A DNA stretch of 64,000 nt from Streptomyces sp. Q6. GTDB taxonomy: Bacteria > Actinomycetota > Actinomycetes > Streptomycetales > Streptomycetaceae. Both the position numbers and the translations under genes were made by a program. The stretch spans positions 4,898,001 to 4,962,000 of the forward strand of contig NZ_CP146022.1 in the NCBI RefSeq assembly GCF_036967205.1, written 5' to 3'. This document shows positions 1 to 64,000 of the stretch, one piece after another (position 1 is the first letter of the stretch; each line of letters begins with the position of its first letter). The notes under the pieces are model-generated. The model did not search any database. It was not told the origin of the DNA and worked only from the letters and a program-made list of their open reading frames with translations.

Positions 1-2923
1 CCCAGCCGATGATCTTCCGGGTCAGCTTCTCGATGACCAGCTCGCTGATGTGGCCGCCCGCGTTGCCCCGTACATCGACGATGAGGGCGGGCCGGGAGAC
101 CTCCATGCGCAGGTCGCGGTTGAACTGGGCCCAGCCGGAGCCGCCCATGTCGGGGATGTGCAGGTAGCCGCACTTGCCGTTGCTCAACTCCCGTACGACC
201 GCGCGGCGTTTGGCGACCCAGTCCTGGTAGCGCAGCGGGCGCTCGTCGACCAGCGGGACCACGGCCACCCGGCGGGAGCGGCCTGCGCCGCCTGCCGGAC
301 GCGAGGGGCCCGGAGTGCCTTCCTCGGCAGGGTGGTCGGCGACGGTGCGGGTGAACGTCAGTTCCACGGTGGTGCCGCCGGCGCCCGCGAGCAGCGGGAA
401 GGGGCCGGTGAGCGGGTCGACCGGGCGGCCGTCGACGTGGGTGAGGACCGCGCCCTCGCGGATGCCGGTGCCGGCCAGCGGGGAGCGGGCCTTGGAGTCG
501 GACGAGTCGCCGGGCAGGATCCGCTGGAGGGTCCAAGCGCCGTCCCGGCAGACGAAGTTGGCGCCGAGCATGCCCTGGGCGCGCTGGTAGTGCGGCGGGC
601 CCTCGTTGCGGCGGGCGGCGGAGACGTAGGCGTGCGAGGTGCCCAGTTCACCGAGGACCTCGCGCAGCAGATCGGCGAAGTCGTCGGGGGACGCGACTCG
701 TTCGACGAGCGGGCGGTACTGGTCGAGGACCCCGTCCCAGTCGATGCCGCACATGTCGGGGGCCCAGAAGTAGGTGCGGATGATGCGGCCCGCCTCGTCG
801 AAGGCGCCGCGCCATTCGGCGGGCGGGTCGGCCTCGTGGAGGATGCGGCGCAGGTCGATCCAGACCGTGGAGTCGTTGTCGCCGGCCTCGGTGGACGGCA
901 CCGACTGGAGGTCGCCCTCGTCGCCGACGACGAGCCGGGTGCCGTCCCCGCTGACCGCGAACCAGTCCATGTGGTCGACGAGTTGGGTCTTCTTGCCCTT
1001 GGCCAGGTCGAAGTGTTCGAGGGTCGGCTGGGAGGACGTGTCGGCCGGGTTGGCGAACGTCTCGCCGAGCGCGCCCGAGATCGGCCAGCGCAGCCAGACC
1101 AGACCGCCGCCGGCGACCGGGTGCATCGCCGAGTACTTGGAGGCGGCGACCGGGAACGGCACGACGCGGTTGGCCAGGCCCTCGATCTCCACGGTCGGCG
1201 TGCCGTCGCCGGTGTTCTCGCCCGGGTCGAGACCACCGGCCGCGGTGCGCCCGTCGGGCGAGAGCGCGAAGGGGGACGGGGTCGCCGACGACAGCGGTAC
1301 GAGGTAGGGGCGGCAGCCCAGCGGGAAGGACAGGTCGCCGGTGTGCACGTCGTAGACCGGGTCGAAGCCGCGCCACGACAGGAAGGCGAGGTAGCGGCCG
1401 TCGCGGGTGAAGACCGGGTTCTCGTCCTCGAAGCGGCCGTTGGTGACGTCGACGATCGTGCGGTCCTTGATCCGGGCCATCTTGATCTGCCGCAGCGAAC
1501 GCCCGATGCCGGGGTGGGCCCAGGTCAGCCAGGCGCCGTCCGGCGAGAAGGCGAGGTCGCGGACGGGCCCGTTCGTGGACCGGATCAGCTCGGTGACCTC
1601 GGTGACCTCGGTGACCTCGGTGACCTCGGTGACCTCGGTGACCTCGGCGTTCCCTTCCTGAGTCCCGGTCGCGTCGGCCGCGTCGTTCGTCTTCTCCGGC
1701 ACGGTGAGCAGCAGGAGGCGCCCGTCGTTCGAGGCGATGGCGAGGCGCCCGCCGTCCGGGTCCGAGACCAGCTCCTGGACGCGGCCGAGCCCGCCCGAGG
1801 CGAGGCGGCGCGGCGGGCGGTCGCCGCTGGCGCGCGGCAGGTAGGCGATCTCGACGGCGTCCTCGCCCTCGGCGTCGGTGACGTACGCGACCTGCCCGCC
1901 GGAGCCGAGCATCTCGGGCAGCCGTACGCGGACGCCCGGGGTGTCGGTGATGGTGCGGGCCGGTCCGTCGCGGTGGGTCAGCCAGTACAGGCTGCCGCGC
2001 ACGACGACCGCGCTGGCCCGGCCCGTCTCGTCGACGGAGAGCGAGTCGACGTGGTGGGCGGCCGGGACCTGGTACCCGCGCCGCCCGGTGCGCGGGCCGC
2101 CGAGCCGGACGCGCAGCTTGACCGGGCGTGAGTCGGGGGAGAGGTCGTCGAGGAGCCACAGCTCGCCCGCGCACTGGTAGACGACGCGGCTGCCGTCGGA
2201 GGAGGCGTGCCGGGCGTAGAAGGCGTCGTGGTCGGTGTGCCGGGTCAGGTCGGAGCCGTCGGGCAGGCACGAGTAGACGTTGCCGACGCCCTCGTGGTCG
2301 GAGAGGAACGCGATCCGCCCGCCGACGAACATCGGGGCGTCGAGGTGTCCGTCGAGATCGGCGAGGACGCGCTGCCCGTGCACCCACAGCCGGCCCTGCG
2401 CGCCGCCCCGGTAGCGCTTCCAGGCGGCCGGCTCGTGCGGGGGCTTGCCGGTCAGGAGCAGGGTGCGGCGCTCGCCGTCGATGTCGGCGATCTGGATGTC
2501 GGAGACCGGGCCCCAGGGGAGTTTGCCGCCGGGGGAGCCGTCGGTGGGGACGTCGTAGGCGAACGTGAAGTACGAGAACGGTTCGCCGTGCGAGGCGACG
2601 GCGAGGATGTGCCCGTCGGGCGACCAGCCGCGCACCTGGGTGTCGACGCTGCCCCAGTAGGTGAGGCGGCGGGCCGGGCCGCCGTCGACCGGTGCCAGGT
2701 GGATCTCCGGATCGAGGCTGCGCCAGGTCGTGTACGCGATGTGGCGGCCGTCGGGGGCGAAGCGGGGATGGCCGATCTTGGTGCGGTCGGCGGTGAGCCG
2801 CCAGGCGCGCGCCGAGCCGTCCAGGGGCGCCACCCAGAGATCGTCCTCCGCCACGAAACAGAGTCGCTCGCCGCTCAGGTGCGGGAATCGTAGGTAGGCC
2901 AGGGTCTCTGCGTCGTCGGTCAC
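1..2923 (-). CDS. Tricorn-type protease, S41 family (3' end outside window)
   Basis: Cytosolic peptidase of the tricorn type, which trims oligopeptides released by larger proteases. The GTG start at 2923 lies directly after a GAGGAG ribosome site; about 974 codons are in the window and the C-terminus is cut off. WD40/TolB-like beta-propeller repeats (for example PRFAPDGRHIAY, LAFSPDGAWLTW) fill roughly residues 1-650. A C1 region with the catalytic pair Ser-His follows in GELGTSHAYV (about residue 761), then a PDZ domain (about 795-860). The S41 nucleophile region is RGNAGGHISEL, with the Ser near residue 958. The last catalytic acid expected for the family would lie left of the window. A six-fold Val-Thr-Glu repeat interrupts the propeller. 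Divergent from the TetR gene at 3070. Confidence 0.9.
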   Translation of the reverse strand, partial: MTDDAETLAYLRFPHLSGERLCFVAEDDLWVAPLDGSARAWRLTADRTKIGHPRFAPDGRHIAYTTWRSLDPEIHLAPVDGGPARRLTYWGSVDTQVRGWSPDGHILAVASHGEPFSYFTFAYDVPTDGSPGGKLPWGPVSDIQIADIDGERRTLLLTGKPPHEPAAWKRYRGGAQGRLWVHGQRVLADLDGHLDAPMFVGGRIAFLSDHEGVGNVYSCLPDGSDLTRHTDHDAFYARHASSDGSRVVYQCAGELWLLDDLSPDSRPVKLRVRLGGPRTGRRGYQVPAAHHVDSLSVDETGRASAVVVRGSLYWLTHRDGPARTITDTPGVRVRLPEMLGSGGQVAYVTDAEGEDAVEIAYLPRASGDRPPRRLASGGLGRVQELVSDPDGGRLAIASNDGRLLLLTVPEKTNDAADATGTQEGNAEVTEVTEVTEVTEVTEVTELIRSTNGPVRDLAFSPDGAWLTWAHPGIGRSLRQIKMARIKDRTIVDVTNGRFEDENPVFTRDGRYLAFLSWRGFDPVYDVHTGDLSFPLGCRPYLVPLSSATPSPFALSPDGRTAAGGLDPGENTGDGTPTVEIEGLANRVVPFPVAASKYSAMHPVAGGGLVWLRWPISGALGETFANPADTSSQPTLEHFDLAKGKKTQLVDHMDWFAVSGDGTRLVVGDEGDLQSVPSTEAGDNDSTVWIDLRRILHEADPPAEWRGAFDEAGRIIRTYFWAPDMCGIDWDGVLDQYRPLVERVASPDDFADLLREVLGELGTSHAYVSAARRNEGPPHYQRAQGMLGANFVCRDGAWTLQRILPGDSSDSKARSPLAGTGIREGAVLTHVDGRPVDPLTGPFPLLAGAGGTTVELTFTRTVADHPAEEGTPGPSRPAGGAGRSRRVAVVPLVDERPLRYQDWVAKRRAVVRELSNGKCGYLHIPDMGGSGWAQFNRDLRMEVSRPALIVDVRGNAGGHISELVIEKLTRKIIGW
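1589..1642. repeat. 9-bp tandem repeat, six copies, inside the tricorn gene
   Basis: Six perfect copies of CTCGGTGAC with a five-base partial copy after them (1643-1647). Read on the minus strand they encode (Val-Thr-Glu)6 in the propeller region. The unit is a multiple of three, so copy-number change would keep the frame. Confidence 0.95.
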
Positions 2924-3006
2924 CTCCTCATGCTTTTCCGTCCCGGAGGGTCCGGCAACCCGGGCCGGGCGCCCCGTAGGGAGGACGTTGTGGCGCTCGC
3001 CACGTA

Positions 3007-3019
3007 CGAAACGGTTTCG
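3007..3019. promoter_or_regulatory. Candidate TetR operator
   Basis: CGAAACGGTTTCG is a perfect inverted repeat with 6-bp arms around one central base, followed by another TTTCG half-site. It lies 50 bp before the TetR gene, in the divergent intergenic space. TetR regulators usually bind a palindrome at their own promoter, so autoregulation and control of the downstream exporter are likely. Confidence 0.5.
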
Positions 3020-3069
3020 TTTCGTTAGGGCGCGGGGTATGTTCAGGGCGTACGACACGGAGAGGTCAG

Positions 3070-3666
3070 GTGATCACGATGACCGCGGAAGCGGCGACAC
3101 GTCGCAGCCGGATCACGCCCGAGCGCGAGGCCGAGCTGTACGGGGCCGTGCTCGACCTGCTCCGTGAGGTCGGTTACGACGCCCTGACCATGGACGCCGT
3201 GGCCGCGAGGACCCGGGCCAGCAAGGCGACGCTCTACCGCCAGTGGGGCGGCAAGGCCGAGCTGGTCGTGAAGGCGCTGCACAGTCAGAAGCCGCAGTTC
3301 GACGAGATCGACACCGGCACCCTGCGCGGTGATCTGCACGCGATGGCCGTCCGCGACGACGACTGTCACATGGAGCAGAACAGCGCGCTGATGCGCGGCC
3401 TGATGGTGGCCGTGCACGCCAACCCCGATCTGCTCGCCGCCTTCAAGGAGTGGATCGTCGCCCCCGAGATGTCCGGTCTCGACCGGATGCTCCAGCGGGC
3501 GATCGACCGGGGCGAGATCCGGGCCGACAATCCGGCGCTCACCTATGTGATCCACATGCTCATCGGGGCGTTCGCCACCCGCACGCTCATCGACGAGCTG
3601 CCGCCGACCCGGGCCTACCTCACCTCGTACATCGACGCTGTGGTCCTCCCCGCCCTCAGCGCCTGA
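3070..3666 (+). CDS. TetR/AcrR family transcriptional regulator
   Basis: 198-aa one-component repressor. The N-terminal helix-turn-helix spans about residues 20-65 (MDAVAARTRASKATLYRQWG is the typical recognition-helix stretch). The rest is an all-helical ligand-binding domain of the C-terminal TetR type. The GTG at 3070 has GAGAGG about 7 nt upstream; an ATG at 3079 is an alternative start. It stands 102 bp before an MMPL exporter on the same strand, the usual arrangement of a drug- or lipid-efflux regulator with its target. The ligand is unknown. Confidence 0.9.
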   Translation: MITMTAEAATRRSRITPEREAELYGAVLDLLREVGYDALTMDAVAARTRASKATLYRQWGGKAELVVKALHSQKPQFDEIDTGTLRGDLHAMAVRDDDCHMEQNSALMRGLMVAVHANPDLLAAFKEWIVAPEMSGLDRMLQRAIDRGEIRADNPALTYVIHMLIGAFATRTLIDELPPTRAYLTSYIDAVVLPALSA

Positions 3667-3768
3667 TCCCTCGCCAGTACGCCGGTTCACCTGACACGCA
3701 CCGCTCACGTCGTCGGGCCGATACCCCCTGCCCGTTTCAGCCCCCGACCCGACCGGGAGTACGCCCTC

Positions 3769-5964
3769 GTGGCCACGTTCCTCTACAAACTCGGCAAGCT
3801 CGCCTTTCGCCGACGGCACTTCGTCGCCCTGATATGGGTGGCTCTGCTCACCCTCGCGGGCGTCGGCGCGGCCTCCGCGCCGACCGCCGCCTCCAGCTCC
3901 TTCTCGATCCCGGGCACCGAGGCCCAGAAGGCCTTCGACCTGCTCGACCAGCGCTTCCCCGGCTCGGCCGCCGACGGCGCCACCGCGCGTGTCGTCTTCA
4001 AGGCGCCGGCCGGAGAGAAGCTCACCGACGCCGCCAACAAGGCGGACGTCCAGGACACCGTCTCCGCGATCAAGTCCAGCTCGAAGCAGGTCGCGTCCGT
4101 CGCCGACCCGTTCGCCGCCAAGACGGTCAGCAAGGACGGCACGATCGCCTACGCCTCGGCCTCGTACAAGGTCTCCTCGATGGAGCTGACCGACGACGAC
4201 CGGGACGCGCTCCAGAAGGTCATCGACCAGGCCAAGGAGACGGGGCTCACCGTCGAGGTCGGCGGTGACGCGCTCCAGGCCATGCCGGAGACCGGCGCCA
4301 CCGAGATCATCGGCATCGCGGTCGCCGCCGTGGTCCTCGTCATCACCTTCGGCTCGCTGCTCGCGGCCGGGCTTCCGCTGCTCACCGCGCTCATCGGCGT
4401 CGGCATCGGCGTCTCGTCGATCACGGCGCTGGCCAACGCCCTCGACCTGGGCACCACCACGTCCACCCTCGCCATGATGATCGGGCTCGCGGTCGGCATC
4501 GACTACGCGCTGTTCATCGTCTCCCGGTACCGGGCGGAACTGGCCGAGGGCAGGGAGCGCGAGGAAGCCGCCGGTCGGGCCGTCGGCACCGCCGGATCGG
4601 CCGTCGTCTTCGCCGGGCTCACCGTCGTCATCGCGCTGGTCGGCCTCGCCGTCGTGAACATCCCGATGCTGACGAAGATGGGCGTCGCCGCCGCGGGCAC
4701 CGTCGCCATCGCCGTGCTCATCGCGCTCACCCTCATCCCGGCGCTGCTCGGCTACGCGGGCAAGCGCGTCCACGGCCGCAAGGCGCGTAAGAACCTGGGC
4801 GTCAAGACCACGGAGCCCAAGGCCAACATGGGCACCCGCTGGGCCCGCTTCGTGCTGCGCCGCCCGGTGCTCGTCCTCGTCGCCGGTGTCATCGGCCTCG
4901 GCGCGCTCGCCGTGCCGGTCGCCTCGCTCGAACTCGGCCTGCCCGACGACGGCGTCCAGCCCACCGACACCACCCAGCGCAAGGCGTACGACCTGCTGTC
5001 GGACGGCTTCGGGCCCGGGTTCAACGGGCCGCTGATGACCGTCGTCGACGCCAAGGGCGCGGACGACCCGAAGGCCGCCGTCGACCAGGTCGTCACCGCG
5101 ATCAAGGGCACGGACGGCGTCGCGGCCGTCACCCCGGCCACGTTCAACAAGGCCGGTGACACGGCGATCATCAGTGTCGTCTCGAAGTACAAGCCGTCGT
5201 CGGTCGACACCGAGGACGTCGTCCACGCCATCCGCGACGAGGGCCAGGACATCAAGGCGGACACCGGCGCGGAGCTGTCCGTCACCGGCTCCACCGCCAT
5301 GAACATCGACGTCTCGCAGAAGCTGAACGACGCGCTCGTGCCGTACCTGGCGCTCGTCGTCGGTCTCGCCTTCCTGCTCCTGATGGTCGTCTTCCGGTCC
5401 GTGCTCGTGCCGTTGAAGGCCGCCCTCGGCTTCCTGCTCTCGGTGCTCGCCGCGCTCGGCGCCGTCGTCGCGGTCTACCAGTGGGGCTGGCTCGGCTCGG
5501 TCTTCGGCGTGGAGCAGACCGGCCCGGTCATGTCGATGATGCCGATCTTCATGGTGGGTGTCGTCTTCGGTCTCGCGATGGACTACGAGGTGTTCCTCGT
5601 GACGCGGATGCGGGAGGCGTACGTCCACGGGGAGCGGCCCGCGCAGGCGATCGTGACCGGGTTCCGGCACGGGGCGCGAGTGGTCACGGCCGCGGCGATC
5701 ATCATGATCGCGGTGTTCGCGGGGTTCATCGGCAGCTCGGAACAGATGGTGAAGATGATCGGCTTCGGCCTGGCCATCGCCGTGTTCTTCGACGCGTTCG
5801 TCGTCCGCATGACGATCGTGCCGGCCGTGCTCGCGCTGCTCGGCAAGAAGGCCTGGTGGCTGCCGAAGTGGCTGGACCGCGTCCTGCCGAACGTCGACGT
5901 GGAGGGCGAGGGCCTCGCCAGGCACGCCCCCGCCGACAAGGACCGGGAGCTCGTCGACGCCTGA
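3769..5964 (+). CDS. MMPL/RND family transporter
   Basis: 731-aa integral membrane exporter of the actinobacterial MMPL type (the ActII-ORF3/MmpL class that exports lipids, drugs or natural products using the proton gradient). One N-terminal membrane helix (about residues 15-35) is followed by an extracytoplasmic loop. Two helix bundles then carry the paired RND-type motifs GLAVGIDYALFIVSRYR (about 241) and GLAMDYEVFLVTRMRE (about 601). The length is normal for the family. The GTG start at 3769 has GGGAG about 10 nt upstream. It is probably controlled by the TetR encoded just before it. The substrate cannot be inferred from sequence. Confidence 0.9.
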   Translation: MATFLYKLGKLAFRRRHFVALIWVALLTLAGVGAASAPTAASSSFSIPGTEAQKAFDLLDQRFPGSAADGATARVVFKAPAGEKLTDAANKADVQDTVSAIKSSSKQVASVADPFAAKTVSKDGTIAYASASYKVSSMELTDDDRDALQKVIDQAKETGLTVEVGGDALQAMPETGATEIIGIAVAAVVLVITFGSLLAAGLPLLTALIGVGIGVSSITALANALDLGTTTSTLAMMIGLAVGIDYALFIVSRYRAELAEGREREEAAGRAVGTAGSAVVFAGLTVVIALVGLAVVNIPMLTKMGVAAAGTVAIAVLIALTLIPALLGYAGKRVHGRKARKNLGVKTTEPKANMGTRWARFVLRRPVLVLVAGVIGLGALAVPVASLELGLPDDGVQPTDTTQRKAYDLLSDGFGPGFNGPLMTVVDAKGADDPKAAVDQVVTAIKGTDGVAAVTPATFNKAGDTAIISVVSKYKPSSVDTEDVVHAIRDEGQDIKADTGAELSVTGSTAMNIDVSQKLNDALVPYLALVVGLAFLLLMVVFRSVLVPLKAALGFLLSVLAALGAVVAVYQWGWLGSVFGVEQTGPVMSMMPIFMVGVVFGLAMDYEVFLVTRMREAYVHGERPAQAIVTGFRHGARVVTAAAIIMIAVFAGFIGSSEQMVKMIGFGLAIAVFFDAFVVRMTIVPAVLALLGKKAWWLPKWLDRVLPNVDVEGEGLARHAPADKDRELVDA

Positions 5965-6423
5965 TCAGCGCGTGACGCCCTGAGGGGTCACCGGGGCGAC
6001 GGCCGTGTACGTACGACGCAGGAAGCGGATCAGCGCTTTCACGTCGAACTGCACGACCGTCGCCCCGTTCGTGTGCCGGTGGAACTCGATGACCGCCTGG
6101 ACCCGGCCGCACGGCCAGATCCTGATGTCGCCGCCGGTGACGGGACCGCGCAGCCCGCGCTCCAGGAGCTCGCGCGGGAAGACCCACTCGCCGCGGTCGG
6201 GGAGCGTGACGCGGACGAGTCCGCCCTCTCCGTCCGGCCCGCTCCGGCCGTCCTGTGCGCCCTGAGCGCTCCGGTCCTCGTACCGCAGGATCACCGGGAC
6301 GGCGCGGCCGGCGTCGGGGGAGTCGGTGACGATGCGGGCGCGGGCGTACTGCTCGACGGACGCCCCGGAGACGTCCCGCCCGTGTCCCGGCCCCGGCTCC
6401 TGCTCCTGCTCGATGGCGCTCAT
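5965..6423 (-). CDS. ssgE: SsgA-like sporulation/cell-division protein (probably SsgE)
   Basis: 152-aa SsgA-like protein (SALP), a family restricted to morphologically complex actinomycetes and involved in septum control and peptidoglycan remodelling during sporulation. The family core is visible as VPVILRYEDR, GEWVFPRELLERGL, DIRIWPCGRVQ and the C-terminal ALIRFLRRTYTAV. The first 20-25 residues are Glu/Pro/Gly-rich and not conserved. The ATG at 6423 has GGAGG only 2 nt away, closer than usual. The name ssgE rests on neighbourhood: in S. coelicolor this paralog lies in the same chromosomal region as the paired PBP genes. It is convergent with the MMPL gene, with the two stop codons adjacent. 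Confidence 0.8.
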   Translation of the reverse strand: MSAIEQEQEPGPGHGRDVSGASVEQYARARIVTDSPDAGRAVPVILRYEDRSAQGAQDGRSGPDGEGGLVRVTLPDRGEWVFPRELLERGLRGPVTGGDIRIWPCGRVQAVIEFHRHTNGATVVQFDVKALIRFLRRTYTAVAPVTPQGVTR

Positions 6424-6505
6424 GTCCTCCAATGTCCCATATGTACCGCTGTGCGGGCCAGGATTCCCCGGCGGTCGGCGGTGCCCAATTAGTACCGAGG
6501 CGCTC

Positions 6506-6522
6506 TTGCAAGGCGTTCGCAA
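6506..6522. promoter_or_regulatory. Candidate Nur (nickel uptake regulator) box
   Basis: TTGCAA-GGCGT-TCGCAA fits the Streptomyces Nur consensus tTGCaa-N5-ttGCAA with one mismatch in the right half. It overlaps a plausible -35 (TTGCAA, 6506-6511) with a -10 TATCAT at 6531-6536 (19-nt spacer), a position suited to repression. Nur is the nickel-responsive Fur-family repressor of nickel uptake genes in Streptomyces. The site therefore suggests that the downstream ECF transporter imports nickel rather than cobalt. Confidence 0.65.
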
Positions 6523-6588
6523 CAAGGCACTATCATCGAACGGTTAGCCAGCCCACCCACCTGACGCCGAGCGCCGGAGAACCCTGCC

Positions 6589-7632
6589 ATGCATGTCCCC
6601 GACGGATTCATCAATGCCCCCGTCTCGGCGGCCGCCGGTGTCGTCGCCGCGGGTGCCGTCGCCGTCAGCCTGCGCGGAGCGCGCCGTGAACTGGACGAGC
6701 GCACGGCGCCGCTGGCCGGACTCGTCGCCGCGTTCATCTTCGCCGTCCAGATGCTCAACTTCCCCGTCGCGGCGGGCACCAGCGGCCATCTCCTGGGCGG
6801 CGCGCTCGCGGCGATACTCGTGGGCCCCTACACAGGGGTCCTCTGTGTCTCCGTGGTGCTCCTGATGCAGGGCGTGCTGTTCGCCGACGGCGGCCTCACG
6901 GCCCTCGGCGTGAACATCACCGACATGGCGATCACCACGACGGTCGTCGCCTACCTCGTCTTCCGCGGCCTGGTGAAGGTGCTGCCGCGCGGCCGCCGCT
7001 CGATCACCGTCTCGTCCTTCGTCGCCGCCCTGCTCTCGGTCCCGGCCGCCGCGATCGTCTTCACCCTCGTCTACGCCGTCGGAGGGACGACCGACGTCTC
7101 GATCGGCAAGGTCGCCACCGCGATGGTCGGCGTCCACGTCCTCATCGGCATCGGCGAGGCGGTCATCACCGCGCTCACCGTCGGCGCGGTCGTCGCCGTC
7201 CGGCCCGACCTGGTCCACGCGGCCCGGGGCCTGACGAAGCCGCTCAAGCTGAAGGTCGGCGGGGAACTGGTCGACGCACCGGCCGCCGCCGCTCCCGTGG
7301 CGGCCCGCTCGCACCGCAAGGTCTGGGTGATCGGCCTGGTCACGTCCCTGTTCCTGGCCGGCTTCGTCTCCTTCTACGCCTCGGCGAACCCGGACGGCCT
7401 GGAGAAGGTCGCCCACGACAAGGGCATCGACGAGAAGACGAAGGAGCACGCCTCCTCCGACTCCCCGCTCGCCGACTACGGCGTCAAGAACATCACCGAC
7501 GGCCGCCTGTCCGGCGGCCTCGCCGGGGTCATCGGCGTCGGCGTGACCGTGGTCGCGGGCTCGGCGGTCTTCTGGGCGCTGCGCAGGCGCCGTACGAGCG
7601 ACGCGGCCTCCGTCGAACAGGTCGGGGTCTGA
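6589..7632 (+). CDS. ECF nickel/cobalt transporter, fused M-N component
   Basis: 347-aa membrane protein that binds the metal ion for an energy-coupling-factor importer. The mature N-terminus Met-His (MHVPDGFIN) is the metal-chelating signature of CbiM/NikM, which requires His2. About six or seven membrane helices follow through residue 230. From about residue 240 there is a further membrane helix and the motif ASANPDGLEKV, the PDGLE domain of CbiN/NikN, so M and N are fused in one chain. The ATG at 6589 must be the true start because of the His2 requirement. It is the first gene of a tight three-gene operon. No cobalamin riboswitch is visible in the 165-bp leader, whereas a Nur-box match is. 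Confidence 0.92.
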   Translation: MHVPDGFINAPVSAAAGVVAAGAVAVSLRGARRELDERTAPLAGLVAAFIFAVQMLNFPVAAGTSGHLLGGALAAILVGPYTGVLCVSVVLLMQGVLFADGGLTALGVNITDMAITTTVVAYLVFRGLVKVLPRGRRSITVSSFVAALLSVPAAAIVFTLVYAVGGTTDVSIGKVATAMVGVHVLIGIGEAVITALTVGAVVAVRPDLVHAARGLTKPLKLKVGGELVDAPAAAAPVAARSHRKVWVIGLVTSLFLAGFVSFYASANPDGLEKVAHDKGIDEKTKEHASSDSPLADYGVKNITDGRLSGGLAGVIGVGVTVVAGSAVFWALRRRRTSDAASVEQVGV

Positions 7633-7633
7633 C

Positions 7634-8395
7634 ATGGGCGCGGGCCACGCACATCGTCTCTACCGGGCCGGGCGGTCCCCGGTCCACGCCCTGCCGCCGC
7701 ACACCAAGCTCGCGGCGGTCTTCGCCTTCGTCGTGGTCGTGGTCTCCACGCCCCGCGAGGCGATGTGGGCGTTCGCGCTGTACGCGGTGCTGCTGGGCGC
7801 GGTCGCGTACGTGGCGAAGGTGCCCGGCGGCTATCTGCTGAAGCGGCTCCTCATCGAGATCCCGTTCGTCGCGTTCGCGGTGCTCATGCCGTTCGTCGCG
7901 GAGGGCGACAAGGTGCAGGTGCTCGGCCTGTCGCTGAGCGAGAGCGGCCTGTGGGGCGCGTGGAACGTACTGGCGAAGGGCACGCTGGGTGTCGCGGCCT
8001 CGGTCCTGCTCGCCTCGACGACGGAACTGCGGGAACTCCTCCTCGGCCTGCAACGCCTGAAGCTGCCGCCGCTCCTCGTCCAGATCGCCTCGTTCATGAT
8101 CCGGTACGGGGATGTGATCACGGACGAGATGCGGCGGATGAAGATCGCGCGGGAGTCGCGGGGCTTCGAGGCGAAGGGCGTACGGCACTGGGGCGTCCTC
8201 GCCAAGTCGGCGGGGGCCCTGTTCATCCGTTCCTACGAGCGCGGCGAGCGCGTGCACCTCGCCATGGTCAGCCGCGGTTACGCGGGCTCGATGCCGGTGA
8301 TCGACGAGGTGACGGCCTCGCGCACGCAGTGGTCGTACGCGCTGGCGCTGCCGGCCGCGGCTTTCGTGGTGTGCCTGATGGGATGGACCCTGTGA
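7634..8395 (+). CDS. ECF transporter transmembrane (T) component
   Basis: 253-aa CbiQ/NikQ-type EcfT protein that couples the ATPase to the substrate-binding component. It has several membrane helices and the two characteristic coupling-helix motifs, ARESRGF (about residue 172) and AMVSRGY (about 209), which contact the ATPase. The ATG is one base after the TGA of the M-N gene, and the stop overlaps the start of the ATPase gene, so the three genes are translationally coupled. Confidence 0.92.
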   Translation: MGAGHAHRLYRAGRSPVHALPPHTKLAAVFAFVVVVVSTPREAMWAFALYAVLLGAVAYVAKVPGGYLLKRLLIEIPFVAFAVLMPFVAEGDKVQVLGLSLSESGLWGAWNVLAKGTLGVAASVLLASTTELRELLLGLQRLKLPPLLVQIASFMIRYGDVITDEMRRMKIARESRGFEAKGVRHWGVLAKSAGALFIRSYERGERVHLAMVSRGYAGSMPVIDEVTASRTQWSYALALPAAAFVVCLMGWTL

Positions 8396-9162
8396 CAACT
8401 CCTACTCCTGCTCCTGCCTCTCTCGACGTCTCCGGACTCGCCTTCGCCTACCCCGACGGCCACCAGGCCCTGTTCGGTGTGGACTTCTCCGTCGCGAAGG
8501 GCGAGCGGGTGGCGCTCCTCGGCCCGAACGGCGCGGGCAAGACGACCCTCGTCCTGCACCTCAACGGCATCCTCACGGGCGGCGCCGGCACGGTCACGGT
8601 GGCGGGCCTGCCGGTCTCGTCCCGCAACATGGCGGAGATCCGGCGCCGGGTCGGCATCGTCTTCCAGGACCCGGACGACCAGCTGTTCATGCCGACGGTC
8701 CGCGAGGACGTCGCGTTCGGCCCGGCGGCGGCCGGTCTGAAGGGCCCGGAGCTGGAGGCGCGGGTCCGCAAGGCGCTCTCGATGGTGGGCATGGAGGACT
8801 TCGCGGACCGCCCGCCTCACCACTTGTCGTTCGGCCAGCGCCGCAGGGTCGCGGTGGCGACGGTCCTGGCCATGGAGCCCGAGATCCTCGTCCTCGACGA
8901 GCCGTCCTCGAACCTCGACCCGGCTTCGCGGCGCGAACTGGCCGACATCCTGCGCTCGTTGGACGTCACGGTCCTCATGGTCACGCACGACCTGCCGTAC
9001 GCCCTCGAACTCTGCCCGCGCGCCTTGATCCTCAGCGGGGGCGTGATCGCGGCGGACGGCCCGACCGGCGACCTGCTCGCGGACCCGGAGCTGATGGGCG
9101 CGCACCGCCTGGAGCTGCCGTTCGGGTTCGACCCGAAGTCGGTGGCGGCGCAGGCGGGTTGA
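8392..9162 (+). CDS. ECF transporter ATP-binding protein
   Basis: 256-aa CbiO/NikO-type ATPase that powers the importer. Walker A is GPNGAGKTT (about residues 44-52). The Q-loop is IVFQDPDDQLF. The ABC signature is LSFGQRRRVA (about 145), with Phe in place of the usual second Gly. Walker B with D-loop is ILVLDEPSSNLD (about 165) and the switch His is in VTHDLPYA. The GTG at 8392 overlaps the preceding TGA (GTGA); an ATG at 8383 is a possible alternative. It is convergent with the acetyltransferase downstream. Confidence 0.92.
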   Translation: MTTPTPAPASLDVSGLAFAYPDGHQALFGVDFSVAKGERVALLGPNGAGKTTLVLHLNGILTGGAGTVTVAGLPVSSRNMAEIRRRVGIVFQDPDDQLFMPTVREDVAFGPAAAGLKGPELEARVRKALSMVGMEDFADRPPHHLSFGQRRRVAVATVLAMEPEILVLDEPSSNLDPASRRELADILRSLDVTVLMVTHDLPYALELCPRALILSGGVIAADGPTGDLLADPELMGAHRLELPFGFDPKSVAAQAG

Positions 9163-9187
9163 CCGGCCCGGGGTCGAGCGCCGCGCG

Positions 9188-9667
9188 TCAGCCGGCGTCC
9201 AGGGAGTAGCGCCGCTTCTCCTTCGCCGTCGCGCCCAGGCGGTCGTAGAAGCGGATCGCCCCCTCGTTCCAAGGCGGGGTCTGCCACTGGATCTCGGTGA
9301 GGCCCAAGGCGCGTGCCTCCGCCCTGACCGCCTCCATGAGCTGTGGGCCGAGGCCCAGGCCGCGGTGGCCGTCGCGGAGGAACAGACAGTCCATGTGGAG
9401 GTACTCGGCGCCGTCCCACGTCGACAGCTCCGGGGCGCAGGTGGCGTAGCCGATGAGGTCGGAATCGTTGAGTTCCGCCACGAAGCAGCGCAGGCGCGGG
9501 GTCGGCGTGCCGAAGAGGAGGGTCTCCAGGCGGTCGGCCAGGCCCGGTGCCGGGGGCGTCGCCTTCTCGTACGCGGCGTGCTCGGCGGCGAGTGCCGCGA
9601 CCAGCGGAAGGTCGGCGGGGCGCGCGCGGCGCACCAGGGCCCGGGGCGTGTTCGTCATGCCGACCAT
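9188..9667 (-). CDS. GNAT family N-acetyltransferase
   Basis: 159-aa acetyltransferase of the small diamine/aminoglycoside-type GNAT fold. The acetyl-CoA loop is FLRDGHRGLGLGPQLM (Q/RxxGxG/A type). It is followed by the helix RAEARALGLTEIQWQT and the C-terminal NEGAIRFYDRLGA motif (N-x-x-A-x-x-FY). The ATG at 9667 has GGGAAC upstream; an ATG three codons later (9658) is an alternative. The substrate is unknown. It is divergent from the beta-lactamase-fold gene and convergent with the ECF ATPase. Confidence 0.85.
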   Translation of the reverse strand: MVGMTNTPRALVRRARPADLPLVAALAAEHAAYEKATPPAPGLADRLETLLFGTPTPRLRCFVAELNDSDLIGYATCAPELSTWDGAEYLHMDCLFLRDGHRGLGLGPQLMEAVRAEARALGLTEIQWQTPPWNEGAIRFYDRLGATAKEKRRYSLDAG

Positions 9668-9745
9668 GATGCGTTCCCGCGCGGCGCGTGCGGCGACCGG
9701 GCCCCCGGGGGGAATCCTCGCGTCCGCCGGATTGTTTGCACCGCC

Positions 9746-10921
9746 GTGCACATACAGGGACAGGTGGCCGACGGTTTCGAGGGCGTCAGGGACGCCTTCT
9801 CGGCGAACTTCGACGCGCGGGGCGAGCGGGGAGCCGGGCTCGTCGTCTACCGCGACGGCCGCAAGGTCGTCGACCTGTACGGGGGTGCCCGCGACGTCGA
9901 CGGCACCGAGCCCTGGACCGGGGGCACCGCCCAGGTCCTGCGGTCCGCCACCAAGGGTGTCTCCGCCGCCGTGCTCCTGCTGCTGCACCAGCGCGGCGCC
10001 CTCGACCTGGACGCGCCCGTCGCCGCGTACTGGCCCGAGTTCAAGGCGCACGGCAAGGAGGACGCCCTCGTACGGGACGTGCTCGCGCACCGTGTCGGCG
10101 TACCGGCGCTCGACCGGCCGCTGACCCCCGCCGAGGCCGCCGACCTCGACATCGGTGCCGCCGCCGTCGCCGCCCAGGCCCCGGAGTGGGCGCCCGGCAC
10201 CGACCACGGCTACCACGCGCAGACCTTCAGCTGGCTCACCGGTGAACTCGTGCGCCGGGTCACCGGACGGACCCTCGGGGAGTTCGTCGCCGACGAGATC
10301 GCCGGGCCGCTCGGCGCCGACCTGTGGATCGGGCTGCCGGACGAGCAGGCCCACCGGGTCGGGCGGGTGGGGCCCGTCGAGGCGCCCGCCGTCGCCGGGG
10401 GCCTCAGGGCGCGGCCCAAGCGCGGGATCACCGAGGCGTACACCAACCCCGAGTCCCTCACCCGCCGCGCCTTCGGGGCGATCACCCCGTCGCCGGACGA
10501 GAACGACCCGGCCTTCCGCGCCGCCCAGCTCCCCGGCTCCAACGGCATCGGCACCGCCGACGGCCTCGCCCGCTTCTACGCCGCCCTGATCGGTGAACTC
10601 CCCGGCGGCGCCCGCCTGTTCAGCGCCGACACCCTGCGACGCGCCCGCACCGAGGCCTCGTCCGGCACCGACCGCGTCCTCGTCGTCCCGACCCGCTACG
10701 GCCTCGGCTACATGCTCCACGGGGTCGCCTCCCCGCTGCTCGGCCCCGGCTCCTTCGGGCACCCGGGGCGTGGTGGCGCCCTCGGTTTCGCCGACCCGGA
10801 GTCCGGTGTCGCGTTCGGCTACGTCACCAACGGGATGCGGAAGGGCGTCACCGCCGACCAGCGCGCTCAGGCGCTGGTCAGGGCCGTGCGCGAGGCGCTC
10901 GGGCGCCACAGCGGGACGTAG
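9746..10921 (+). CDS. Serine hydrolase, beta-lactamase (class C/EstB-like) fold
   Basis: 391-aa serine beta-lactamase-fold enzyme, more likely an esterase or peptidase than a resistance enzyme. The nucleophile motif is SATK (Ser67, Lys70), with the second motif Tyr near residue 155 (GYHAQTF) and a late HPGRGG loop in place of KTG (about 338). The GTG at 9746 gives the usual N-terminus for this family (HIQGQVADGFEGVRDAF) but has no clear ribosome site. A GTG at 9764 with GGGA in front is an alternative. The 3' end overlaps the end of the opposite-strand membrane protein gene by 55 bp. Confidence 0.85.
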   Translation: MHIQGQVADGFEGVRDAFSANFDARGERGAGLVVYRDGRKVVDLYGGARDVDGTEPWTGGTAQVLRSATKGVSAAVLLLLHQRGALDLDAPVAAYWPEFKAHGKEDALVRDVLAHRVGVPALDRPLTPAEAADLDIGAAAVAAQAPEWAPGTDHGYHAQTFSWLTGELVRRVTGRTLGEFVADEIAGPLGADLWIGLPDEQAHRVGRVGPVEAPAVAGGLRARPKRGITEAYTNPESLTRRAFGAITPSPDENDPAFRAAQLPGSNGIGTADGLARFYAALIGELPGGARLFSADTLRRARTEASSGTDRVLVVPTRYGLGYMLHGVASPLLGPGSFGHPGRGGALGFADPESGVAFGYVTNGMRKGVTADQRAQALVRAVREALGRHSGT

Positions 10922-11475
10922 GCGAGCAGGAGCAGCGCCGCGCCGACCGGCATCAGGTCCTTGCTCGCGAAGGGCAGCAGCGTCGTCGCGAAGATCAGGC
11001 ACGGCGACCACAGGGGCAGCTTGCGCAGCGCGCCGAGGCGGAGCGCGAGGACGACCTGGCCGACGAAGAAGAGCATCGGGCCGACCGCGTAGAAGGCGAT
11101 CTCGGCGCCCGGCAGCGACCCGAAGTCGTCGGACAGGCGCGCCATCTCGGCATGGTCGGCGGCCATCAGGCCCGTCACGATGTCCACCCCGAACTGCACG
11201 GCCAGCGCGACCGACCCGGCGACGGCGAGCCACAGGCCCGACACCGCCCACCGGTCGCGGGTCCCGGCCAGGCCCCGCATCGCCGCGAATCCCCGTACGA
11301 AGAAGGGGAGTCCGAGCAGGAAGCACAGGTGCCCGGAGGTCCAGGCGAGCCCCGGGCCGCGCACGTCGTCGAGGCCGTCGAGGAGGCGGATCACGCCGTA
11401 GGCGCCGAACAGGACCGGCCCGAGGAGGTAGGCGGTGCGCGGACTTGCGAGGGAGGCTGCGCGAGATGAGGTCAT
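10867..11475 (-). CDS. Membrane protein of unknown function
   Basis: 202-aa protein with about six predicted membrane helices (for example YLLGPVLFGAYGVIRLL, LCFLLGLPFFVRGF, VAGSVALAVQFGVDIVTGLM, IAFYAVGPMLFFVGQVVLAL). I see no catalytic motif and recognise no named family beyond small actinobacterial integral membrane proteins. The ATG at 11475 is divergent from the SDR gene, with 110 bp between them. The last 55 bp lie under the opposite-strand hydrolase gene. Confidence 0.7.
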   Translation of the reverse strand: MTSSRAASLASPRTAYLLGPVLFGAYGVIRLLDGLDDVRGPGLAWTSGHLCFLLGLPFFVRGFAAMRGLAGTRDRWAVSGLWLAVAGSVALAVQFGVDIVTGLMAADHAEMARLSDDFGSLPGAEIAFYAVGPMLFFVGQVVLALRLGALRKLPLWSPCLIFATTLLPFASKDLMPVGAALLLLAYVPLWRPSASRTALTSA

Positions 11476-11585
11476 GCGACGATCCTGGCCGCGCGGGCCT
11501 CGTGACTCCCTCCGGAACAACCCCGGTCGGGCCCGCACGCGACCCCGAGGCGTCTGTCGGGGTTCTCCCGGGTAGCGTCCCCGCC

Positions 11586-12359
11586 ATGACACGCTTCGAG
11601 GGGTACGCAGTCCTGGTCACCGGTGCCGGACGCGGTATCGGCGCCGCCGTCGCGCACCGGCTCGCCGCCGAGGGCGCACACGTCCTGGTGACGGACATCG
11701 ACGAGCAGGCCGCGGGCAAGACGGCGGGCGCCATCCGTGAACGGGGCCACCAGGCGCGGGAGTTCGTGTGCGACGTCGGTGACCGGGCGTCCGTCGAGGC
11801 GGCCGTCGCGCACGCCGTCGACGCCTTCGGCCGCCTCGACGTCCTCGTCAACAACGCCTACGCCTGCCACGCCGACGCCCCGCTCTTCGAGGACGAGGAC
11901 GACGAGGCGTGGGCCCGCGACCTGGACCTCAGCCTCACCGGCGCCTACCGCTGCTGCCGCGCCGCCCTGCCGCACCTCGTCGCCTCCGGCCGGGGCGCGA
12001 TCGTCAGCATCGGCTCGGTCAACGGCCTCCAGGACTTCGGCTGCCACGCGTACAGCGCGGCGAAGGCCGGCCTGATCTCCCTGACCCGCACGCTCGCCGG
12101 GCACGCGGGCCCGCGCGGCGTCCGCGTCAACCTGATCGCGCCCGGCACCGTCCGCACCCCCGCCTGGACCGAACAGGGCCAGGACCCGGACGCCGTACGG
12201 GAGTTGTACCCGCTGCGCCGGGTCGGGGAGCCGGAGGACATCGCGGCGGCGGTCGCCTTCCTGGCGTCGCGGGACGCCGCGTGGATCACCGGGGCGGTGC
12301 TGCCGGTGGACGGCGGGGTGACCGCGGTCAACACCGGCTTCAAGGGCACCGCCCCCTAG
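11586..12359 (+). CDS. SDR family NAD(P)-dependent oxidoreductase
   Basis: 257-aa classical short-chain dehydrogenase/reductase. The nucleotide-binding motif is GAGRGIG (about residues 12-18). An acidic residue at the end of beta-2 (TDIDEQ) favours NAD over NADP. The NNAY motif is followed by the catalytic Ser in IVSIGSVNG (about 143) and the active-site YSAAK (Tyr156, Lys160). The C-terminal GAVLPVDGG is the usual SDR ending. The substrate cannot be assigned. Confidence 0.9.
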   Translation: MTRFEGYAVLVTGAGRGIGAAVAHRLAAEGAHVLVTDIDEQAAGKTAGAIRERGHQAREFVCDVGDRASVEAAVAHAVDAFGRLDVLVNNAYACHADAPLFEDEDDEAWARDLDLSLTGAYRCCRAALPHLVASGRGAIVSIGSVNGLQDFGCHAYSAAKAGLISLTRTLAGHAGPRGVRVNLIAPGTVRTPAWTEQGQDPDAVRELYPLRRVGEPEDIAAAVAFLASRDAAWITGAVLPVDGGVTAVNTGFKGTAP

Positions 12360-12378
12360 GATCGCGCGTCCGGGGCGC

Positions 12379-13230
12379 TCACCCCGCGTGCAGCATCAGC
12401 CCGATCCCCGCCACCATCACACCCGCCGCCACGATCCGCGGAGCCCCGAACCGCTCCTTGAAGAACACCGCCCCGATCACCGCTCCGACGATGATCGACG
12501 ACTCGCGCAGCGCGGAGATCGGGGCCAGTTCCGCCCGTGTCTGCGCCCACAGGACGAGCCCGTACGCCGTCATGGACAGCGCCGCGCCGATCAGCCCGCG
12601 CAGGGCGAACGGCCGCAGCCGCGCCGCGAATTCGCCCCGCCAGCGCCACCACGCGTACGCGGGCACGGCGATGCCCTCCAGGATCATCAGCCACACGATG
12701 TACCCCATGGACGAGCCCGACGCGCGGACGCCGAGCCCGTCGACGACGGTGTACGCCGCGATGGAGAACCCGGTCGCCAGGGCAGCCCCGAGCGCCGTCC
12801 AGTCGGGGCGGCGCCCCGCACTCCGCAGCCCCCACAGCGCGAGCCCTGTGAGCCCCGCGCACGACACCAGGACCCCCGCCGCCTGCCAGCCGCCCGGCAC
12901 CTCGCCCACGAACACGGCGGCGAGCACCGTCACCACGAGCGGCGCCGTGCCGCGCGCGATCGGATACGCCTGACCGAATTCGCCGAGCTTGAACGACGCC
13001 ATCAGGAGCACGTAGTAGACGATGTGGATGAGCGCGGACGCGACCAGGTAGGGCCACGCCCCGGCCGCCGGGAGCGGCACGAACGGCGCCATGAGCAGGC
13101 CGATGAGCGTCGCCCCGCCGCCGATCAGCGTGAAGCCGACGAGCTTGTCCGTGATGTGGTGCGCGAGCGCGTTCCAGGACGCGTGGGTGACCGCGGCGAG
13201 CAGGACCGCCGCGGTGACTATCGGGGTCAT
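12379..13230 (-). CDS. EamA/DMT family transporter
   Basis: 283-aa drug/metabolite-superfamily permease with about ten membrane helices arranged as two EamA repeats (residues about 1-140 and 150-283). The second repeat ends in the typical FFKERFGAPRIVAAGVMVAG. The ATG at 13230 overlaps the TGA of the upstream ybaK-like gene (ATGA), so translation of the two is probably coupled. The substrate is unknown; family members export amino acids or metabolites. Confidence 0.88.
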   Translation of the reverse strand: MTPIVTAAVLLAAVTHASWNALAHHITDKLVGFTLIGGGATLIGLLMAPFVPLPAAGAWPYLVASALIHIVYYVLLMASFKLGEFGQAYPIARGTAPLVVTVLAAVFVGEVPGGWQAAGVLVSCAGLTGLALWGLRSAGRRPDWTALGAALATGFSIAAYTVVDGLGVRASGSSMGYIVWLMILEGIAVPAYAWWRWRGEFAARLRPFALRGLIGAALSMTAYGLVLWAQTRAELAPISALRESSIIVGAVIGAVFFKERFGAPRIVAAGVMVAGIGLMLHAG

Positions 13231-13751
13231 TCGCGTACGTCCACGAGCGCGGCGCCCGCGTGCGCGATCAGTTCCTTGGGCTCCATCGGGAAGACCGCGT
13301 ACGGGGTTCCGGCGGCCGCCCACACCGTGGCGTGCGCGAGCAGGGAGCGGTCGGCGAGGACCCGCGTCTTGTTCGCGTGGCCGAAGGGCGGGATGCCGCC
13401 GATCGCGTACCCGGTGAACTCCCGCACCACGTCCGCCTTCGCGCGCGTCACCTTCTCCGCGCCCAGCTCGCGGCGGACCAGCTCGACGTCGACGCGTGAG
13501 GCGCCGTCCATGAGCACGAGGACCGGGACGCCGTCGGCGGCGAAGATCAGCGACTTGCAGATGGCGCTCAGTTCGCAGCCGATGGCGTCCGCCGCCTCCT
13601 GCGCGGTACGGGTCGCTTCCGGGAAGCGCCGCACGCGGGGCAGGAGTTCGGCCAGGCCGAGCGCGGTCACGGCATCGGCGAACCGGGGGTGCGCGGCGCT
13701 CTCGGGCGAGGGCGAGGGCGACGACGAGGGCGATGGCGTCGGAGATGTCAT
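13227..13751 (-). CDS. YbaK/prolyl-tRNA-editing-domain deacylase
   Basis: 174-aa freestanding editing-domain protein of the YbaK/ProX type, which hydrolyses mischarged aminoacyl-tRNA. Recognisable elements are CELSAICKSLIFAADG (with the conserved Lys), VLVLMDGASRVD, TGYAIGGIPPFGH and the late FPMEPKELI. The first 20 residues after the ATG at 13751 are a Ser-Pro-rich low-complexity tail. It is transcribed together with, and overlaps by four bases, the DMT transporter gene. Confidence 0.88.
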   Translation of the reverse strand: MTSPTPSPSSSPSPSPESAAHPRFADAVTALGLAELLPRVRRFPEATRTAQEAADAIGCELSAICKSLIFAADGVPVLVLMDGASRVDVELVRRELGAEKVTRAKADVVREFTGYAIGGIPPFGHANKTRVLADRSLLAHATVWAAAGTPYAVFPMEPKELIAHAGAALVDVRE

Positions 13752-13857
13752 GAGCGGCACGCTAATCGTCGGTGCAGCGCCCACGCGACTCAGTAAGCAA
13801 GGTGCTAAAAGGTCAGCCGCCCGAAGCCCGGACCGCCGGAGTCCGGACACTCACGGC

Positions 13858-15570
13858 TCAGCCGCCCGCCAGCAGCATCTGGCGGACGACCGGGCCCGCC
13901 GAGTCACCGCCGTGCCCGCCCTGCTGCACCACGGCCGCCGACGCGAGGTCGCCCCGGTACGCCGTGAACCAGCCGTTGGGCTCCTTCTGACCGTCGACCT
14001 CCGCCGAACCGGTCTTCGCGCCCATGTCCGAGCCGAGCCCGGCCATCGGCTTCACCGCCGTACCCGCGACCGCCGTGTAGTGCATCAACTCCCGCAGATC
14101 CGCGAGGGTCTTGGCGGACAGCGTGCGCGACGCCCTCGCCAGCGTGCGGTGGTCCACGTCGGGCGAGACGAGGTACGGCTGGTGGAACGTGCCGTTCTTC
14201 ACGGTCGCCGCGACCGACGCCATGTTCAGCGGGTTCATCCGCACCCCGCCCTGCCCGATCAGGGACGCCGCCATCTGCGCCTGCGACTGCACCGGCACGG
14301 CACCGTCGAAGCTCGACACCCCGATCGCCCAGTTGTTCAGCCCGAGCCCGAAGACCTGCTGCGCCTGCTTGGTCAGCGAGTCGTTCTCCAGCTTCGGCGC
14401 CTGGCTGATGAAGGCCGTGTTGCAGGACGCCGCGAAGCTCGCCTTGAACGTGCCGTTCTTGATCTGGAACTTGTCGTCGTTCTGGAACTTCCAGTGCCCG
14501 TACGTGAAGTACTTCGGGCACGGGTGCGTCTTGTCGACCCCGGCGAGCCCCTTCTCCAGGAGCAGCGACGAGGTGATGACCTTCATCGTGGAGCCGGGGG
14601 CCAGCGACCCCTGGAACGCCGTGTTGAAGCCGGGGCTGGAGTTCGCCACCGCGAGGATCTCGCCGGTCGAGGGCCGGATCACGACGACCGACGCCCGCTC
14701 GCGGGAGGCGACCTGGCTCTCGGCGGCCGCCTGCAAGGAGGGGCTGAGCGTCGTCCTGACGGTGCCCGGGGTGCCCTGGGAGAGGGTGACCAGCGTCTTG
14801 TCGGGCAGCGCGTTCTTCTCCGCGCTCTTGTCGTCGGCGTCCTTCCCGGCCGCTTCCTTACGGGCGATGCGCAGCTCGACGCCGGCCGTGCCGCCCGCCT
14901 TCTTGCCGTACTTCTCGCGCAGTCCGTCGATGACGGTGCCGAGCGACGGGTACTTCTTCGCGCTCAGCTCGCCGCCGTCGCGGTCCACGGCCTTGACCGG
15001 CGGATCGCCGGCCTCACCGGTGACGAGCCGGTCGCCGTCCTTCAACTCCGGGTGCACGACGGAGGGTTGCCACGACACGAGCACCTTCCCGTCGTTCTTG
15101 CGGCGCACGGCGGTGAGCGAGGAGTCGTACGCGAAGGGCTTGGTCAGCTTCTCGGCGTCGGCGCCCTTCTCCTCGTACGAGACCGTGGACGTGACGTGGA
15201 AGGGGACCTTGGCGCCCGACCTCGTCCCCGGCGTGAGCTTCACGTCGGTGAGGTGGGCGTCCTTGGTCAGGCCGGTCAGCGCCGTCCTCGCGGCGGCCGC
15301 GTCGTCCGTGTACGACGCCGCCTTCGCCACGTCCCCGGACTGCCAGGCCGTCAGGAACCGGTCGGCGGCCGTGCGTACTTCCCCGGCGGACGGCGGGCCC
15401 GTCCTGATCGTGGGCTTCTCGTCCGCCGACGCGGAGGAACCGGAGCCGCTGTCCATCAGGGCGTAGGCGCCGACGCCGGCCCCGACGACGGCGACGACAG
15501 CGGCCGCGCCGATCACGACGGGGTTCGTGTTGCGGCGCACCGGGGCGCGGCGTCTGCCTCTGCTGCCCAA
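13858..15570 (-). CDS. Penicillin-binding protein (MecA-N-like domain plus transpeptidase), first of a tandem pair
   Basis: 570-aa class B-type PBP that cross-links peptidoglycan. A short Arg-rich cytoplasmic tail is followed by one membrane helix (VVIGAAAVVAVVGAGVGAYA), an NTF2-like/MecA-N domain (about 65-185), a dimerisation linker and the transpeptidase domain. All three active-site motifs are present: STMK (Ser327), SCN (about 382) and KTG (about 518). I chose the TTG at 15570 because GGAGGAAACG lies directly before it; a TTG at 15600 is possible but has no ribosome site. It is paralogous to the next gene upstream and probably arose by tandem duplication. Confidence 0.92.
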   Translation of the reverse strand: MGSRGRRRAPVRRNTNPVVIGAAAVVAVVGAGVGAYALMDSGSGSSASADEKPTIRTGPPSAGEVRTAADRFLTAWQSGDVAKAASYTDDAAAARTALTGLTKDAHLTDVKLTPGTRSGAKVPFHVTSTVSYEEKGADAEKLTKPFAYDSSLTAVRRKNDGKVLVSWQPSVVHPELKDGDRLVTGEAGDPPVKAVDRDGGELSAKKYPSLGTVIDGLREKYGKKAGGTAGVELRIARKEAAGKDADDKSAEKNALPDKTLVTLSQGTPGTVRTTLSPSLQAAAESQVASRERASVVVIRPSTGEILAVANSSPGFNTAFQGSLAPGSTMKVITSSLLLEKGLAGVDKTHPCPKYFTYGHWKFQNDDKFQIKNGTFKASFAASCNTAFISQAPKLENDSLTKQAQQVFGLGLNNWAIGVSSFDGAVPVQSQAQMAASLIGQGGVRMNPLNMASVAATVKNGTFHQPYLVSPDVDHRTLARASRTLSAKTLADLRELMHYTAVAGTAVKPMAGLGSDMGAKTGSAEVDGQKEPNGWFTAYRGDLASAAVVQQGGHGGDSAGPVVRQMLLAGG

Positions 15571-15712
15571 CGTTTCCTCCGGGGATCTACGGGGGGCCAA
15601 GGTTACGGCTTGCTGCCGTCCGCACCCGCCATAGGTCAGAACGACGCAGACCCGGTGACGGGTACGTGGTAAGGGCTTGCCGCCCGCGCCCGTGCCCCCC
15701 GGTGCGGGCCGT

Positions 15713-17350
15713 CTAGAGCCCCGCCGTGAGCACGGCCGCGACGATCGGGCCCGCCGCGTCGCCGCCGTGCCCTCCGGCGGGCACCGTGGCCGCCGCCGCG
15801 ATGTCGTTGCTGTACCCCGCGAACCACGAGTCGGACGTGCCCTGACCGTCGAGCTCCGCGGAACCGGTCTTCGCGCCCTTGGGCGAGGGGACCGTTCGCA
15901 TCGCGTTCGCCGCGGTGCCGCTGGCGGCCGTGCGCGCCATCATGTTCCGCAGCTGCTGCGACGTGCCGGGGCGCAGGCCCTGGGCGGTGGCCGGCGTGCG
16001 GTGGTCGAGGTCGAACGAGACGAGGTACGGCTGGTGGAACGTGCCGGTCATCGCGGTCGCCGTCACCGACGCCATGTTGAGCGCGTTCACCTTCACCAGG
16101 CCCTGGCCGATCATCGCGGCCGCGTCGTTCGAGGTCCCGTCCACCTGCACGGAGCCGTCCCGGGAGGCGACCCCCGTCTTCCAGTCCTTGCCGAGGCCGA
16201 ACCGTTCCGTCGCCTCGGCCGTGAAGTTCTGCGCGCCGAGATCGTCGGAGAGCTTGATGAAGGCGGTGTTGCAGGAGCGGGAGAAGCTCTCGGACAACGA
16301 CGCGTTCTCGTTCGGCGGCATGTTCTTGAGGTTGTGGAAGGTCTGGCTCATCGACACCGCCGAGTCCGGGCAGGGAGCCGCGCCGGTCTCCGAGGTGACA
16401 CCGTTGTCGATCAGCGCCGCCGCGGTCACGATCTTCATCACCGAGCCGGGCGGAGTGCCGCCCTGGAGGGCCGTGTTGAAGTCGCCCTTCTCCTGGTTGG
16501 CGATCGCGAGGATCTCGCCGGTGGACGGTTTGACGGCCACCACGGACGACTTGCCGTACTTGGTCACCTGCTGCTCGGCCGCCGCCTGCACCGTCGCGTT
16601 GAGCGTCGTGCGCAGCTTGCCCGGCTTGCCCTCGGCGAGGGTCAGGAGCGTCTTCGTGGTCGCCGAACCGTCGGCGCCCTGCCGCTTGACGTACGTCTCG
16701 ACGCCCGGTGAACCGCCCGCCTTGTCGCCGTACTTGGTGCGCAGCTGGTCCAGGACCGGCCGCAGCGACGGGTACTTCTTGGCGGTCAGGACGACACCGT
16801 TGCGGTCGACGGCCTCGATGGCGGGCGACGCGGACTCGCCCGTGACGAGTTCGTCGCCGTCCTTCATGTCCGGGTGCAGCACGGACGGTGACCACTTCAC
16901 CAGGGCGCGGCCGGTGGTGGCGCCGCGGACGACGGTGAGCGACGACTCGTACGCCATGCTCTTCTTCCTGCCCTCGTACGAGACCGTGGCCCTGACCTTG
17001 AAGGGGACCGTGGCGCCCGTCGGAGTGCCCGGGGTCAGGACGGTGCGCGTGATGTGCGCGTCGTCGTGCCAGGCGGTGAGCAGGGACTTCGCGTTCTCCG
17101 CGTAGTTCGTGTAGTCGGCCGCCCCCGCGACGTCGTTCTTCGCCCACGCCGTCAGGAACTCCCGCGACGTCGCCTTGATCTCGTCGGCCGTCGGCGGCCC
17201 GGACCCGCGGGCCTTCGAGCTCATGGTCGACGACGAGCCTCCGTCGTCCCCGGTGACGGCCGTGACGATGTTGTAGGCCCCGTACCCGGCGCCGCCCACC
17301 ATCACGGTGAACACCCCGCCGACGATGGCGACCTTGATCCCCTTGCGCAT
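15713..17350 (-). CDS. Penicillin-binding protein (MecA-N-like domain plus transpeptidase), second of a tandem pair
   Basis: 545-aa paralog of the neighbouring PBP with the same architecture. One N-terminal membrane helix (about 7-27) precedes an NTF2-like domain with the SYE and PSVLHP blocks, then the transpeptidase with SVMK (Ser303), SCN in SRSCNTAF, and KTG in GAKTGSAEL. The ATG at 17350 has a strong GGGGAGGGG site about 6 nt upstream. The 143-bp spacer to the downstream paralog and shared orientation suggest co-transcription. These Streptomyces PBP pairs are thought to act in growth or sporulation wall synthesis; a specific role cannot be read here. Confidence 0.92.
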   Translation of the reverse strand: MRKGIKVAIVGGVFTVMVGGAGYGAYNIVTAVTGDDGGSSSTMSSKARGSGPPTADEIKATSREFLTAWAKNDVAGAADYTNYAENAKSLLTAWHDDAHITRTVLTPGTPTGATVPFKVRATVSYEGRKKSMAYESSLTVVRGATTGRALVKWSPSVLHPDMKDGDELVTGESASPAIEAVDRNGVVLTAKKYPSLRPVLDQLRTKYGDKAGGSPGVETYVKRQGADGSATTKTLLTLAEGKPGKLRTTLNATVQAAAEQQVTKYGKSSVVAVKPSTGEILAIANQEKGDFNTALQGGTPPGSVMKIVTAAALIDNGVTSETGAAPCPDSAVSMSQTFHNLKNMPPNENASLSESFSRSCNTAFIKLSDDLGAQNFTAEATERFGLGKDWKTGVASRDGSVQVDGTSNDAAAMIGQGLVKVNALNMASVTATAMTGTFHQPYLVSFDLDHRTPATAQGLRPGTSQQLRNMMARTAASGTAANAMRTVPSPKGAKTGSAELDGQGTSDSWFAGYSNDIAAAATVPAGGHGGDAAGPIVAAVLTAGL

Positions 17351-17424
17351 AGCGCCCCCTCCCCAGGTTTACGGGAGGGACTGTAGGCACGTCGGAGGTC
17401 CGGCGTACGCGGTGTTTTCCAGAT

Positions 17425-17444
17425 GGTGTCCGAAGGTGTCCGAA
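17425..17444. repeat. Tandem 10-bp repeat upstream of the PBP operon
   Basis: Two perfect adjacent copies of GGTGTCCGAA, about 75-95 bp before the PBP start at 17350. Position and direct-repeat form fit a response-regulator or activator site, but I recognise no known consensus. Confidence 0.5.
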
Positions 17445-17572
17445 GAGTGATCACAAATGCGGCCGAAATCGTGCCCCGGCCGTGATCGATGAGTTCCGCG
17501 GCCGGGCCCGGTCTACCGCACAGCAGCTCCGGAAGCCACGGAAGCCGTGGACACGCCCCTCGGGAGGACGAC

Positions 17573-18148
17573 ATGACCGCCACCTACACCTTCGACGTCT
17601 TCATGAGCCTGGACGGCTTCGGTGCCGCCGGCGGTGACTGGACCGGCTACTGGGGCAAGCAGGGCCCCGAGCTGCTCGACCACCGCCTCGCCCTGTACGA
17701 CACCGAGCAGCGGATGGTCCTCGGCGCGCACACGTACCGGGCGTTCGCGCGGATGCTGGCGACGAGCACGGAGGACTCCGACGTGCGCGACCCCTGGGTC
17801 ACACGGATGCGGAACCTGCCGGCGACGGTGGTGTCCTCGACCCTGGAGGGGCCCCTCGACTGGCCGGACGCCACCGTGGTGCCCGGTGACGCCGTGGACG
17901 TCGTCGCCGGGCTCAAGAAGGAGTCGGACGTTCCGCTGCGCTCGCACGGCAGCCTCTCGATGAACCGCGCGCTGATGGCCGCGGGCCTGGTCGACCGCCT
18001 CCAGGTGACGGTCTTCCCCGTCGTCACCGGCCGGACCGGCGTCGAGCCGATCTTCGGGGGCGCGGCCGACTTCGACCTGGACCTGATCGAGAGCCGCGTC
18101 CTCGACGGCCGCGTCCAGGAGCTGGTCTACCGCCCCACGCTCCACTGA
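17573..18148 (+). CDS. Dihydrofolate reductase-fold (RibD C-terminal) protein
   Basis: 191-aa member of the RibD-C/DHFR-like reductase family. Characteristic stretches are YTFDVFMSLDGFGA at the N-terminus, MVLGAHTYRAF, MRNLPATVVSSTLEGPLDW, a nucleotide-binding-type RSHGSLSMNRALMAAGLVD and GAADFDLDLIES. The usual GSG of the NADPH loop is replaced by SHGS. The ATG at 17573 has GGGAGGACGAC directly upstream. The substrate is unknown; most family members are uncharacterised. The stop codon is 36 bp from the left boundary repeat of the scar described next. Confidence 0.85.
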   Translation: MTATYTFDVFMSLDGFGAAGGDWTGYWGKQGPELLDHRLALYDTEQRMVLGAHTYRAFARMLATSTEDSDVRDPWVTRMRNLPATVVSSTLEGPLDWPDATVVPGDAVDVVAGLKKESDVPLRSHGSLSMNRALMAAGLVDRLQVTVFPVVTGRTGVEPIFGGAADFDLDLIESRVLDGRVQELVYRPTLH

Positions 18149-18168
18149 CCCACCGGCGCCCTGGCTCC

Positions 18169-18192
18169 AGGGCTAGATCCAGGGCTAGATCC
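18169..18192. repeat. 12-bp tandem duplication at the scar edge
   Basis: AGGGCTAGATCC occurs twice in a row. It repeats the pmt stop codon and last codons (complement of GGATCTAG), partly overlapping the left 86-bp repeat. Confidence 0.8.
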
Positions 18193-18269
18193 AGGTGTCC
18201 AGCCACATCCGCGACCGCCATGAGTCCATCGGGATCGCGTTCCCCGTGTAGATCGGCCAGAAGTAGATG
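18184..18269. repeat. 86-bp direct repeat, left copy (duplicated pmt 3' end, att-like)
   Basis: Matches 19819-19904 at 84 of 86 positions. It encodes, on the minus strand, the last 28 codons and the stop of the mannosyltransferase gene. Both differences are synonymous: a Ser codon TCG in pmt versus TCA here, and a Gly codon GGC versus GGG. The copy is detached from any gene body. Its position at the end of a protein gene, with a foreign-looking interval between the copies, resembles the att sites of an integrated element. Confidence 0.85.
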
Positions 18270-18384
18270 GAATCCTGGACCGGCCGGGCCGCGCTCCCCT
18301 GACCTGCGGCGATGTGAAGATTCAATGGCTACTGGCGCACCTACCTGCCCATGGCCCACTAGCGGCAGGCTCACAGGAGTGAAC

Positions 18385-19374
18385 ATGATCAAGCGAGCAG
18401 GCTTCTATCGGGAGATCGGCGGCCAGTCAGCGACGCCGGACGATGCACCGTCCCTCCGTGATGCCGTACAGGACAGTGGGCCCTGGGACGAGGACCGCAT
18501 CCTCGCCTACCTGGAATCAGCCCTGGAGATCTACACCACGATGGGCGCCGAGCGTGACGCCCTCACCGGCGACGAATGGATCACGGGCGCCGGCTCTCTC
18601 GTGACCGATGGCACCTGGCTGTGGCCGACCGACCTGGTGCACTATGTACGCCGACACCACGCGGCCCTGCCGCAAGAGTTCCTGGACCACATCCGGGCCA
18701 ACAACTACACGGTCCCCGCCGTGCCCGACGAACAGGCGCGGTACATCTTCCAGGGGGAGTTCCCGGAGAACGCGCCTACTGTGAGCACGTCCAAGGCTGC
18801 GGGGTTCTTCACCTGGTACGTGCCGAAGCTGAACAGTGCGCGAGCCCGACAACTCCTCACACATCTGGAGACCGCCGGGTTCTCCGTCGTACACCCTCTC
18901 ACGAACGCCCTCTTCGGATTCCGTGAGACGCCGACCGGAAACCGTGACCCGCTGATGGGCGATGGCACGGCCTTGGCCGCTGCCTTGTCCGACGACCGCT
19001 GCTCGAGGGCCGAGTTCACCTGCTGGAAGGGCTACGACCAGTCTCTTACCGGCGTCGTGCGACGCACGGACGAGACGACGCAGAGCATCACGTTGCGCCT
19101 CAGCGATGTCCCCGTGCCGGACCGCGAGGAGGCCGTCGCGGCGCTGGTGCGCACGCTCGACCAGGACGCGGCCGAATCCCTCGGGTTCGTCATCGACCGG
19201 ACCGGTGCTTCGGCTTCCCAGGACTGGGACCGCATCCTCACCGGCAGCGGAGGGCACTTCACCGTGTGGCCCGACACCGTCGGGATCCTGAGGGACCGCG
19301 TCGGCAGCCACCCTGAGCTGGCCGACATCACGCCAACTACTTACGGCCCGCTCGACGTCTTCCACCGCGCCTAG
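18385..19374 (+). CDS. Hypothetical protein between the direct repeats
   Basis: 329-aa soluble protein that I cannot assign to a named family. The N-terminal 110 residues resemble a recurrent actinobacterial type beginning MIKRAGFYREIG. They include a WPTDLVHYVRRHHAALPQEF stretch and the segment RDALTGDEWITGAGSLVTDG. The C-terminal half (about 130-329) has no motif I recognise. There is no signal peptide or membrane helix. The ATG at 18385 has CAGGAG about 6 nt upstream. It lies inside the interval bounded by the 86-bp repeats, next to a broken transposase, so it is probably acquired cargo. Confidence 0.75.
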   Translation: MIKRAGFYREIGGQSATPDDAPSLRDAVQDSGPWDEDRILAYLESALEIYTTMGAERDALTGDEWITGAGSLVTDGTWLWPTDLVHYVRRHHAALPQEFLDHIRANNYTVPAVPDEQARYIFQGEFPENAPTVSTSKAAGFFTWYVPKLNSARARQLLTHLETAGFSVVHPLTNALFGFRETPTGNRDPLMGDGTALAAALSDDRCSRAEFTCWKGYDQSLTGVVRRTDETTQSITLRLSDVPVPDREEAVAALVRTLDQDAAESLGFVIDRTGASASQDWDRILTGSGGHFTVWPDTVGILRDRVGSHPELADITPTTYGPLDVFHRA

Positions 19375-19394
19375 TGGGATGTATCGGGTCGTAG

Positions 19395-19692
19395 CAGACT
19401 CGATGTCCTCGCCGTCCTCGCCGTCCTCGCTCCGACGCTCCAGCAGGCCATGGACGAGGCTCGGCGCAAGGCGTTCCTGATCCTGGACGGCACGCTCCTG
19501 CCGATCGACCGGATCGCCGAGAACCGCCCGTACTACTCCGGGAAACACCAACGCCACGGAATGAACGTGCAGGTCATCGCCGATCCACACGGCAAACTGC
19601 TGTAGGCCTCGCCCGCGCTGCCCGGTGCCACGCACGACCTGACCGCCGCCCGCAGCACCGGAATCATCGAGGCGCTGAGCACCACCGGGATG
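19395..19692 (+). pseudogene. IS5-type DDE transposase fragment with an in-frame stop
   Basis: Continuous reading gives FLILDGTLLPIDRIAENRP, YYSGKHQRHGMNVQVIADP and HGKLL, then a stop at 19603-19605, then ASPALPGATHDLTAARS in the same frame. This is the DDE catalytic core of an IS5-family (DDE_Tnp_4-like) transposase: the first Asp in ILDGT and the second in HDLTAAR. The TAG sits where these enzymes usually have Trp (TGG), so a single G-to-A change fits. No start region, no last catalytic Glu region and no terminal inverted repeats are visible, so it is a dead fragment. Confidence 0.8.
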
Positions 19693-19773
19693 TGCGCGAG
19701 GTGTGCGTCGGCTCGGGCCGTCCCTGGGCCGTCCGCGGGTGGCCCAGGTCGACCGACAACGACCAACAACGAC

Positions 19774-19805
19774 GTGAGGGGCGCGGCCGTGGCCGTGCCC
19801 CTCAC
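19774..19805 (-). terminator. Rho-independent-type terminator behind pmt
   Basis: GTGAGGGGCGCGGCC (19774-19788) pairs with GGCCGTGCCCCTCAC (19791-19805), a near-perfect hairpin with one G-T pair. It lies 15 bp after the pmt stop. The T-run is weak, as is common in Streptomyces. Confidence 0.7.
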
Positions 19806-19818
19806 CTTCGTTTGCCCA

Positions 19819-19904
19819 GCTAGATCCAGGTGTCCAGCCACATCCGCGACCGCCACGAGTCCATCGGGATCGCGTTGCCCGTGTAGATCGGCCAGAAGTA
19901 GATG
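19819..19904. repeat. 86-bp direct repeat, right copy (inside the pmt 3' end)
   Basis: This is the functional 3' end of pmt (codons for TGNAIPMDSWRSRMWLDTWI and the stop). It is the partner of the copy at 18184-18269; the interval between the copies is 1,549 bp. Confidence 0.85.
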
Positions 19905-21583
19905 AAGTTCCACGCGATGAGCAGGACCAGGACACCGGCGCTCGCCGCGCCGATCATCCGGCGCCGTTCGCTCGACCCCGGTTTCCCGATGATCGCGCCC
20001 AGCATCATCGCCAGTGCCAGGCAGAGGAACGGTACGAAGACGACCGCGTAGAAGTAGAAGATCGTCCGCTCCTGGTAGTGGAACCAGGGCAGATAGCCCG
20101 CCGCGATGCCGCACGCGATCGCGCCCGCGCGCCAGTCGCGCCGGAAGAACCAGCGCCACAGCAGGTAGAGGACCGCGAAGCACGCCGCCCACCACAGGAG
20201 CGGGGTGCCGAGGGCGAGGACCTCGCGGGCGCACTTGTCGGTGGCGTCCGCGGGGCAGCCCTGCGCGCCGGCCGACGGGGACTCGTAGAAGTACGAGACC
20301 GGGCGGCCGTCGACCATCCAGCTCCACGGGTTCGACTGGTACGTGTGCTTCGACGTGAGGTGGGTGTTGAACACCCAGACCTCGTGCTCGTAGTGCCACA
20401 GGCTGCGCACCCAGTCCGGCAGCCAGGTGTGGCCGCCGCCCTTGCCCGCGGTCGCCGCCCAGTTGCGGAAGTAGCCGCCGGTGCCGTCGGCGGGGGAGAG
20501 GATCCAGCCGATCCAGGAGAAGAGGTACGTGGCGACGGCGACCGGCACGGTCGAGAGGAACGCGGGGAACACGTCCCGCTTCAGGACCGCGAGGTACGGG
20601 CGCCGGGCGCCCGCCACGCGCCGCGAACCGACGTCCCACAGCACCGACATCAGCGCGAAGGCGGCGAGGTAGATGAAGCCGTTCCACTTCGTGCCCGCCG
20701 CGAGGCCGAGGCAGAGCCCGGCGAGCAGCCGCCACGGGCGCCACCCGAGCCGCAGTGTCTCGGCGATGTGCGGGTCGGGGCGGACCAGGCCGTGCTCGTC
20801 GACGGGCAGGGCCGCGGCGAGCCGCTCCCGCGCCCGGTCCCGGTCCACGACCAGGCAGCCGAACGCCGCCAGCACGAAGAACACGAGGACCGAGTCGAGC
20901 AGCGCGGTGCGGCTCATCACGAACGCGAGGCCGTCGACCATCAGCAGCGCCCCGGCCAGGCAGCCGAGGAACGTGGAGCGGAACAGCCGCCGCCCGATCC
21001 GGCACACCATGAGCACGCACAGCGTCCCGAGCACGGCCGTCATGAACCGCCAGCCGAACGGATTGAAGCCGAACATCCATTCGCCGATGCCGATGACGTA
21101 CTTGCCGACCGGCGGATGCACGACGTACGAGGCGTCGTGCGGGACGGGGACGTCACCGTTCTTCTGGAGGATCAGGTCGTTGGCGTTCTTCGCCCAGTTG
21201 ACCTCGAACCCGCGGTGGAGCAGCGCCCACGCGTCCTTCGCGTAGTACGTCTCGTCGAATATCACGGCCTTCGGGCTGCCGAGGTTCCAGAACCGCAGCA
21301 CGCCCGCGACGAACGTGAGGAGCAGCGGTCCCGCCCAGCCGACGATCCGGTTCGCCTGCTCGGCCGTGAACCGGCTCAGTCCGAACGACGCCGACAGCCG
21401 GGCACCCGGCGCGGCGAACGGCGGCACCAGGTGCTCCCGGACGTTCCCGCTTCTCTCCTGCGCCTGGTAGCCGAACCGGCGCAGGCCCAGCAGCCACGAG
21501 GACGGCGCCCGCTCACCTGCGGGGATCCGCTCGTACGGGGCGCTGGTCGGGGTCGGCTTGGACGACGACGCGGTACTGGTCAC
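19820..21583 (-). CDS. pmt: Protein O-mannosyltransferase (Pmt, GT39)
   Basis: 587-aa polytopic membrane enzyme that transfers mannose from polyprenyl-phosphate-mannose to secreted proteins. In Streptomyces Pmt glycosylates lipoproteins and the phiC31 receptor. It has about ten membrane helices. The catalytic Asp-Glu of the first outer loop is in FDETYYAKDAW (about residue 107), followed by HPPVGKYVIGIGEWMF and a DSVLVFF stretch. The C-terminal Trp-rich segment is typical. The GTG at 21583 is the only start in frame before an upstream stop. Its last 28 codons are duplicated at 18184. It is divergent from rsmI with 62 bp between them. Confidence 0.92.
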   Translation of the reverse strand: MTSTASSSKPTPTSAPYERIPAGERAPSSWLLGLRRFGYQAQERSGNVREHLVPPFAAPGARLSASFGLSRFTAEQANRIVGWAGPLLLTFVAGVLRFWNLGSPKAVIFDETYYAKDAWALLHRGFEVNWAKNANDLILQKNGDVPVPHDASYVVHPPVGKYVIGIGEWMFGFNPFGWRFMTAVLGTLCVLMVCRIGRRLFRSTFLGCLAGALLMVDGLAFVMSRTALLDSVLVFFVLAAFGCLVVDRDRARERLAAALPVDEHGLVRPDPHIAETLRLGWRPWRLLAGLCLGLAAGTKWNGFIYLAAFALMSVLWDVGSRRVAGARRPYLAVLKRDVFPAFLSTVPVAVATYLFSWIGWILSPADGTGGYFRNWAATAGKGGGHTWLPDWVRSLWHYEHEVWVFNTHLTSKHTYQSNPWSWMVDGRPVSYFYESPSAGAQGCPADATDKCAREVLALGTPLLWWAACFAVLYLLWRWFFRRDWRAGAIACGIAAGYLPWFHYQERTIFYFYAVVFVPFLCLALAMMLGAIIGKPGSSERRRMIGAASAGVLVLLIAWNFIYFWPIYTGNAIPMDSWRSRMWLDTWI

Positions 21584-21645
21584 CGCGCCATCGTAGGGAA
21601 CGGCGCTGTGCGAGTCCCGTGCGCCGTCCCTGCGAGGATGGAACC

Positions 21646-22539
21646 GTGACAGGAAGCTCTGATTCCCCCCAGTCCGCCGGCTCGGCCGGAACGCTCGTGC
21701 TGGCCGGCACGCCCATCGGGGCCATTTCCGACGCGCCGCCGCGGCTCGCCCAGGAGCTGGCCGTGGCCGATGTCGTCGCAGCCGAGGACACCCGGCGCAT
21801 GAAGCGGCTCACGCAGGCGCTCGGTGTGCAGGTCAGCGGGCGGGTCGTGTCGTACTTCGAGGGCAACGAGGCGGCGCGCACCCCCGAGCTCGTCGAGGCG
21901 CTGCTCGCCGGGTCGCGGGTGCTGCTCGTGACCGACGCCGGGATGCCGTCCGTGTCCGACCCCGGGTACCGGCTCGTCGCCGCCGCCGTGGAGCACGACA
22001 TCAAGGTCACCGCCGTACCCGGTCCCTCCGCCGTGCTGACCGCGCTGGCCCTGTCCGGGCTGCCCGTCGACCGGTTCTGCTTCGAGGGCTTCCTGCCGCG
22101 CAAGGCGGGCGAGCGCCTCAGCCGCCTGAAGGACGTCGCGGGCGAGCGCCGCACCCTCGTCTACTTCGAAGCGCCGCACCGGCTCGACGACACCCTCGCC
22201 GCGATGGTCGAGGCGTTCGGCGGGACGCGCCGTGCCGCCGTGTGCCGCGAGCTCACCAAGACGTACGAGGAGGTGAAGCGCGGTCCCCTCGACGAGCTCG
22301 CCGAGTGGGCCGCCGAGGGCGTACGCGGGGAGATCACCGTCGTCGTCGAGGGCGCCCCGGAGAAGTCCGGCGACGACCTCACCCCCGAGGAGCTGGTGCG
22401 CAGGGTGCGGGTGCGCGAGGAGGCGGGGGAGCGGCGCAAGGAGGCCATCGCCTCCGTCGCGCAGGAGGCAGGGCTACCCAAGCGCGAGGTCTTCGATGCC
22501 GTGGTGGCGGCAAAGAATGCGGATCGGACCACCCCATAG
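21646..22539 (+). CDS. rsmI: 16S rRNA 2'-O-methyltransferase RsmI (C1402)
   Basis: 297-aa SAM-dependent tetrapyrrole-methylase-fold enzyme that 2'-O-methylates C1402 of 16S rRNA. Family blocks are LVLAGTPIGAISDAPPRL, VVAAEDTRRMKRL, VLLVTDAGMPSVSDPG, VTAVPGPSAVLTALALSGLP, FEGFLPRK, FEAPHRLDDTL and the ELTKTYEEVKRGPL motif. The GTG at 21646 has GAGGATGG about 6 nt upstream. It is divergent from pmt. Confidence 0.95.
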   Translation: MTGSSDSPQSAGSAGTLVLAGTPIGAISDAPPRLAQELAVADVVAAEDTRRMKRLTQALGVQVSGRVVSYFEGNEAARTPELVEALLAGSRVLLVTDAGMPSVSDPGYRLVAAAVEHDIKVTAVPGPSAVLTALALSGLPVDRFCFEGFLPRKAGERLSRLKDVAGERRTLVYFEAPHRLDDTLAAMVEAFGGTRRAAVCRELTKTYEEVKRGPLDELAEWAAEGVRGEITVVVEGAPEKSGDDLTPEELVRRVRVREEAGERRKEAIASVAQEAGLPKREVFDAVVAAKNADRTTP

Positions 22540-22736
22540 GCGCGTAAAGGACTAACCTGAAATGCAAAGCGAAGACCGGGCGACAGGCCCTTTTCGACAC
22601 GGAGAAGCCAAATCGGCTCCAACAGTCGACAGGTCTTTTGCGCTCGGCCCGGCGGAGGCGTCCACTGGTTGAAGGGACGCACCCGTCCCCACGCTGCCTG
22701 ACGGCAGCGCTTGTCCAGCGGACAAGAGGAGCTGGC

Positions 22737-23231
22737 ATGAGCGAGTTCGCGGTCTCCAGGACGGCTACCGGTGCGCAGGCACCCTCCGTACCCAACCGCA
22801 GCGCGGCGATATCCATCGTCCACGAGTCGTATTCCTTCGCCTGCATGCGCTGCGGGCACGGCTGGGAGCAGTCCTACGAGATAGAGCACCACGTCGACGG
22901 GGACGGCGGGGAGTTCGTGATGTACGTGGTGAACGGCGAGCGCGTGCCGTCACCCCTGACCCGTCCCACCTGCCTCAACTGCGACGGCCATGTCGTACGG
23001 ATCATGCAGGCGGGCACCGTCTCGTCCGCCCGGGGCGCCCTCCAGCGCCACCGCGTCCCCCAGGCCGGACCCGTCGAGGTGCCCGAGCCGGACTCCGCGG
23101 AGCGCACGAAGCACCACCACTGGCACCTGTCCGACCTGCTGCACCCCTTCAGCCACCACCACAACGACCATGGCGCGCCGCCGAACACGTCCGTGAACGC
23201 CTCCGAGAAGGACGGCTCGGCGCCTTCCTGA
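22737..23231 (+). CDS. Zinc-ribbon-like hypothetical protein with His-rich tail
   Basis: 164-aa protein with two CxxC pairs, Cys36/Cys39 (FACMRCGHGW) and Cys79/Cys82 (PTCLNCDG), spaced to form a zinc ribbon. The segment near residues 125-145 is rich in His (HHHWHLSDLLHPFSHHH). There is no catalytic motif and no membrane helix. The ATG at 22737 has AAGAGGAG about 7 nt upstream. The 197-bp gap in front holds the promoter but no recognisable element. It lies between rsmI and tatD on the same strand; function unknown. Confidence 0.8.
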   Translation: MSEFAVSRTATGAQAPSVPNRSAAISIVHESYSFACMRCGHGWEQSYEIEHHVDGDGGEFVMYVVNGERVPSPLTRPTCLNCDGHVVRIMQAGTVSSARGALQRHRVPQAGPVEVPEPDSAERTKHHHWHLSDLLHPFSHHHNDHGAPPNTSVNASEKDGSAPS

Positions 23232-23255
23232 GGAGGGGCTTCGTAGGATCGGGGT

Positions 23256-24137
23256 ATGAGCCCCGATCGTGCCAAGGACGTCACCCCGCCGCCGCTGCCC
23301 GCGCCCCTCGCGGTGGAGGTCGCCGACTCCCACACCCACCTGGACATGCAGGCGGGGACCGTGGAGGAGGGCCTCGCCAGAGCGGCGTCGGTGGGGGTGA
23401 CGACCGTCGTCCAGGTCGGCTGCGACCTGAACGGATCGCGCTGGGCCGCCGATCTCGCGGCCGCCCACGCGCGCGTGCACGCGACCGTGGCCCTGCATCC
23501 GAACGAGGCGCCGCGCATCGTCCACGGTGATCCCGACGGCTGGTCCCGCCAGGGGGCCCGTGAACCGCTCGGTGACGCCGGGCTCGACGAGGCCCTCGCG
23601 GAGATCGACCGGCTCGCCGCGCTTCCGCAGGTCAAGGGCGTCGGCGAGACCGGCCTCGACTACTTCCGTACGGGCCCCGAGGGCAAGGCCGCCCAGGAGC
23701 GGTCCTTCCGCGCGCACATCGAGATCGCCAAGCGGCACGGCAAGGCCCTCGTCATCCACGACCGCGAGGCCCACGAGGATGTGCTACGGGTCCTGAAGGA
23801 AGAGGGCGCGCCCGAACGCACCGTCTTCCACTGCTATTCCGGCGACGCGGAGATGGCTCAAGTCTGTGCGCGCAACGGCTACTTCATGTCGTTCGCCGGC
23901 AATATGACGTTCAAGAACGCGCAGCCGTTGCGCGACGCACTCGCGGTCGCGCCGCTGGAACTCGTCCTCGTCGAGACCGACGCGCCTTTTCTGACGCCCG
24001 CTCCGTACCGCGGTCGGCCTAATGCGCCGTATCTCATTCCGGTCACGCTGCGCGCCATGGCGGCGGTGCGGGGCATCGGTGAAGACGCCCTCGCGACGGC
24101 GGTCTCCGCCAATACGGCCCGCGCTTTTGGTTACTGA
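23256..24137 (+). CDS. tatD: TatD family metal-dependent hydrolase/DNase
   Basis: 293-aa TIM-barrel metallohydrolase of the TatD type (3'-5' DNase/RNase and quality-control family). Metal ligands are visible as HTHLD (His26, His28), GVGETGLDYF, the barrel motifs LVIHDREAHEDVL and FHCYSGDAEMA, and the last Asp in ETDAPFLTP. The ATG is at 23256. It precedes the rpf-ksgA-ispE run, as in other actinobacteria. Confidence 0.93.
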   Translation: MSPDRAKDVTPPPLPAPLAVEVADSHTHLDMQAGTVEEGLARAASVGVTTVVQVGCDLNGSRWAADLAAAHARVHATVALHPNEAPRIVHGDPDGWSRQGAREPLGDAGLDEALAEIDRLAALPQVKGVGETGLDYFRTGPEGKAAQERSFRAHIEIAKRHGKALVIHDREAHEDVLRVLKEEGAPERTVFHCYSGDAEMAQVCARNGYFMSFAGNMTFKNAQPLRDALAVAPLELVLVETDAPFLTPAPYRGRPNAPYLIPVTLRAMAAVRGIGEDALATAVSANTARAFGY

Positions 24138-24199
24138 CCGACAACGGTCGGACCCGTTCACGTTCCGACGGTGTCGCGACACCGAGTAGTCGCGCTGCT

Positions 24200-24228
24200 T
24201 TGGAGAGTGACGAACGCTCCGCTAGGTT
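24200..24228 (+). promoter_or_regulatory. Candidate sigma-70-type promoter of rpf
   Basis: TTGGAG (24200-24205), 17-nt spacer, TAGGTT (24223-24228). This would give a 5' leader of about 55 nt before the GTG at 24288. No ydaO-type (c-di-AMP) riboswitch sequence, known upstream of some Streptomyces rpf genes, is apparent. Confidence 0.45.
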
Positions 24229-24287
24229 CTGCTCGCCCGACCCGCTCCGTTCCGGGGGCGGACCCCTGGAGCGCCTGGAGCGTCGTC

Positions 24288-25664
24288 GTGAGCAGTTCGC
24301 CGTACGAGACGTACGAGACGTACCAGCCGTACGGCGGTGCGACGCCGCCGTACGAGCCGCAGCCGCCGTCGCACGGCTCCTACGAGCCGTACGAGCCGGA
24401 CCCGTACGTCGCCCAGGACACCTACCGGCCCGCCTACACGTACGAGCAGGAGCAGGCCCGCGCGCAGGCGGCCGCGCCCACCGAGCCGCGGCTGCCACGC
24501 CAGGCGCCCGCCCCCGACGGCGGCCGGGCCGCCGCCCGCCGTGCCGCGCGGCGCAAGAAGTCGGACCACCGGCCCGAGGCACTGCGCCGACTGCTCCCGC
24601 AGGCGCTCGTCGTCGCGTTCCTCGCGGGCGGCACCTCCGCGTTCGTCGCCAACGACAAGGCGATCCAGCTCACCGTCGACGGCAAGGAGCGCACCCTGCA
24701 CACCTTCGCCGACGACGTCAGCGAACTCCTCGCCGACGAGGGCGTCGACGTCGGCGAGCACGACCTCGTGGCGCCCGCCGGACAGACCGCCCTGGCCAGC
24801 GGCGACGAGGTCGCCGTCCGCTACGGCCGCCCCGTCCAGCTCACCCTGGACGGACAGCGCCGCGAGGTGTGGACGACGGCGGGCACCGTCGAGGGGGCGC
24901 TGAAGCAGCTCGGGGTGCGCGCCGAGGGCGCCTACCTCTCCGCGTCCCGCTCCAAGCGCATCGCGCGGCACGGGCTCGACCTCGACGTGCGCACCGAGCG
25001 GAGCGTCACGATCATGGCCGACGGGCGGCGCCGCACCATCCGCACCAACGCGGCGAGCGTGCGCGAGGCCGTCGACGAGGCCGGGATCTCGCTGCACGGC
25101 CAGGACACCACGTCCGTGCCGCAGGACAGCTTCCCGCGCGACGGGCAGACCATCACCGTGATGCGGGTGACCGGCTCGAAGGAGGTGCGCGAGGAGCCGA
25201 TCCCGTATGCCACCGAGCGCACCGAGGACGACTCGCTCTTCCAGGGCACGGAGGTCGTGGCCCGCGCCGGGGAGCCGGGCATGAAGCGGGTCACGTACGC
25301 GCTGCGTACCGTCAACGGCGTCAAGCAGAAGCCGCGCCGGGTCAGGACCGAGATCGTGCGCGAGCCCCGCACCCAGCTGGTCAAGGTCGGCACGAAGGCG
25401 ATGCCCACGTCCGTCGCCGGGGCCGACTCCCTGAACTGGTCGGGGCTCGCCGCCTGCGAGTCGGGCGGGCGCCCCTCGGCCACGGACGCGACCGGCACGT
25501 ACGGCGGCCTCTACCAGTTCGACACCCAGACCTGGCAGAGCCTCGGCGGCTCCGGCCGGCCCCAGGACGCCTCGGCCTCGGAACAGACGTACCGGGCGAA
25601 GAAGCTGTACGTGCGCCGGGGCGCGAGCCCGTGGCCCCACTGCGGGCCCCGGCTGCACGGGTGA
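24288..25664 (+). CDS. rpfB: Resuscitation-promoting factor (RpfB-type, DUF348/G5/transglycosylase)
   Basis: 458-aa muralytic cell-wall enzyme that promotes germination or resuscitation. A Tyr/Pro-rich cytoplasmic N-terminus (YETYETYQPYGG) is followed by one membrane anchor (about residues 103-122). DUF348 repeats occupy about 125-300 (IQLTVDGKERTLHTFADDV is the first), and a G5 domain about 300-375 (KEVREEPIPYATERTED). A C-terminal transglycosylase-like Rpf domain has the catalytic Glu391 in LAACESGGRP, and ends in GASPWPHCGPRLHG. The GTG at 24288 has GGAG about 9 nt upstream. It sits directly before ksgA and ispE, the standard actinobacterial order. Confidence 0.93.
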   Translation: MSSSPYETYETYQPYGGATPPYEPQPPSHGSYEPYEPDPYVAQDTYRPAYTYEQEQARAQAAAPTEPRLPRQAPAPDGGRAAARRAARRKKSDHRPEALRRLLPQALVVAFLAGGTSAFVANDKAIQLTVDGKERTLHTFADDVSELLADEGVDVGEHDLVAPAGQTALASGDEVAVRYGRPVQLTLDGQRREVWTTAGTVEGALKQLGVRAEGAYLSASRSKRIARHGLDLDVRTERSVTIMADGRRRTIRTNAASVREAVDEAGISLHGQDTTSVPQDSFPRDGQTITVMRVTGSKEVREEPIPYATERTEDDSLFQGTEVVARAGEPGMKRVTYALRTVNGVKQKPRRVRTEIVREPRTQLVKVGTKAMPTSVAGADSLNWSGLAACESGGRPSATDATGTYGGLYQFDTQTWQSLGGSGRPQDASASEQTYRAKKLYVRRGASPWPHCGPRLHG

Positions 25665-25697
25665 CCCCGGGGCGAGAGGGCCCCTTACCCTGGGAGC

Positions 25698-26570
25698 GTG
25701 AGCACCACAGACCCCCAAGGCCCCCTCCTCGGCGCCGCAGACATCCGCGAGCTCGCGGCAGCCCTCGGCGTCCGGCCGACCAAACAGCGCGGTCAGAACT
25801 TCGTCATCGACGCCAACACGGTCCGCCGCATCGTCCGCACCGCGGACGTCACCGAGGACGACGTGGTCGTCGAGGTCGGTCCGGGCCTCGGCTCGCTCAC
25901 CCTCGCGCTGCTCGACGTCGCCCGGCACGTCACCGCCGTCGAGATCGACGACGTGCTCGCCGCCGCGCTGCCCGCCACCATCGAGGCCCGCCTCCCGGCG
26001 AAGAAGGACGCGTTCGACCTCGTCAACATCGACGCGATGCAGGTCACGGAGTTGCCGGGCCCCGCGCCCACCGCGCTCGTCGCGAACCTCCCGTACAACG
26101 TCGCGGTCCCCGTCCTGCTCCACATGCTCGACACCTTCCCGACCATCGAGCGCACCCTCGTCATGGTCCAGGCCGAGGTCGCCGACCGGCTCGCCGCGGG
26201 CCCCGGCTCGCGCGTCTACGGCGTCCCGTCCGTGAAGGCCAACTGGTACGCGCGGGTCAAGCGCGCCGGCTCCATCGGCCGCAACGTCTTCTGGCCCGCG
26301 CCGAACGTCGACAGCGGCCTCGTCTCCCTCGTCCGCCGTACGGAGCCGATCGCGACGACCGCCTCCAGGGCGGAGGTGTTCGCGGTCGTCGACGCCGCGT
26401 TCGCCCAGCGCCGCAAGACGCTGCGCGCCGCGCTCGCCGGATGGGCCGGCTCGGCCGCCGCCGCCGAAGCGGCCCTGGTCGCGGCCGGTGTCTCGCCGCA
26501 GGCGCGCGGCGAGGCCCTGACGGTCGAGGAGTTCGCCCGGATCGCCGAGCACAAGGTGGTCGCGGAGTGA
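25698..26570 (+). CDS. rsmA: 16S rRNA adenine dimethyltransferase (KsgA/RsmA)
   Basis: 290-aa SAM-dependent enzyme that dimethylates A1518 and A1519 of 16S rRNA. The SAM motif is [12 protein letters not shown], with AVEIDD as the acidic loop. The catalytic NLPYN is near residue 130, and [12 protein letters not shown] and [13 protein letters not shown] are the usual C-terminal blocks. The GTG at 25698 follows rpfB by 33 bp, and the stop overlaps ispE (GTGA), indicating an rpfB-rsmA-ispE operon. Confidence 0.95.
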
Positions 26571-27466
26571 GCGTGACCGTCCGCGTCCCCGCCAAGGTCA
26601 ACGTCCAGCTCGCGGTCGGCGCCGCCCGCCCCGACGGCTTCCACGACCTGGCCAACGTCTTCCTCGCCGTCGGCCTGTACGACGAGGTGACGGTCGAGGC
26701 CGCCGACTCCCTGAGCCTCACGTGCACCGGACCGGGGGGCGTCGCCGTCCCCGAAGTCCCCCTGGACCGTACGAACCTGGCGGCGCGCGCCGCGATCGCC
26801 CTCGCCGCACGGCACGGCCTCGGCGACCCGAAGGTCCGGATCCACATCGCCAAGGACATCCCCGTCGCGGGCGGCATGGCGGGCGGCTCCGCGGACGCCG
26901 CCGGTGCCCTGGTGGCCTGCGACGCGCTGTGGGGCACGCACGCCTCGCGCGAGGAACTCCTCGACATCTGCGCCGAGTTGGGCAGCGATGTGCCGTTCAG
27001 CCTGGTCGGCGGCGCGGCGCTCGGCACCGGGCGCGGCGAGCAGCTCGAACCCCTCGACGTGGGCGGCCGGTTCTGGTGGGTGTTCGCCGTCGCCGACGGC
27101 GGTCTGTCCACGCCCGCCGTGTACCGGGAGTTCGACCGGCTCAGCCCCGAGGCGCCCGAACCGGTCGCCTCGCCCGCCCTGTTGGAGGCGCTGCGTACCG
27201 GCGACGTGGCGGCCCTCGCCGCGACCGTCACGAACGATCTCCAGCCCGCCGCGCTCTCCCTCTTCCCGTCGCTGAAGGACACGCTCGACGCCGGTACGGC
27301 GGCGGGCGCGGCGGCCGCGCTCGTCTCGGGCTCGGGGCCCACGACCGCGTTCCTCGCGGCGGACGAGGCGGCGGCCCGGCGGGTGGCCGACGCCCTCGCG
27401 GCGTCCGGGACGTGCCGCGCGGTCCGCGTGGCGGCGTCCCCGGCGCCCGGCGCGACGCTGCTCTGA
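26567..27466 (+). CDS. ispE: 4-diphosphocytidyl-2-C-methyl-D-erythritol kinase (IspE)
   Basis: 299-aa GHMP kinase of the MEP isoprenoid pathway. The N-terminal [14 protein letters not shown] motif carries the substrate Lys. The ATP loop is [16 protein letters not shown] (about residues 99-114), followed by [15 protein letters not shown] and the C-terminal [11 protein letters not shown]. The GTG at 26567 overlaps the rsmA TGA; a GTG two codons later (26573) is an alternative. Confidence 0.95.
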
Positions 27467-27501
27467 CCGCGGCCGGAAGGACGGCACCGGGTCGGCCCGC
27501 A

Positions 27502-27530
27502 CACGTACTCAGCGACCGGTTGAGTACGTG
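27502..27530. repeat. Perfect 10-bp inverted repeat after ispE
   Basis: CACGTACTCA (27502-27511) and TGAGTACGTG (27521-27530) around a 9-nt centre GCGACCGGT. It lies 36 bp after the ispE stop. It could act as the operon terminator, though the arms are AT-richer than a usual Streptomyces terminator and no T-run follows. It could equally be an operator for whatever starts at 27573 or 27887. Confidence 0.6.
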
Positions 27531-27572
27531 CGCGCTGTCCGGGCGATCGGTGGCCGCGCCACTCTGACGTCC

Positions 27573-27845
27573 ATGAAGACAACCGGTCGCCGTCGCCGTC
27601 ACCTGCGCCGTGCCGCACTCCCGCTCGGCACGGTCGCCCTGTTCGGTCTGCACGCGGCGCTCGCCTCACGCGGCCACCCGCTGCCGCCGCCGGCCATCGG
27701 CGGACCGCAGGCGCGGATCGCCCGGCCGCGCGAGGTCGTGGTGCTCGGGCGGGCGGCGGCGAGCCGGTGCGGAAGAGTTGTCCACAGGCCGGTACGGCGG
27801 GCGGCCCGTCCCCGTAATCTGAGGCGGGACGCCGCTCTGTCGTGA
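27573..27845 (+). CDS. Possible small membrane protein (doubtful)
   Basis: A 90-codon frame from ATG 27573. It has a basic N-terminus (KTTGRRRRHLRRA) and one hydrophobic stretch (ALPLGTVALFGLHAALA). Third-position GC is high up to about 27770 and then falls, so if real it may end as a decayed or unconserved tail. It has no strong ribosome site and no family I recognise. It lies in the 420-bp gap between ispE and the DUF4328 gene, which otherwise holds the inverted repeat at 27502-27530 and one DnaA-box sequence. Confidence 0.3.
   Translation: MKTTGRRRRHLRRAALPLGTVALFGLHAALASRGHPLPPPAIGGPQARIARPREVVVLGRAAASRCGRVVHRPVRRAARPRNLRRDAALS
27778..27786 (+). other. Isolated DnaA-box sequence
   Basis: TTGTCCACA is a perfect match to the preferred Streptomyces DnaA box. 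Only one copy is seen, with no cluster nearby, so it is not an origin. It may be fortuitous or a DnaA-titration or regulatory site. Confidence 0.4.
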
Positions 27846-27886
27846 TGCGGAGCGGAGCGGGGACCGGGGAATCGGGGGGCCTGAGC

Positions 27887-28813
27887 ATGGAGTGCACACG
27901 CTGCCGCGCGGCGTTCGTGGGAGCGGACGGGCGCTGCCCGCGCTGCGACGGATCGCCGACGGCCTACGCGACACCGCCCCAGCAGCCCGCACCGACACCG
28001 AACCCGTACGCGCCACCGCAGTACGGAACCCCGCCGCAGTACGCGGCTCCGCCGCAGTACGGAGGAGCCCCTCAGTACGGAGGAGCGCCCCAGTACGGAG
28101 GAGCGCCCCAGTACGGGACCGCGCCGTACGGCGGGCACCCGGGACACCCGGCAGGCTCCGGCGCCGTCGGGCTGCGCCCGCCGTCGCGGCTGTCCGGACT
28201 GAGTACCGCGGTCACCGTGCTCATCGGGATCGTCTGCGCCTTCGCGCTGCTGCGCGTGATCGCCGACTACCGCCTGTACGACGCTCTCGGCAGCATCTGG
28301 ACGACGAACCTGGACGAGGCGGAGTCCATCGACGACTTCCGGCGCACCTCGATCGTCCTGCTGTTCCTCGGCTTCCTCGCCGCGGCCCCGGTGTTCCTGG
28401 TCTGGTTCCACAAGGCCAGGGCCAACGCGGAGGCGCTCGCCCCCGGCCGCCACCGGCACGGCACGGGCCTGGCCGTCGGCGCCTGGTTCATCCCGTTCGC
28501 CAACTGGTGGATACCGAAGGCCGTGACCGACGACATCGTCGCCGCGAGCCAGGGCGCCCCGCGCCCCGGCGGCCAGGGCGTGGTCAACGGCTGGTGGGTG
28601 TGCTGGGTGCTCTCCAGCGTCCTCGCCGGTATCGGCTGGCCGATGTACGCGAACGCGATGGACGACTCGGACCTGTCCCTGGAAGGCGCCCGCACCGCGT
28701 CGCTGATCCTCATCGGGTCGAACCTGACGCTGCTGGCCGCGGGCATCTGCGCGATCGTCATGGTCCGCACCGTCAGCGCCCTCCAGGACGGTCGCTCCGG
28801 CCCGCGGCTCTGA
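27887..28813 (+). CDS. DUF4328 membrane protein with N-terminal zinc ribbon
   Basis: 308-aa membrane protein. The N-terminus carries CxxC...CxxC (ECTRCRAAF, CPRCDG), a small zinc ribbon. A Tyr/Pro/Gln/Gly-rich linker with repeated QYGGAP units follows (DNA repeats around 28058-28115). The DUF4328 core then has four or five membrane helices and the signature AVGAWFIPFANWWIPKAVTDDI. I chose the ATG at 27887, which has GGGGGG upstream, so that the zinc ribbon starts the protein. An ATG at 27845 would add 14 residues. Function unknown. Confidence 0.8.
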   Translation: MECTRCRAAFVGADGRCPRCDGSPTAYATPPQQPAPTPNPYAPPQYGTPPQYAAPPQYGGAPQYGGAPQYGGAPQYGTAPYGGHPGHPAGSGAVGLRPPSRLSGLSTAVTVLIGIVCAFALLRVIADYRLYDALGSIWTTNLDEAESIDDFRRTSIVLLFLGFLAAAPVFLVWFHKARANAEALAPGRHRHGTGLAVGAWFIPFANWWIPKAVTDDIVAASQGAPRPGGQGVVNGWWVCWVLSSVLAGIGWPMYANAMDDSDLSLEGARTASLILIGSNLTLLAAGICAIVMVRTVSALQDGRSGPRL

Positions 28814-28887
28814 GGGCCCGCCCACGCGCCCCGTCCACGGCCCTGTTCCCGGTCCTGTCCTCGGGCCCGCCGCGTCGCACCCGCCAC

Positions 28888-28910
28888 GCCGACTACGCTT
28901 GAAAGTCGGC
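28888..28910. terminator. Hairpin between the DUF4328 gene and the ABC-F gene
   Basis: GCCGACT (28888-28894) and AGTCGGC (28904-28910) with a 9-nt loop. It lies 75 bp after the DUF4328 stop and 65 bp before the next start. It has short arms and no T-run, so it is only a candidate terminator. Confidence 0.4.
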
Positions 28911-28974
28911 CCACTCTCCGTGGGCCCCACCCGAGGGCACAGCCCTGTGGGCTCAGTCCCGTGGCAGGAGCGTA

Positions 28975-30780
28975 ATGGCAGTCAATCTGGTCAACGTCGA
29001 GAACGTCTCGAAGGTCTACGGCACCCGTGCCCTGCTCGACGGCGTCTCTCTCGGCGTGTCGGAGGGTGACCGGATCGGCGTCGTCGGGCGCAACGGCGAC
29101 GGGAAGACGACCCTCATCCGCATGCTCGCCAAGCTGGAGGAGGCCGACACCGGGCGCATCACGCACAGCGGCGGCCTGCGCCTGGGCGTCCTGACGCAGC
29201 ACGACTCCCTCGACCCCGAGGCGACCGTGCGGCACGAGGTGATCGGTGACCTCGCCGACCACGAGTGGGCGGGCAGCGCCAAGATCCGCGACGTGCTCAC
29301 CGGCCTGTTCGGCGGCCTGGACCTGCCCGGCTTCCCGCAGGGCCTGGACACCGTGATCGGTCCGCTCTCCGGTGGCGAGCGGCGCCGTATCGCGCTCGCC
29401 CAGCTGCTCATCGACGACCCGGACCTGCTGGTCCTCGACGAGCCGACCAACCACCTCGACGTCGAGGGCATCTCCTGGCTGGCCCGCCACCTCCAGGCCC
29501 GCCGGTCCGCGCTCGTCTGCGTGACCCACGACCGCTGGTTCCTCGACCAGGTCTGCACCCGCATGTGGGACGTCCAGCGCGGTGACGTCTACGAGTACGA
29601 GGGCGGCTACTCGGACTACGTGTTCGCGCGGGCCGAGCGGGAGCGGATCGCCGCGACCGAGGAGACCAAGCGGCAGAACCTGATGCGCAAGGAGCTGGCC
29701 TGGCTGCGCCGCGGCGCCCCGGCCCGCACCTCCAAGCCGCGCTACCGCATCGAGGCGGCCAACGAACTGATCGCCGACGTGCCGGAGCCGCGCGACAAGA
29801 GCGAGCTGATGAAGTTCGCCAACGCCCGGCTCGGCAAGACGGTCTTCGACCTGGAGGACGTGACCGTCCAGGCCGGACCCAAGCTGCTGCTCAAGCACCT
29901 GACCTGGCACCTCGGTCCGGGCGACCGCGTCGGCCTGGTCGGGGTGAACGGCGCGGGCAAGACGTCCCTGCTGCGCGCCCTCGCGGACGCCGCCACCAGC
30001 CAGGGCGAGGTGCAGCCCGCCGCCGGGAAGATCGTCGTCGGCAAGACCGTCCGCCTCGCCTACCTGTCGCAGGACGTGACCGAACTCCCGCCCGCGCTGC
30101 GCGTCCTGGAGGCCGTCCAGCAGGTCCGCGACCGTGTCGACCTGGGCAAGGGCCGCGAGATGACCGCGGGCCAGCTGTGCGAGCAGTTCGGCTTCGGCAA
30201 GGAGAAGCAGTGGACGCCGGTCGGCGACCTCTCCGGCGGTGAGCGCCGCCGTCTCCAGCTCCTGCGCCTGCTGATGGACGAGCCGAACGTGCTGTTCCTC
30301 GACGAGCCGACGAACGACCTCGACATCGAGACCCTGACCCAGCTGGAGGACCTGCTCGACGGCTGGCCCGGCTCCATGGTCGTCATCTCCCACGACCGGT
30401 TCTTCATCGAGCGCACCACGGACACCACGTTCGCGCTGCTCGGCGACGCCACCCTGCGGATGCTGCCGCGCGGTATCGAGGAGTACCTGGAGCGCAGGCA
30501 GCGGATGATCGACTCGGCGACGCCCGCGCCCGTCGCCGCCCCCGCCGCCGAGAAGCCCGGTGTCTCCGCCGCCGACGCCCGCGCCGCCAAGAAGGAACTC
30601 CAGAAGATCGAGCGGCAGCTGGACAAGCTCTCCACCCGCGAGACCAAGCTGCACGCCCAGATCGCCGACAACGCCACGGACTTCGCGAAGGTGGCCGAAC
30701 TGGACGCGGAGCTGCGCGAACTGGTCGGCGAGCGCGACGAGTTGGAGATGCGCTGGCTGGAGCTCGCCGAAGACGCGTGA
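28975..30780 (+). CDS. ABC-F family ATP-binding protein (Uup-like)
   Basis: 601-aa soluble ABC-F protein with two nucleotide-binding domains and no membrane segment. Members act on the ribosome or in antibiotic protection. First domain: Walker A GRNGDGKTT (about 38-46), signature LSGGERRRIALAQ, Walker B LLVLDEPTNHLD. Second domain: Walker A GVNGAGKTS (about 322), LSGGERRRLQLLR, VLFLDEPTNDLD. The inter-domain linker (PRYRIEAANELIAD) and a C-terminal coiled coil (about 535-601, KKELQKIERQLDKLSTRETK) fit the Uup/EF4-like subfamily rather than a resistance-type ABC-F. The ATG at 28975 has CAGGAG upstream. Confidence 0.92.
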   Translation: MAVNLVNVENVSKVYGTRALLDGVSLGVSEGDRIGVVGRNGDGKTTLIRMLAKLEEADTGRITHSGGLRLGVLTQHDSLDPEATVRHEVIGDLADHEWAGSAKIRDVLTGLFGGLDLPGFPQGLDTVIGPLSGGERRRIALAQLLIDDPDLLVLDEPTNHLDVEGISWLARHLQARRSALVCVTHDRWFLDQVCTRMWDVQRGDVYEYEGGYSDYVFARAERERIAATEETKRQNLMRKELAWLRRGAPARTSKPRYRIEAANELIADVPEPRDKSELMKFANARLGKTVFDLEDVTVQAGPKLLLKHLTWHLGPGDRVGLVGVNGAGKTSLLRALADAATSQGEVQPAAGKIVVGKTVRLAYLSQDVTELPPALRVLEAVQQVRDRVDLGKGREMTAGQLCEQFGFGKEKQWTPVGDLSGGERRRLQLLRLLMDEPNVLFLDEPTNDLDIETLTQLEDLLDGWPGSMVVISHDRFFIERTTDTTFALLGDATLRMLPRGIEEYLERRQRMIDSATPAPVAAPAAEKPGVSAADARAAKKELQKIERQLDKLSTRETKLHAQIADNATDFAKVAELDAELRELVGERDELEMRWLELAEDA

Positions 30781-31005
30781 AAGGCGTCACGGACGAGGCG
30801 TGAAGGACGCGTGCAAGGCGCGTAACAGACGCATCACGGGCCGGTCCTCCCTTGGGCACAGGGGGTGGATCGGCCCTGTGTGCGAGTGCACCGAGTGATA
30901 GAAAGGGCCGCTGGGGGCGGCCTGAGCGCACCCCGTGACCGACCTGAGAGCGTCCGGAAAACACCCAGGCGTGCCGGTCCATCAGCAGTAGAGGGGGGAG
31001 CGCTG

Positions 31006-32790
31006 ATGACTCAGCCGCCCAACCAGCCGCCGTCCGGTGGCTTCGGAGCACCGCAGGATCCGCAGACACCGCCGGTTCCGCCGACGCCGCCGCAGGCGCC
31101 CCCGGCGCAGCCCGGCTATGGCTACCCGCAGCAGCAACAGCCGGGCCCGTACGGCCAGCCGCCCCAGCAGCCGGGACCGTACGCGCAGCAGCCGGGACCC
31201 TACGGCCAGCCGCCCCAGCAGCCCGGTCCGTACGCCCAGCAGCCCGGCCCCTACGGGCAGCAGCCGCAGTACGGCTACCCGCCGCAGCAGCCGCCCGGCG
31301 CGCCCGTGCCGCCCTCCGGTGGCGGCGGCGTCAAGGGCAGGACCTGGGCGATCGCGGCCGGCGCCGTCGCGCTGCTGCTCGTCGCGGGCGGTGTCGTGTT
31401 CGCCGTGGTCGGCGGTGACGACGACAAGAAGGACCCCGAGGCCGGCAAGAACAGCGATCCCAAGACGTCCTCCTCCGCCTCCGCCCCGGTCAACCCGGGC
31501 GACGGACAGGGCGACGGCCACTCCGGCAAGGAGGACCTGAACGCGGGCCGCCAGGACGGCGAGGCGAAGGTCCTCTGGTACAAGACGGCGCCCAAGGTGC
31601 CCGGCTCCGGCGCCGACGCCCCCGGCATGTGGATCACCGACAAGATCGCGGTGAAGGCCGCGTTCAAGGAGGTCCTGGCCTACAACGTCGCGGACGGCAA
31701 GATCAGTTGGCCGGCGGTCGAGCTGCCGCAGAAGATCTGCTCCGTCACGAAGACGCCGTCCGCCGACGGCAAGGTCGCCGTGGCGTACATGAGCGGCAAC
31801 ACCCGTAAGGCCAACTGCAACCAGGTCCTGGAGATCGACCTCGCCACCGGCAAGAAGGGCTGGACGGCGAAGATCCCCGAGAAGGAGAACGACGACAGCT
31901 TCTTCGACGGCACCGGTTCCAGCATCGGCCTCAGCTACGTCGGCGACGACACCCTCATGGTCGGCCGCCAGATGTCGGGCGTCGGCCTGAGCGCCAAGGA
32001 CGGCAAGAAGAAGTTCGCCGTCGAGGAGTACGGCACCGACTGCTTCCCGAAGGCGTACACCGGCGACAGCAAGAAGCTGCTGTCCGTGGCCTCCTGCGGC
32101 GCGGGCGGCAACAACCCGCACGAGGAGCTGCGCCAGCTCGACCCGGACACCGGCAAGGCCCTGTGGACGAAGAAGTTCCCCAAGGACTGGCAGATCGGGA
32201 ACGTGTACTCGGTCAGCCCGCTGGTCGTCTACAGCACCAACGAGGACGACAAGAAGTACAACATCGCCTCCTTCAAGGGGAACACCAGCGCGGTCCAGGC
32301 CGAGGTCGGCGTCGACGGCCTCGACACCGGCTGCGGCGCGGGCGCGTTCTCCTTCTCCCTCAGCCGCGACCTGAGCGGCTGCCAGGGCGCCGTCGCCGAC
32401 GCGAGCACGCTCTACATGCCGACCCAGGGCAAGACCGGCGGCGCCAACGAGATCGTCGCGATCAGCCTCACCAGCGGCAAGGAGCGGTGGCGCGTCAAGT
32501 CCCCCGAGGACCAGTCGATGCTGCCGGTGAAGATCGAGGGCAACGCCGTGATCGCGTACATGGAGGCCTCGTACGGCGGTGACGGCGGCCGCGTTCTGTC
32601 GATCGGTACGGCGTCGGGCGCGCACCAGCCGAAGACGCTGCTCCAGAACCCGGCCGGCACGGCCTCGATCGAGAGCGGTTTCTACTCCAAGGACGTCGCG
32701 TACGTCGACGGGCGCTTCTACCTCTCCGCCACCAACCTGTCCGGCAGCGCCAAGGGCCAGCAGAAGCTGATGCTGGCGTACGGCGACTGA
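31006..32790 (+). CDS. Membrane-anchored PQQ-repeat beta-propeller protein, first of a pair
   Basis: 594-aa single-pass protein. The cytoplasmic N-terminus (residues 1-110) is Pro/Gln/Gly/Tyr-rich with repeated GPYGQPPQQPGPYAQQ units. One membrane helix (about 113-137) is followed by an extracytoplasmic PQQ-like beta-propeller with repeats such as LEIDLATGKKGWTAKIP and LRQLDPDTGKALWTKKFP. There is no catalytic or PQQ-enzyme motif, so it probably binds or senses rather than catalyses. The ATG at 31006 has a strong GAGGGGGGAG upstream. The 225-bp gap before it shows no recognised element. The next gene is a paralog in the same orientation. Confidence 0.85.
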   Translation: MTQPPNQPPSGGFGAPQDPQTPPVPPTPPQAPPAQPGYGYPQQQQPGPYGQPPQQPGPYAQQPGPYGQPPQQPGPYAQQPGPYGQQPQYGYPPQQPPGAPVPPSGGGGVKGRTWAIAAGAVALLLVAGGVVFAVVGGDDDKKDPEAGKNSDPKTSSSASAPVNPGDGQGDGHSGKEDLNAGRQDGEAKVLWYKTAPKVPGSGADAPGMWITDKIAVKAAFKEVLAYNVADGKISWPAVELPQKICSVTKTPSADGKVAVAYMSGNTRKANCNQVLEIDLATGKKGWTAKIPEKENDDSFFDGTGSSIGLSYVGDDTLMVGRQMSGVGLSAKDGKKKFAVEEYGTDCFPKAYTGDSKKLLSVASCGAGGNNPHEELRQLDPDTGKALWTKKFPKDWQIGNVYSVSPLVVYSTNEDDKKYNIASFKGNTSAVQAEVGVDGLDTGCGAGAFSFSLSRDLSGCQGAVADASTLYMPTQGKTGGANEIVAISLTSGKERWRVKSPEDQSMLPVKIEGNAVIAYMEASYGGDGGRVLSIGTASGAHQPKTLLQNPAGTASIESGFYSKDVAYVDGRFYLSATNLSGSAKGQQKLMLAYGD

Positions 32791-32870
32791 CGTCCCGTAC
32801 GTCACCCAGTTCACGCACGTCACGCACTCCTTCCCGTCCCCATACGCAAGGCCCCCGAGGTAACGACGCC

Positions 32871-34760
32871 ATGACGCAGCCGCCCCAGCAGCCCCCGCAG
32901 CCGCCCCAGCAGCCGCCGCAGCCCCCGAGCGAGCCGCCGCAGGACGCCTTCCGCAAGCAGCCCGAGCAGCCGCAGGAGGCCCCTCCGGCGGCCCCGCCCG
33001 CGCCGCCCGCCGGTGGCTTCGGCGCGCCCACCCCGCCCCCGCCCGGCGGTTTCGGCGCCCCCACGCCGCCCCCGCCGCAGGGCGCCCCGGCCGCCCCCGC
33101 GTACGGCTACCCGCAGCCGCCCGCCGAGCCCCAGGGACAGCCCGGCTACGGCTACCCGGGCCAGCAGCCGCAGCAGCCGCCGACCCCGGCGTACGGTCAG
33201 CAGCCCTACGGGCAGCAGCAGTTCGCCCCCGGCCAGCAGCCCTACGGTCAGCAGCCGCAGTACGGCTACCCGCAGCCGCCCACCGCGCCGATGCCCCCGG
33301 TCGGCGGTGGCGGCGGCAAGAAGTCCGTCTCGCCGGTCGTGTGGATCGTGACGGCGGCGGTCGTGGTCATCGCCCTGATCGTCGGCGGCGGCATCCTGTA
33401 CGCCGGTTCGTCCGACGACGGCGGCAAGGACGACACGTCCAACAGCGCCGACGGCAAGAAGGGCGGCGGCAAGGGCAAGGACAGCCCCGGCTTGGGCGGC
33501 GCCGGCGAGGAGAAGGTCCCGGGCAGCACCGCGGCGCAGCTCACGCTGCAGCTGCCCGCGCCCAAGGTCGGCAAGGACAACGTCGACAGCGTCATGGGCT
33601 CCTGGCTGACCGACAAGACGTACGCCAAGGCGGGCGTCAACGAGATCGTCGGCTACGACGCGAACACCGGCAAGAAGGGCTGGACGCTGGAGCTTCCCGG
33701 CCAGACCTGCGGCGCCACGACCGCGGTCACCAAGGACGCCCTGGCCGCCGTCGTCAGCGAGGACGCCAAGCGTCCCAAGGACGGCGCGCACCAGACCTGC
33801 TCCCAGGTCACCCTCTTCGACGTGAACAGCGGCGAGAAGAAGTGGACGAAGAGCATCGGCTCGGGCTCCGAGGCCATCCCCTTCGAGGAACTGTCCATCA
33901 CCGGCGACACGCTGGCGGCGGGCGGCGGCCTGCGCGGTGGCGCCGCGTTCGACATCAAGTCCGGCAAGATCCTCTGGAAGCCGCAGCAGGGCACCTGCGA
34001 GGACGTCGGCTACAGCGGCGGCGAGCAGCTCGTCGCGGTCCGCAAGTGCGGCGACTACGACAACGAGAAGTACGAGGTCCAGCTCCTGGACCCGACGTCG
34101 GGCCGCCCCAAGTGGACGTACAAGCTGGCCAGCGGTGTCGACAACGCGAAGGTGCTCTCGACGAACCCGGTGGTCTTCGCCGTCGGCGCCGGTGACAACT
34201 CCGCGGGCACCATCAGCGACATCTTCTCGATGGACGCGAACGGCAAGCTCATCACGAAGATCGCCATCGACGACGAGAAGTACGACTTCGACTGCGAGGT
34301 CGGCCACATCGAGGGCTGCACCAAGGTCGTCGTCGGCAACGGCCGCGTCTACCTGGCCACCCGCCAGCACGACGCGGGCGGCGACATCGGCCAGACCAAC
34401 GAGGTCGTGTCGTACGACCTGAAGACCGGGAAGACCACCGCCGACCGGGCCGACGGCGGCGAGTACGAGATCTTCCCGATGCGCATGGACGGCGGGAACA
34501 TCCTGGCCTACAAGGACGGCCCGTACGACAAGGGCAGCCAGATCGTCACGCTCGACCCGAAGACCATGAAGCAGACGACGCTTCTGGAGACCCCGGCGAC
34601 GCAGACGGTCAAGGACGCGATCAGCAGCATGGTCCCGGGCAACTCCGGTGCCGAACTGCTCTACTCCAACGGCCGGTTGTACTTCGGCAAGGGCCTGATC
34701 AGCGCGCCGTACTCGGCGGACGACAAGGACTACACGGCACTCGGTTTCGTGGCGAAGTAG
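32871..34760 (+). CDS. Membrane-anchored PQQ-repeat beta-propeller protein, second of a pair
   Basis: 629-aa paralog of the preceding gene with the same layout. A Pro/Gln-rich cytoplasmic region with PPPPGGFGAPTPPPP repeats covers residues 1-150. One membrane helix lies at about 157-180, followed by a Gly/Lys/Asp-rich stalk and a PQQ-like propeller (VGYDANTGKKGWTLELP, LLDPTSGRPKWTYKLA). The ATG at 32871 has GAGGTAACG upstream. It ends at a very strong terminator, so the pair is probably one transcript. Function unknown. Confidence 0.85.
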   Translation: MTQPPQQPPQPPQQPPQPPSEPPQDAFRKQPEQPQEAPPAAPPAPPAGGFGAPTPPPPGGFGAPTPPPPQGAPAAPAYGYPQPPAEPQGQPGYGYPGQQPQQPPTPAYGQQPYGQQQFAPGQQPYGQQPQYGYPQPPTAPMPPVGGGGGKKSVSPVVWIVTAAVVVIALIVGGGILYAGSSDDGGKDDTSNSADGKKGGGKGKDSPGLGGAGEEKVPGSTAAQLTLQLPAPKVGKDNVDSVMGSWLTDKTYAKAGVNEIVGYDANTGKKGWTLELPGQTCGATTAVTKDALAAVVSEDAKRPKDGAHQTCSQVTLFDVNSGEKKWTKSIGSGSEAIPFEELSITGDTLAAGGGLRGGAAFDIKSGKILWKPQQGTCEDVGYSGGEQLVAVRKCGDYDNEKYEVQLLDPTSGRPKWTYKLASGVDNAKVLSTNPVVFAVGAGDNSAGTISDIFSMDANGKLITKIAIDDEKYDFDCEVGHIEGCTKVVVGNGRVYLATRQHDAGGDIGQTNEVVSYDLKTGKTTADRADGGEYEIFPMRMDGGNILAYKDGPYDKGSQIVTLDPKTMKQTTLLETPATQTVKDAISSMVPGNSGAELLYSNGRLYFGKGLISAPYSADDKDYTALGFVAK

Positions 34761-34776
34761 CAGGCGGAACCCCGCC

Positions 34777-34814
34777 GGTACGGCCCCGCACCCACCCGGG
34801 TGCGGGGCCGTACC
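34777..34814 (+). terminator. Strong intrinsic terminator after the PQQ-protein pair
   Basis: GGTACGGCCCCGCACCC and its exact reverse complement GGGTGCGGGGCCGTACC, 17-bp arms around ACCC, followed by GTTTACCGTT. It lies 17 bp after the stop codon of the second PQQ-repeat gene. Confidence 0.9.
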
Positions 34815-35020
34815 GTTTACCGTTCCAGTACCCCCCATCACCCCTGAAAGGTGGGGATTTCAGCATTCAGGGCCGCATCTGACCGGTAGGGGGCGCGCAA
34901 CGTCGAACAAGCGTGTAGCTTCCGGGGGATGAAGAAGGACGGGGAGTCGGGGGGCTCGCCTGTCCATGGGGGGCCCAGGAGACACACGCTGCTCCTGGGG
35001 CGGACTGGGGGGTTGGCCCG

Positions 35021-35725
35021 ATGGGAGTGCGGCTCATGGTGGTCGACGACCACCGACTGCTCGCCGAGGCGCTGGCTTCGGCCCTGAAGCTGCGCGGGCA
35101 CCGGGTGCTCGCCGCCGCCGCGCCCGCCGCCGGCGCGGCCGAACTGGTCATCTCCCGTGCCCCGGAGGTGTGCCTCCTGGGCACGGCGACACCGGCGGAA
35201 CCGGGCACGTTCGACCCGGTGGTGCGGATCAAGCGGGAGCGTCCCCAGGTGGCCGTGGTGGTCCTCGGCCCGGTCCCGTCGCCGCGCGGCATCGCGGCGG
35301 CCTTCGCCGCGGGCGCCTCCGGTTACGTACGCCACGACGAGCGCATAGAGGGTGTCGAGCGGGCGCTGATGAAGGCGCGGGCGGGCGAGGCGGCGGTGGC
35401 CCCGGCCCTGCTCCAGGGCGCGTTCAGCGAGCTGCTCAACCCGGCGGCCCAACCCGACGACGAGGGCCAGCGGTTGCTCCAGATGCTGACCCCGCGCGAG
35501 GTCGAGGTCCTGGTCAGGGTCGCCGACGGCGAGGACACCCGGCTGATCGCGGCCGGCATGGGCATCGCCCCGTCCACGGCCCGTACGCACGTCCAGCGCG
35601 TCCTGATGAAGCTGGGCGTCGGCTCCCGGCTGGAGGCGGCGGCCCTGGCCGCGCGCACCGGACTTCTCGACCGCGCGGGCCCGGTGCAGCAGGCCGCGCC
35701 CTCCTCGACCGAACCGGAATCCTGA
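35021..35725 (+). CDS. LuxR-type regulator with degenerate receiver domain
   Basis: 234-aa NarL/LuxR-type protein. The receiver (about residues 1-120) keeps the acidic pair in LMVVDDHRLLAEAL. However, the phospho-acceptor position at the end of beta-3, usually LLDxxMP, reads CLLGTATPA, so the Asp is replaced by Gly and phosphorylation by a kinase is unlikely. The DNA-binding domain (about 150-215) has the usual LTPREVEVLVRVADGED and GIAPSTARTHVQRVLMKLGV. The ATG at 35021 was chosen; a GTG two codons later is possible. No kinase gene is adjacent, so it is an orphan, atypical regulator. Confidence 0.85.
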   Translation: MGVRLMVVDDHRLLAEALASALKLRGHRVLAAAAPAAGAAELVISRAPEVCLLGTATPAEPGTFDPVVRIKRERPQVAVVVLGPVPSPRGIAAAFAAGASGYVRHDERIEGVERALMKARAGEAAVAPALLQGAFSELLNPAAQPDDEGQRLLQMLTPREVEVLVRVADGEDTRLIAAGMGIAPSTARTHVQRVLMKLGVGSRLEAAALAARTGLLDRAGPVQQAAPSSTEPES

Positions 35726-35733
35726 GCTATAGT
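35705..35733 (+). promoter_or_regulatory. Candidate promoter of the tRNA-like transcript
   Basis: TCGACC (35705-35710), 17-nt spacer, TATAGT (35728-35733), overlapping the stop of the preceding regulator gene. Predicted transcription start is near 35740, about 35 nt before the tRNA-like sequence. The leader contains a small hairpin (CACCGC 35749-35754 with GCGGTG 35760-35765). Confidence 0.55.
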
Positions 35734-35774
35734 CGATCTTGCGCTCGTCACCGCAACTCGCGGTGCACGGCAGT

Positions 35775-35844
35775 GCGTTGGTGGTCCAAGGAAAGACGCC
35801 CCGCTTCCTGCGGGGAAATGCAGGTGCAAGGCCTGCCCGGCGCT
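35775..35844 (+). tRNA. Glycine-type tRNA, anticodon UCC, with non-canonical T-loop
   Basis: The sequence folds as a tRNA by hand. The acceptor stem GCGTTGG/CCGGCGC has 7 bp (two G-U). U8 is present. The D-arm GTC/GAC has a loop carrying A14, G18-G19 and A21. The anticodon stem is CCCCG/CGGGG with 7-nt loop CTTCCTG (U33, anticodon UCC). The variable loop is AAAT, and the T-stem GCAGG/CCTGC has a 7-nt loop. Discriminator U73 is followed by CC. All bacterial GlyRS identity elements I know (G1-C72, C2-G71, G3-C70, C35, C36, U73) are present, and A15-U48 can pair. Oddities: G at position 55 (TGC instead of TTC), U37, a mismatch in the D-stem, a short variable loop and CCG rather than CCA. It is followed by its own terminator. 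Confidence 0.72.
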
Positions 35845-35852
35845 CCGAGAGA

Positions 35853-35882
35853 AGTCCCGCTCCCCGTACGGGGAGCGGGACT
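35853..35882 (+). terminator. Intrinsic terminator of the tRNA-like transcript
   Basis: A perfect 30-bp palindrome: AGTCCCGCTCCCCGT followed by its exact reverse complement. It begins 8 bases after the tRNA-like sequence and is followed by TTCG. Confidence 0.85.
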
Positions 35883-35945
35883 TTCGCGTGTGCGGGGTCG
35901 GGCGGTGCCCGCTCGGCGCGTTTCCGCCCGCGATACGGTGCTGCG

Positions 35946-36644
35946 ATGTCTCGTACCGCCGAAACCGGATCAGTGTCGTCGCCCGTCACCGCGGACGACG
36001 TCGACCTCGCCGTGCGGCTCGCCGTGGAGGTCCTCCGGGGCGCTCCCGCGCAGGGGTGGGGCGCGCGGGCCGGTTCGCTGGAGTGGGACTGCTGGGAGAC
36101 CGCCGAGCACCTCGCCAACGACCTGTTCTACTACGCCGTCCAACTGGGGCCGCAGAGCCCGCCGCTGGACACCCACGTGCCGTTCGCGTTGCAGCGGAAG
36201 AGGCCGGACGCACCCATGGTCTTCGTCTTCGCGGAGCGTGCCGCGGGACCGGCCGGACTGGTGCAGGTCCTTGAGGCGTGCGGCGCGCTGCTGGTCTCCA
36301 TGGTGCGGACGACACCGCCCCACGTCCGCGCCCACCACGCCGCCGGAGTGGCGGACCCCGAAGGCTTCGCCGCGCTGGCGCTGCAAGAGACGCTGGTCCA
36401 CACGCACGATCTGGCGGAAGGTCTCGGGCTGGACTGGGACCCGCCCGCGGCGCTCTGCTCGCGGTTGCTCGGCCGGCTGTTCCCGCAGGCTCCGGGCGGC
36501 GCGGACCCCTGGCGCACCCTGCTGTGGGCCACCGGCCGCGCCGAACTGCCGGGGCGCCCCCGGCTGACCGCGTGGCGCTCGGACAGCACACCCCGGTCGG
36601 CCGCCGGGAAACCGGAAGGGCCGGAGCCCACCGCTCGGCGGTGA
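35946..36644 (+). CDS. DinB/MDMPI-like (mycothiol-dependent isomerase N-terminal) protein
   Basis: 232-aa protein of the DinB_2/maleylpyruvate-isomerase N-terminal type, a four-helix-bundle fold often linked to mycothiol-dependent enzymes in actinobacteria. Metal-site His positions of the fold are suggested by ETAEHLANDLFYY and LQETLVHTHDLAEGLGL. The end is low-complexity. The ATG is at 35946. The reaction is unknown. Confidence 0.7.
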   Translation: MSRTAETGSVSSPVTADDVDLAVRLAVEVLRGAPAQGWGARAGSLEWDCWETAEHLANDLFYYAVQLGPQSPPLDTHVPFALQRKRPDAPMVFVFAERAAGPAGLVQVLEACGALLVSMVRTTPPHVRAHHAAGVADPEGFAALALQETLVHTHDLAEGLGLDWDPPAALCSRLLGRLFPQAPGGADPWRTLLWATGRAELPGRPRLTAWRSDSTPRSAAGKPEGPEPTARR

Positions 36645-36666
36645 ACTCCGGCCCCGGGCATGCTGG

Positions 36667-36945
36667 TTACTCGGACTCGTCCGGCGTCGGCGGGGCCGTC
36701 GGGCGGAGCTTCAGCCAGATCAGGAAGAACAGACCCAGGGCGAGCATGCCGATGCCCGTCCACAGGTTGATGTTGATGTTCTCGGCCTTCTTCAGGTCCG
36801 CGTCGGACGCCATGAGGCCGGCGATCGTGACGATGACGCCGTAGAGGACGAACAGGCCGCCGATGATGCGGCGGATGTCGAAGAGGCTGGCCGCCGTCGC
36901 CGACGTGCGCTCCAACTCGGAGACTTCGTTCTGGAGTTCGGACAT
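36667..36945 (-). CDS. Small membrane protein linked to the symporter
   Basis: 92-aa protein with two membrane helices (about residues 27-47 and 60-80) and charged tails. It starts 18 bp after the symporter stop on the same strand, so it is very likely co-transcribed and may be an accessory subunit. Similar small proteins accompany this symporter type in actinobacteria. No enzymatic motif. Confidence 0.75.
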   Translation of the reverse strand: MSELQNEVSELERTSATAASLFDIRRIIGGLFVLYGVIVTIAGLMASDADLKKAENININLWTGIGMLALGLFFLIWLKLRPTAPPTPDESE

Positions 36946-36963
36946 GGTGGGTCGAGCCTCCGA

Positions 36964-38646
36964 TCAGAGGGAGTAGGGGAGGTAGCACAGGGCGGCGAGG
37001 ACGATCGCGCCCCAGCCGAGCAGCGCCGGCTTGCGGTACCAGGCGTCGTCGCCCTCGGCGGGCGGCTCCTCGATCCCCGGGGCCGTCGTGCCGTACACCA
37101 GACCCGCCAGCTCCGCCTCCGGCTTGGGAGCCGTGAAGAGCGTGACCACCACCATGACGACCGCGCCCGCGACGAAGCCGACGATCGCCGAGACGAAGTT
37201 GGCGCCCTGGTCGGTCGGGATGTCGATGACGCCCTGCTTGTAGATCCAGAAGTAGTTGACCATCGCGGCCGTGGTGCCCGCGAGCAGGCCCCAGACGCCG
37301 GACTTCATGGACGCGCGCTTCCAGAACATGCCGATGATGAAGACGACGAACATCGGGACGTTGAAGAACGAGAAGAGGGTCTGGAGGTACCCCATGATGT
37401 TCGAGAACGACGACGCGATGAACGCCGTACCGATGGACAGGACCACACCGATCGCGGTGATCGCCCGGCCGAACTTCAGGTAGTAGCCGTCGGGCTTGTC
37501 GGTCTTCACGTACTTGGCCCAGATGTCGTACGTGAAGACGGTGTTGAAGGACGAGACGTTCGCGGCCATGCCCGCCATGAAGGCGGCGAGGAGGCCGGTC
37601 ACCGCGATGCCGAGGACACCGTTCGGGAGCAGCTCCTGCATCAGGTACGGGATCGCGTCGTTGTACGTCAGGTCCGAGCCGGCCATGCCGATCTTCGGGA
37701 CCAGGACCGCGGCGACCATGCCCGGGATCATCACCAGGAAGACGATGAAGATCTTCGGGAAGGCGGCGATCAGCGGGGTGCGCTGGGCGGCGGAGAGGTT
37801 CTTGGCCGACAGGGCGCGCTGCACCTCGGCGAAGTTCGTCGTCCAGTAGCCGAAGGAGAGCACGAAGCCGAGGCCGAGGATGATCGTCAGCCAGTTCGCG
37901 CCGAGCGGGTTGGCCTCACCGATGCCGGTGCCGCCCCACGCGGAGAGGAAGTTGTGGCCGTGCGCGGACTCCAGCGAGTCCGTCATGCCGCCCCAGCCGC
38001 CGACGCGCTTGAGGCCGATGACGCAGATCGGTATGAGGGCCGCGAGGATCACGAAGAACTGGAGGACCTCGTTGTAGATCGCGGAGGAGAGGCCGCCGAT
38101 CGTGATGTACGCGAGGACGAAGAAGCCCGCGACCACGATGGCCACCCACTGCGGCCAGCCGAGCAGTGCCTCGACGACGATCGACAGGGCGTAGAGGTTC
38201 ACGCCCGCTATCAGGATCGCCGCGAAGGCGAACAGGATCGAGCTGAGCAGGTGCGCCGACCTGTCGAAGCGCTGGAGCAGGAACTCCGGCACCGAGCGGA
38301 CCTTGCTGCGGTAGTAGAACGGCATCATGACCAGGCCCAGGAAGACCATGGCCGGGATGGCGCCGATCCAGTACCAGTGCACGACCGCGACGCCGTACTG
38401 CGCTCCGGTCGCCGCCATGCCGAGGATCTCGGTCGCGCCCAGGTTCGCGGCGACGAACGCGAGGCCCGTGACCCACGCGGGCAGGGAGCGGCCGGAGAGG
38501 AAGAAGTCGAGGCTGGTCTTCACCGAGCGGCGGGCCGCGAAGCCGATGCCGAGGACGACGACGAAGTAGATCGCGAGGATCGCGTAGTCGAGGCCGTTGG
38601 TGGGCAGCCGTAGCCCTGCCGCCAGCGTGAATGTGGGGGACTGCAT
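36964..38646 (-). CDS. Sodium/solute symporter (SSS/SGLT family)
   Basis: 560-aa permease of the sodium:solute symporter family with about 13-14 membrane helices. Recognisable segments are FFLSGRSLPAWVTGLAFVAA, GATEILGMAATGAQYG, IGGLSSAIYNEVLQF and FGYWTTNFAEVQRALSAKN, the last typical of SGLT-like sugar or solute symporters. The ATG at 38646 was chosen over longer frames because the preceding region is the promoter. It is divergent from galTEK with 244 bp between, which suggests galactose as substrate. This is inference from position only. Confidence 0.85.
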   Translation of the reverse strand: MQSPTFTLAAGLRLPTNGLDYAILAIYFVVVLGIGFAARRSVKTSLDFFLSGRSLPAWVTGLAFVAANLGATEILGMAATGAQYGVAVVHWYWIGAIPAMVFLGLVMMPFYYRSKVRSVPEFLLQRFDRSAHLLSSILFAFAAILIAGVNLYALSIVVEALLGWPQWVAIVVAGFFVLAYITIGGLSSAIYNEVLQFFVILAALIPICVIGLKRVGGWGGMTDSLESAHGHNFLSAWGGTGIGEANPLGANWLTIILGLGFVLSFGYWTTNFAEVQRALSAKNLSAAQRTPLIAAFPKIFIVFLVMIPGMVAAVLVPKIGMAGSDLTYNDAIPYLMQELLPNGVLGIAVTGLLAAFMAGMAANVSSFNTVFTYDIWAKYVKTDKPDGYYLKFGRAITAIGVVLSIGTAFIASSFSNIMGYLQTLFSFFNVPMFVVFIIGMFWKRASMKSGVWGLLAGTTAAMVNYFWIYKQGVIDIPTDQGANFVSAIVGFVAGAVVMVVVTLFTAPKPEAELAGLVYGTTAPGIEEPPAEGDDAWYRKPALLGWGAIVLAALCYLPYSL

Positions 38647-38809
38647 GGGGGAACTCGCTTCGTTGCGCGAACAGTCGAACGGAAACAACCCGGAACCTAC
38701 GCCTCCGGCTCTAAGAAGTGAACAGTTCCCTTGGTGTTCTTTGTTTGATTGTGATCGAGACCTCGCGGAAAAGTGATCGCCGACCACGGAAAGTGCACAG
38801 CCGCATCCC

Positions 38810-38838
38810 TTGACTGGCCTGTTGGCTTATGCTTTGTT
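38810..38838 (+). promoter_or_regulatory. Candidate gal operon promoter region (galP1-like)
   Basis: TTGACT (38810-38815) with a 17-nt spacer to TTTGTT (38833-38838), about 55-80 bp before galT. The region is unusually T-rich (TTGTGTTCGGTTCTGTTTGG) for this genome. A galactose-inducible promoter upstream of galT is known in S. lividans and S. coelicolor; the exact boxes here are my guess. Confidence 0.45.
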
Positions 38839-38890
38839 GTGTTCGGTTCTGTTTGGTTGTTCAGTGTTGGTGCGATGAGGAGCCTCGGTC

Positions 38891-39964
38891 GTGAAGAAGA
38901 CGTCGACCCGCCTTGCTGATGGGCGCGAGCTCATCTACTACGACTCGCGCGACGACGTCGTCCGGGACGCGGTGGACCGCCGCCCGCTGGACCGCACGGT
39001 CACCACGTCCGAAGTGCGCCGCGACCCGCTGCTCGGCGACGCGGTCGCGATCGCCTCGCACCGCCAGGGCCGCACCTACCACCCGCCGGCCGACGAGTGC
39101 CCGCTCTGCCCGTCCGAGGGTGAGCGGTTGAGTGAGGTCCCCGACTCCTCGTACGACGTGGTCGTGTTCGAGAACCGCTTCCCCTCGCTCGCCGGCGACG
39201 CGGGCCGCTGCGAGGTCGTCTGTTTCACTTCTGACCACGACAAGTCCTTCGCCGACCTCACCGAGGAACAGGCCGGGCTGGTCCTCGAGGCGTGGACCGA
39301 CCGCACCGCCGAGCTCTCCCACCTCGACTCCGTCGAGCAGGTCTTCTGCTTCGAGAACCGCGGCGCCGAGATCGGCGTGACCCTCGGCCACCCGCACGGG
39401 CAGATCTACGGGTACCCCTTCACCACGCCCCGTACGGCCCTGATGCTGCGCTCGGTCGCCGAGTACAAGGAGCAGACCGGCGGGCGCAACCTCTTCGCCG
39501 ACGTGGTGGAGAAGGAGCTCGCCGAGACGGGGGCAGGCTCGCGGGTCGTCCTCGACGGCGAGCACTGGGTGGCCTTCGTGCCGTACGCGGCGCACTGGCC
39601 GTACGAGGTGCACCTGTATCCCAAGCGCCAGGTCCCGGACCTGCTCGGACTCGACGACGACGCGCGCACAGAGTTCCCCAAGATTTATCTGGAACTCTTG
39701 AGGCGCTTCGACCGGATCTTCGGCGCGGACCAGCCGGTGACGCCGTACATCGCGGCCTGGCACCAGGCCCCGTTCGGCACGCTGGACGAGTTCGAGGGCG
39801 TCAACCGCGACGACTTCGCGCTGCACCTCGAGCTTTTCACCATTCGCCGCACTTCCGGCAAGCTGAAGTTCCTCGCGGGTTCCGAGTCCGGCATGAGCGT
39901 GTTCATCAACGACGTGCCGCCGGAGACCGCGGCCGAGCGACTGCGAGAGGTAGCGAGCAAGTAA
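38891..39964 (+). CDS. galT: Galactose-1-phosphate uridylyltransferase
   Basis: 357-aa Leloir enzyme that exchanges UMP between UDP-glucose and galactose-1-phosphate. The catalytic HPHGQ is at His167-Pro-His169, and [10 protein letters not shown] provides the zinc Cys pair. Other blocks are [10 protein letters not shown] and AAWHQAPFG. The GTG at 38891 follows GAGGAG. The stop TAA shares its last base with the galE ATG. Confidence 0.95.
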
Positions 39965-40941
39965 TGGGTCAGGTCGTTCCTGAGAAGTACATGGTCACGG
40001 GCGGTGCCGGATACGTCGGCAGCGTCGTCGCGCAGCACCTGCTGGAAGCGGGCCACGAGGTCACCGTCCTCGACAACCTCTCCACCGGCTTCCGTGAGGG
40101 CGTCCCCGCCGGGGCGGCCTTCATCGAGGGCGACATCCGCGACGCCGGCAAGTGGCTCGACGACTCGTACGACGCCGTGCTGCACTTCGCCGCCTTCTCG
40201 CAGGTCGGCGAGTCCGTCGTGAAGCCCGAGAAGTACTGGGACAACAACGTCGGCGGCACGATGGAGCTGCTCGCCGCGATGCGCGCGGCCGGGGTCCGCA
40301 AGCTCGTCTTCTCCTCGACCGCCGCCACCTACGGCGAGCCGGTGAACACCCCGATCACCGAGTCGGACCCGACCGCGCCGACCTCCCCGTACGGCGCCTC
40401 CAAGCTCGCCGTCGACCACATGATCACCGGTGAGGCGGCCGCGCACGGCCTGGCCGCGGTCTCGCTGCGGTACTTCAACGTGGCGGGCGCGTACGGCGAC
40501 TGCGGTGAGCGGCACGACCCCGAGTCGCACCTCATCCCGCTCGTCCTCCAGGTCGCCCAGGGCCGGCGCGACGCCATCTCCGTCTACGGCGACGACTACC
40601 CGACGCCCGACGGCACCTGCGTCCGCGACTACATCCACGTCGCCGACCTCGCCGAGGCCCACCTGCTCGCCGTCGCGGCCGCGCAGCCGGGCGAGCACCT
40701 CATCTGCAACCTCGGCAACGGCAACGGGTTCTCCGTCCGCGAGGTCATCGAGACCGTCCGCCAGGTCACCGGGCACCCGATCCCCGAGGTCGCGGCCCCG
40801 CGCCGCGGCGGCGACCCGGCGGTCCTCGTCGCCTCCGCCGCCACCGCGCGCGAGCGCCTCGGCTGGAACCCGTCCCGCGCGGACCTCGCGGGAATCGTCG
40901 CCGACGCCTGGCGGTTCGCCCAGGCGCGCCAGCAGTCGTAA
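39964..40941 (+). CDS. galE: UDP-glucose 4-epimerase
   Basis: 325-aa extended-SDR epimerase. It has the NAD motif TGGAGYVGS near the N-terminus, [11 protein letters not shown], catalytic Ser in [10 protein letters not shown] and the YGASK motif. NNVGGT and the C-terminal [12 protein letters not shown] are the GalE family blocks. The ATG at 39964 overlaps the galT stop (TAATG), so translation is coupled. Confidence 0.95.
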
Positions 40942-40962
40942 GCAGGGGTAGGGAGCCAACTC

Positions 40963-42126
40963 ATGTCTGTCGCCGCGCAGTTCCGTGATCTGTACGGGTA
41001 CGAGCCCGCGGGTGTCTGGGCGGCCCCCGGCCGCGTCAACCTCATCGGCGAGTACACCGACTTCAACGAGGGCTTCGTCATGCCGCTCGCGCTGCCGCAC
41101 ACCGCGGTCGCGGCGGTCGCGCGGCGGACGGACGGCGTGCTGCGCCTGCACTCCGCCGACATCGACGCCCCCGTCGCCGAACTGCGCGTCGACGAGCTGA
41201 CCCCGCTCAGCAAGTACGGCCAGGGCGGCTGGGCCGCGTACCCGGCGGGTGTCGTCTGGGCGCTGCGGGACGCCGGGCACGTGATCACCGGCGCGGACAT
41301 CCACCTCGCCTCCACGGTGCCGACCGGCGCGGGCCTGTCCTCATCGGCGGCCCTGGAGGTCGTGACCGCGTACGCCCTCAACGAACTGTACGAACTCGGC
41401 CTGACCGCACCGGAGCTGGCGGTCCTCGCGCAGCGCGCCGAGAACGTCTTCGTCGGCGTCCCGTGCGGTGTGATGGACCAGATGGCCTCCGCCTGCGCCA
41501 CCGAGGGCCACGCCCTGTACCTGGACTGCCGCGACCTGTCGACCCGCCAGGTCCCGTTCGACCTGGCCTCGCAGGGCCTCCGACTCCTCGTCGTCGACAC
41601 CCGCGTCAAGCACGAGCTCGGCGACGGCGCGTACGCGGAGCGCCGCGCGGGCTGCGAGGAGGGCGCGCGCGTCCTCGGCGTCTCGCATCTGCGGGACGTC
41701 CCGTTCGCCGAACTCGCCGACTCGCTGGCGACGTTGGAGCAGGCCGGGGTGGACGAGAAGGTCGTCCGCTACGTCCGCCACATCGTCTCCGACGACCATC
41801 GCGTCGAGCGCGTCATCGAACTGCTCGACTCCGGCGACGTCCGCGCCATCGGCCCGGTCCTGAACGACGGCCACGTCTCGCTCCGCGACGACCTGCGGAT
41901 CTCCTGCCCCGAGCTGGACCTCGTCGTCGCCACGGCCGGAGCCTCCGGCGCGATCGGGGCCCGTATGACGGGCGGCGGTTTCGGCGGGTCCGCGATCGTC
42001 CTGGTCGAGACCGGCGACGCCGAGGCCGTCACGAAGGCCGTGCTCGACGCCTTCGACGAGGCCGGATTCACGGCGCCGCGCGTGTTCCCGGCGGTGCCTT
42101 CGCGAGGCGCCCGCAGGGAGAGCTGA
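40963..42126 (+). CDS. galK: Galactokinase
   Basis: 387-aa GHMP kinase that phosphorylates galactose. Signature APGRVNLIGEYTDFNEG lies near the N-terminus, the ATP loop is VPTGAGLSSSAALEV, and the third motif is GARMTGGGFGGSAI. The ATG at 40963 is 21 bp after galE with GTAGGGAG upstream. It completes the galTEK operon. Confidence 0.95.
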   Translation: MSVAAQFRDLYGYEPAGVWAAPGRVNLIGEYTDFNEGFVMPLALPHTAVAAVARRTDGVLRLHSADIDAPVAELRVDELTPLSKYGQGGWAAYPAGVVWALRDAGHVITGADIHLASTVPTGAGLSSSAALEVVTAYALNELYELGLTAPELAVLAQRAENVFVGVPCGVMDQMASACATEGHALYLDCRDLSTRQVPFDLASQGLRLLVVDTRVKHELGDGAYAERRAGCEEGARVLGVSHLRDVPFAELADSLATLEQAGVDEKVVRYVRHIVSDDHRVERVIELLDSGDVRAIGPVLNDGHVSLRDDLRISCPELDLVVATAGASGAIGARMTGGGFGGSAIVLVETGDAEAVTKAVLDAFDEAGFTAPRVFPAVPSRGARRES

Positions 42127-42157
42127 GCCGCGCGGCTCAGCCCGGTGGTGCCGTCGG

Positions 42158-42628
42158 TCACTCGCCCGCGGGTCGGCCCCCGAGATCGCGCAAGCGCTTC
42201 GTGAGCGTGAACTCCTTGACCCCGGGCGGATAGTCCGGCACCACCGCCACCACGTCGTACCCGTGCTGCCGGTAGAAGCCGGGCGCCTGGAAGTCCCAGG
42301 TCTCCACACGGGAGTTGACGCAGCCGTGCTCCTCGTACGCGATCCGTTCCGCCTGGGCGAGGAGCCGGGAGCCGAGGCCCGCGCCGCGGTGCCGGTCGTC
42401 GACCCAGAGCTGGTTCACATGCAGCCAGGTCGCCCAGGTGTGCGCGTCGAGCCCCCCGGCCAGCGCGCCGTCGTCCGTCAACGCCCAGACCTGGAGCGGG
42501 GTTTCGCGCTCGGCAGGCGTGCCGCGCAGGGCACGCAGCGCGGGCGAGGCCGCCGTATTGGTCTCCTGGAGCAGCGACCGCAGCAGAAGCCGGCGCTCTT
42601 TGTCGACTTCTGTCTCAATGCGAAACAT
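42158..42628 (-). CDS. GNAT family N-acetyltransferase
   Basis: 156-aa acetyltransferase. The acetyl-CoA motif is WVDDRHRGAGLGSRLL (R-x-x-G-x-G). It is followed by AERIAYEEHGCVNSRVETWDFQ and the C-terminal GFYRQHGYDVV. The ATG at 42628 has GGTGAGG at good spacing. It is convergent with galK. The substrate is unknown. Confidence 0.87.
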   Translation of the reverse strand: MFRIETEVDKERRLLLRSLLQETNTAASPALRALRGTPAERETPLQVWALTDDGALAGGLDAHTWATWLHVNQLWVDDRHRGAGLGSRLLAQAERIAYEEHGCVNSRVETWDFQAPGFYRQHGYDVVAVVPDYPPGVKEFTLTKRLRDLGGRPAGE

Positions 42629-42727
42629 GCGCCTCACCATAAACGCGCTGGACAGTCGCCGGTCGGTCAACGGCAACCAGTTCTGTGAATTGCCTTCCCC
42701 TCTCGGCCGTCGGCCCTACTCTGAGGA

Positions 42728-42751
42728 CAGCACCGGTGGGGGCCGGTGCTG
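42728..42751. repeat. Hairpin in the leader of the LuxR-type regulator
   Basis: CAGCACCGG and CCGGTGCTG, perfect 9-bp arms with loop TGGGGG, about 140 bp before the GTG at 42891. It could be a structured leader, an attenuator or the terminator of an upstream transcript. Confidence 0.5.
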
Positions 42752-42890
42752 ATCAGGGGGCGAGACAGCCGGGTACGACGCCCGGAGTGGGGGTGGCAGT
42801 TCGGTACGGCGGCGGCCGTGCGGCTGCGGTGACCTGCTCTCCGGGCGCCGTACCTGCGTTGGTCCGTCCCCCGACCAGTGGGGGTTATCA

Positions 42891-43640
42891 GTGGTTCGCA
42901 TACGCGTACTTGTCGTCGACGACCATCGCATCTTCGCCGAGTCTCTCGCCGCGGCGCTCGCCGCCGAGCCCGACGTCGATGTCTCGGCGGCCGGCAGCGG
43001 CCCCGCCGCCCTGCGCTGCCTCGACCGGGCGGCCGCCGAGGGGCGCAGATTCGATGTGCTGCTCGTCGACGCGGACCTCGGCGCCGCGTCCTTGCAGGGC
43101 ATGCGCCCGCCCACCGTCGTGCCCGACAGCGCCTCGCAGGACGGCCTGGTGGACGGCATCTCCCTGGTCGCGGGCGTCCGTTCGGGCCAGCCCGCCGTCC
43201 GTACGGTGGTGCTCGCCGAGCGGGACGATCCGCGCCGGGCGGCCCTCGCGCTCCAGGCGGGCGCGTCGGGCTGGGTCGCCAAGGACTGTTCCCTGTCGCG
43301 CCTGCTGACCGTCATACGGGGGGTGCTGCGGGACGAGACGCATCTGCCGCCCGCGCTGCTGACCGGGGTGCTGCGGGAGTTGACCGCCGCCCGCAAGCAC
43401 CGCACGGAGTCGGAGCGGCTCGTCGAGTCCCTCACGCCGCGGGAGCGCGAGGTGCTGCGCTGCATGGTCGCGGGGCTCGGTCGCAAGGCGGTGGCGGAGC
43501 GGCTGTTCCTGTCGCCGCACACGGTCCGCACCCATATGCAGAACGTGCTGGGGAAGCTGGGCGTGCACTCGACGCTGGCCGCGGTGGCGCTGGCGCGGCG
43601 GGCGGGTGTGGGGCCGGTCGATCTGGAGGCGGCGAGCTGA
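42891..43640 (+). CDS. NarL/LuxR-type response regulator (orphan)
   Basis: 249-aa response regulator. The receiver has VLVVDDHRIFAESL with the acidic pair, and the phospho-acceptor Asp in FDVLLVDADLG is retained. A Ser/Pro-containing insertion (about residues 65-90) lengthens the receiver after beta-3, and the Lys is in GWVAKDCS. The LuxR helix-turn-helix is LTPREREVLRCMVAGLGRKA with SPHTVRTHMQNVLGKLGV. The GTG at 42891 has GTGGGGG upstream. No kinase gene is adjacent. It resembles the degenerate regulator at 35021 in layout. Confidence 0.88.
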   Translation: MVRIRVLVVDDHRIFAESLAAALAAEPDVDVSAAGSGPAALRCLDRAAAEGRRFDVLLVDADLGAASLQGMRPPTVVPDSASQDGLVDGISLVAGVRSGQPAVRTVVLAERDDPRRAALALQAGASGWVAKDCSLSRLLTVIRGVLRDETHLPPALLTGVLRELTAARKHRTESERLVESLTPREREVLRCMVAGLGRKAVAERLFLSPHTVRTHMQNVLGKLGVHSTLAAVALARRAGVGPVDLEAAS

Positions 43641-43758
43641 GCCTTCTGCGGGGCGCGGGGCACAGTGGCGCGCGGCGCCTGCTTCCGCGGGGCGCGGGCC
43701 ACCGCGCGACCAGCCGTGAGCCAGCCGCACCCGGCGCCCCGCATCCACCTCTGCGGCG

Positions 43759-44256
43759 CTAGCCCGGAATGTTGTCGAACGGGGCCGTCAACTGCCGCAA
43801 CAGCCCCGCCAGTTCACCCCGCTGCCCGCGCGAGAGCTCCGCCAGGATCGCCCGCTCCTGTTCGAGCAGCCCCGCCAGAGCCTGGTCGGCGCGATCGCGG
43901 CCCTCCTCCGTGAGGCGGACCAGGACGCCGCGGCGGTCACTGGGGTCGGGGAGCCGCTCGACGAGGCCCTTCTTCGTGAGGCGGTCGATCCGGTTGGTCA
44001 TCGTGCCGGACGTGACCAGCGTCTGCGTGAGCAGCTGACCGGGGGAGAGCTGGTACGGAGCCCCCGCGCGGCGCAGCGACGTCAGCACGTCGAACTCCCA
44101 CGGCTCCAACTGGTGCTCGGAGAACGCGAGGCGGCGGGCCCGGTCGAGATGGCGCGCGAGTCTGCTGACCCGACTGAGCACCTCGAGGGGCTCCACGTCG
44201 AGGTCGGGGCGCTCCCGGCGCCACGCTGCGACCAGACGGTCGACCTCGTCCTCCAT
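43759..44256 (-). CDS. tamR: MarR family regulator, TamR-like
   Basis: 165-aa winged-helix MarR repressor. The DNA-binding part includes LEPWEFDVLTSLRRAG, LVTSGTMTNRIDRLTKKGLVERL and the wing DPSDRRGVLVRLTEEG. It is divergent from a trans-aconitate methyltransferase gene with a long inverted repeat between them, the arrangement described for TamR of S. coelicolor. TamR responds to trans-aconitate, citrate and related metabolites and derepresses tam. The ATG at 44256 was chosen because upstream frames run through the operator. Confidence 0.88.
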   Translation of the reverse strand: MEDEVDRLVAAWRRERPDLDVEPLEVLSRVSRLARHLDRARRLAFSEHQLEPWEFDVLTSLRRAGAPYQLSPGQLLTQTLVTSGTMTNRIDRLTKKGLVERLPDPSDRRGVLVRLTEEGRDRADQALAGLLEQERAILAELSRGQRGELAGLLRQLTAPFDNIPG

Positions 44257-44288
44257 GACGATCAGTGTAGGGGGTGTGTCGATGTGAA

Positions 44289-44323
44289 GTCTCTTGATGT
44301 CGAGTTTCTTGACATCAAGAGAC
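44289..44323. promoter_or_regulatory. TamR operator, 13-bp inverted repeat
   Basis: GTCTCTTGATGTC (44289-44301) and its exact reverse complement GACATCAAGAGAC (44311-44323) with a 9-nt centre. Within it are two overlapping 12-bp palindromes of the form CTTGAnnTCAAG: CTTGATGTCGAG (44293-44304, one mismatch) and CTTGACATCAAG (44308-44319, perfect), centred 15 bp apart. It occupies the 89-bp space between the divergent tamR and tam genes, so one site can control both. Confidence 0.85.
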
Positions 44324-44345
44324 GTGGGCGGGGACCCTGGATGCC

Positions 44346-45146
44346 ATGACGACGACCACACCCACCTGGGACCCGCGGCAGTACCTCCGGCACGCGGGAC
44401 ACCGCGGCCGCCCCTTCGTCGACCTGCTGGCCCGCGTCCCCGGCCTGCCCCGCGCGGACGCCCGCATCGCCGACCTGGGCTGCGGCCCCGGCAACCTCAC
44501 GACGCTGCTCACCGAGCGCTGGCCCGCCGCCCGCGTCACCGGGTACGACAACTCGGCCGAGATGCTGGAACAGGCGCGGGCCCACGCGAGCGACCGGCTC
44601 GACTTCGCCTACGCGGACGCGGCCCACTGGACGCCCCCGGAGCCGTACGACCTGCTCGTGTCGAACGCCACGCTGCAATGGGTGCCGGGGCACGTCGACG
44701 CCTTCCCCGCCTGGATCGACGCCCTCGCGCCCGGCGGCACGTTCGCCTTCCAGGTGCCCGGGAACTTCGACGCCCCCAGCCACGTACTGATGCGGGAACT
44801 CGCCGCCTCCGCCCCCTGGAGGCAGCGGCTCGACGGCGTCCTGCGGCACGGGGACGCGGTGCTCACCCCGGCCGCCTACCTGGCACGGCTCGCGGGGCTC
44901 GGCTGCGCGGTCGACGCCTGGGAGACCACCTACCTGCATCTCCTCCAGGGCCAGGACCCGGTCCTCGACTGGGTCAAGGGGACCGGGCTGCGCCCCGTGC
45001 TCACCGCGCTCGACGACGACCCGGCCGCCCGCGACGCCTTCGTCGCCGAGTACCGCGACCTGCTGCGCACGGCCTACCCGGCCACGGACCACGGCACGGT
45101 CCTGCCGTTCCGGCGGATCTTCGTGGTGGCGACGAAACCGGCGTGA
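44346..45146 (+). CDS. tam: Trans-aconitate 2-methyltransferase
   Basis: 266-aa class I SAM-dependent methyltransferase that esterifies trans-aconitate, a toxic by-product formed from cis-aconitate. The SAM motif is IADLGCGPGNLTTLL, with VTGYDNSAEMLEQARAH as motif II. LLVSNATLQWVPGH and GGTFAFQVPGNFDAPSH are Tam-type blocks. The ATG at 44346 is 23 bp after the operator. It is convergent with the TetR gene, with only 20 bp between the stops. Confidence 0.9.
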   Translation: MTTTTPTWDPRQYLRHAGHRGRPFVDLLARVPGLPRADARIADLGCGPGNLTTLLTERWPAARVTGYDNSAEMLEQARAHASDRLDFAYADAAHWTPPEPYDLLVSNATLQWVPGHVDAFPAWIDALAPGGTFAFQVPGNFDAPSHVLMRELAASAPWRQRLDGVLRHGDAVLTPAAYLARLAGLGCAVDAWETTYLHLLQGQDPVLDWVKGTGLRPVLTALDDDPAARDAFVAEYRDLLRTAYPATDHGTVLPFRRIFVVATKPA

Positions 45147-45166
45147 GCGCCCCGGCCGGGGCGCCG

Positions 45167-45859
45167 TCAGTTCTTCCGGTGCCCTATCAGCCGCGGCTTC
45201 GGCTCCAGGCCGTCCAGGCCGTGCCACGCCAGATTCACCAGATGCGCCGCGACCTCGGCCTTCTTCGGCTTGCGGGCGTCCAGCCACCACTGGCCCGTCA
45301 GCGCGACCATCCCGACCAGCGCCTGCGCGTACATCGGCGCCAGCTTCGGGTCGAAACCGCGGTTCTTGAACTCGCGGCCCAGGATGTCCTCGACCTGCGT
45401 CGCGATGTCGGAGATCAGCGACGCGAAGGAACCCGTCGACTGCGGGATGGGGGAGTCGCGGACCAGGATGCGGAAGCCGTCCGTGTACTCCTCGATGTAG
45501 TCGAGGAGCGCGAACGCCGCCTGCTCGCACAGTTCCCGCGGGTGGCCGGCCGTCAGCGAGCTGGTGACCATGTCGAGGAGCTGGCGCATCTCACGGTCCA
45601 CCACGACCGCGTACAGGCCCTCCTTGCCGCCGAAGTGCTCGTACACCACCGGTTTGGATACCCCGGCCTTCGCCGCGATCTCCTCCACCGACGTGCCCTC
45701 GAACCCCTTGGCGGCGAAGAGCGTGCGACCGATCTCGAGGAGCTGCTGACGTCGCTCGGCCCCCGTCATCCGCGTACGGCGCGTACGCCGTGTCTTGTCG
45801 GGCCTGTCACTGCTCACATTGCTCGAAGTGCTTGAGTCGGTCGCCACACTCCCCATCAT
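45167..45859 (-). CDS. TetR family regulator in the desaturase operon
   Basis: 230-aa repressor. After a basic, Ser/Thr-rich N-terminal tail (about 30 residues), the helix-turn-helix is GTSVEEIAAKAGVSKPVVYEHFGGKEGL. A helical ligand domain follows with VRDSPIPQSTGSFASL. It begins 12 bp after the desaturase stop on the same strand, so the two form an operon. Regulators in this position usually sense acyl-CoA and control the desaturase. The start is the ATG at 45859 or the next codon at 45856. Confidence 0.88.
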   Translation of the reverse strand: MMGSVATDSSTSSNVSSDRPDKTRRTRRTRMTGAERRQQLLEIGRTLFAAKGFEGTSVEEIAAKAGVSKPVVYEHFGGKEGLYAVVVDREMRQLLDMVTSSLTAGHPRELCEQAAFALLDYIEEYTDGFRILVRDSPIPQSTGSFASLISDIATQVEDILGREFKNRGFDPKLAPMYAQALVGMVALTGQWWLDARKPKKAEVAAHLVNLAWHGLDGLEPKPRLIGHRKN

Positions 45860-45871
45860 GCCGTGCCGACG

Positions 45872-46873
45872 TCACTCGGCGACGGCGGCCTGTTCCCTGC
45901 GTCGTGACGCGATCCGCTCCCGCGACGGCCAGCGCACGTCGTGGGCCCAGCCGAACTGCTCGAACCAGCGGATCAGACGGGCCGACGAGTCGACCTGTCC
46001 GCGCATCACCCCGTGCCGGGCCGACGTCGGGTCGGCGTGGTGCAGGTTGTGCCAGGACTCACCGCAGGACAGGACCGCCAGCCACCAGACGTTGCCGCTG
46101 CGGTCGCGGGACTTGAAGGGGCGCTTGCCGACCGCGTGGCAGATCGAGTTGATCGACCACGTGACGTGGTGCAGCAGCGCCACCCGCACGAGCGAGCCCC
46201 AGAAGAACGCCGTGAACGCGCCCCACCACGACATCGTGACCAGACCGCCGACGAGCGGCGGCAGCGCCAGCGACAGGATCGTCCAGAAGACGAACTGGCG
46301 GGACACCGCACGGATCGCCGGGTCCTTGATCAGGTCCGGGGCGTACTTCTCCTGCGACGTCTGCTCCTCGTCGAACATCCACCCCATGTGCGCCCACCAC
46401 AGGCCCTTCAGCAGGGCCGGCAGCGTCTCCCCGTACCGCCACGGCGAATGCGGGTCGCCCTCGGCGTCGGAGAACTTGTGGTGCTTGCGGTGGTCGGCGA
46501 CCCAGCGGACCACAGGGCCCTCGACCGCCATCGACCCGGCGACCGCCAGCGCGATGCGCAGCGGACGCTTGGCCTTGAAGGAGCCGTGCGTGAAGTACCG
46601 GTGGAAGCCGATCGTGATGCCGTGACAGCCGAGGTAGTAGAAGAAGACGAGCAGCCCGAGGTCGAGCCAGCTCACCCCCCAGCCCCAGGCCAGCGGCACC
46701 GCCGCGAGCAGGGCCAGGAACGGTACGGCGATGAACAGGAGCAGCGTGATCTGCTCCACGGACCGTTTCTGCTCACCGCCCAGCGTCGCCGAGGGCAGCG
46801 GAGCCGACGGAGATCCGGGTTGTCCGGACGCGTTCTTGGGGGCGTCTTCGATCACATCGGGGCCAATGGCCAT
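45872..46873 (-). CDS. Acyl-CoA desaturase (delta-9 type)
   Basis: 333-aa membrane di-iron desaturase that introduces a cis double bond into fatty acyl-CoA or acyl-lipid. Three His boxes bind the iron: HRYFTH (about residue 90), HRKHHKF, and HNLHH near the C-terminus (SWHNLHHADPTSARHG). About four membrane helices lie between them. The ATG at 46873 has an AGGGGA-type site upstream. It is divergent from ppc and followed by its TetR regulator. Confidence 0.92.
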   Translation of the reverse strand: MAIGPDVIEDAPKNASGQPGSPSAPLPSATLGGEQKRSVEQITLLLFIAVPFLALLAAVPLAWGWGVSWLDLGLLVFFYYLGCHGITIGFHRYFTHGSFKAKRPLRIALAVAGSMAVEGPVVRWVADHRKHHKFSDAEGDPHSPWRYGETLPALLKGLWWAHMGWMFDEEQTSQEKYAPDLIKDPAIRAVSRQFVFWTILSLALPPLVGGLVTMSWWGAFTAFFWGSLVRVALLHHVTWSINSICHAVGKRPFKSRDRSGNVWWLAVLSCGESWHNLHHADPTSARHGVMRGQVDSSARLIRWFEQFGWAHDVRWPSRERIASRRREQAAVAE

Positions 46874-46960
46874 GGGAGTCCCCTGTAGGTCGAGGGTCGA
46901 GAGGGTTGAGAGGCGCTGAGACGGGTCAGGAGATCCACGGAGATCCGCGGACTACGTGCC

Positions 46961-46987
46961 TACGGTTCCGTAACCTACGGCGCCGTA
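46961..46987. promoter_or_regulatory. Two tandem palindromes upstream of the desaturase operon
   Basis: TACGGTTCCGTA (46961-46972) and TACGGCGCCGTA (46976-46987) are both TACGG-NN-CCGTA, flanked identically by C and A, with centres 15 bp apart. They lie about 90-115 bp before the desaturase start in the 343-bp gap shared with ppc. Size and symmetry fit TetR dimers binding side by side, most simply the TetR of the same operon. I see no other clear element in that gap apart from presumed ppc promoter sequence. Confidence 0.7.
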
Positions 46988-47216
46988 AGTATGGCAGCGC
47001 GCGGCCGGGCGGCAAGAGACCCCGAGCCGTGCCGCCGACGCGGGCACATATCCTTGGGAACGGTCGGACAGCGCGGTCCGCTCTGAATCTCCACCCCGGA
47101 CTAGTACCCGGATCCGGGGATCCTTCCTCCAGATGAGCGCCACCCGTCTCCTACCGCCGCCCTTCCAGGGAGACGCAAGGCGTCGCACCTTCTGATTACT
47201 GCAAGGAGCCGCACCT

Positions 47217-49952
<2,736 letters not shown>

Positions 49953-49974
49953 CCCACCGGAAGAACCAGCGGAG

Positions 49975-50433
49975 CTAGAAGACGCTGACGGCGGCCCAGG
50001 CCGCCGTCAGCAGAACGAAACCGGCGCCTCCCGTGATCCACGCGAGGCGCCGGTTCCGTATGCCTCCCGCGATCACCACCGACGTGAGCAGCAGCGCGCC
50101 GCCCAGCGGCACCCACGCGTGCAGGAACCCGGCGGTCCCCGCGCGCACGGCCGTCGTCGAACTCGGCTTGAGGACGACAGGGAGGCGCGCGCCCTTCTTC
50201 TCCCCGATCGAGCGGTCGATCGTCACGCTCGGATGCCGTACGGCGGTGGGGGACCCGGGGGCGAACGGGCCCGTGCAGACCTCGTCCGTGCACCGCGACA
50301 CCGTCATGGTGCCGCGCTCGCGCCCGGTCGGGAACATCACGTGCTGCGCCGCGCCCCACGACGCCCAGACACCGGCGATCAGCAGCAGCGCGGCCAGCAC
50401 GGCCGTCGCGAACAGACGGGCAACAGGCACCAT
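49975..50433 (-). CDS. Small membrane protein of unknown function
   Basis: 152-aa protein. One N-terminal membrane helix (LFATAVLAALLLIAGVWASW) is followed by an outer loop with two Cys (SRCTDEVCTGPF) that could form a disulfide, then two further helices (about 105-125 and 132-150). The ATG is at 50433. The order helix, outer loop, two helices recalls DUF3592-like proteins, but I cannot assign it. It lies downstream of pth on the same strand and is convergent with ppc. Confidence 0.7.
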   Translation of the reverse strand: MVPVARLFATAVLAALLLIAGVWASWGAAQHVMFPTGRERGTMTVSRCTDEVCTGPFAPGSPTAVRHPSVTIDRSIGEKKGARLPVVLKPSSTTAVRAGTAGFLHAWVPLGGALLLTSVVIAGGIRNRRLAWITGGAGFVLLTAAWAAVSVF

Positions 50434-50526
50434 GGCCGGGATCCTTGGTCATGACCCCGCGTACGGTCAACTCGCGCCGGAGGCATATCCGTACAGGTCA
50501 GCAGTTGTACGGTCAGGTCCGCGCGG

Positions 50527-51120
50527 TCAGGAGTTGTACGAGGACTGCGCGCGCTCCAGGCCCTCGGTCACCAGCGCCTCGACCGCGTCGGCGGCCCGGT
50601 CGACGAAGTAGTCGAGCTCCTTGCGCTCGGCCGACGAGAAGTCCTTCAGGACGAAGTCCGCCACCTGCATGCGCCCCGGCGGCCGGCCGATCCCGAACCG
50701 CACCCGGTGGTAGTCCGGGCCCATCGCTTTGGTGATCGACTTCAGACCGTTGTGGCCGTTGTCGCCGCCGCCCAGCTTCAGACGCAGCACCCCGTAGTCG
50801 ATGTCCAGCTCGTCGTGCACGGCCACGATGTGGGAGAGCGGCACCTTGTAGAAGTCCCGCAGCGCCGTGACCGGGCCGCCGGAAACGTTCATGAACGACA
50901 TCGGCTTGGCGAGGATCACACGGCGGTTCGCCGGTCCCGGAGGACCGATCCGGCCCTCGACGACCTGCGCCTGGCCCTTCGTGGCCCGCTTGAACTTGGC
51001 ACCCATGCGCCGGGCCAGCAGGTCGGCCACCATGAAGCCGACGTTGTGCCGGTTCATCGCGTACTCGGGACCGGGGTTGCCCAGCCCGGCGATCAGCCAG
51101 GGAGCGTTCTCGTCGGACAT
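50527..51120 (-). CDS. pth: Peptidyl-tRNA hydrolase
   Basis: 197-aa enzyme that recycles peptidyl-tRNA dropped from ribosomes. Signature residues are [20 protein letters not shown] with the catalytic His, [36 protein letters not shown] and GHNGLKSI. The ATG is at 51120. It lies 79 bp after rplY on the same strand, the usual pairing. Confidence 0.95.
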
Positions 51121-51199
51121 GTGCCTTCCTTGGGGAAAGAGCGGTACGGGGTGGCGGGCCGAGCCCACCACCCCGTACACCGGGTCGACTACGGAAGGC

Positions 51200-51784
51200 T
51201 CAGGCCTCCGCGGACTCCTCGTCGCTCGCCGCCGGGGCCTCCTCGGCCTGCGCGGAGAGGACCTGGAGGACGACGGCGTCGCCGTCGATGGCCAGCGTCG
51301 TGCCGGACGGCAGGGCGATGTCCTTGGCGTGGATGGACGCACCGGCGTCCAGGCCCGCGATCGAGACGGTGACCGACTCGGGGATGTGCGTGGCCTCGGT
51401 CTCGACGGCCAGCGTGTTCAGCACGTGCTCGAGCAGGTTGCCACCCGCGGCGAGCTCGCCCTCGGTGACGATCGGGAGCTCGACGGTGACCTTCTCGCCG
51501 GTCTTCACGAGGAGCAGGTCGACGTGCTCGAGGAAGCCCTTGATGGCGTCGCGCTGGACGGCCTTCGGGATGGCGAGCTGGGTCTTGCCGTCGACGTTCA
51601 GGGACAGCAGGACGTTCGGCGTACGCAGGGCGAGCTGGAGCTCGTGGCCCGGCAGCGTGATGTGGACCGGGTCGCCACCGTGACCGTAGACAACGCCGGG
51701 AACCTTGTTCTCGCGGCGGATGCGGCGGGCGGCGCCCTTGCCGAACTCGGTGCGGGTCTCGGCGGCGAGCTTGACCTCGGACAT
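51200..51784 (-). CDS. rplY: 50S ribosomal protein L25 (CTC-type)
   Basis: 194-aa L25/general-stress-CTC protein that binds 5S rRNA. The N-terminal 5S-binding domain begins [21 protein letters not shown] and includes [18 protein letters not shown]. The C-terminal beta domain follows, with an Ala/Glu-rich tail. The ATG at 51784 has GAGGAG 9 nt upstream. It lies between prs and pth, as in other actinobacteria. Confidence 0.95.
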
Positions 51785-51895
51785 GCTCTTCAACTCCTCG
51801 TAGAACTAAGGGGGAAATCCCAGGAAAGGGGTCACCCGGCCACGAACGGCCTGCTACGAAGAGCGCGTCGATAACGGATCGCCGCACGCATACGC

Positions 51896-51951
51896 GTACG
51901 GCCTCCCTCGCCGAGCAACTTCAACAGATTACCCGGTGAGGAAGGCCGTAC
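51896..51951 (-). terminator. Hairpin in the prs-rplY spacer
   Basis: GTACGGCCTCCCTC (51896-51909) pairs with GAGGAAGGCCGTAC (51938-51951) except for one position. The 28-nt loop is long for a terminator. In transcript order it lies 25 nt after the prs stop and 112 nt before rplY, so it could be a partial terminator or a structured rplY leader. Confidence 0.5.
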
Positions 51952-51975
51952 CCAAATGGATCTTCTACTTCAGGA

Positions 51976-52953
51976 TCAGGCTTCGCCCTCGAAGAGGCTG
52001 GTGACGGAGCCGTCCTCGAAGACCTCGCGCACCGCGGAGGCGATCGTCGGGGCGATCGACAGGACCGTGATCTTGTCGAGCTCCAGCTCGTTCGGCGTCG
52101 GCAGCGTGTTCGTGAAGACGAACTCGCTGACCTTCGAGTTCTTCAGCCGGTCCGCGGCCGGGCCGGAGAGCACACCGTGCGTGGCCGTCACGATGACGTC
52201 CTCGGCGCCGTGCGCGAACAGCGCGTCCGCGGCGGCGCAGATCGTGCCACCGGTGTCGATCATGTCGTCGACCAGGACGCAGACGCGGCCCTTCACGTCA
52301 CCGACGACCTCGTGGACGGTGACCTGGTTGGCCACGTCCTTGTCGCGACGCTTGTGCACGATCGCCAGCGGCGCGCCGAGACGGTCGCACCAGCGGTCGG
52401 CGACCCGCACGCGGCCGGCGTCCGGCGAGACGACCGTGAGCTTCTCGCGGTCCACCTTCGCGCCCACGTAGTCCGCCAGGATCGGCAGCGCGAACAGGTG
52501 GTCCACCGGGCCGTCGAAGAAGCCCTGGATCTGGTCCGTGTGCAGGTCGACGGTGAGAATGCGGTCGGCACCCGCGGTCTTCATGAGATCCGCGACCAGA
52601 CGGGCCGAGATCGGTTCACGTCCACGGTGCTTCTTGTCCTGCCGCGCGTAACCGTAGAACGGCACGATCACGGTGATGGAGCGGGCCGACGCGCGCTTCA
52701 GCGCGTCGATCATGATCAACTGCTCCATGATCCACTTGTTGATCGGAGCCGTGTGGCTCTGGATCAAGAAGCAGTCGGCACCGCGAGCGGACTCCTGGTA
52801 GCGGACGTAGATCTCGCCGTTGGCGAAGTCGAACGCCTTGGTCGGGACGATCCCGACACCGAGCTGGTGCGCGATCTCCTCGGCAAGCTCGGGGTGGGCG
52901 CGGCCAGAGAAGAACATCATCTTCTTCTCGCCCTGCGTCTTAAGCCCGGTCAC
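51976..52953 (-). CDS. prs: Ribose-phosphate pyrophosphokinase (PRPP synthetase)
   Basis: 325-aa enzyme making PRPP for nucleotide, His and Trp synthesis. Family blocks are FSGRAHPELAEEIA, FANGEIYVRYQESARG, VPFYGYARQDKKHRGREPIS, the metal-binding VDLHTDQIQGFF and the PRPP loop VLVDDMIDTGGT. The GTG is at 52953. It is 130 bp behind glmU on the same strand; glmU-prs linkage is conserved in Gram-positive bacteria. Confidence 0.96.
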   Translation of the reverse strand: MTGLKTQGEKKMMFFSGRAHPELAEEIAHQLGVGIVPTKAFDFANGEIYVRYQESARGADCFLIQSHTAPINKWIMEQLIMIDALKRASARSITVIVPFYGYARQDKKHRGREPISARLVADLMKTAGADRILTVDLHTDQIQGFFDGPVDHLFALPILADYVGAKVDREKLTVVSPDAGRVRVADRWCDRLGAPLAIVHKRRDKDVANQVTVHEVVGDVKGRVCVLVDDMIDTGGTICAAADALFAHGAEDVIVTATHGVLSGPAADRLKNSKVSEFVFTNTLPTPNELELDKITVLSIAPTIASAVREVFEDGSVTSLFEGEA

Positions 52954-53083
52954 AGCACTAGTCTCCTCAGACGAGTTCGTCCGCCGCAGCTGCCCGCGCG
53001 TCCCTATAGCAGCGAGCCAGGCGAATCGTGAGCATCTATCACGGTACGCCGTGTCGGACGCACCTGTTTCCGGTCAGACCGCG

Positions 53084-54532
53084 TCAGTCAGCGGTTTCCG
53101 GTTCCCGGGAGGCCGCCTCGGCCGCCTTCGCGGCCGCGCTCCCCGGACGCTTACGGGCCACCCAACCCTCGATATTCCTTTGCTGGCCCCGGGCCACGGC
53201 CAAGGAACCGGCCGGTACGTCCTTCGTGATCACCGAGCCGGCGGCGGTGTACGCACCGTCCCCGACCGTGACAGGCGCCACAAACATGTTGTCCGAACCG
53301 GTACGGCAGTGCGACCCGATCGTGGAGTGGTGCTTGTCCTTGCCGTCGTAGTTCACGAAGACGCTCGCGGCACCGATGTTGGTGAAATCACCGATCGTCG
53401 CGTCGCCGACATAGGACAGGTGGGGGATCTTCGTGCCCTCACCGATCGTCGAGTTCTTCGTCTCGACGTACGTACCGATCTTGGACTTGAGGCCGAGACG
53501 GGTGCCGGGGCGCAGGTACGCGAAGGGGCCGACGGACGCCTGCGGGCCGATCTCGGCGCTGTTGGCCACCGTGTTGTCCACCCGGGCGCCCGCGCCCACC
53601 GTGGTGTCCGTGAGGCGCGTGTTGGGGCCGACGACCGCGCCCTCGGCGATGTGCGTCGCACCGTGGAGCTGCGTGGACGGCAGCACCGTGGCGTCCCGCT
53701 CGAAGGTGACCGTCACGTCGACGAACGTCGAGGCCGGGTCGACGATGGTCACGCCGTCCAGCATGGCCTGCTCGAGGAGCCGGTCGTTCAGGATCCGGCG
53801 GGCCTCGGAGAGCTGCACCCGGTTGTTGATCCCGGCGATCTCGCGGTGGTCGCGGGCCACGGAGGCCCCGACCCGGTGCCCGGCCTCGCGCAGGATCCCG
53901 AGGACGTCGGTGAGGTACTCCTCGCCCTGGCTGTTGTCCGTACGGACCTTCTTCAGGGCCTCGACGAGCAGGCGCCCGTCGAACGCGAAGACACCCGAGT
54001 TGATCTCGGCGATCGCGCGCTGCGCCTCGGTCGCGTCCTTGTGCTCGACGATCGCCGTCACCGCGCCCGAGGCGGCGTCGCGCACGATGCGGCCGTAGCC
54101 GGTCGCGTCCGGGACCTCGGCGGTCAGGACGGTGACCGCGTTCCCGTCGGCGGAGTGCGTCGCGGCGAGGTCGGTGAGCGTCCCGCCGGTCAGCAGCGGG
54201 GTGTCGCCGCACACGACGACGACCGTGCCGTCGACCGCGCCGTCCAGGCCCTCCAGGCCCATGCGCACGGCGTGCCCCGTGCCGTTCTGCTCGGCCTGCA
54301 CCGCGGTGCGGGCCCCGGTGTCGATGGCGCCGACGTGCGCGGCGACCTGCTCGCGCTCGTGACCCACGACGACGACGAGTTCCTCGGGGCTCAATTCCCG
54401 CGCGGCGGCGAGCACATGTCCGACCAGCGAACGGCCACAGAGCTCGTGCAGGACTTTCGGGGTGGCCGACTTCATACGGGTGCCCTCACCCGCTGCGAGG
54501 ACGACGACGGCGGCCGGGCGGTTGGCGCTCAC
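53084..54532 (-). CDS. glmU: Bifunctional UDP-GlcNAc pyrophosphorylase / GlcN-1-P acetyltransferase
   Basis: 482-aa enzyme producing UDP-GlcNAc for peptidoglycan. The N-terminal nucleotidyltransferase has VVLAAGEGTRMKSATPK (residues about 9-25). The C-terminal left-handed beta-helix has hexapeptide repeats (VVGPNTRLTDTTVGAGARV, IGPQASVGPFAYLRPG, NYDGKDKHHSTIG). Residues after about 465 form a charged, Ala-rich tail. The GTG at 54532 gives the standard N-terminus; longer frames run into the tRNA gene. Confidence 0.95.
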   Translation of the reverse strand: MSANRPAAVVVLAAGEGTRMKSATPKVLHELCGRSLVGHVLAAARELSPEELVVVVGHEREQVAAHVGAIDTGARTAVQAEQNGTGHAVRMGLEGLDGAVDGTVVVVCGDTPLLTGGTLTDLAATHSADGNAVTVLTAEVPDATGYGRIVRDAASGAVTAIVEHKDATEAQRAIAEINSGVFAFDGRLLVEALKKVRTDNSQGEEYLTDVLGILREAGHRVGASVARDHREIAGINNRVQLSEARRILNDRLLEQAMLDGVTIVDPASTFVDVTVTFERDATVLPSTQLHGATHIAEGAVVGPNTRLTDTTVGAGARVDNTVANSAEIGPQASVGPFAYLRPGTRLGLKSKIGTYVETKNSTIGEGTKIPHLSYVGDATIGDFTNIGAASVFVNYDGKDKHHSTIGSHCRTGSDNMFVAPVTVGDGAYTAAGSVITKDVPAGSLAVARGQQRNIEGWVARKRPGSAAAKAAEAASREPETAD

Positions 54533-54611
54533 GGGTGGGCCCTTCGGCTTCGGATGCTTCGTGGGGTGGACATCCGCAGGATACCGGGGGGTTCCGGGGG
54601 TGAAATGAGAG

Positions 54612-54641
54612 CGGGTCCCGACCGTTGCCCGGCGGGACCCG
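54612..54641 (-). terminator. Hairpin downstream of tRNA-Gln
   Basis: CGGGTCCCG (54612-54620) and CGGGACCCG (54633-54641), perfect 9-bp arms with a 12-nt loop, starting 14 nt after the tRNA 3' end. It lies between the tRNA and glmU and probably terminates the tRNA transcript. Confidence 0.65.
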
Positions 54642-54655
54642 AAAGGGGGGTGAAG

Positions 54656-54727
54656 CTCCCCCGCCAGGACTCGAACCCGGACAGATGGCACCAAAAGCCA
54701 CAGTGCTGCCAATTACACCACGGGGGA
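54656..54727 (-). tRNA. tRNA-Gln (anticodon UUG)
   Basis: Full cloverleaf on the minus strand. The acceptor stem is TCCCCCG/CGGGGGA and the D-arm contains TAATTGGCA. The anticodon loop TTTTGGT reads UUG at positions 34-36, and the T-arm has GGTTCGAGTCC. Discriminator G; CCA is not encoded. It lies just upstream of glmU on the same strand, a common actinobacterial arrangement. Confidence 0.96.
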
Positions 54728-54993
54728 TTAAAGCAGCTCGAACCAGACATTTCGTCAGGTGGTCGAGCATGCGCCCAACACTATGCCGTACCAAGCGCCT
54801 TCGACGCGACGGTACAGGTCGGCCCCTCGGCGTACGCGGATGCGCGGGCGACCGCGACGGGCGGCCCGGCGTCCGGCTCGGCAGTTCACGCGATACCGGT
54901 GGGTTTCGCTTCCGTTCGATTCCGGGGTGTGGTGTAGGCCAGTAAGTAAAACTCGACGGAAATCGGGCGGGGGGCGCCCGTAGGCTGGGAGGT

Positions 54994-56310
54994 ATGACCA
55001 CGACGGGGGAAGTTCACCGAGCCGCGGCCGGGGGGCCGTGGTGGTGGGAGCGGCGGCGTGCCGCCGTGTTCGACGCAGGGCTCGCGGTGGCGTCTGCCGT
55101 CGAGTGCGCGGTGGAGGGGGTGCCGTTCGCGCACAAGGCCGGGCTGCCGGTCTGGCTGGGGGTCGTCTTCGGGGTGCTCACGGGCGCGACGCTCGTGCTG
55201 CGCCGGCGCTGGCCGATCGCGGTGGTGCTGGTCTCGGTGGCCGTGACGCCCGCGCAGATGGGCGGGTTGCTGACGGTCGTCGGGCTGTACTCGCTGGCGG
55301 CGTCGGAGATGCCGCGGCGGATCATCGGGGCGCTCGCCGGGATGTCGTTCATGGGGACGCTGATCGTCTTCGTGGTGCGGATGCAGCAGGATTCGGCGGC
55401 GCACACGGATTCGTTCCAGGTGGCGAGCTGGGTCGTGCCGTTCCTCGTGATCATCACGGCGCTGGGGGTGACGGCCCCGCCGTTGCTGCTCGGCATGTAC
55501 GTGGGTGCGCGGCGCCGGCTGATGGAGTCGCTGACGGAGCGGAACGAGTCGCTGGAGCGGGAGCTGGGGCTGCTCGCGGAGCGGGCCGAGGAGCGGGCCG
55601 AGTGGGCGCGGGGTGAGGAGCGGACCCGTATCGCGCGGGAGATGCACGACGTCGTCGCGCACCGGGTGTCGCTGATGGTGGTGCACGCGGCGGCGTTGCA
55701 GGCCGTGGCGCGGAAGGATCCCGAGAAGGCCGTGAAGAACGCCGCGCTGGTCGGGGACATGGGGCGGCAGGCGCTGACGGAGCTGCGGGAGATGCTCGGG
55801 GTGCTGCGGGCCGGGGAGCCGGTTCCGGACCGTACGGCGGTGCCGTTGGCGGCGGTGGGGATGGCCGCGGCGGCCGCGGCCTCGCGGGCCGAGGAGCCGG
55901 GCGCCGAGGCGGACGGGCCGTCCCTGGCGGAGGTCGAGGAGTTGGTGGAGCAGTCGCGGGCCGCCGGGATGGTCGTCGAGATGTCCGTCGAGGGGCGGGT
56001 CAGGGCGTACGCCGCGGCGGTGGAGCAGACGGCCTACCGGGTGGTGCAGGAGGCGCTGACGAACGTGCACAAGCACGCGGCGGGCGCCAAGACGTACGTG
56101 CGGCTCGCGCATCGGGGGGTGGAGGTCGCGATGCAGGTGGAGAACGAGCCGCCGCCGGTGCTGTCCGCGGCGGGCGCGGCGGGCCTGCCGTCCGGTGGGA
56201 ACGGGCTGGTGGGGATGAAGGAGCGGGTCGCCGGGCTCGGGGGTGTGTTCGTGTCGGGCCCGACGGACGCGGGTGGGTACCGGGTGTCGGCCGTGCTGCC
56301 GGCCGCGTGA
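54994..56310 (+). CDS. Sensor histidine kinase (HisKA_3/NarL-partner type)
   Basis: 438-aa membrane histidine kinase. Four or five membrane helices fill about residues 22-170, with no large outer sensor domain. A coiled stretch follows (RNESLERELGLLAERAEERAEW). The HisKA_3 dimerisation motif has the phospho-accepting His in TRIAREMHDVVAHRVSLMV, and a HATPase_c domain has the N-box YRVVQEALTNVHKHA and the G-box GNGLVGMKERV. The ATG is at 54994. No response regulator gene lies beside it in the window, unusual for this class. Confidence 0.9.
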   Translation: MTTTGEVHRAAAGGPWWWERRRAAVFDAGLAVASAVECAVEGVPFAHKAGLPVWLGVVFGVLTGATLVLRRRWPIAVVLVSVAVTPAQMGGLLTVVGLYSLAASEMPRRIIGALAGMSFMGTLIVFVVRMQQDSAAHTDSFQVASWVVPFLVIITALGVTAPPLLLGMYVGARRRLMESLTERNESLERELGLLAERAEERAEWARGEERTRIAREMHDVVAHRVSLMVVHAAALQAVARKDPEKAVKNAALVGDMGRQALTELREMLGVLRAGEPVPDRTAVPLAAVGMAAAAAASRAEEPGAEADGPSLAEVEELVEQSRAAGMVVEMSVEGRVRAYAAAVEQTAYRVVQEALTNVHKHAAGAKTYVRLAHRGVEVAMQVENEPPPVLSAAGAAGLPSGGNGLVGMKERVAGLGGVFVSGPTDAGGYRVSAVLPAA

Positions 56311-56378
56311 GGGTGCTGCCGCGCTGAAGCCGGGGGCTCGGGGTCCCCACGCTCCGGCGCGGCAGGGCCTCGGCGGGG

Positions 56379-56885
56379 TCAGGTCGCCTGGAGGCGGGGC
56401 GGCCGGGTGCCTGTCAGGAGGGTGGTGAGGGCCTGGTCGATGTCGGGGCCCAGGTACCAGTCGCCGCTGTGGTCGAGGGCGTAGACACGGCCCTCGGTGT
56501 CGATCGCCAGGAGTGCCTCCGTGCCGGACTCGGCGCCGAGGGGGCTCACCTCCGTGTCGAGGGCGCGGCCCAGGTCGCCGAGGGTGCGGGCCATGTGCAG
56601 GCCGTGCAGCGGGTCCAGGTGCGGCTGGGACGGGGCGACGTGGCGGCCGGGGCCGGTCGGCGTGAGGTGCAGGCCGCCGAACTCCGCCCAGGCCTCCACG
56701 GCCGCGGGGAAGACCGCGTGCCGGTGTCCGGCCGGGGAGACGTGCGTGCGCAGCGCGTCCGCCCAGAACTCGGCCTGCTTGATGTCCCAGCGTCCGGGCT
56801 GCCAGCCGGCGGCGCGCAGGGTGGCGTCCACGGGGACGGAGAAGCGGGTGCTCGAAGTGCGGTCCACGGAAGCGGAGTCGGGCAT
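56379..56885 (-). CDS. SUKH-3 family (immunity-type) protein
   Basis: 168-aa protein of the SUKH-3 clade of the SMI1/KNR4 superfamily, a fold widely used as immunity to nuclease and deaminase toxins. Recognisable are LRAAGWQPGRWD, AVFPAAVEAWAEFGGLHL, and the C-terminal LLAIDTEGRVYALDHSGDWYLGPDIDQAL. The ATG at 56885 overlaps the stop of the deaminase gene (TGATG), so the two are made together, deaminase first. This is the toxin-immunity order. Confidence 0.85.
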   Translation of the reverse strand: MPDSASVDRTSSTRFSVPVDATLRAAGWQPGRWDIKQAEFWADALRTHVSPAGHRHAVFPAAVEAWAEFGGLHLTPTGPGRHVAPSQPHLDPLHGLHMARTLGDLGRALDTEVSPLGAESGTEALLAIDTEGRVYALDHSGDWYLGPDIDQALTTLLTGTRPPRLQAT

Positions 56886-57460
56886 CAGTGGGCGGCCTCG
56901 CTGTTGGTTCGGTCCGGTCCGGCGTCGGGCTGCTGCGCGGGCACCACGACGTGGACGCCGAAGTGGGCGGTCAGCGCGGCGCAGGCGCGGCAGGGGCGGG
57001 CGAAGCCGCCGTGCAGCGGGTCGCCGTCCTCACGGATGCGCCGGGTGGTGAGTTTGGCGTGCTTGAGCGCCTTGCGGGCGTCGCTCATGGTCATGGGTCT
57101 GCGTCGGCCGCGCTTGGACTTCTCGGCGCGTTCCGCGTCGACGGCGGTGAGGTGCCGGGAGATCAGGATCGCCTCGGCGCAGCGTCCGGTGAAACGGTCC
57201 CGCTGCGCGCTCGTCAGCGTATCCAGATAATCCTGGACCAACGCGTGCAGAACGGGCGGCTGTTCGCCCCGCGCGGCCGTCGACGTGAGGGTCGTGCCGC
57301 GTACCGAGAGCGCGGCGGCGACGGTCGGCAGGATGCCGTCGCGCCGGCCCCGGAGTACGGGGACGGACCCCGCGTCGGTGGCGCTCCAGCCCACGCGTGG
57401 GTCGTCGCCGTCCGGCCGGGTCTCCACGGACGCCGATGACGGTGCAATGCCGCTGTTCAT
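56885..57460 (-). CDS. YwqJ-type deaminase-domain protein
   Basis: 191-aa protein with a cytidine-deaminase-like fold of the YwqJ type. The first zinc-ligand/catalytic motif is FTGRCAEAILISRHL (Cys-Ala-Glu) and the second is RPCRACAALTAHFGV (PCxxC). There is no signal peptide, WXG/LXG leader or other trafficking domain, so if toxic it is not obviously exported. The ATG at 57460 has GGAGGGG 9 nt upstream. It is coupled to the SUKH-3 gene. It may be a toxin, an antiphage effector or a nucleic-acid deaminase with an internal role. Confidence 0.8.
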   Translation of the reverse strand: MNSGIAPSSASVETRPDGDDPRVGWSATDAGSVPVLRGRRDGILPTVAAALSVRGTTLTSTAARGEQPPVLHALVQDYLDTLTSAQRDRFTGRCAEAILISRHLTAVDAERAEKSKRGRRRPMTMSDARKALKHAKLTTRRIREDGDPLHGGFARPCRACAALTAHFGVHVVVPAQQPDAGPDRTNSEAAH

Positions 57461-57689
57461 GTGGTGCTTCCCCTCCTGCAATCCCCCGGGTTGCCTGCAC
57501 AGAGTGCCAAATGGGACGGCGGGTGCGGTAGCCGGTACCCGTCGACACGCCCGAAGCTCGGCGCTGCGTCACGGGCGGGTGACTGCTGGTCATGGAACCG
57601 GAGGCCCGGTGACCGGTGTCCTTCCAGCGCATAGGCTGTCGGGACAGGAAGCACCAGTACCGTCAACAGCGCCGCAGGGGGCAACCGCC

Positions 57690-58682
57690 ATGACGACAGG
57701 TCGGCTCGGGCAGCAAGCCGCGCCGCCGAACGCGGCCTACGCCGGGCAGGTCGTGCACTTCCCGGATCCGGTCCGCGCCGCTCGCCATCCCAGGGGTGTG
57801 CGGATGGACGGCGAGGGCTTTCCCGACTTCTCGGCGTACGCGCGCGCGGCGGCCGAGATCGCGGAGCCTCCGCAGGGGTTCGGTGTCGACGAACTGCGGC
57901 TCACGGACTACGTGTCGGCGAACGCCGCCCTGGCCGCGTCCGGTCATGAACTGTGGGACACGATCCCGCCGGTGGCGACGCCGCACGGCTGGACCTGGCA
58001 CCACGTACGGGGTTCGCGGCGCCTCGAGTTGGTGCCGGTCGAGGTGAAGGCGTTGCTGCGCCACCACGGCGGTCTCGCCACGGCGGCCGTCGACCAGCAC
58101 AAGCGGGGCACCCGGCCGCTCCAGGACACACGACCGGCGCACTTCGGTCTGCCGAAGTCCGGGGTCGCGGTGACCGAGCAGCAAGTCCTCGGCGCGGAGG
58201 AGGACTTGGGGTACCGGCTGCCCGGCGCCTACCGGTCGTTCCTGAAGGCGGGCGGCGGTTGCGCGCCCGTCGGGGCCGCGCTGGACGCCGAGTTGGGGCT
58301 CCTGGTCGACCAGCCGTTCTTCACGGTGCGCGACGAGGCGGCGGTCAACGACATCGTCTACGTCAACAAGTGTCTGCGCGATCACCTGACCAAGGACTAT
58401 CTGGCGGTCGGCTTCGTGCAGGGCGGCATCCTCGCGGTGAAGGTGCGGGGCGCGGCGATCGGTTCCGTGTGGTTCTGCGCGTACGACGACGCGCGCGACG
58501 GCGGCGACACGGCGAGCTGGTCGGTGGCCGAGCGGGTGGAGCGTCTGCTGCTGCCGTGCGGCGACGACTTCGACGTGTTCCTGTCCCGACTGGCCGGTAA
58601 TCCGCCGGAGTTGGAGACGGTGGCGAATCTGATGGTGGACGGCGGCTTCGCGAGCGCGGTCCCGGCCACAGGTGGGGAGTGA
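57690..58682 (+). CDS. WHH-type HNH nuclease domain fused to SMI1/KNR4 (SUKH-1)
   Basis: 330-aa fusion. Residues about 20-135 resemble the WHH clade of HNH/ENDO VII nuclease toxins: FPDPVRAARHPRG, GWTWHHVRGSRRLELVPVEV and ALLRHHGG. The paired His and downstream His-His-Gly-Gly are the expected metal and catalytic residues. Residues about 165-320 form a SUKH-1/SMI1-KNR4 domain (LGYRLPGAYRSFLKAGGG, VNDIVYVNKCLRDHLTKDYLAVGF, RVERLLLPCGDDFDVFLSRL). Toxin-like and immunity-like parts in one chain are unusual. The ATG at 57690 has AGGGGG upstream. It is divergent from the deaminase/SUKH-3 pair and followed after 7 bp by another such fusion. Confidence 0.78.
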   Translation: MTTGRLGQQAAPPNAAYAGQVVHFPDPVRAARHPRGVRMDGEGFPDFSAYARAAAEIAEPPQGFGVDELRLTDYVSANAALAASGHELWDTIPPVATPHGWTWHHVRGSRRLELVPVEVKALLRHHGGLATAAVDQHKRGTRPLQDTRPAHFGLPKSGVAVTEQQVLGAEEDLGYRLPGAYRSFLKAGGGCAPVGAALDAELGLLVDQPFFTVRDEAAVNDIVYVNKCLRDHLTKDYLAVGFVQGGILAVKVRGAAIGSVWFCAYDDARDGGDTASWSVAERVERLLLPCGDDFDVFLSRLAGNPPELETVANLMVDGGFASAVPATGGE

Positions 58683-58689
58683 CGCGGCG

Positions 58690-61178
58690 ATGGTGACCTT
58701 CGCGCAGGCGCAGGAGCGCGCCGAGGAATGGATCAACGCGGACGTGCCCGCGTACCAGCACCGTGAGGTGCGGGTGCGCGAGTTCGAGCTGGGCTTCGTG
58801 GTGTGGGCCGAGGACCGGGAGAACGGGCCGGTGTCCGACGGCGGCCGCCAGCGGCTGGTCATCGCGCGGGACAGCGGCGAGGCGACCCTGTGGCCGTCGC
58901 TGCCCGTCGGTGAGGTGATCCGTCGGTACGAGGAGGAGTACGGGCTGCCGGAGCCCGCGCAGGCCGCCGCGCCGCGGCCGCCGGAGCGGGTGGACCTGAA
59001 CCAGACGTCGTTCCTGCTGAGTCCGCCGGAGTGGTTGCAGGAGGCGGCGGACAAGCTGGGGATCCCGGATCGCCGCTCGTCCGAGCCGTCGTCCGCGCCG
59101 TCGCCGTCGGCTCCCGCGCCGACCCCGGCTCCGGCTCCGGCTCCCGCGCCGGCTCCCGCTCCCGTCGCGCCCGCTCCGCCGGTGGGGGCGACCCCGTGGG
59201 CCGGTACGGACACGAACGGGGCCGGGGACGAGGAGGACCGGTCGGTGCCGCTGCCCGACACCGTGTTCTCGCCGCCGCTGGCCGAGGAGACCCCGCCGCC
59301 CGGTGTGACGCCGGACGCGAAGACCGCCCTGATCTCGGGCGGCAGCCAGCTTCCGCCGACGGCCGTGTCCCCGGCGGTCGCCGGTGCGCCCGCGCCCGTC
59401 GCGCCGGTGCCGCACACGCCCCCGCCGCCCGTGAGCGCGACGCCGCCGCCCGCCGCGGGCGCGCCGCTGCCGCCTCCGGTGCCGGGTTCCGCCGTGCCGG
59501 GCACGCCGCCGCCCGGCGCCTCGTACGGATACCCGCAGGGTCCCGGGCACGACGCCTCGGGCCGGCCGCTGGCGCCCGGCGCGGGGACATCGCCGACGCC
59601 GCCACGAGCAAGGCGCAGGGTCCGCCGCGCGGTGCCCGTGGGGGCGGCGCGCAGACCCCGCCGCCGCCCGGTGCTCCCGGCACCCCCGGTGTTCCCGGTG
59701 GTCAGACGCCGCCGCCCGCCGGTCCCGCGGGCGGTTACGTCCCGACGCAGATGGTGTCCGCGCTCGGTCCCGACGGTCAGCCGGAGGTCCAGGGCGGGCC
59801 GCTGCCGCCGTCCGCGCCGAAGCCGCCGGGTGCCACGCCCCGCCGGCGCCGGGCAGCGTGCACCACGCCGCGACCATGCTGGCCGGGCCGCCGGTCGGCG
59901 GTCCCGGGCAGGCCCCGCCGCCGCCCGGACCCCCGGTGCTCCCGGCGCGCCGCAGCCGCCGTCCGCGCCCAAGCCTCCCGGCGCCACGCCCCCGCCGCCC
60001 GGCGGCGGTGTGCACCACGCCGCGACGATGCTGGCGGGTCCGGCGGTCGGCGGTCCCGGCGCCCCGGGTCCGCAGGGTCCCGGCGCCCCGCTGCCGCCCC
60101 CGCCGCCGCCCGGCGCGATGCCGCCGCCGGTCGCCGGGCAGCAGATCCCCGGGGCCCGCCCCCGGCCGCGTACGGCTACCCGCCGCAGGCGCCGCCGGTG
60201 GGTCAGCCGACCGTCGGCCCCGGCTACCAGGCCGTGCTGCGCTACCGCGCGCCCGACGGCTCCGAGCAGCAGCTCATCCGGCGCTCCGCGCCCGGTACGC
60301 CGCACCCGGAGTGGCAGATCTTCCACGAGCTGCGCGGCATGAACATCCCGCCGGACCAGGTCCTCGAACTCCACACGGAGCTGGAGTCCTGCGCGTTGCC
60401 CGGCGCGTACTGCTCCCGGATGATCCAGGAGCAGTGGCCGCAGGCGCGCATCACGTCGATCGCCCCGTACGGCGCCGATCACGCCTCGCGCCAGCAGGGC
60501 ATGCGGCAACTCATCGCGCACCAGGGCGAGTTGCACCAGGTCGCCGACGGTCCGGCGCGTCCGGCGCCGGTGCGTGCGCCGCTGCCGCCCGCGCAGCCCG
60601 CGCCGCCGGTCCCGCCGGAGGTCATCGGGCAGGAGCTGGCCGCGGCGTTCGGTCCCGGTGTCTTCCGCTTCGACCAGCGGGCGGTCTCGCGCCAGGGCGT
60701 CCCGGACATCGTCGCGCACACCCTGGTCGTCGCCGGTCTCCCCGCCGATTTCGGGCCGTTCTTCTGGGCGCAGGCCCAGCCGGGCCGCCCGGTGCCGACG
60801 CTCGCCGAACTCGCGCAGGAGCGCGGGGTGCAGCCGGCGTCGGACGCGGGCTCGTACCTCGTCATGGGCAGCGACTTCGGCAAGGCGCTGTGCGTGCAGT
60901 ACGGGACGGCGAACATCGTGGCCGTGCCGGTGGAGTCGGGTCCGGGCGGGGCACCCGTGCCGCCGCAGTTCGTGAACAGCGGGCTGCCCGAGTTCGCGCG
61001 GTGCCTCGCGCTGCTCGGCCGGATGTGGCGGCTGCGCTACGGCCTCAACCCGGAGCAGGCGGGCCGCTGGACCGTCGACTTCCAGGCGCAGCTCAACGCG
61101 ATCGACCCGGCCGCGCTCGGCTCGCCCGAGACCTGGTGGTCGGTGCTCCTGGAGCAGATGTGGGACGGCCTGCTGTAG
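58690..61178 (+). CDS. YrhB-like domain, Pro-rich linker, deaminase domain and SUKH-4 domain (reading frame broken by four single-base losses)
   Basis: The intended protein is about 830 aa. Residues 1-90 are a YrhB-like domain (EEWINADVPAYQHREVRVRE, LWPSLPVGEVIRRYEEEYG). A Pro/Ala/Gly-rich linker follows, then from about 520 a nucleic-acid-deaminase-like domain with LELHTELESC and LPGAYCSRMI (His-Thr-Glu plus Cys pair). The C-terminal SUKH-4 immunity-type domain (about 650-830) carries VLVVAGLPADFGPFFW-type blocks. As given, the frame changes near 59580, 59840, 59932 and 60155; each needs one added base, mostly in C or G runs. Adding four restores an exact open frame (2,493 nt), so these are probably sequencing errors. 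If genuine, the gene is a pseudogene. Confidence 0.75.
59807..60060 (+). repeat. Intragenic duplication in the Pro-rich linker
   Basis: The block PPSAPKPPGATPPP...VHHAATMLAGP-VGGPG occurs twice with a period of about 150 bp (first around 59807-59908, second around 59957-60058). The copies are similar but not identical, so this is an old duplication inside low-complexity coding DNA. Confidence 0.7.
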
Positions 61179-61200
61179 TCGCGTAGGAACGCATGGGTAC

Positions 61201-61235
61201 GGGGCGCTCGACCTGCGGGATCGGTCGGGCGCCCC
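61201..61235 (+). terminator. Hairpin after the SUKH-4 gene
   Basis: GGGGCGC (61201-61207) and GCGCCCC (61229-61235) with an inner CGACC/GGTCG pairing. It lies 22 bp after the stop and 13 bp before the next start. It is a plausible terminator without a T-run. Confidence 0.55.
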
Positions 61236-61247
61236 GATCATGCGCTC

Positions 61248-62234
61248 ATGGCAGGCACACCGACGCAGACGAGGCCACCGAAGCGGCGGCGCTGGCCCAG
61301 GCGGGTCCTGCTGACCCTCCTGGTCGTCCTCGTCCTGCTCGTCGGCTACGGCACGGCCCTGTATTTCTGGGCGGATTCGCGGCTGCGGACCACGCAGGCC
61401 CTCACCGACTACGACGGCCGCCCGGCGGACGGCAAGGGCACCGACTGGCTGCTCGTCGGCTCGGACTCGCGCGCGGACCTGACGCCCGAACAGCGCAAAG
61501 AGCTGCATGTGGGCAATGACACGGGCCTCAACACCGACACGATCATGGTCCTGCACCACGGGGACAACGGCCCGTACCTGATCTCGATCCCGCGCGACTC
61601 GTACGTCACGATCCCCGGGCACGGCAAGAACAAGATCAACGCGGCGTTCGCGCTGGGCGGCGCTCCGCTCCTGACGCGGACCGTCGAGCAGGCGACGGGG
61701 CTGCGTATCGACCACTACGCCGAGGTCAACTTCCTGGGTCTGGTGAACGTCGTCGACGCGCTCGGCGGCGTCACCCTCTGCGTCGCCGACGGCGGGCTGC
61801 ACGACGAGAAGTCCGGCGCCGACTTCGACGCGGGCTGCCAGGAGATGGACGGGGTCCAGGCCCTCCAGTACGCGCGGGCCCGCTACTCCGACCCGCGCGG
61901 CGACCTCGGGCGGGTCGAGCGGCAGCGGCAGCTCGTCGACGCGATCGCCGACAAGGCGCTCAGCCCGTCGGTCCTGATCCCGCCGTGGAAGCTGATCCCG
62001 TTCCTGAGCGCCTCGCTCGACGCGCTCACCGTCGACGAGGGCACCGGCATCGGATCGCTGGCGACGATGGGCCGCGACATGTCCCGGCTGGCGGCCACGA
62101 CGACCGTCCCGGTGGCGAGCGAGCCGTACGTGTCCGGGGTCGGTGACGTCGTCCTGTGGAACGACAGCGAGGCCGAGCAGCTCTTCGCCGCCCTGCGCGA
62201 CGACACCGCGATTCCGACTTTCGACGGCAATTGA
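61248..62234 (+). CDS. LytR-CpsA-Psr (LCP) family cell-wall ligase
   Basis: 328-aa membrane-anchored phosphotransferase that attaches teichoic acid or other glycopolymers to peptidoglycan. A basic cytoplasmic tail and one membrane helix (about 20-42) precede the LCP domain. Its motifs are LLVGSDSRAD, NTDTIMVLHH, ISIPRDSYVTIPGHGKNKINAAFALGG, the Asp/Arg-containing LQYARARYSDPRGDLGRVERQ and a C-terminal VVLWNDSEAEQLF. The ATG is at 61248. No wall-polymer operon is nearby. Confidence 0.9.
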   Translation: MAGTPTQTRPPKRRRWPRRVLLTLLVVLVLLVGYGTALYFWADSRLRTTQALTDYDGRPADGKGTDWLLVGSDSRADLTPEQRKELHVGNDTGLNTDTIMVLHHGDNGPYLISIPRDSYVTIPGHGKNKINAAFALGGAPLLTRTVEQATGLRIDHYAEVNFLGLVNVVDALGGVTLCVADGGLHDEKSGADFDAGCQEMDGVQALQYARARYSDPRGDLGRVERQRQLVDAIADKALSPSVLIPPWKLIPFLSASLDALTVDEGTGIGSLATMGRDMSRLAATTTVPVASEPYVSGVGDVVLWNDSEAEQLFAALRDDTAIPTFDGN

Positions 62235-62374
62235 CGCATCCTGGACCGAGTGAGTCGGCCGGTGTTCGGCCGGTGTGTCGCGTGTGTCGGTTTGTGGACG
62301 CTTCCCTGTGATCCACAAAGATGTGCGCCAATCGCGCAGAACGTCGGGTTGGACGGGTTGGAGAGGTGATCCAC

Positions 62375-63276
62375 ATGAGCGGTGCGGGTGCATCGGCGTC
62401 GCCGTACGGATTCGTCGTCGCCAGGGGGCGCGGTGGCCGCGGTTACCGACCCGAGCAGGTGGAGGCGGTCGCCGCCGAGGTGTCGCGGGAGCGCGACGAC
62501 GCGTGGGAGCGCGCGGCCCGGCTGACCGTCCTGCACAAGGAGATGGAGGCGGAGGCCGAGCGGCTGCGCGAGGTCGTCGCGCGCCTCGCCCCGCAGACGT
62601 ACGACACCCTCGGCAAGCGCGCGCAGTACCTGCTCGAACTGGTGGAGGAAGAGGCGGCGGCCGTCCGGCACGCGGCGCGGGCCGAGGCGCAGGCGGCGGC
62701 CGACGCCGCCGGGCCGCGGCGCGCGAGGAGCGCGAGTCCGCCCAGGCGTACGCCGACGTCCTGCGCGCCGAGGCCGACGAGCGGGCCCGCGGCCGGGAGG
62801 ACGCGGCGCGGGCCGCGGCCGACGAGATCAGGGTCGCGGCGCGCCGCGACGTGAAGGAGATGCGCGGCGAGGCGCTCGCGGCGCTGCGCGACACGCGCCG
62901 CCGCGCCGAGGGCGTCCTCGCCGAGCAGACCAAGGAGCACGCCGAGCGGATCGAGCACGCCGAGCGGGACGCGGCCGAGCAGGAGGCCGCCGTCGACGCG
63001 TGGGAGACGGCCGCCGTCGCCGAGGCCGAGGCCCGCCTCGCGGAGGCCGGACGCGCCCTCGCCGAGGCGGAGGAGGCGGCCCGGCACGGCCAGGAGGACG
63101 CGGAGGCGAGCGCCGCGGAGCTGCTGGCGCAGGCGCGGGCCCGCGAGGAGCGGATCGCCCGGGAGACCGAGCGGGTGCTCCGCGAGAACGGCGAGGCGTG
63201 GGACGAGGTGCGGGCCCACATGGACCACGTACGCAGCTCGCTCGCGGCGCTCACGGGGCGGGCGGCGGCGGAGTAG
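62375..63276 (+). CDS. Coiled-coil cytoskeletal-type protein (frame broken by one missing base)
   Basis: The intended protein is about 300 aa. The N-terminus, GFVVARGRGGRGYRPEQVEA, resembles the conserved start of Streptomyces coiled-coil proteins often annotated as cellulose-binding (Scy/DivIVA-like). A continuous Ala/Glu/Arg-rich coiled coil runs from about residue 25 to 290 (HAERIEHAERDAAEQEAA). The frame changes near 62715 in a run of GC (GCCGCCGGGCCGCGGCGC); one added base makes an exact 903-nt frame. A sequencing error is likely. The ATG at 62375 has GAGAGG upstream. Confidence 0.75.
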
Positions 63277-63302
63277 CCCCCAGGCCGCCCGTCCCGTCCC
63301 CG

Positions 63303-63329
63303 CTTTGCAGGGAGTGCTACTTTGCAAAG
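63303..63329. promoter_or_regulatory. CTTTGCA repeats and palindrome before the deformylase gene
   Basis: CTTTGCA occurs at 63303-63309 and 63320-63326 (17 bp apart). The second is the left part of a perfect palindrome, CTTTGCAAAG (63320-63329). It lies about 45-70 bp before the deformylase start. It looks like a regulator site, but I cannot name the protein. Confidence 0.45.
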
Positions 63330-63371
63330 AGTTCGGTCAAGTGGCGTGCGTACAAGGGGGAGTTGAGAGGC

Positions 63372-63974
63372 ATGGGCGAGGGGCGGCTGCTGCCGGAGGT
63401 CGAGCGCGGCGCGGTGCGGCGCATCACGGTGGTCGGCGAGCCGGTGCTGCACCGGCGGTGCGCACCGGTCACCGAGGCGCACTTCGGCACGGCCGACCTC
63501 GCGCGGCTCGTCGACGACATGTTCGCCACGAACCACGTCGCGCACGGCGCGGGCCTCGCCGCGAACCAGGTCGACGTCGACCTCCAGCTCTTCGTCTGGG
63601 ACATCGAGGACGACTGGGGCGTGCGGCACGTCGGTCACATCGCGAACCCGGTCCTCGACGAGGAGCCGGTCGCCGGCCGCAGACTCGTCGAGGAGATGGA
63701 GGGCTGCCTGTCCGTCCCCGGCCCGTACAAGACCGTGCCGCGCGCCGACCACGCGGTCGTCCGCGGCCAGGACAAGGACGGCAACCCACTGGTCGTCGAG
63801 GGCCGCGGCTACTTCGCCCGCTGCCTCCTGCACGAGACGGACCACCTCCACGGCCGCCTCTACCTCGACCGTCTCGCCACACGCGAACGCCGGGACGCGC
63901 TGCGGGAGATGGAGGACCTGCGCGACGGCGTCCTCGCCCGGCGCGCGGCCATGGCGGAGCGACTCGGCAAGTAG
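63372..63974 (+). CDS. def: Peptide deformylase
   Basis: 200-aa metalloprotease that removes the N-formyl group from new proteins. All three motifs are present: GAGLAANQV (about residue 60), EGCLSVPG with the metal Cys (about 110) and HETDHLHG with the two metal His and catalytic Glu (about 154). A 15-residue N-terminal extension and Asp/Glu-rich loop (WDIEDDWG) fit the actinobacterial type. The ATG at 63372 has GAGAGG close upstream. Streptomyces usually have several def paralogs; no fmt gene is adjacent, so this is probably not the main housekeeping copy. Confidence 0.93.
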   Translation: MGEGRLLPEVERGAVRRITVVGEPVLHRRCAPVTEAHFGTADLARLVDDMFATNHVAHGAGLAANQVDVDLQLFVWDIEDDWGVRHVGHIANPVLDEEPVAGRRLVEEMEGCLSVPGPYKTVPRADHAVVRGQDKDGNPLVVEGRGYFARCLLHETDHLHGRLYLDRLATRERRDALREMEDLRDGVLARRAAMAERLGK

Positions 63975-64000
63975 GTCACAGGGACGCGGCCAGTGCCGTG

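What the first reader, a model, noticed from the sequence alone, without database searches (positions are those of the whole stretch)
35705..35882. Glycine-type tRNA with a non-canonical T-loop, in its own transcription unit
Seen: hand folding of 35775-35844 gives a full tRNA with UCC anticodon. Every GlyRS identity element I know is present (G1-C72, C2-G71, G3-C70, C35, C36, U73), and U8, A14, G18-G19, A21, U33, G53-C61 and A58 are retained. It departs at G55 (the psi-55 position), U37, a 3-bp D-stem and a short variable loop. It has a promoter-like TCGACC-17-TATAGT, a leader hairpin and a perfect 30-bp terminator palindrome. Known: some Staphylococcus glycyl-tRNAs that feed wall-bridge synthesis carry altered D/T-loop bases and escape EF-Tu. 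Streptomyces peptidoglycan has a glycine bridge made by a FemX-type enzyme. Inference: this may be a non-translational glycyl-tRNA for wall synthesis, or a decaying tRNA.
Basis: partly seen in the sequence, partly recalled or inferred. Interest (0 to 1): 0.75.

Follow-up and report, generated by a model that had tools for sequence, protein, structure and literature searches.

The report
Dispersed off-ribosome glycine tRNA in Streptomyces
This looks like a working glycine transfer RNA built to be charged with glycine but not to be used by the ribosome; copies are scattered through Streptomyces genomes and plasmids, which points to a separate glycine supply for a task outside protein synthesis.

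Summary
In detail: 35775-35846 folds as a 72-nt tRNA (ARAGORN: tRNA-Gly, tcc) with a promoter-like site, a leader hairpin and a perfect 32-bp palindrome behind it. It is not a decaying singleton. A model of it matches 165 of 295 genomes of the genus (162 without three that match only through a related tRNA), 1 to 9 matches each, and close copies lie on 70 plasmid records. Bodies are about 89% identical between copies, flanks 57-58%; stems show compensatory change. In 45 distinct sequences G1-C72, C2-G71, G3-C70, U73 and G55 are invariant; CC at 35-36 survives in 43, including 8 whose anticodon loop has shrunk to 6 nt; pair 51-63 is A-U in 42, where the canonical tRNA-Gly examined have G-C or C-G. 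Best reading: a GlyRS-charged, non-decoding tRNA that escapes EF-Tu and hands glycine to a non-ribosomal acceptor. The acceptor is not shown. FemAB (wall enzymes) is in 150 of 150 genomes, its number does not track this RNA, and it occurs in a sister family without it. A second G55 tRNA-Gly, apparently near-universal in the genus, is a better wall-tRNA candidate. No transcript or charging data.

The parts
35705..35733 (+). promoter-like site TCGACC-17-TATAGT; the -10 (35728-35733) begins 47 nt before the tRNA and is followed by C-GATC
   Evidence: 9 of 12 consensus bases; TANNNT followed within 0-5 nt by ATC in 66 of 86 units, at -43 to -61, shuffled mean 1.9, maximum 7
35734..35774 (+). presumed transcribed leader with a hairpin (about 35743-35771)
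   Evidence: MFE fold; over 86 units the last 48 nt fold at -16.0 kcal/mol on average, one shuffle each -12.2
35775..35846 (+). non-canonical tRNA-Gly (UCC) body; discriminator U73 at 35844; CCA not encoded (CCG)
35799..35815 (+). anticodon arm; loop CUUCCUG 35804-35810, anticodon UCC 35806-35808, U37 35809
   Evidence: loop compared over 45 distinct sequences
35820..35836 (+). T arm GCAGG-UGCAAGG-CCUGC; G55 at 35826; pair 51-63 is A-U
35852..35883 (+). perfect 32-bp palindrome, terminator-like
   Evidence: terminator-like hairpin by a loose rule of my own in 77 of 86 units, mean of five shuffles 2.8

Best explanation
The unit encodes a small tRNA with its own promoter and terminator that glycyl-tRNA synthetase charges but translation does not use. 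Shown by sequence: selection on the cloverleaf; invariant glycine identity bases in the acceptor; a G55 T-loop that cannot carry pseudouridine 55; a weak 51-63 pair; a pyrimidine at 37 or a 6-nt anticodon loop in most copies, both poor for decoding. Inferred: it is transcribed, trimmed, given CCA and glycylated; EF-Tu binds it weakly; and the free Gly-tRNA is the glycine donor for a transferase outside the ribosome, most likely of the FemABX/GNAT-fold kind (cell-wall bridge or a Streptomyces natural product). The copies are accessory: they spread between genomes, in part on plasmids, and raise the supply of that donor. Which acceptor uses it is open.
For: 45 distinct accessory sequences from 100 chosen sources: G1-C72, C2-G71, G3-C70, U73, C74 and U54-G55-C56 in 45 of 45; 51-63 is A-U in 42, C-G in 2, U-A in 1, never G-C. 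Canonical tRNA-Gly(GCC) in the same loci: 12 distinct, 51-63 G-C in 9, C-G in 3; by eye the canonical UCC tRNA of the own genome and the CCC ones have G49-U65 and G51-C63. Bacterial glycine identity is U73, G1-C72, C2-G71, C35, C36 (PMC9976931, passages). S. aureus non-proteinogenic tRNA-Gly replace G49-U65 and G51-C63 by A49-U65 and A51-U63 to weaken EF-Tu binding (PMC4052509, passages). Subtypes with 6-nt loops keep CC: C-UCC-AA (L031-L038) and CA-GCC-G (L039-L042). Accessory copies alone (33 distinct rows, decayed ones included): 99.5% of 655 cells paired, 5 of 20 pairs and 27 cells changed on both sides, shuffled means 2.6 (6 of 500 shuffles reach 5) and 4.2 (0 of 500); with nine universal-type rows added, 600 of 600 cells and 11 of 20 pairs. 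The own genome also holds canonical tRNA-Gly for GCC and UCC, so decoding does not need it. Gly-tRNA-dependent FemABX-like enzymes are known in Streptomyces: DhpK, Orf11 (PMC12945691, passages).
Against: No transcript, charging or binding data. The two L120 copies (another genus of the family) have anticodon UUC, so C35 is lost while U73 and the acceptor stay. Pair 49-65 is G-C in 43 of 45, not A-U as in S. aureus, and G18-G19 seem kept. No neighbour gene shared by many copies names an acceptor. FemAB number does not track it. Decayed copies exist (L048, L049) and were not among the sources, on which the 45 rest.
Confidence: 0.55

Rival explanations
1. Cell-wall version of the best reading: the RNA is a donor for FemX, which adds the glycine of the Streptomyces peptidoglycan bridge, under special conditions.
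For: FemX of S. coelicolor is named among the enzymes that use aminoacyl-tRNA for wall bridges (PMC4052509, passages); FemAB in 150 of 150 genomes; parallel with the S. aureus dedicated tRNA-Gly.
Against: Present in 162 of 295 genomes only (less three); 3.69 against 3.53 FemAB matched stretches per genome in carriers and non-carriers, p = 0.89; FemAB in 14 of 14 genomes of family f3 with no R2 match at E <= 1e-9; a near-universal G55 tRNA-Gly is the more natural FemX donor.
Confidence: 0.22
2. Decoy: a glycylated or anticodon-bearing mimic that soaks up an enzyme attacking tRNA-Gly, such as a GNAT toxin that acetylates Gly-tRNA, or a nuclease.
For: Patchy, multi-copy, plasmid-borne; keeps U73 and G71, the TacT recognition pair (PMC9976931, passages); Gly-tRNA is a common GNAT-toxin target (PMC9177977, passages); an HNH/DUF1524 nuclease gene lies within 1.2 kb of 4 of 128 units with enough flank.
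Against: 124 of 128 units have no such nuclease within 1.2 kb and two of the four are from one genome; the two acetyltransferase genes seen near plasmid copies have no relative in the other 48 contexts each; a decoy need not lose pseudouridine 55 and the EF-Tu pair in parallel with the universal G55 tRNA.
Confidence: 0.15
3. Regulatory RNA that keeps a tRNA shape but acts by base pairing or protein binding, like the B. cereus tRNAOther.
For: Stand-alone short unit with conserved promoter and terminator architecture; precedent in PMC3399842 (abstract and passages).
Against: Invariance of the acceptor identity bases and U73, and of CC at 35-36 through loop shortening, is not expected for pairing RNA; the leader diverges.
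Confidence: 0.12
4. Ordinary decoding tRNA-Gly or a pseudogene of one.
For: Anticodon UCC in a 7-nt loop with U33 in the window copy; decayed copies L048 and L049 exist.
Against: Covariation and flank comparison; 6-nt anticodon loops in two subtypes and G55 in 45 of 45; canonical UCC tRNA in the same genome.
Confidence: 0.06

Closest known systems
Non-proteinogenic tRNA-Gly of Staphylococcus aureus (FemXAB donors)
   Same: Glycine identity kept; EF-Tu pair 51-63 weakened to A-U; exists beside canonical tRNA-Gly (PMC4052509, PMC9976931, passages).
   Different: Other phylum; dispersed, accessory, multi-copy and plasmid-borne; 49-65 is G-C; G18-G19 apparently kept; 6-nt anticodon loops in two subtypes. 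That the S. aureus tRNAs share the GUGCAA T-loop is my recollection only; a scan for my recalled pattern found no staphylococcal match.
Near-universal G55 tRNA-Gly(UCC) of Streptomyces and genus g7, own copy G000:C1:4115877-4115950 (found here)
   Same: G55 T-loop, A51-U63, glycine acceptor identity.
   Different: 74 nt, canonical-looking D-stem, A37, bulged U in the T-stem, beside tRNA-Gly(GCC) in the loci read by ARAGORN, usually one copy.
B. cereus tRNAOther pseudo-tRNA
   Same: Extra non-translational tRNA-like gene; deletion changes the cell wall (PMC3399842, abstract and passages).
   [quoted passage not shown] cereus group.

Membership tests
Elongator tRNA-Gly | Cloverleaf with glycine identity (G1-C72, C2-G71, C35, C36, U73) | tested here: met
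   for the window copy; 43 of 45 distinct sequences (C35 lost in the two of L120)
Elongator tRNA-Gly | T-loop with U55 (pseudouridine) pairing with G18 | tested here: not met
   G55 in 45 of 45 distinct sequences
Elongator tRNA-Gly | 7-nt anticodon loop with U33 and purine 37 | tested here: not met
   window copy has U33 but U37; 8 of 45 have 6-nt loops
Elongator tRNA-Gly | T-stem pair 51-63 as in canonical tRNA-Gly of the same group (G-C or C-G) | tested here: not met
   A-U in 42 of 45 against 0 of 12 canonical
Elongator tRNA-Gly | Match to Rfam RF00005 | tested here: not met
   none at gathering score or at E up to 10; not among the 68 own-genome RF00005 matches
S. aureus-type non-proteinogenic tRNA-Gly | Weak EF-Tu pairs A49-U65 and A51-U63 | tested here: inconclusive
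   51-63 A-U met in 42 of 45; 49-65 is G-C in 43 of 45
S. aureus-type non-proteinogenic tRNA-Gly | G18-G19 replaced by UU or CU | tested here: not met
   D-loop CAAGGAAA keeps GG; numbering of the short loop is ambiguous
S. aureus-type non-proteinogenic tRNA-Gly | Glycylated and used by Fem transferases, not by EF-Tu | not testable with these tools
   needs biochemistry
Pseudogene | Loss of pairing and of conservation | tested here: not met
   99.5% of 655 cells paired in accessory copies; bodies 89%, flanks 57-58% identical; L048 and L049 are decayed exceptions

The most novel reading that the evidence does not exclude
Streptomyces carry a mobile, multi-copy family of glycine tRNAs that have been taken out of translation altogether, with anticodon loops free to shrink as long as the synthetase still reads them, forming a dedicated off-ribosome glycine donor pool that evolved independently of the staphylococcal one.
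Probability: 0.4. Interest if true: 0.82.

Novelty: new variant of a known kind. Interest (0 to 1): 0.68.

Why it matters
How cells split aminoacyl-tRNA between the ribosome and other enzymes is an open question with one well-known dedicated-tRNA case, in Staphylococcus. A second, independent and horizontally spread case in the main antibiotic-producing genus would give natural variants (7-nt and 6-nt anticodon loops, carriers and non-carriers among close species) in which the rules for EF-Tu escape and glycine delivery can be tested, and would point to unknown glycine-consuming pathways.

Tried and rejected
Riboswitch or known RNA family: Rfam gave nothing above gathering at this place, and at E up to 10 only chance-level hits (best rsmX, 20.8 bits against a cut-off of 56). 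Phage origin: no match in 50,697 phage records and none for an exact-pattern scan of viral contigs. Partner gene by neighbourhood: in 42 contexts the largest shared protein cluster spans 6 loci at scattered distances, and the clusters at constant distance come from two to three loci each, apparently orthologous sites; that script was not sensitive, for it missed an HNH/DUF1524 nuclease gene that a direct search found within 1.2 kb of 4 of 128 units (two of them in genome G091) and nowhere in 512 kb of loci without the RNA; too rare to be the general partner. Nine annotated plasmid contexts share no gene family throughout. FemAB dosage: no difference, 77 carriers against 73 non-carriers (numbers copied by hand). 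Fixed integration site: in nine relatives whose sequence between the LuxR gene and the small convergent gene I printed, no copy is seen there; G103 has one at the same place as the window. S. aureus T-loop parallel: the pattern I recalled found one unrelated hit, Paracidovorax, so that parallel stays unverified. Literature: ten full-text searches, several aimed at S. aureus or enzymes rather than at this RNA; in the rows listed (some lists cut, e.g. 20 of 35, 12 of 67, 8 of 320) I saw no paper on this RNA in Streptomyces. Papers were seen as listings, abstracts or passages only; the S. lividans genome paper is not held; PMC11109978 passages mention no tRNA-like RNA.

Full report
1. The observation. 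The window's genus is inferred as Streptomyces: of 70 plasmid records with a match, 68 are named Streptomyces and 2 Streptantibioticus. At 35775-35846 (+) lies a sequence that ARAGORN calls tRNA-Gly (tcc) and that folds as a cloverleaf with a 3-bp D-stem. It follows the stop of a response-regulator/LuxR-type gene (35021-35725). A promoter-like site, a leader hairpin and a perfect 32-bp palindrome frame it. Rfam's tRNA model does not recognise it.

2. It is a family. A DNA search with the 160-base unit matched 80 of 150 genomes of the genus; three of these (G019, G122, G138) match only the palindrome end. A covariance model of the body (R1) matches 165 of 295 genomes at E <= 0.001, with 1 to 9 matches each. 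Three of them (G167, G205, G231; best E about 1e-7) match only through the second tRNA of point 5, leaving 162; matches of a few others include that tRNA or decayed copies. Only 16 candidates per genome were scored, so counts are lower bounds. In other genera of the family, accessory-type copies were seen in G299, G353, G363, G369 and G384. 70 plasmid records hold 136 places; phages hold none.

3. It is under selection as an RNA. 86 units with distinct upstream sequence, 600 sampled pairs: mean identity 0.89 for the body, 0.57 for 60 nt upstream, 0.58 for 50 nt downstream, 0.49 for shuffles. The architecture persists although flanking sequence does not: TANNNT then ATC at -43 to -61 in 66 of 86, terminator-like hairpin in 77 of 86. 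Accessory copies alone (73 rows, 33 distinct, the decayed L048 and L049 included): 99.5% of 655 cells pair, 5 of 20 pairs change on both sides (shuffled mean 2.6, reached by 6 of 500), 27 cells do (shuffled 4.2, 0 of 500), covariation score 0.252 against 0.128 shuffled and at most 0.061 slid. With nine universal-type rows added (32 rows, 30 distinct): 600 of 600 cells, 11 of 20 pairs, score 0.507 against 0.165. Both alignments were fitted to the model, which favours the structure.

4. What is kept and what is lost. R2 over 100 chosen sources gave 129 matches: 86 accessory (45 distinct), 18 universal (16 distinct) and 25 canonical (12 distinct, where one universal row was still counted as accessory). 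The decayed loci L048 and L049 were not among the sources. All 45 keep G1-C72, C2-G71, G3-C70, U73, C74 and U54-G55-C56. Anticodon loops: CUUCCUG 28, CUUCCCG 5, CAGCC-G 4, CU-CCAA 3, CUUUCAG 2, and one each of CUCCCCG, CUUCCGG, CAACC-G; 43 of 45 keep CC at 35-36, 8 of them in a 6-nt loop; the 2 that do not come from one genome of another genus (L120). Pair 51-63 is A-U in 42, 49-65 G-C in 43. Identity rules and the EF-Tu argument are from PMC9976931 and PMC4052509 (passages); applying them here is my inference.

5. A second G55 tRNA-Gly. R2 matched 294 of 295 genomes, counting accessory and possibly canonical tRNA as well. I looked at 25 Streptomyces loci, mostly best matches of genomes chosen for lacking the accessory RNA: all 25 are a 74-nt tRNA-Gly with GUGC(A/G)A and a bulged T-stem. 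Eight loci of genus g7 (unnamed; my guess Kitasatospora) and one more Streptomyces locus agree (L111-L119), and in the class sample an exact pattern shows the same type in 17 of 22 Streptomyces genomes. The own copy is G000:C1:4115877-4115950, next to tRNA-Gly(GCC); ARAGORN does not call it although Rfam does, at 53.5 bits. Genome G157 had no match and only weak ones; the one examined is a tRNA-Arg.

6. Limits of the group. In 246 genomes of the class an exact pattern for UCC/G55/U73 tRNAs matched 22: 20 of 22 Streptomyces and 2 of 224 others, whose letters do not look like a tRNA by eye. R2 matched 203 of 246 at E <= 1e-7, but the eight non-Streptomyces loci that I examined are canonical tRNA-Gly. 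In the order, 14 of 14 genomes of family f3 had no R2 match at E <= 1e-9; the single f2 genome had three, not examined. Other genera of the family were searched with R1 only.

7. Function. FemAB is in 150 of 150 Streptomyces genomes, with no link between its number and the RNA, and in 55 of 80 chosen genomes outside the genus, among them 14 of 14 of f3 (80 of the several hundred handles I had). So FemAB as such does not need this RNA. Gly-tRNA-using FemABX-like enzymes of natural-product pathways in Streptomyces (DhpK, Orf11; PMC12945691, passages) are an equally good class of acceptor. No neighbour gene singles one out; the only recurring one found, an HNH/DUF1524 nuclease, is near 4 of 128 units.

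8. Verdict. A real, conserved, non-decoding glycine tRNA family; glycylation and EF-Tu escape are strongly suggested by sequence and untested; the acceptor is unknown.

Noticed in passing
G000:C1:4115877-4115950 (L160:478-551), outside the window: A 74-nt tRNA-Gly(UCC) with G55, A51-U63 and a bulged T-stem beside tRNA-Gly(GCC); same type in 25 of 25 Streptomyces loci looked at; ARAGORN misses the own copy. Candidate wall tRNA.
   Followed up: partly
L053, L056, L227, L230: An HNH/DUF1524 nuclease gene lies 264-755 nt from the accessory RNA in these four loci (two from genome G091, two plasmids), out of 128 units; none in 512 kb of loci without the RNA.
   Followed up: partly
L120:1392-1463 and 7933-8004: Two copies of a divergent G55 tRNA with anticodon UUC (Glu-like) but glycine acceptor and U73, in a non-Streptomyces genus of the family.
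   Followed up: no
L048:5816-5884, L049:7932-8033: Decayed accessory copies: one with broken acceptor pairs and no terminator seen by eye, one whose 5' half is unrelated sequence while the 3' half and terminator remain.
   Followed up: no
L122:7937-8009: Accessory copy in genus g7 with T-arm CCTGG-TGCAAAT-CCAGG and a D-arm unlike the others, intermediate between accessory and universal types.
   Followed up: no
window 35728-35738 and other copies: ATC shortly after the -10 is conserved in 66 of 86 units (TATAGT-C-GATC here), which may mark the start site or a regulator site.
   Followed up: partly
PMC4398421 (passages): DasR was reported to bind at a tRNA-Gly gene upstream of SCO3679 and upstream of glyS in S. 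coelicolor; whether that tRNA is a G55 type was not checked.
   Followed up: no
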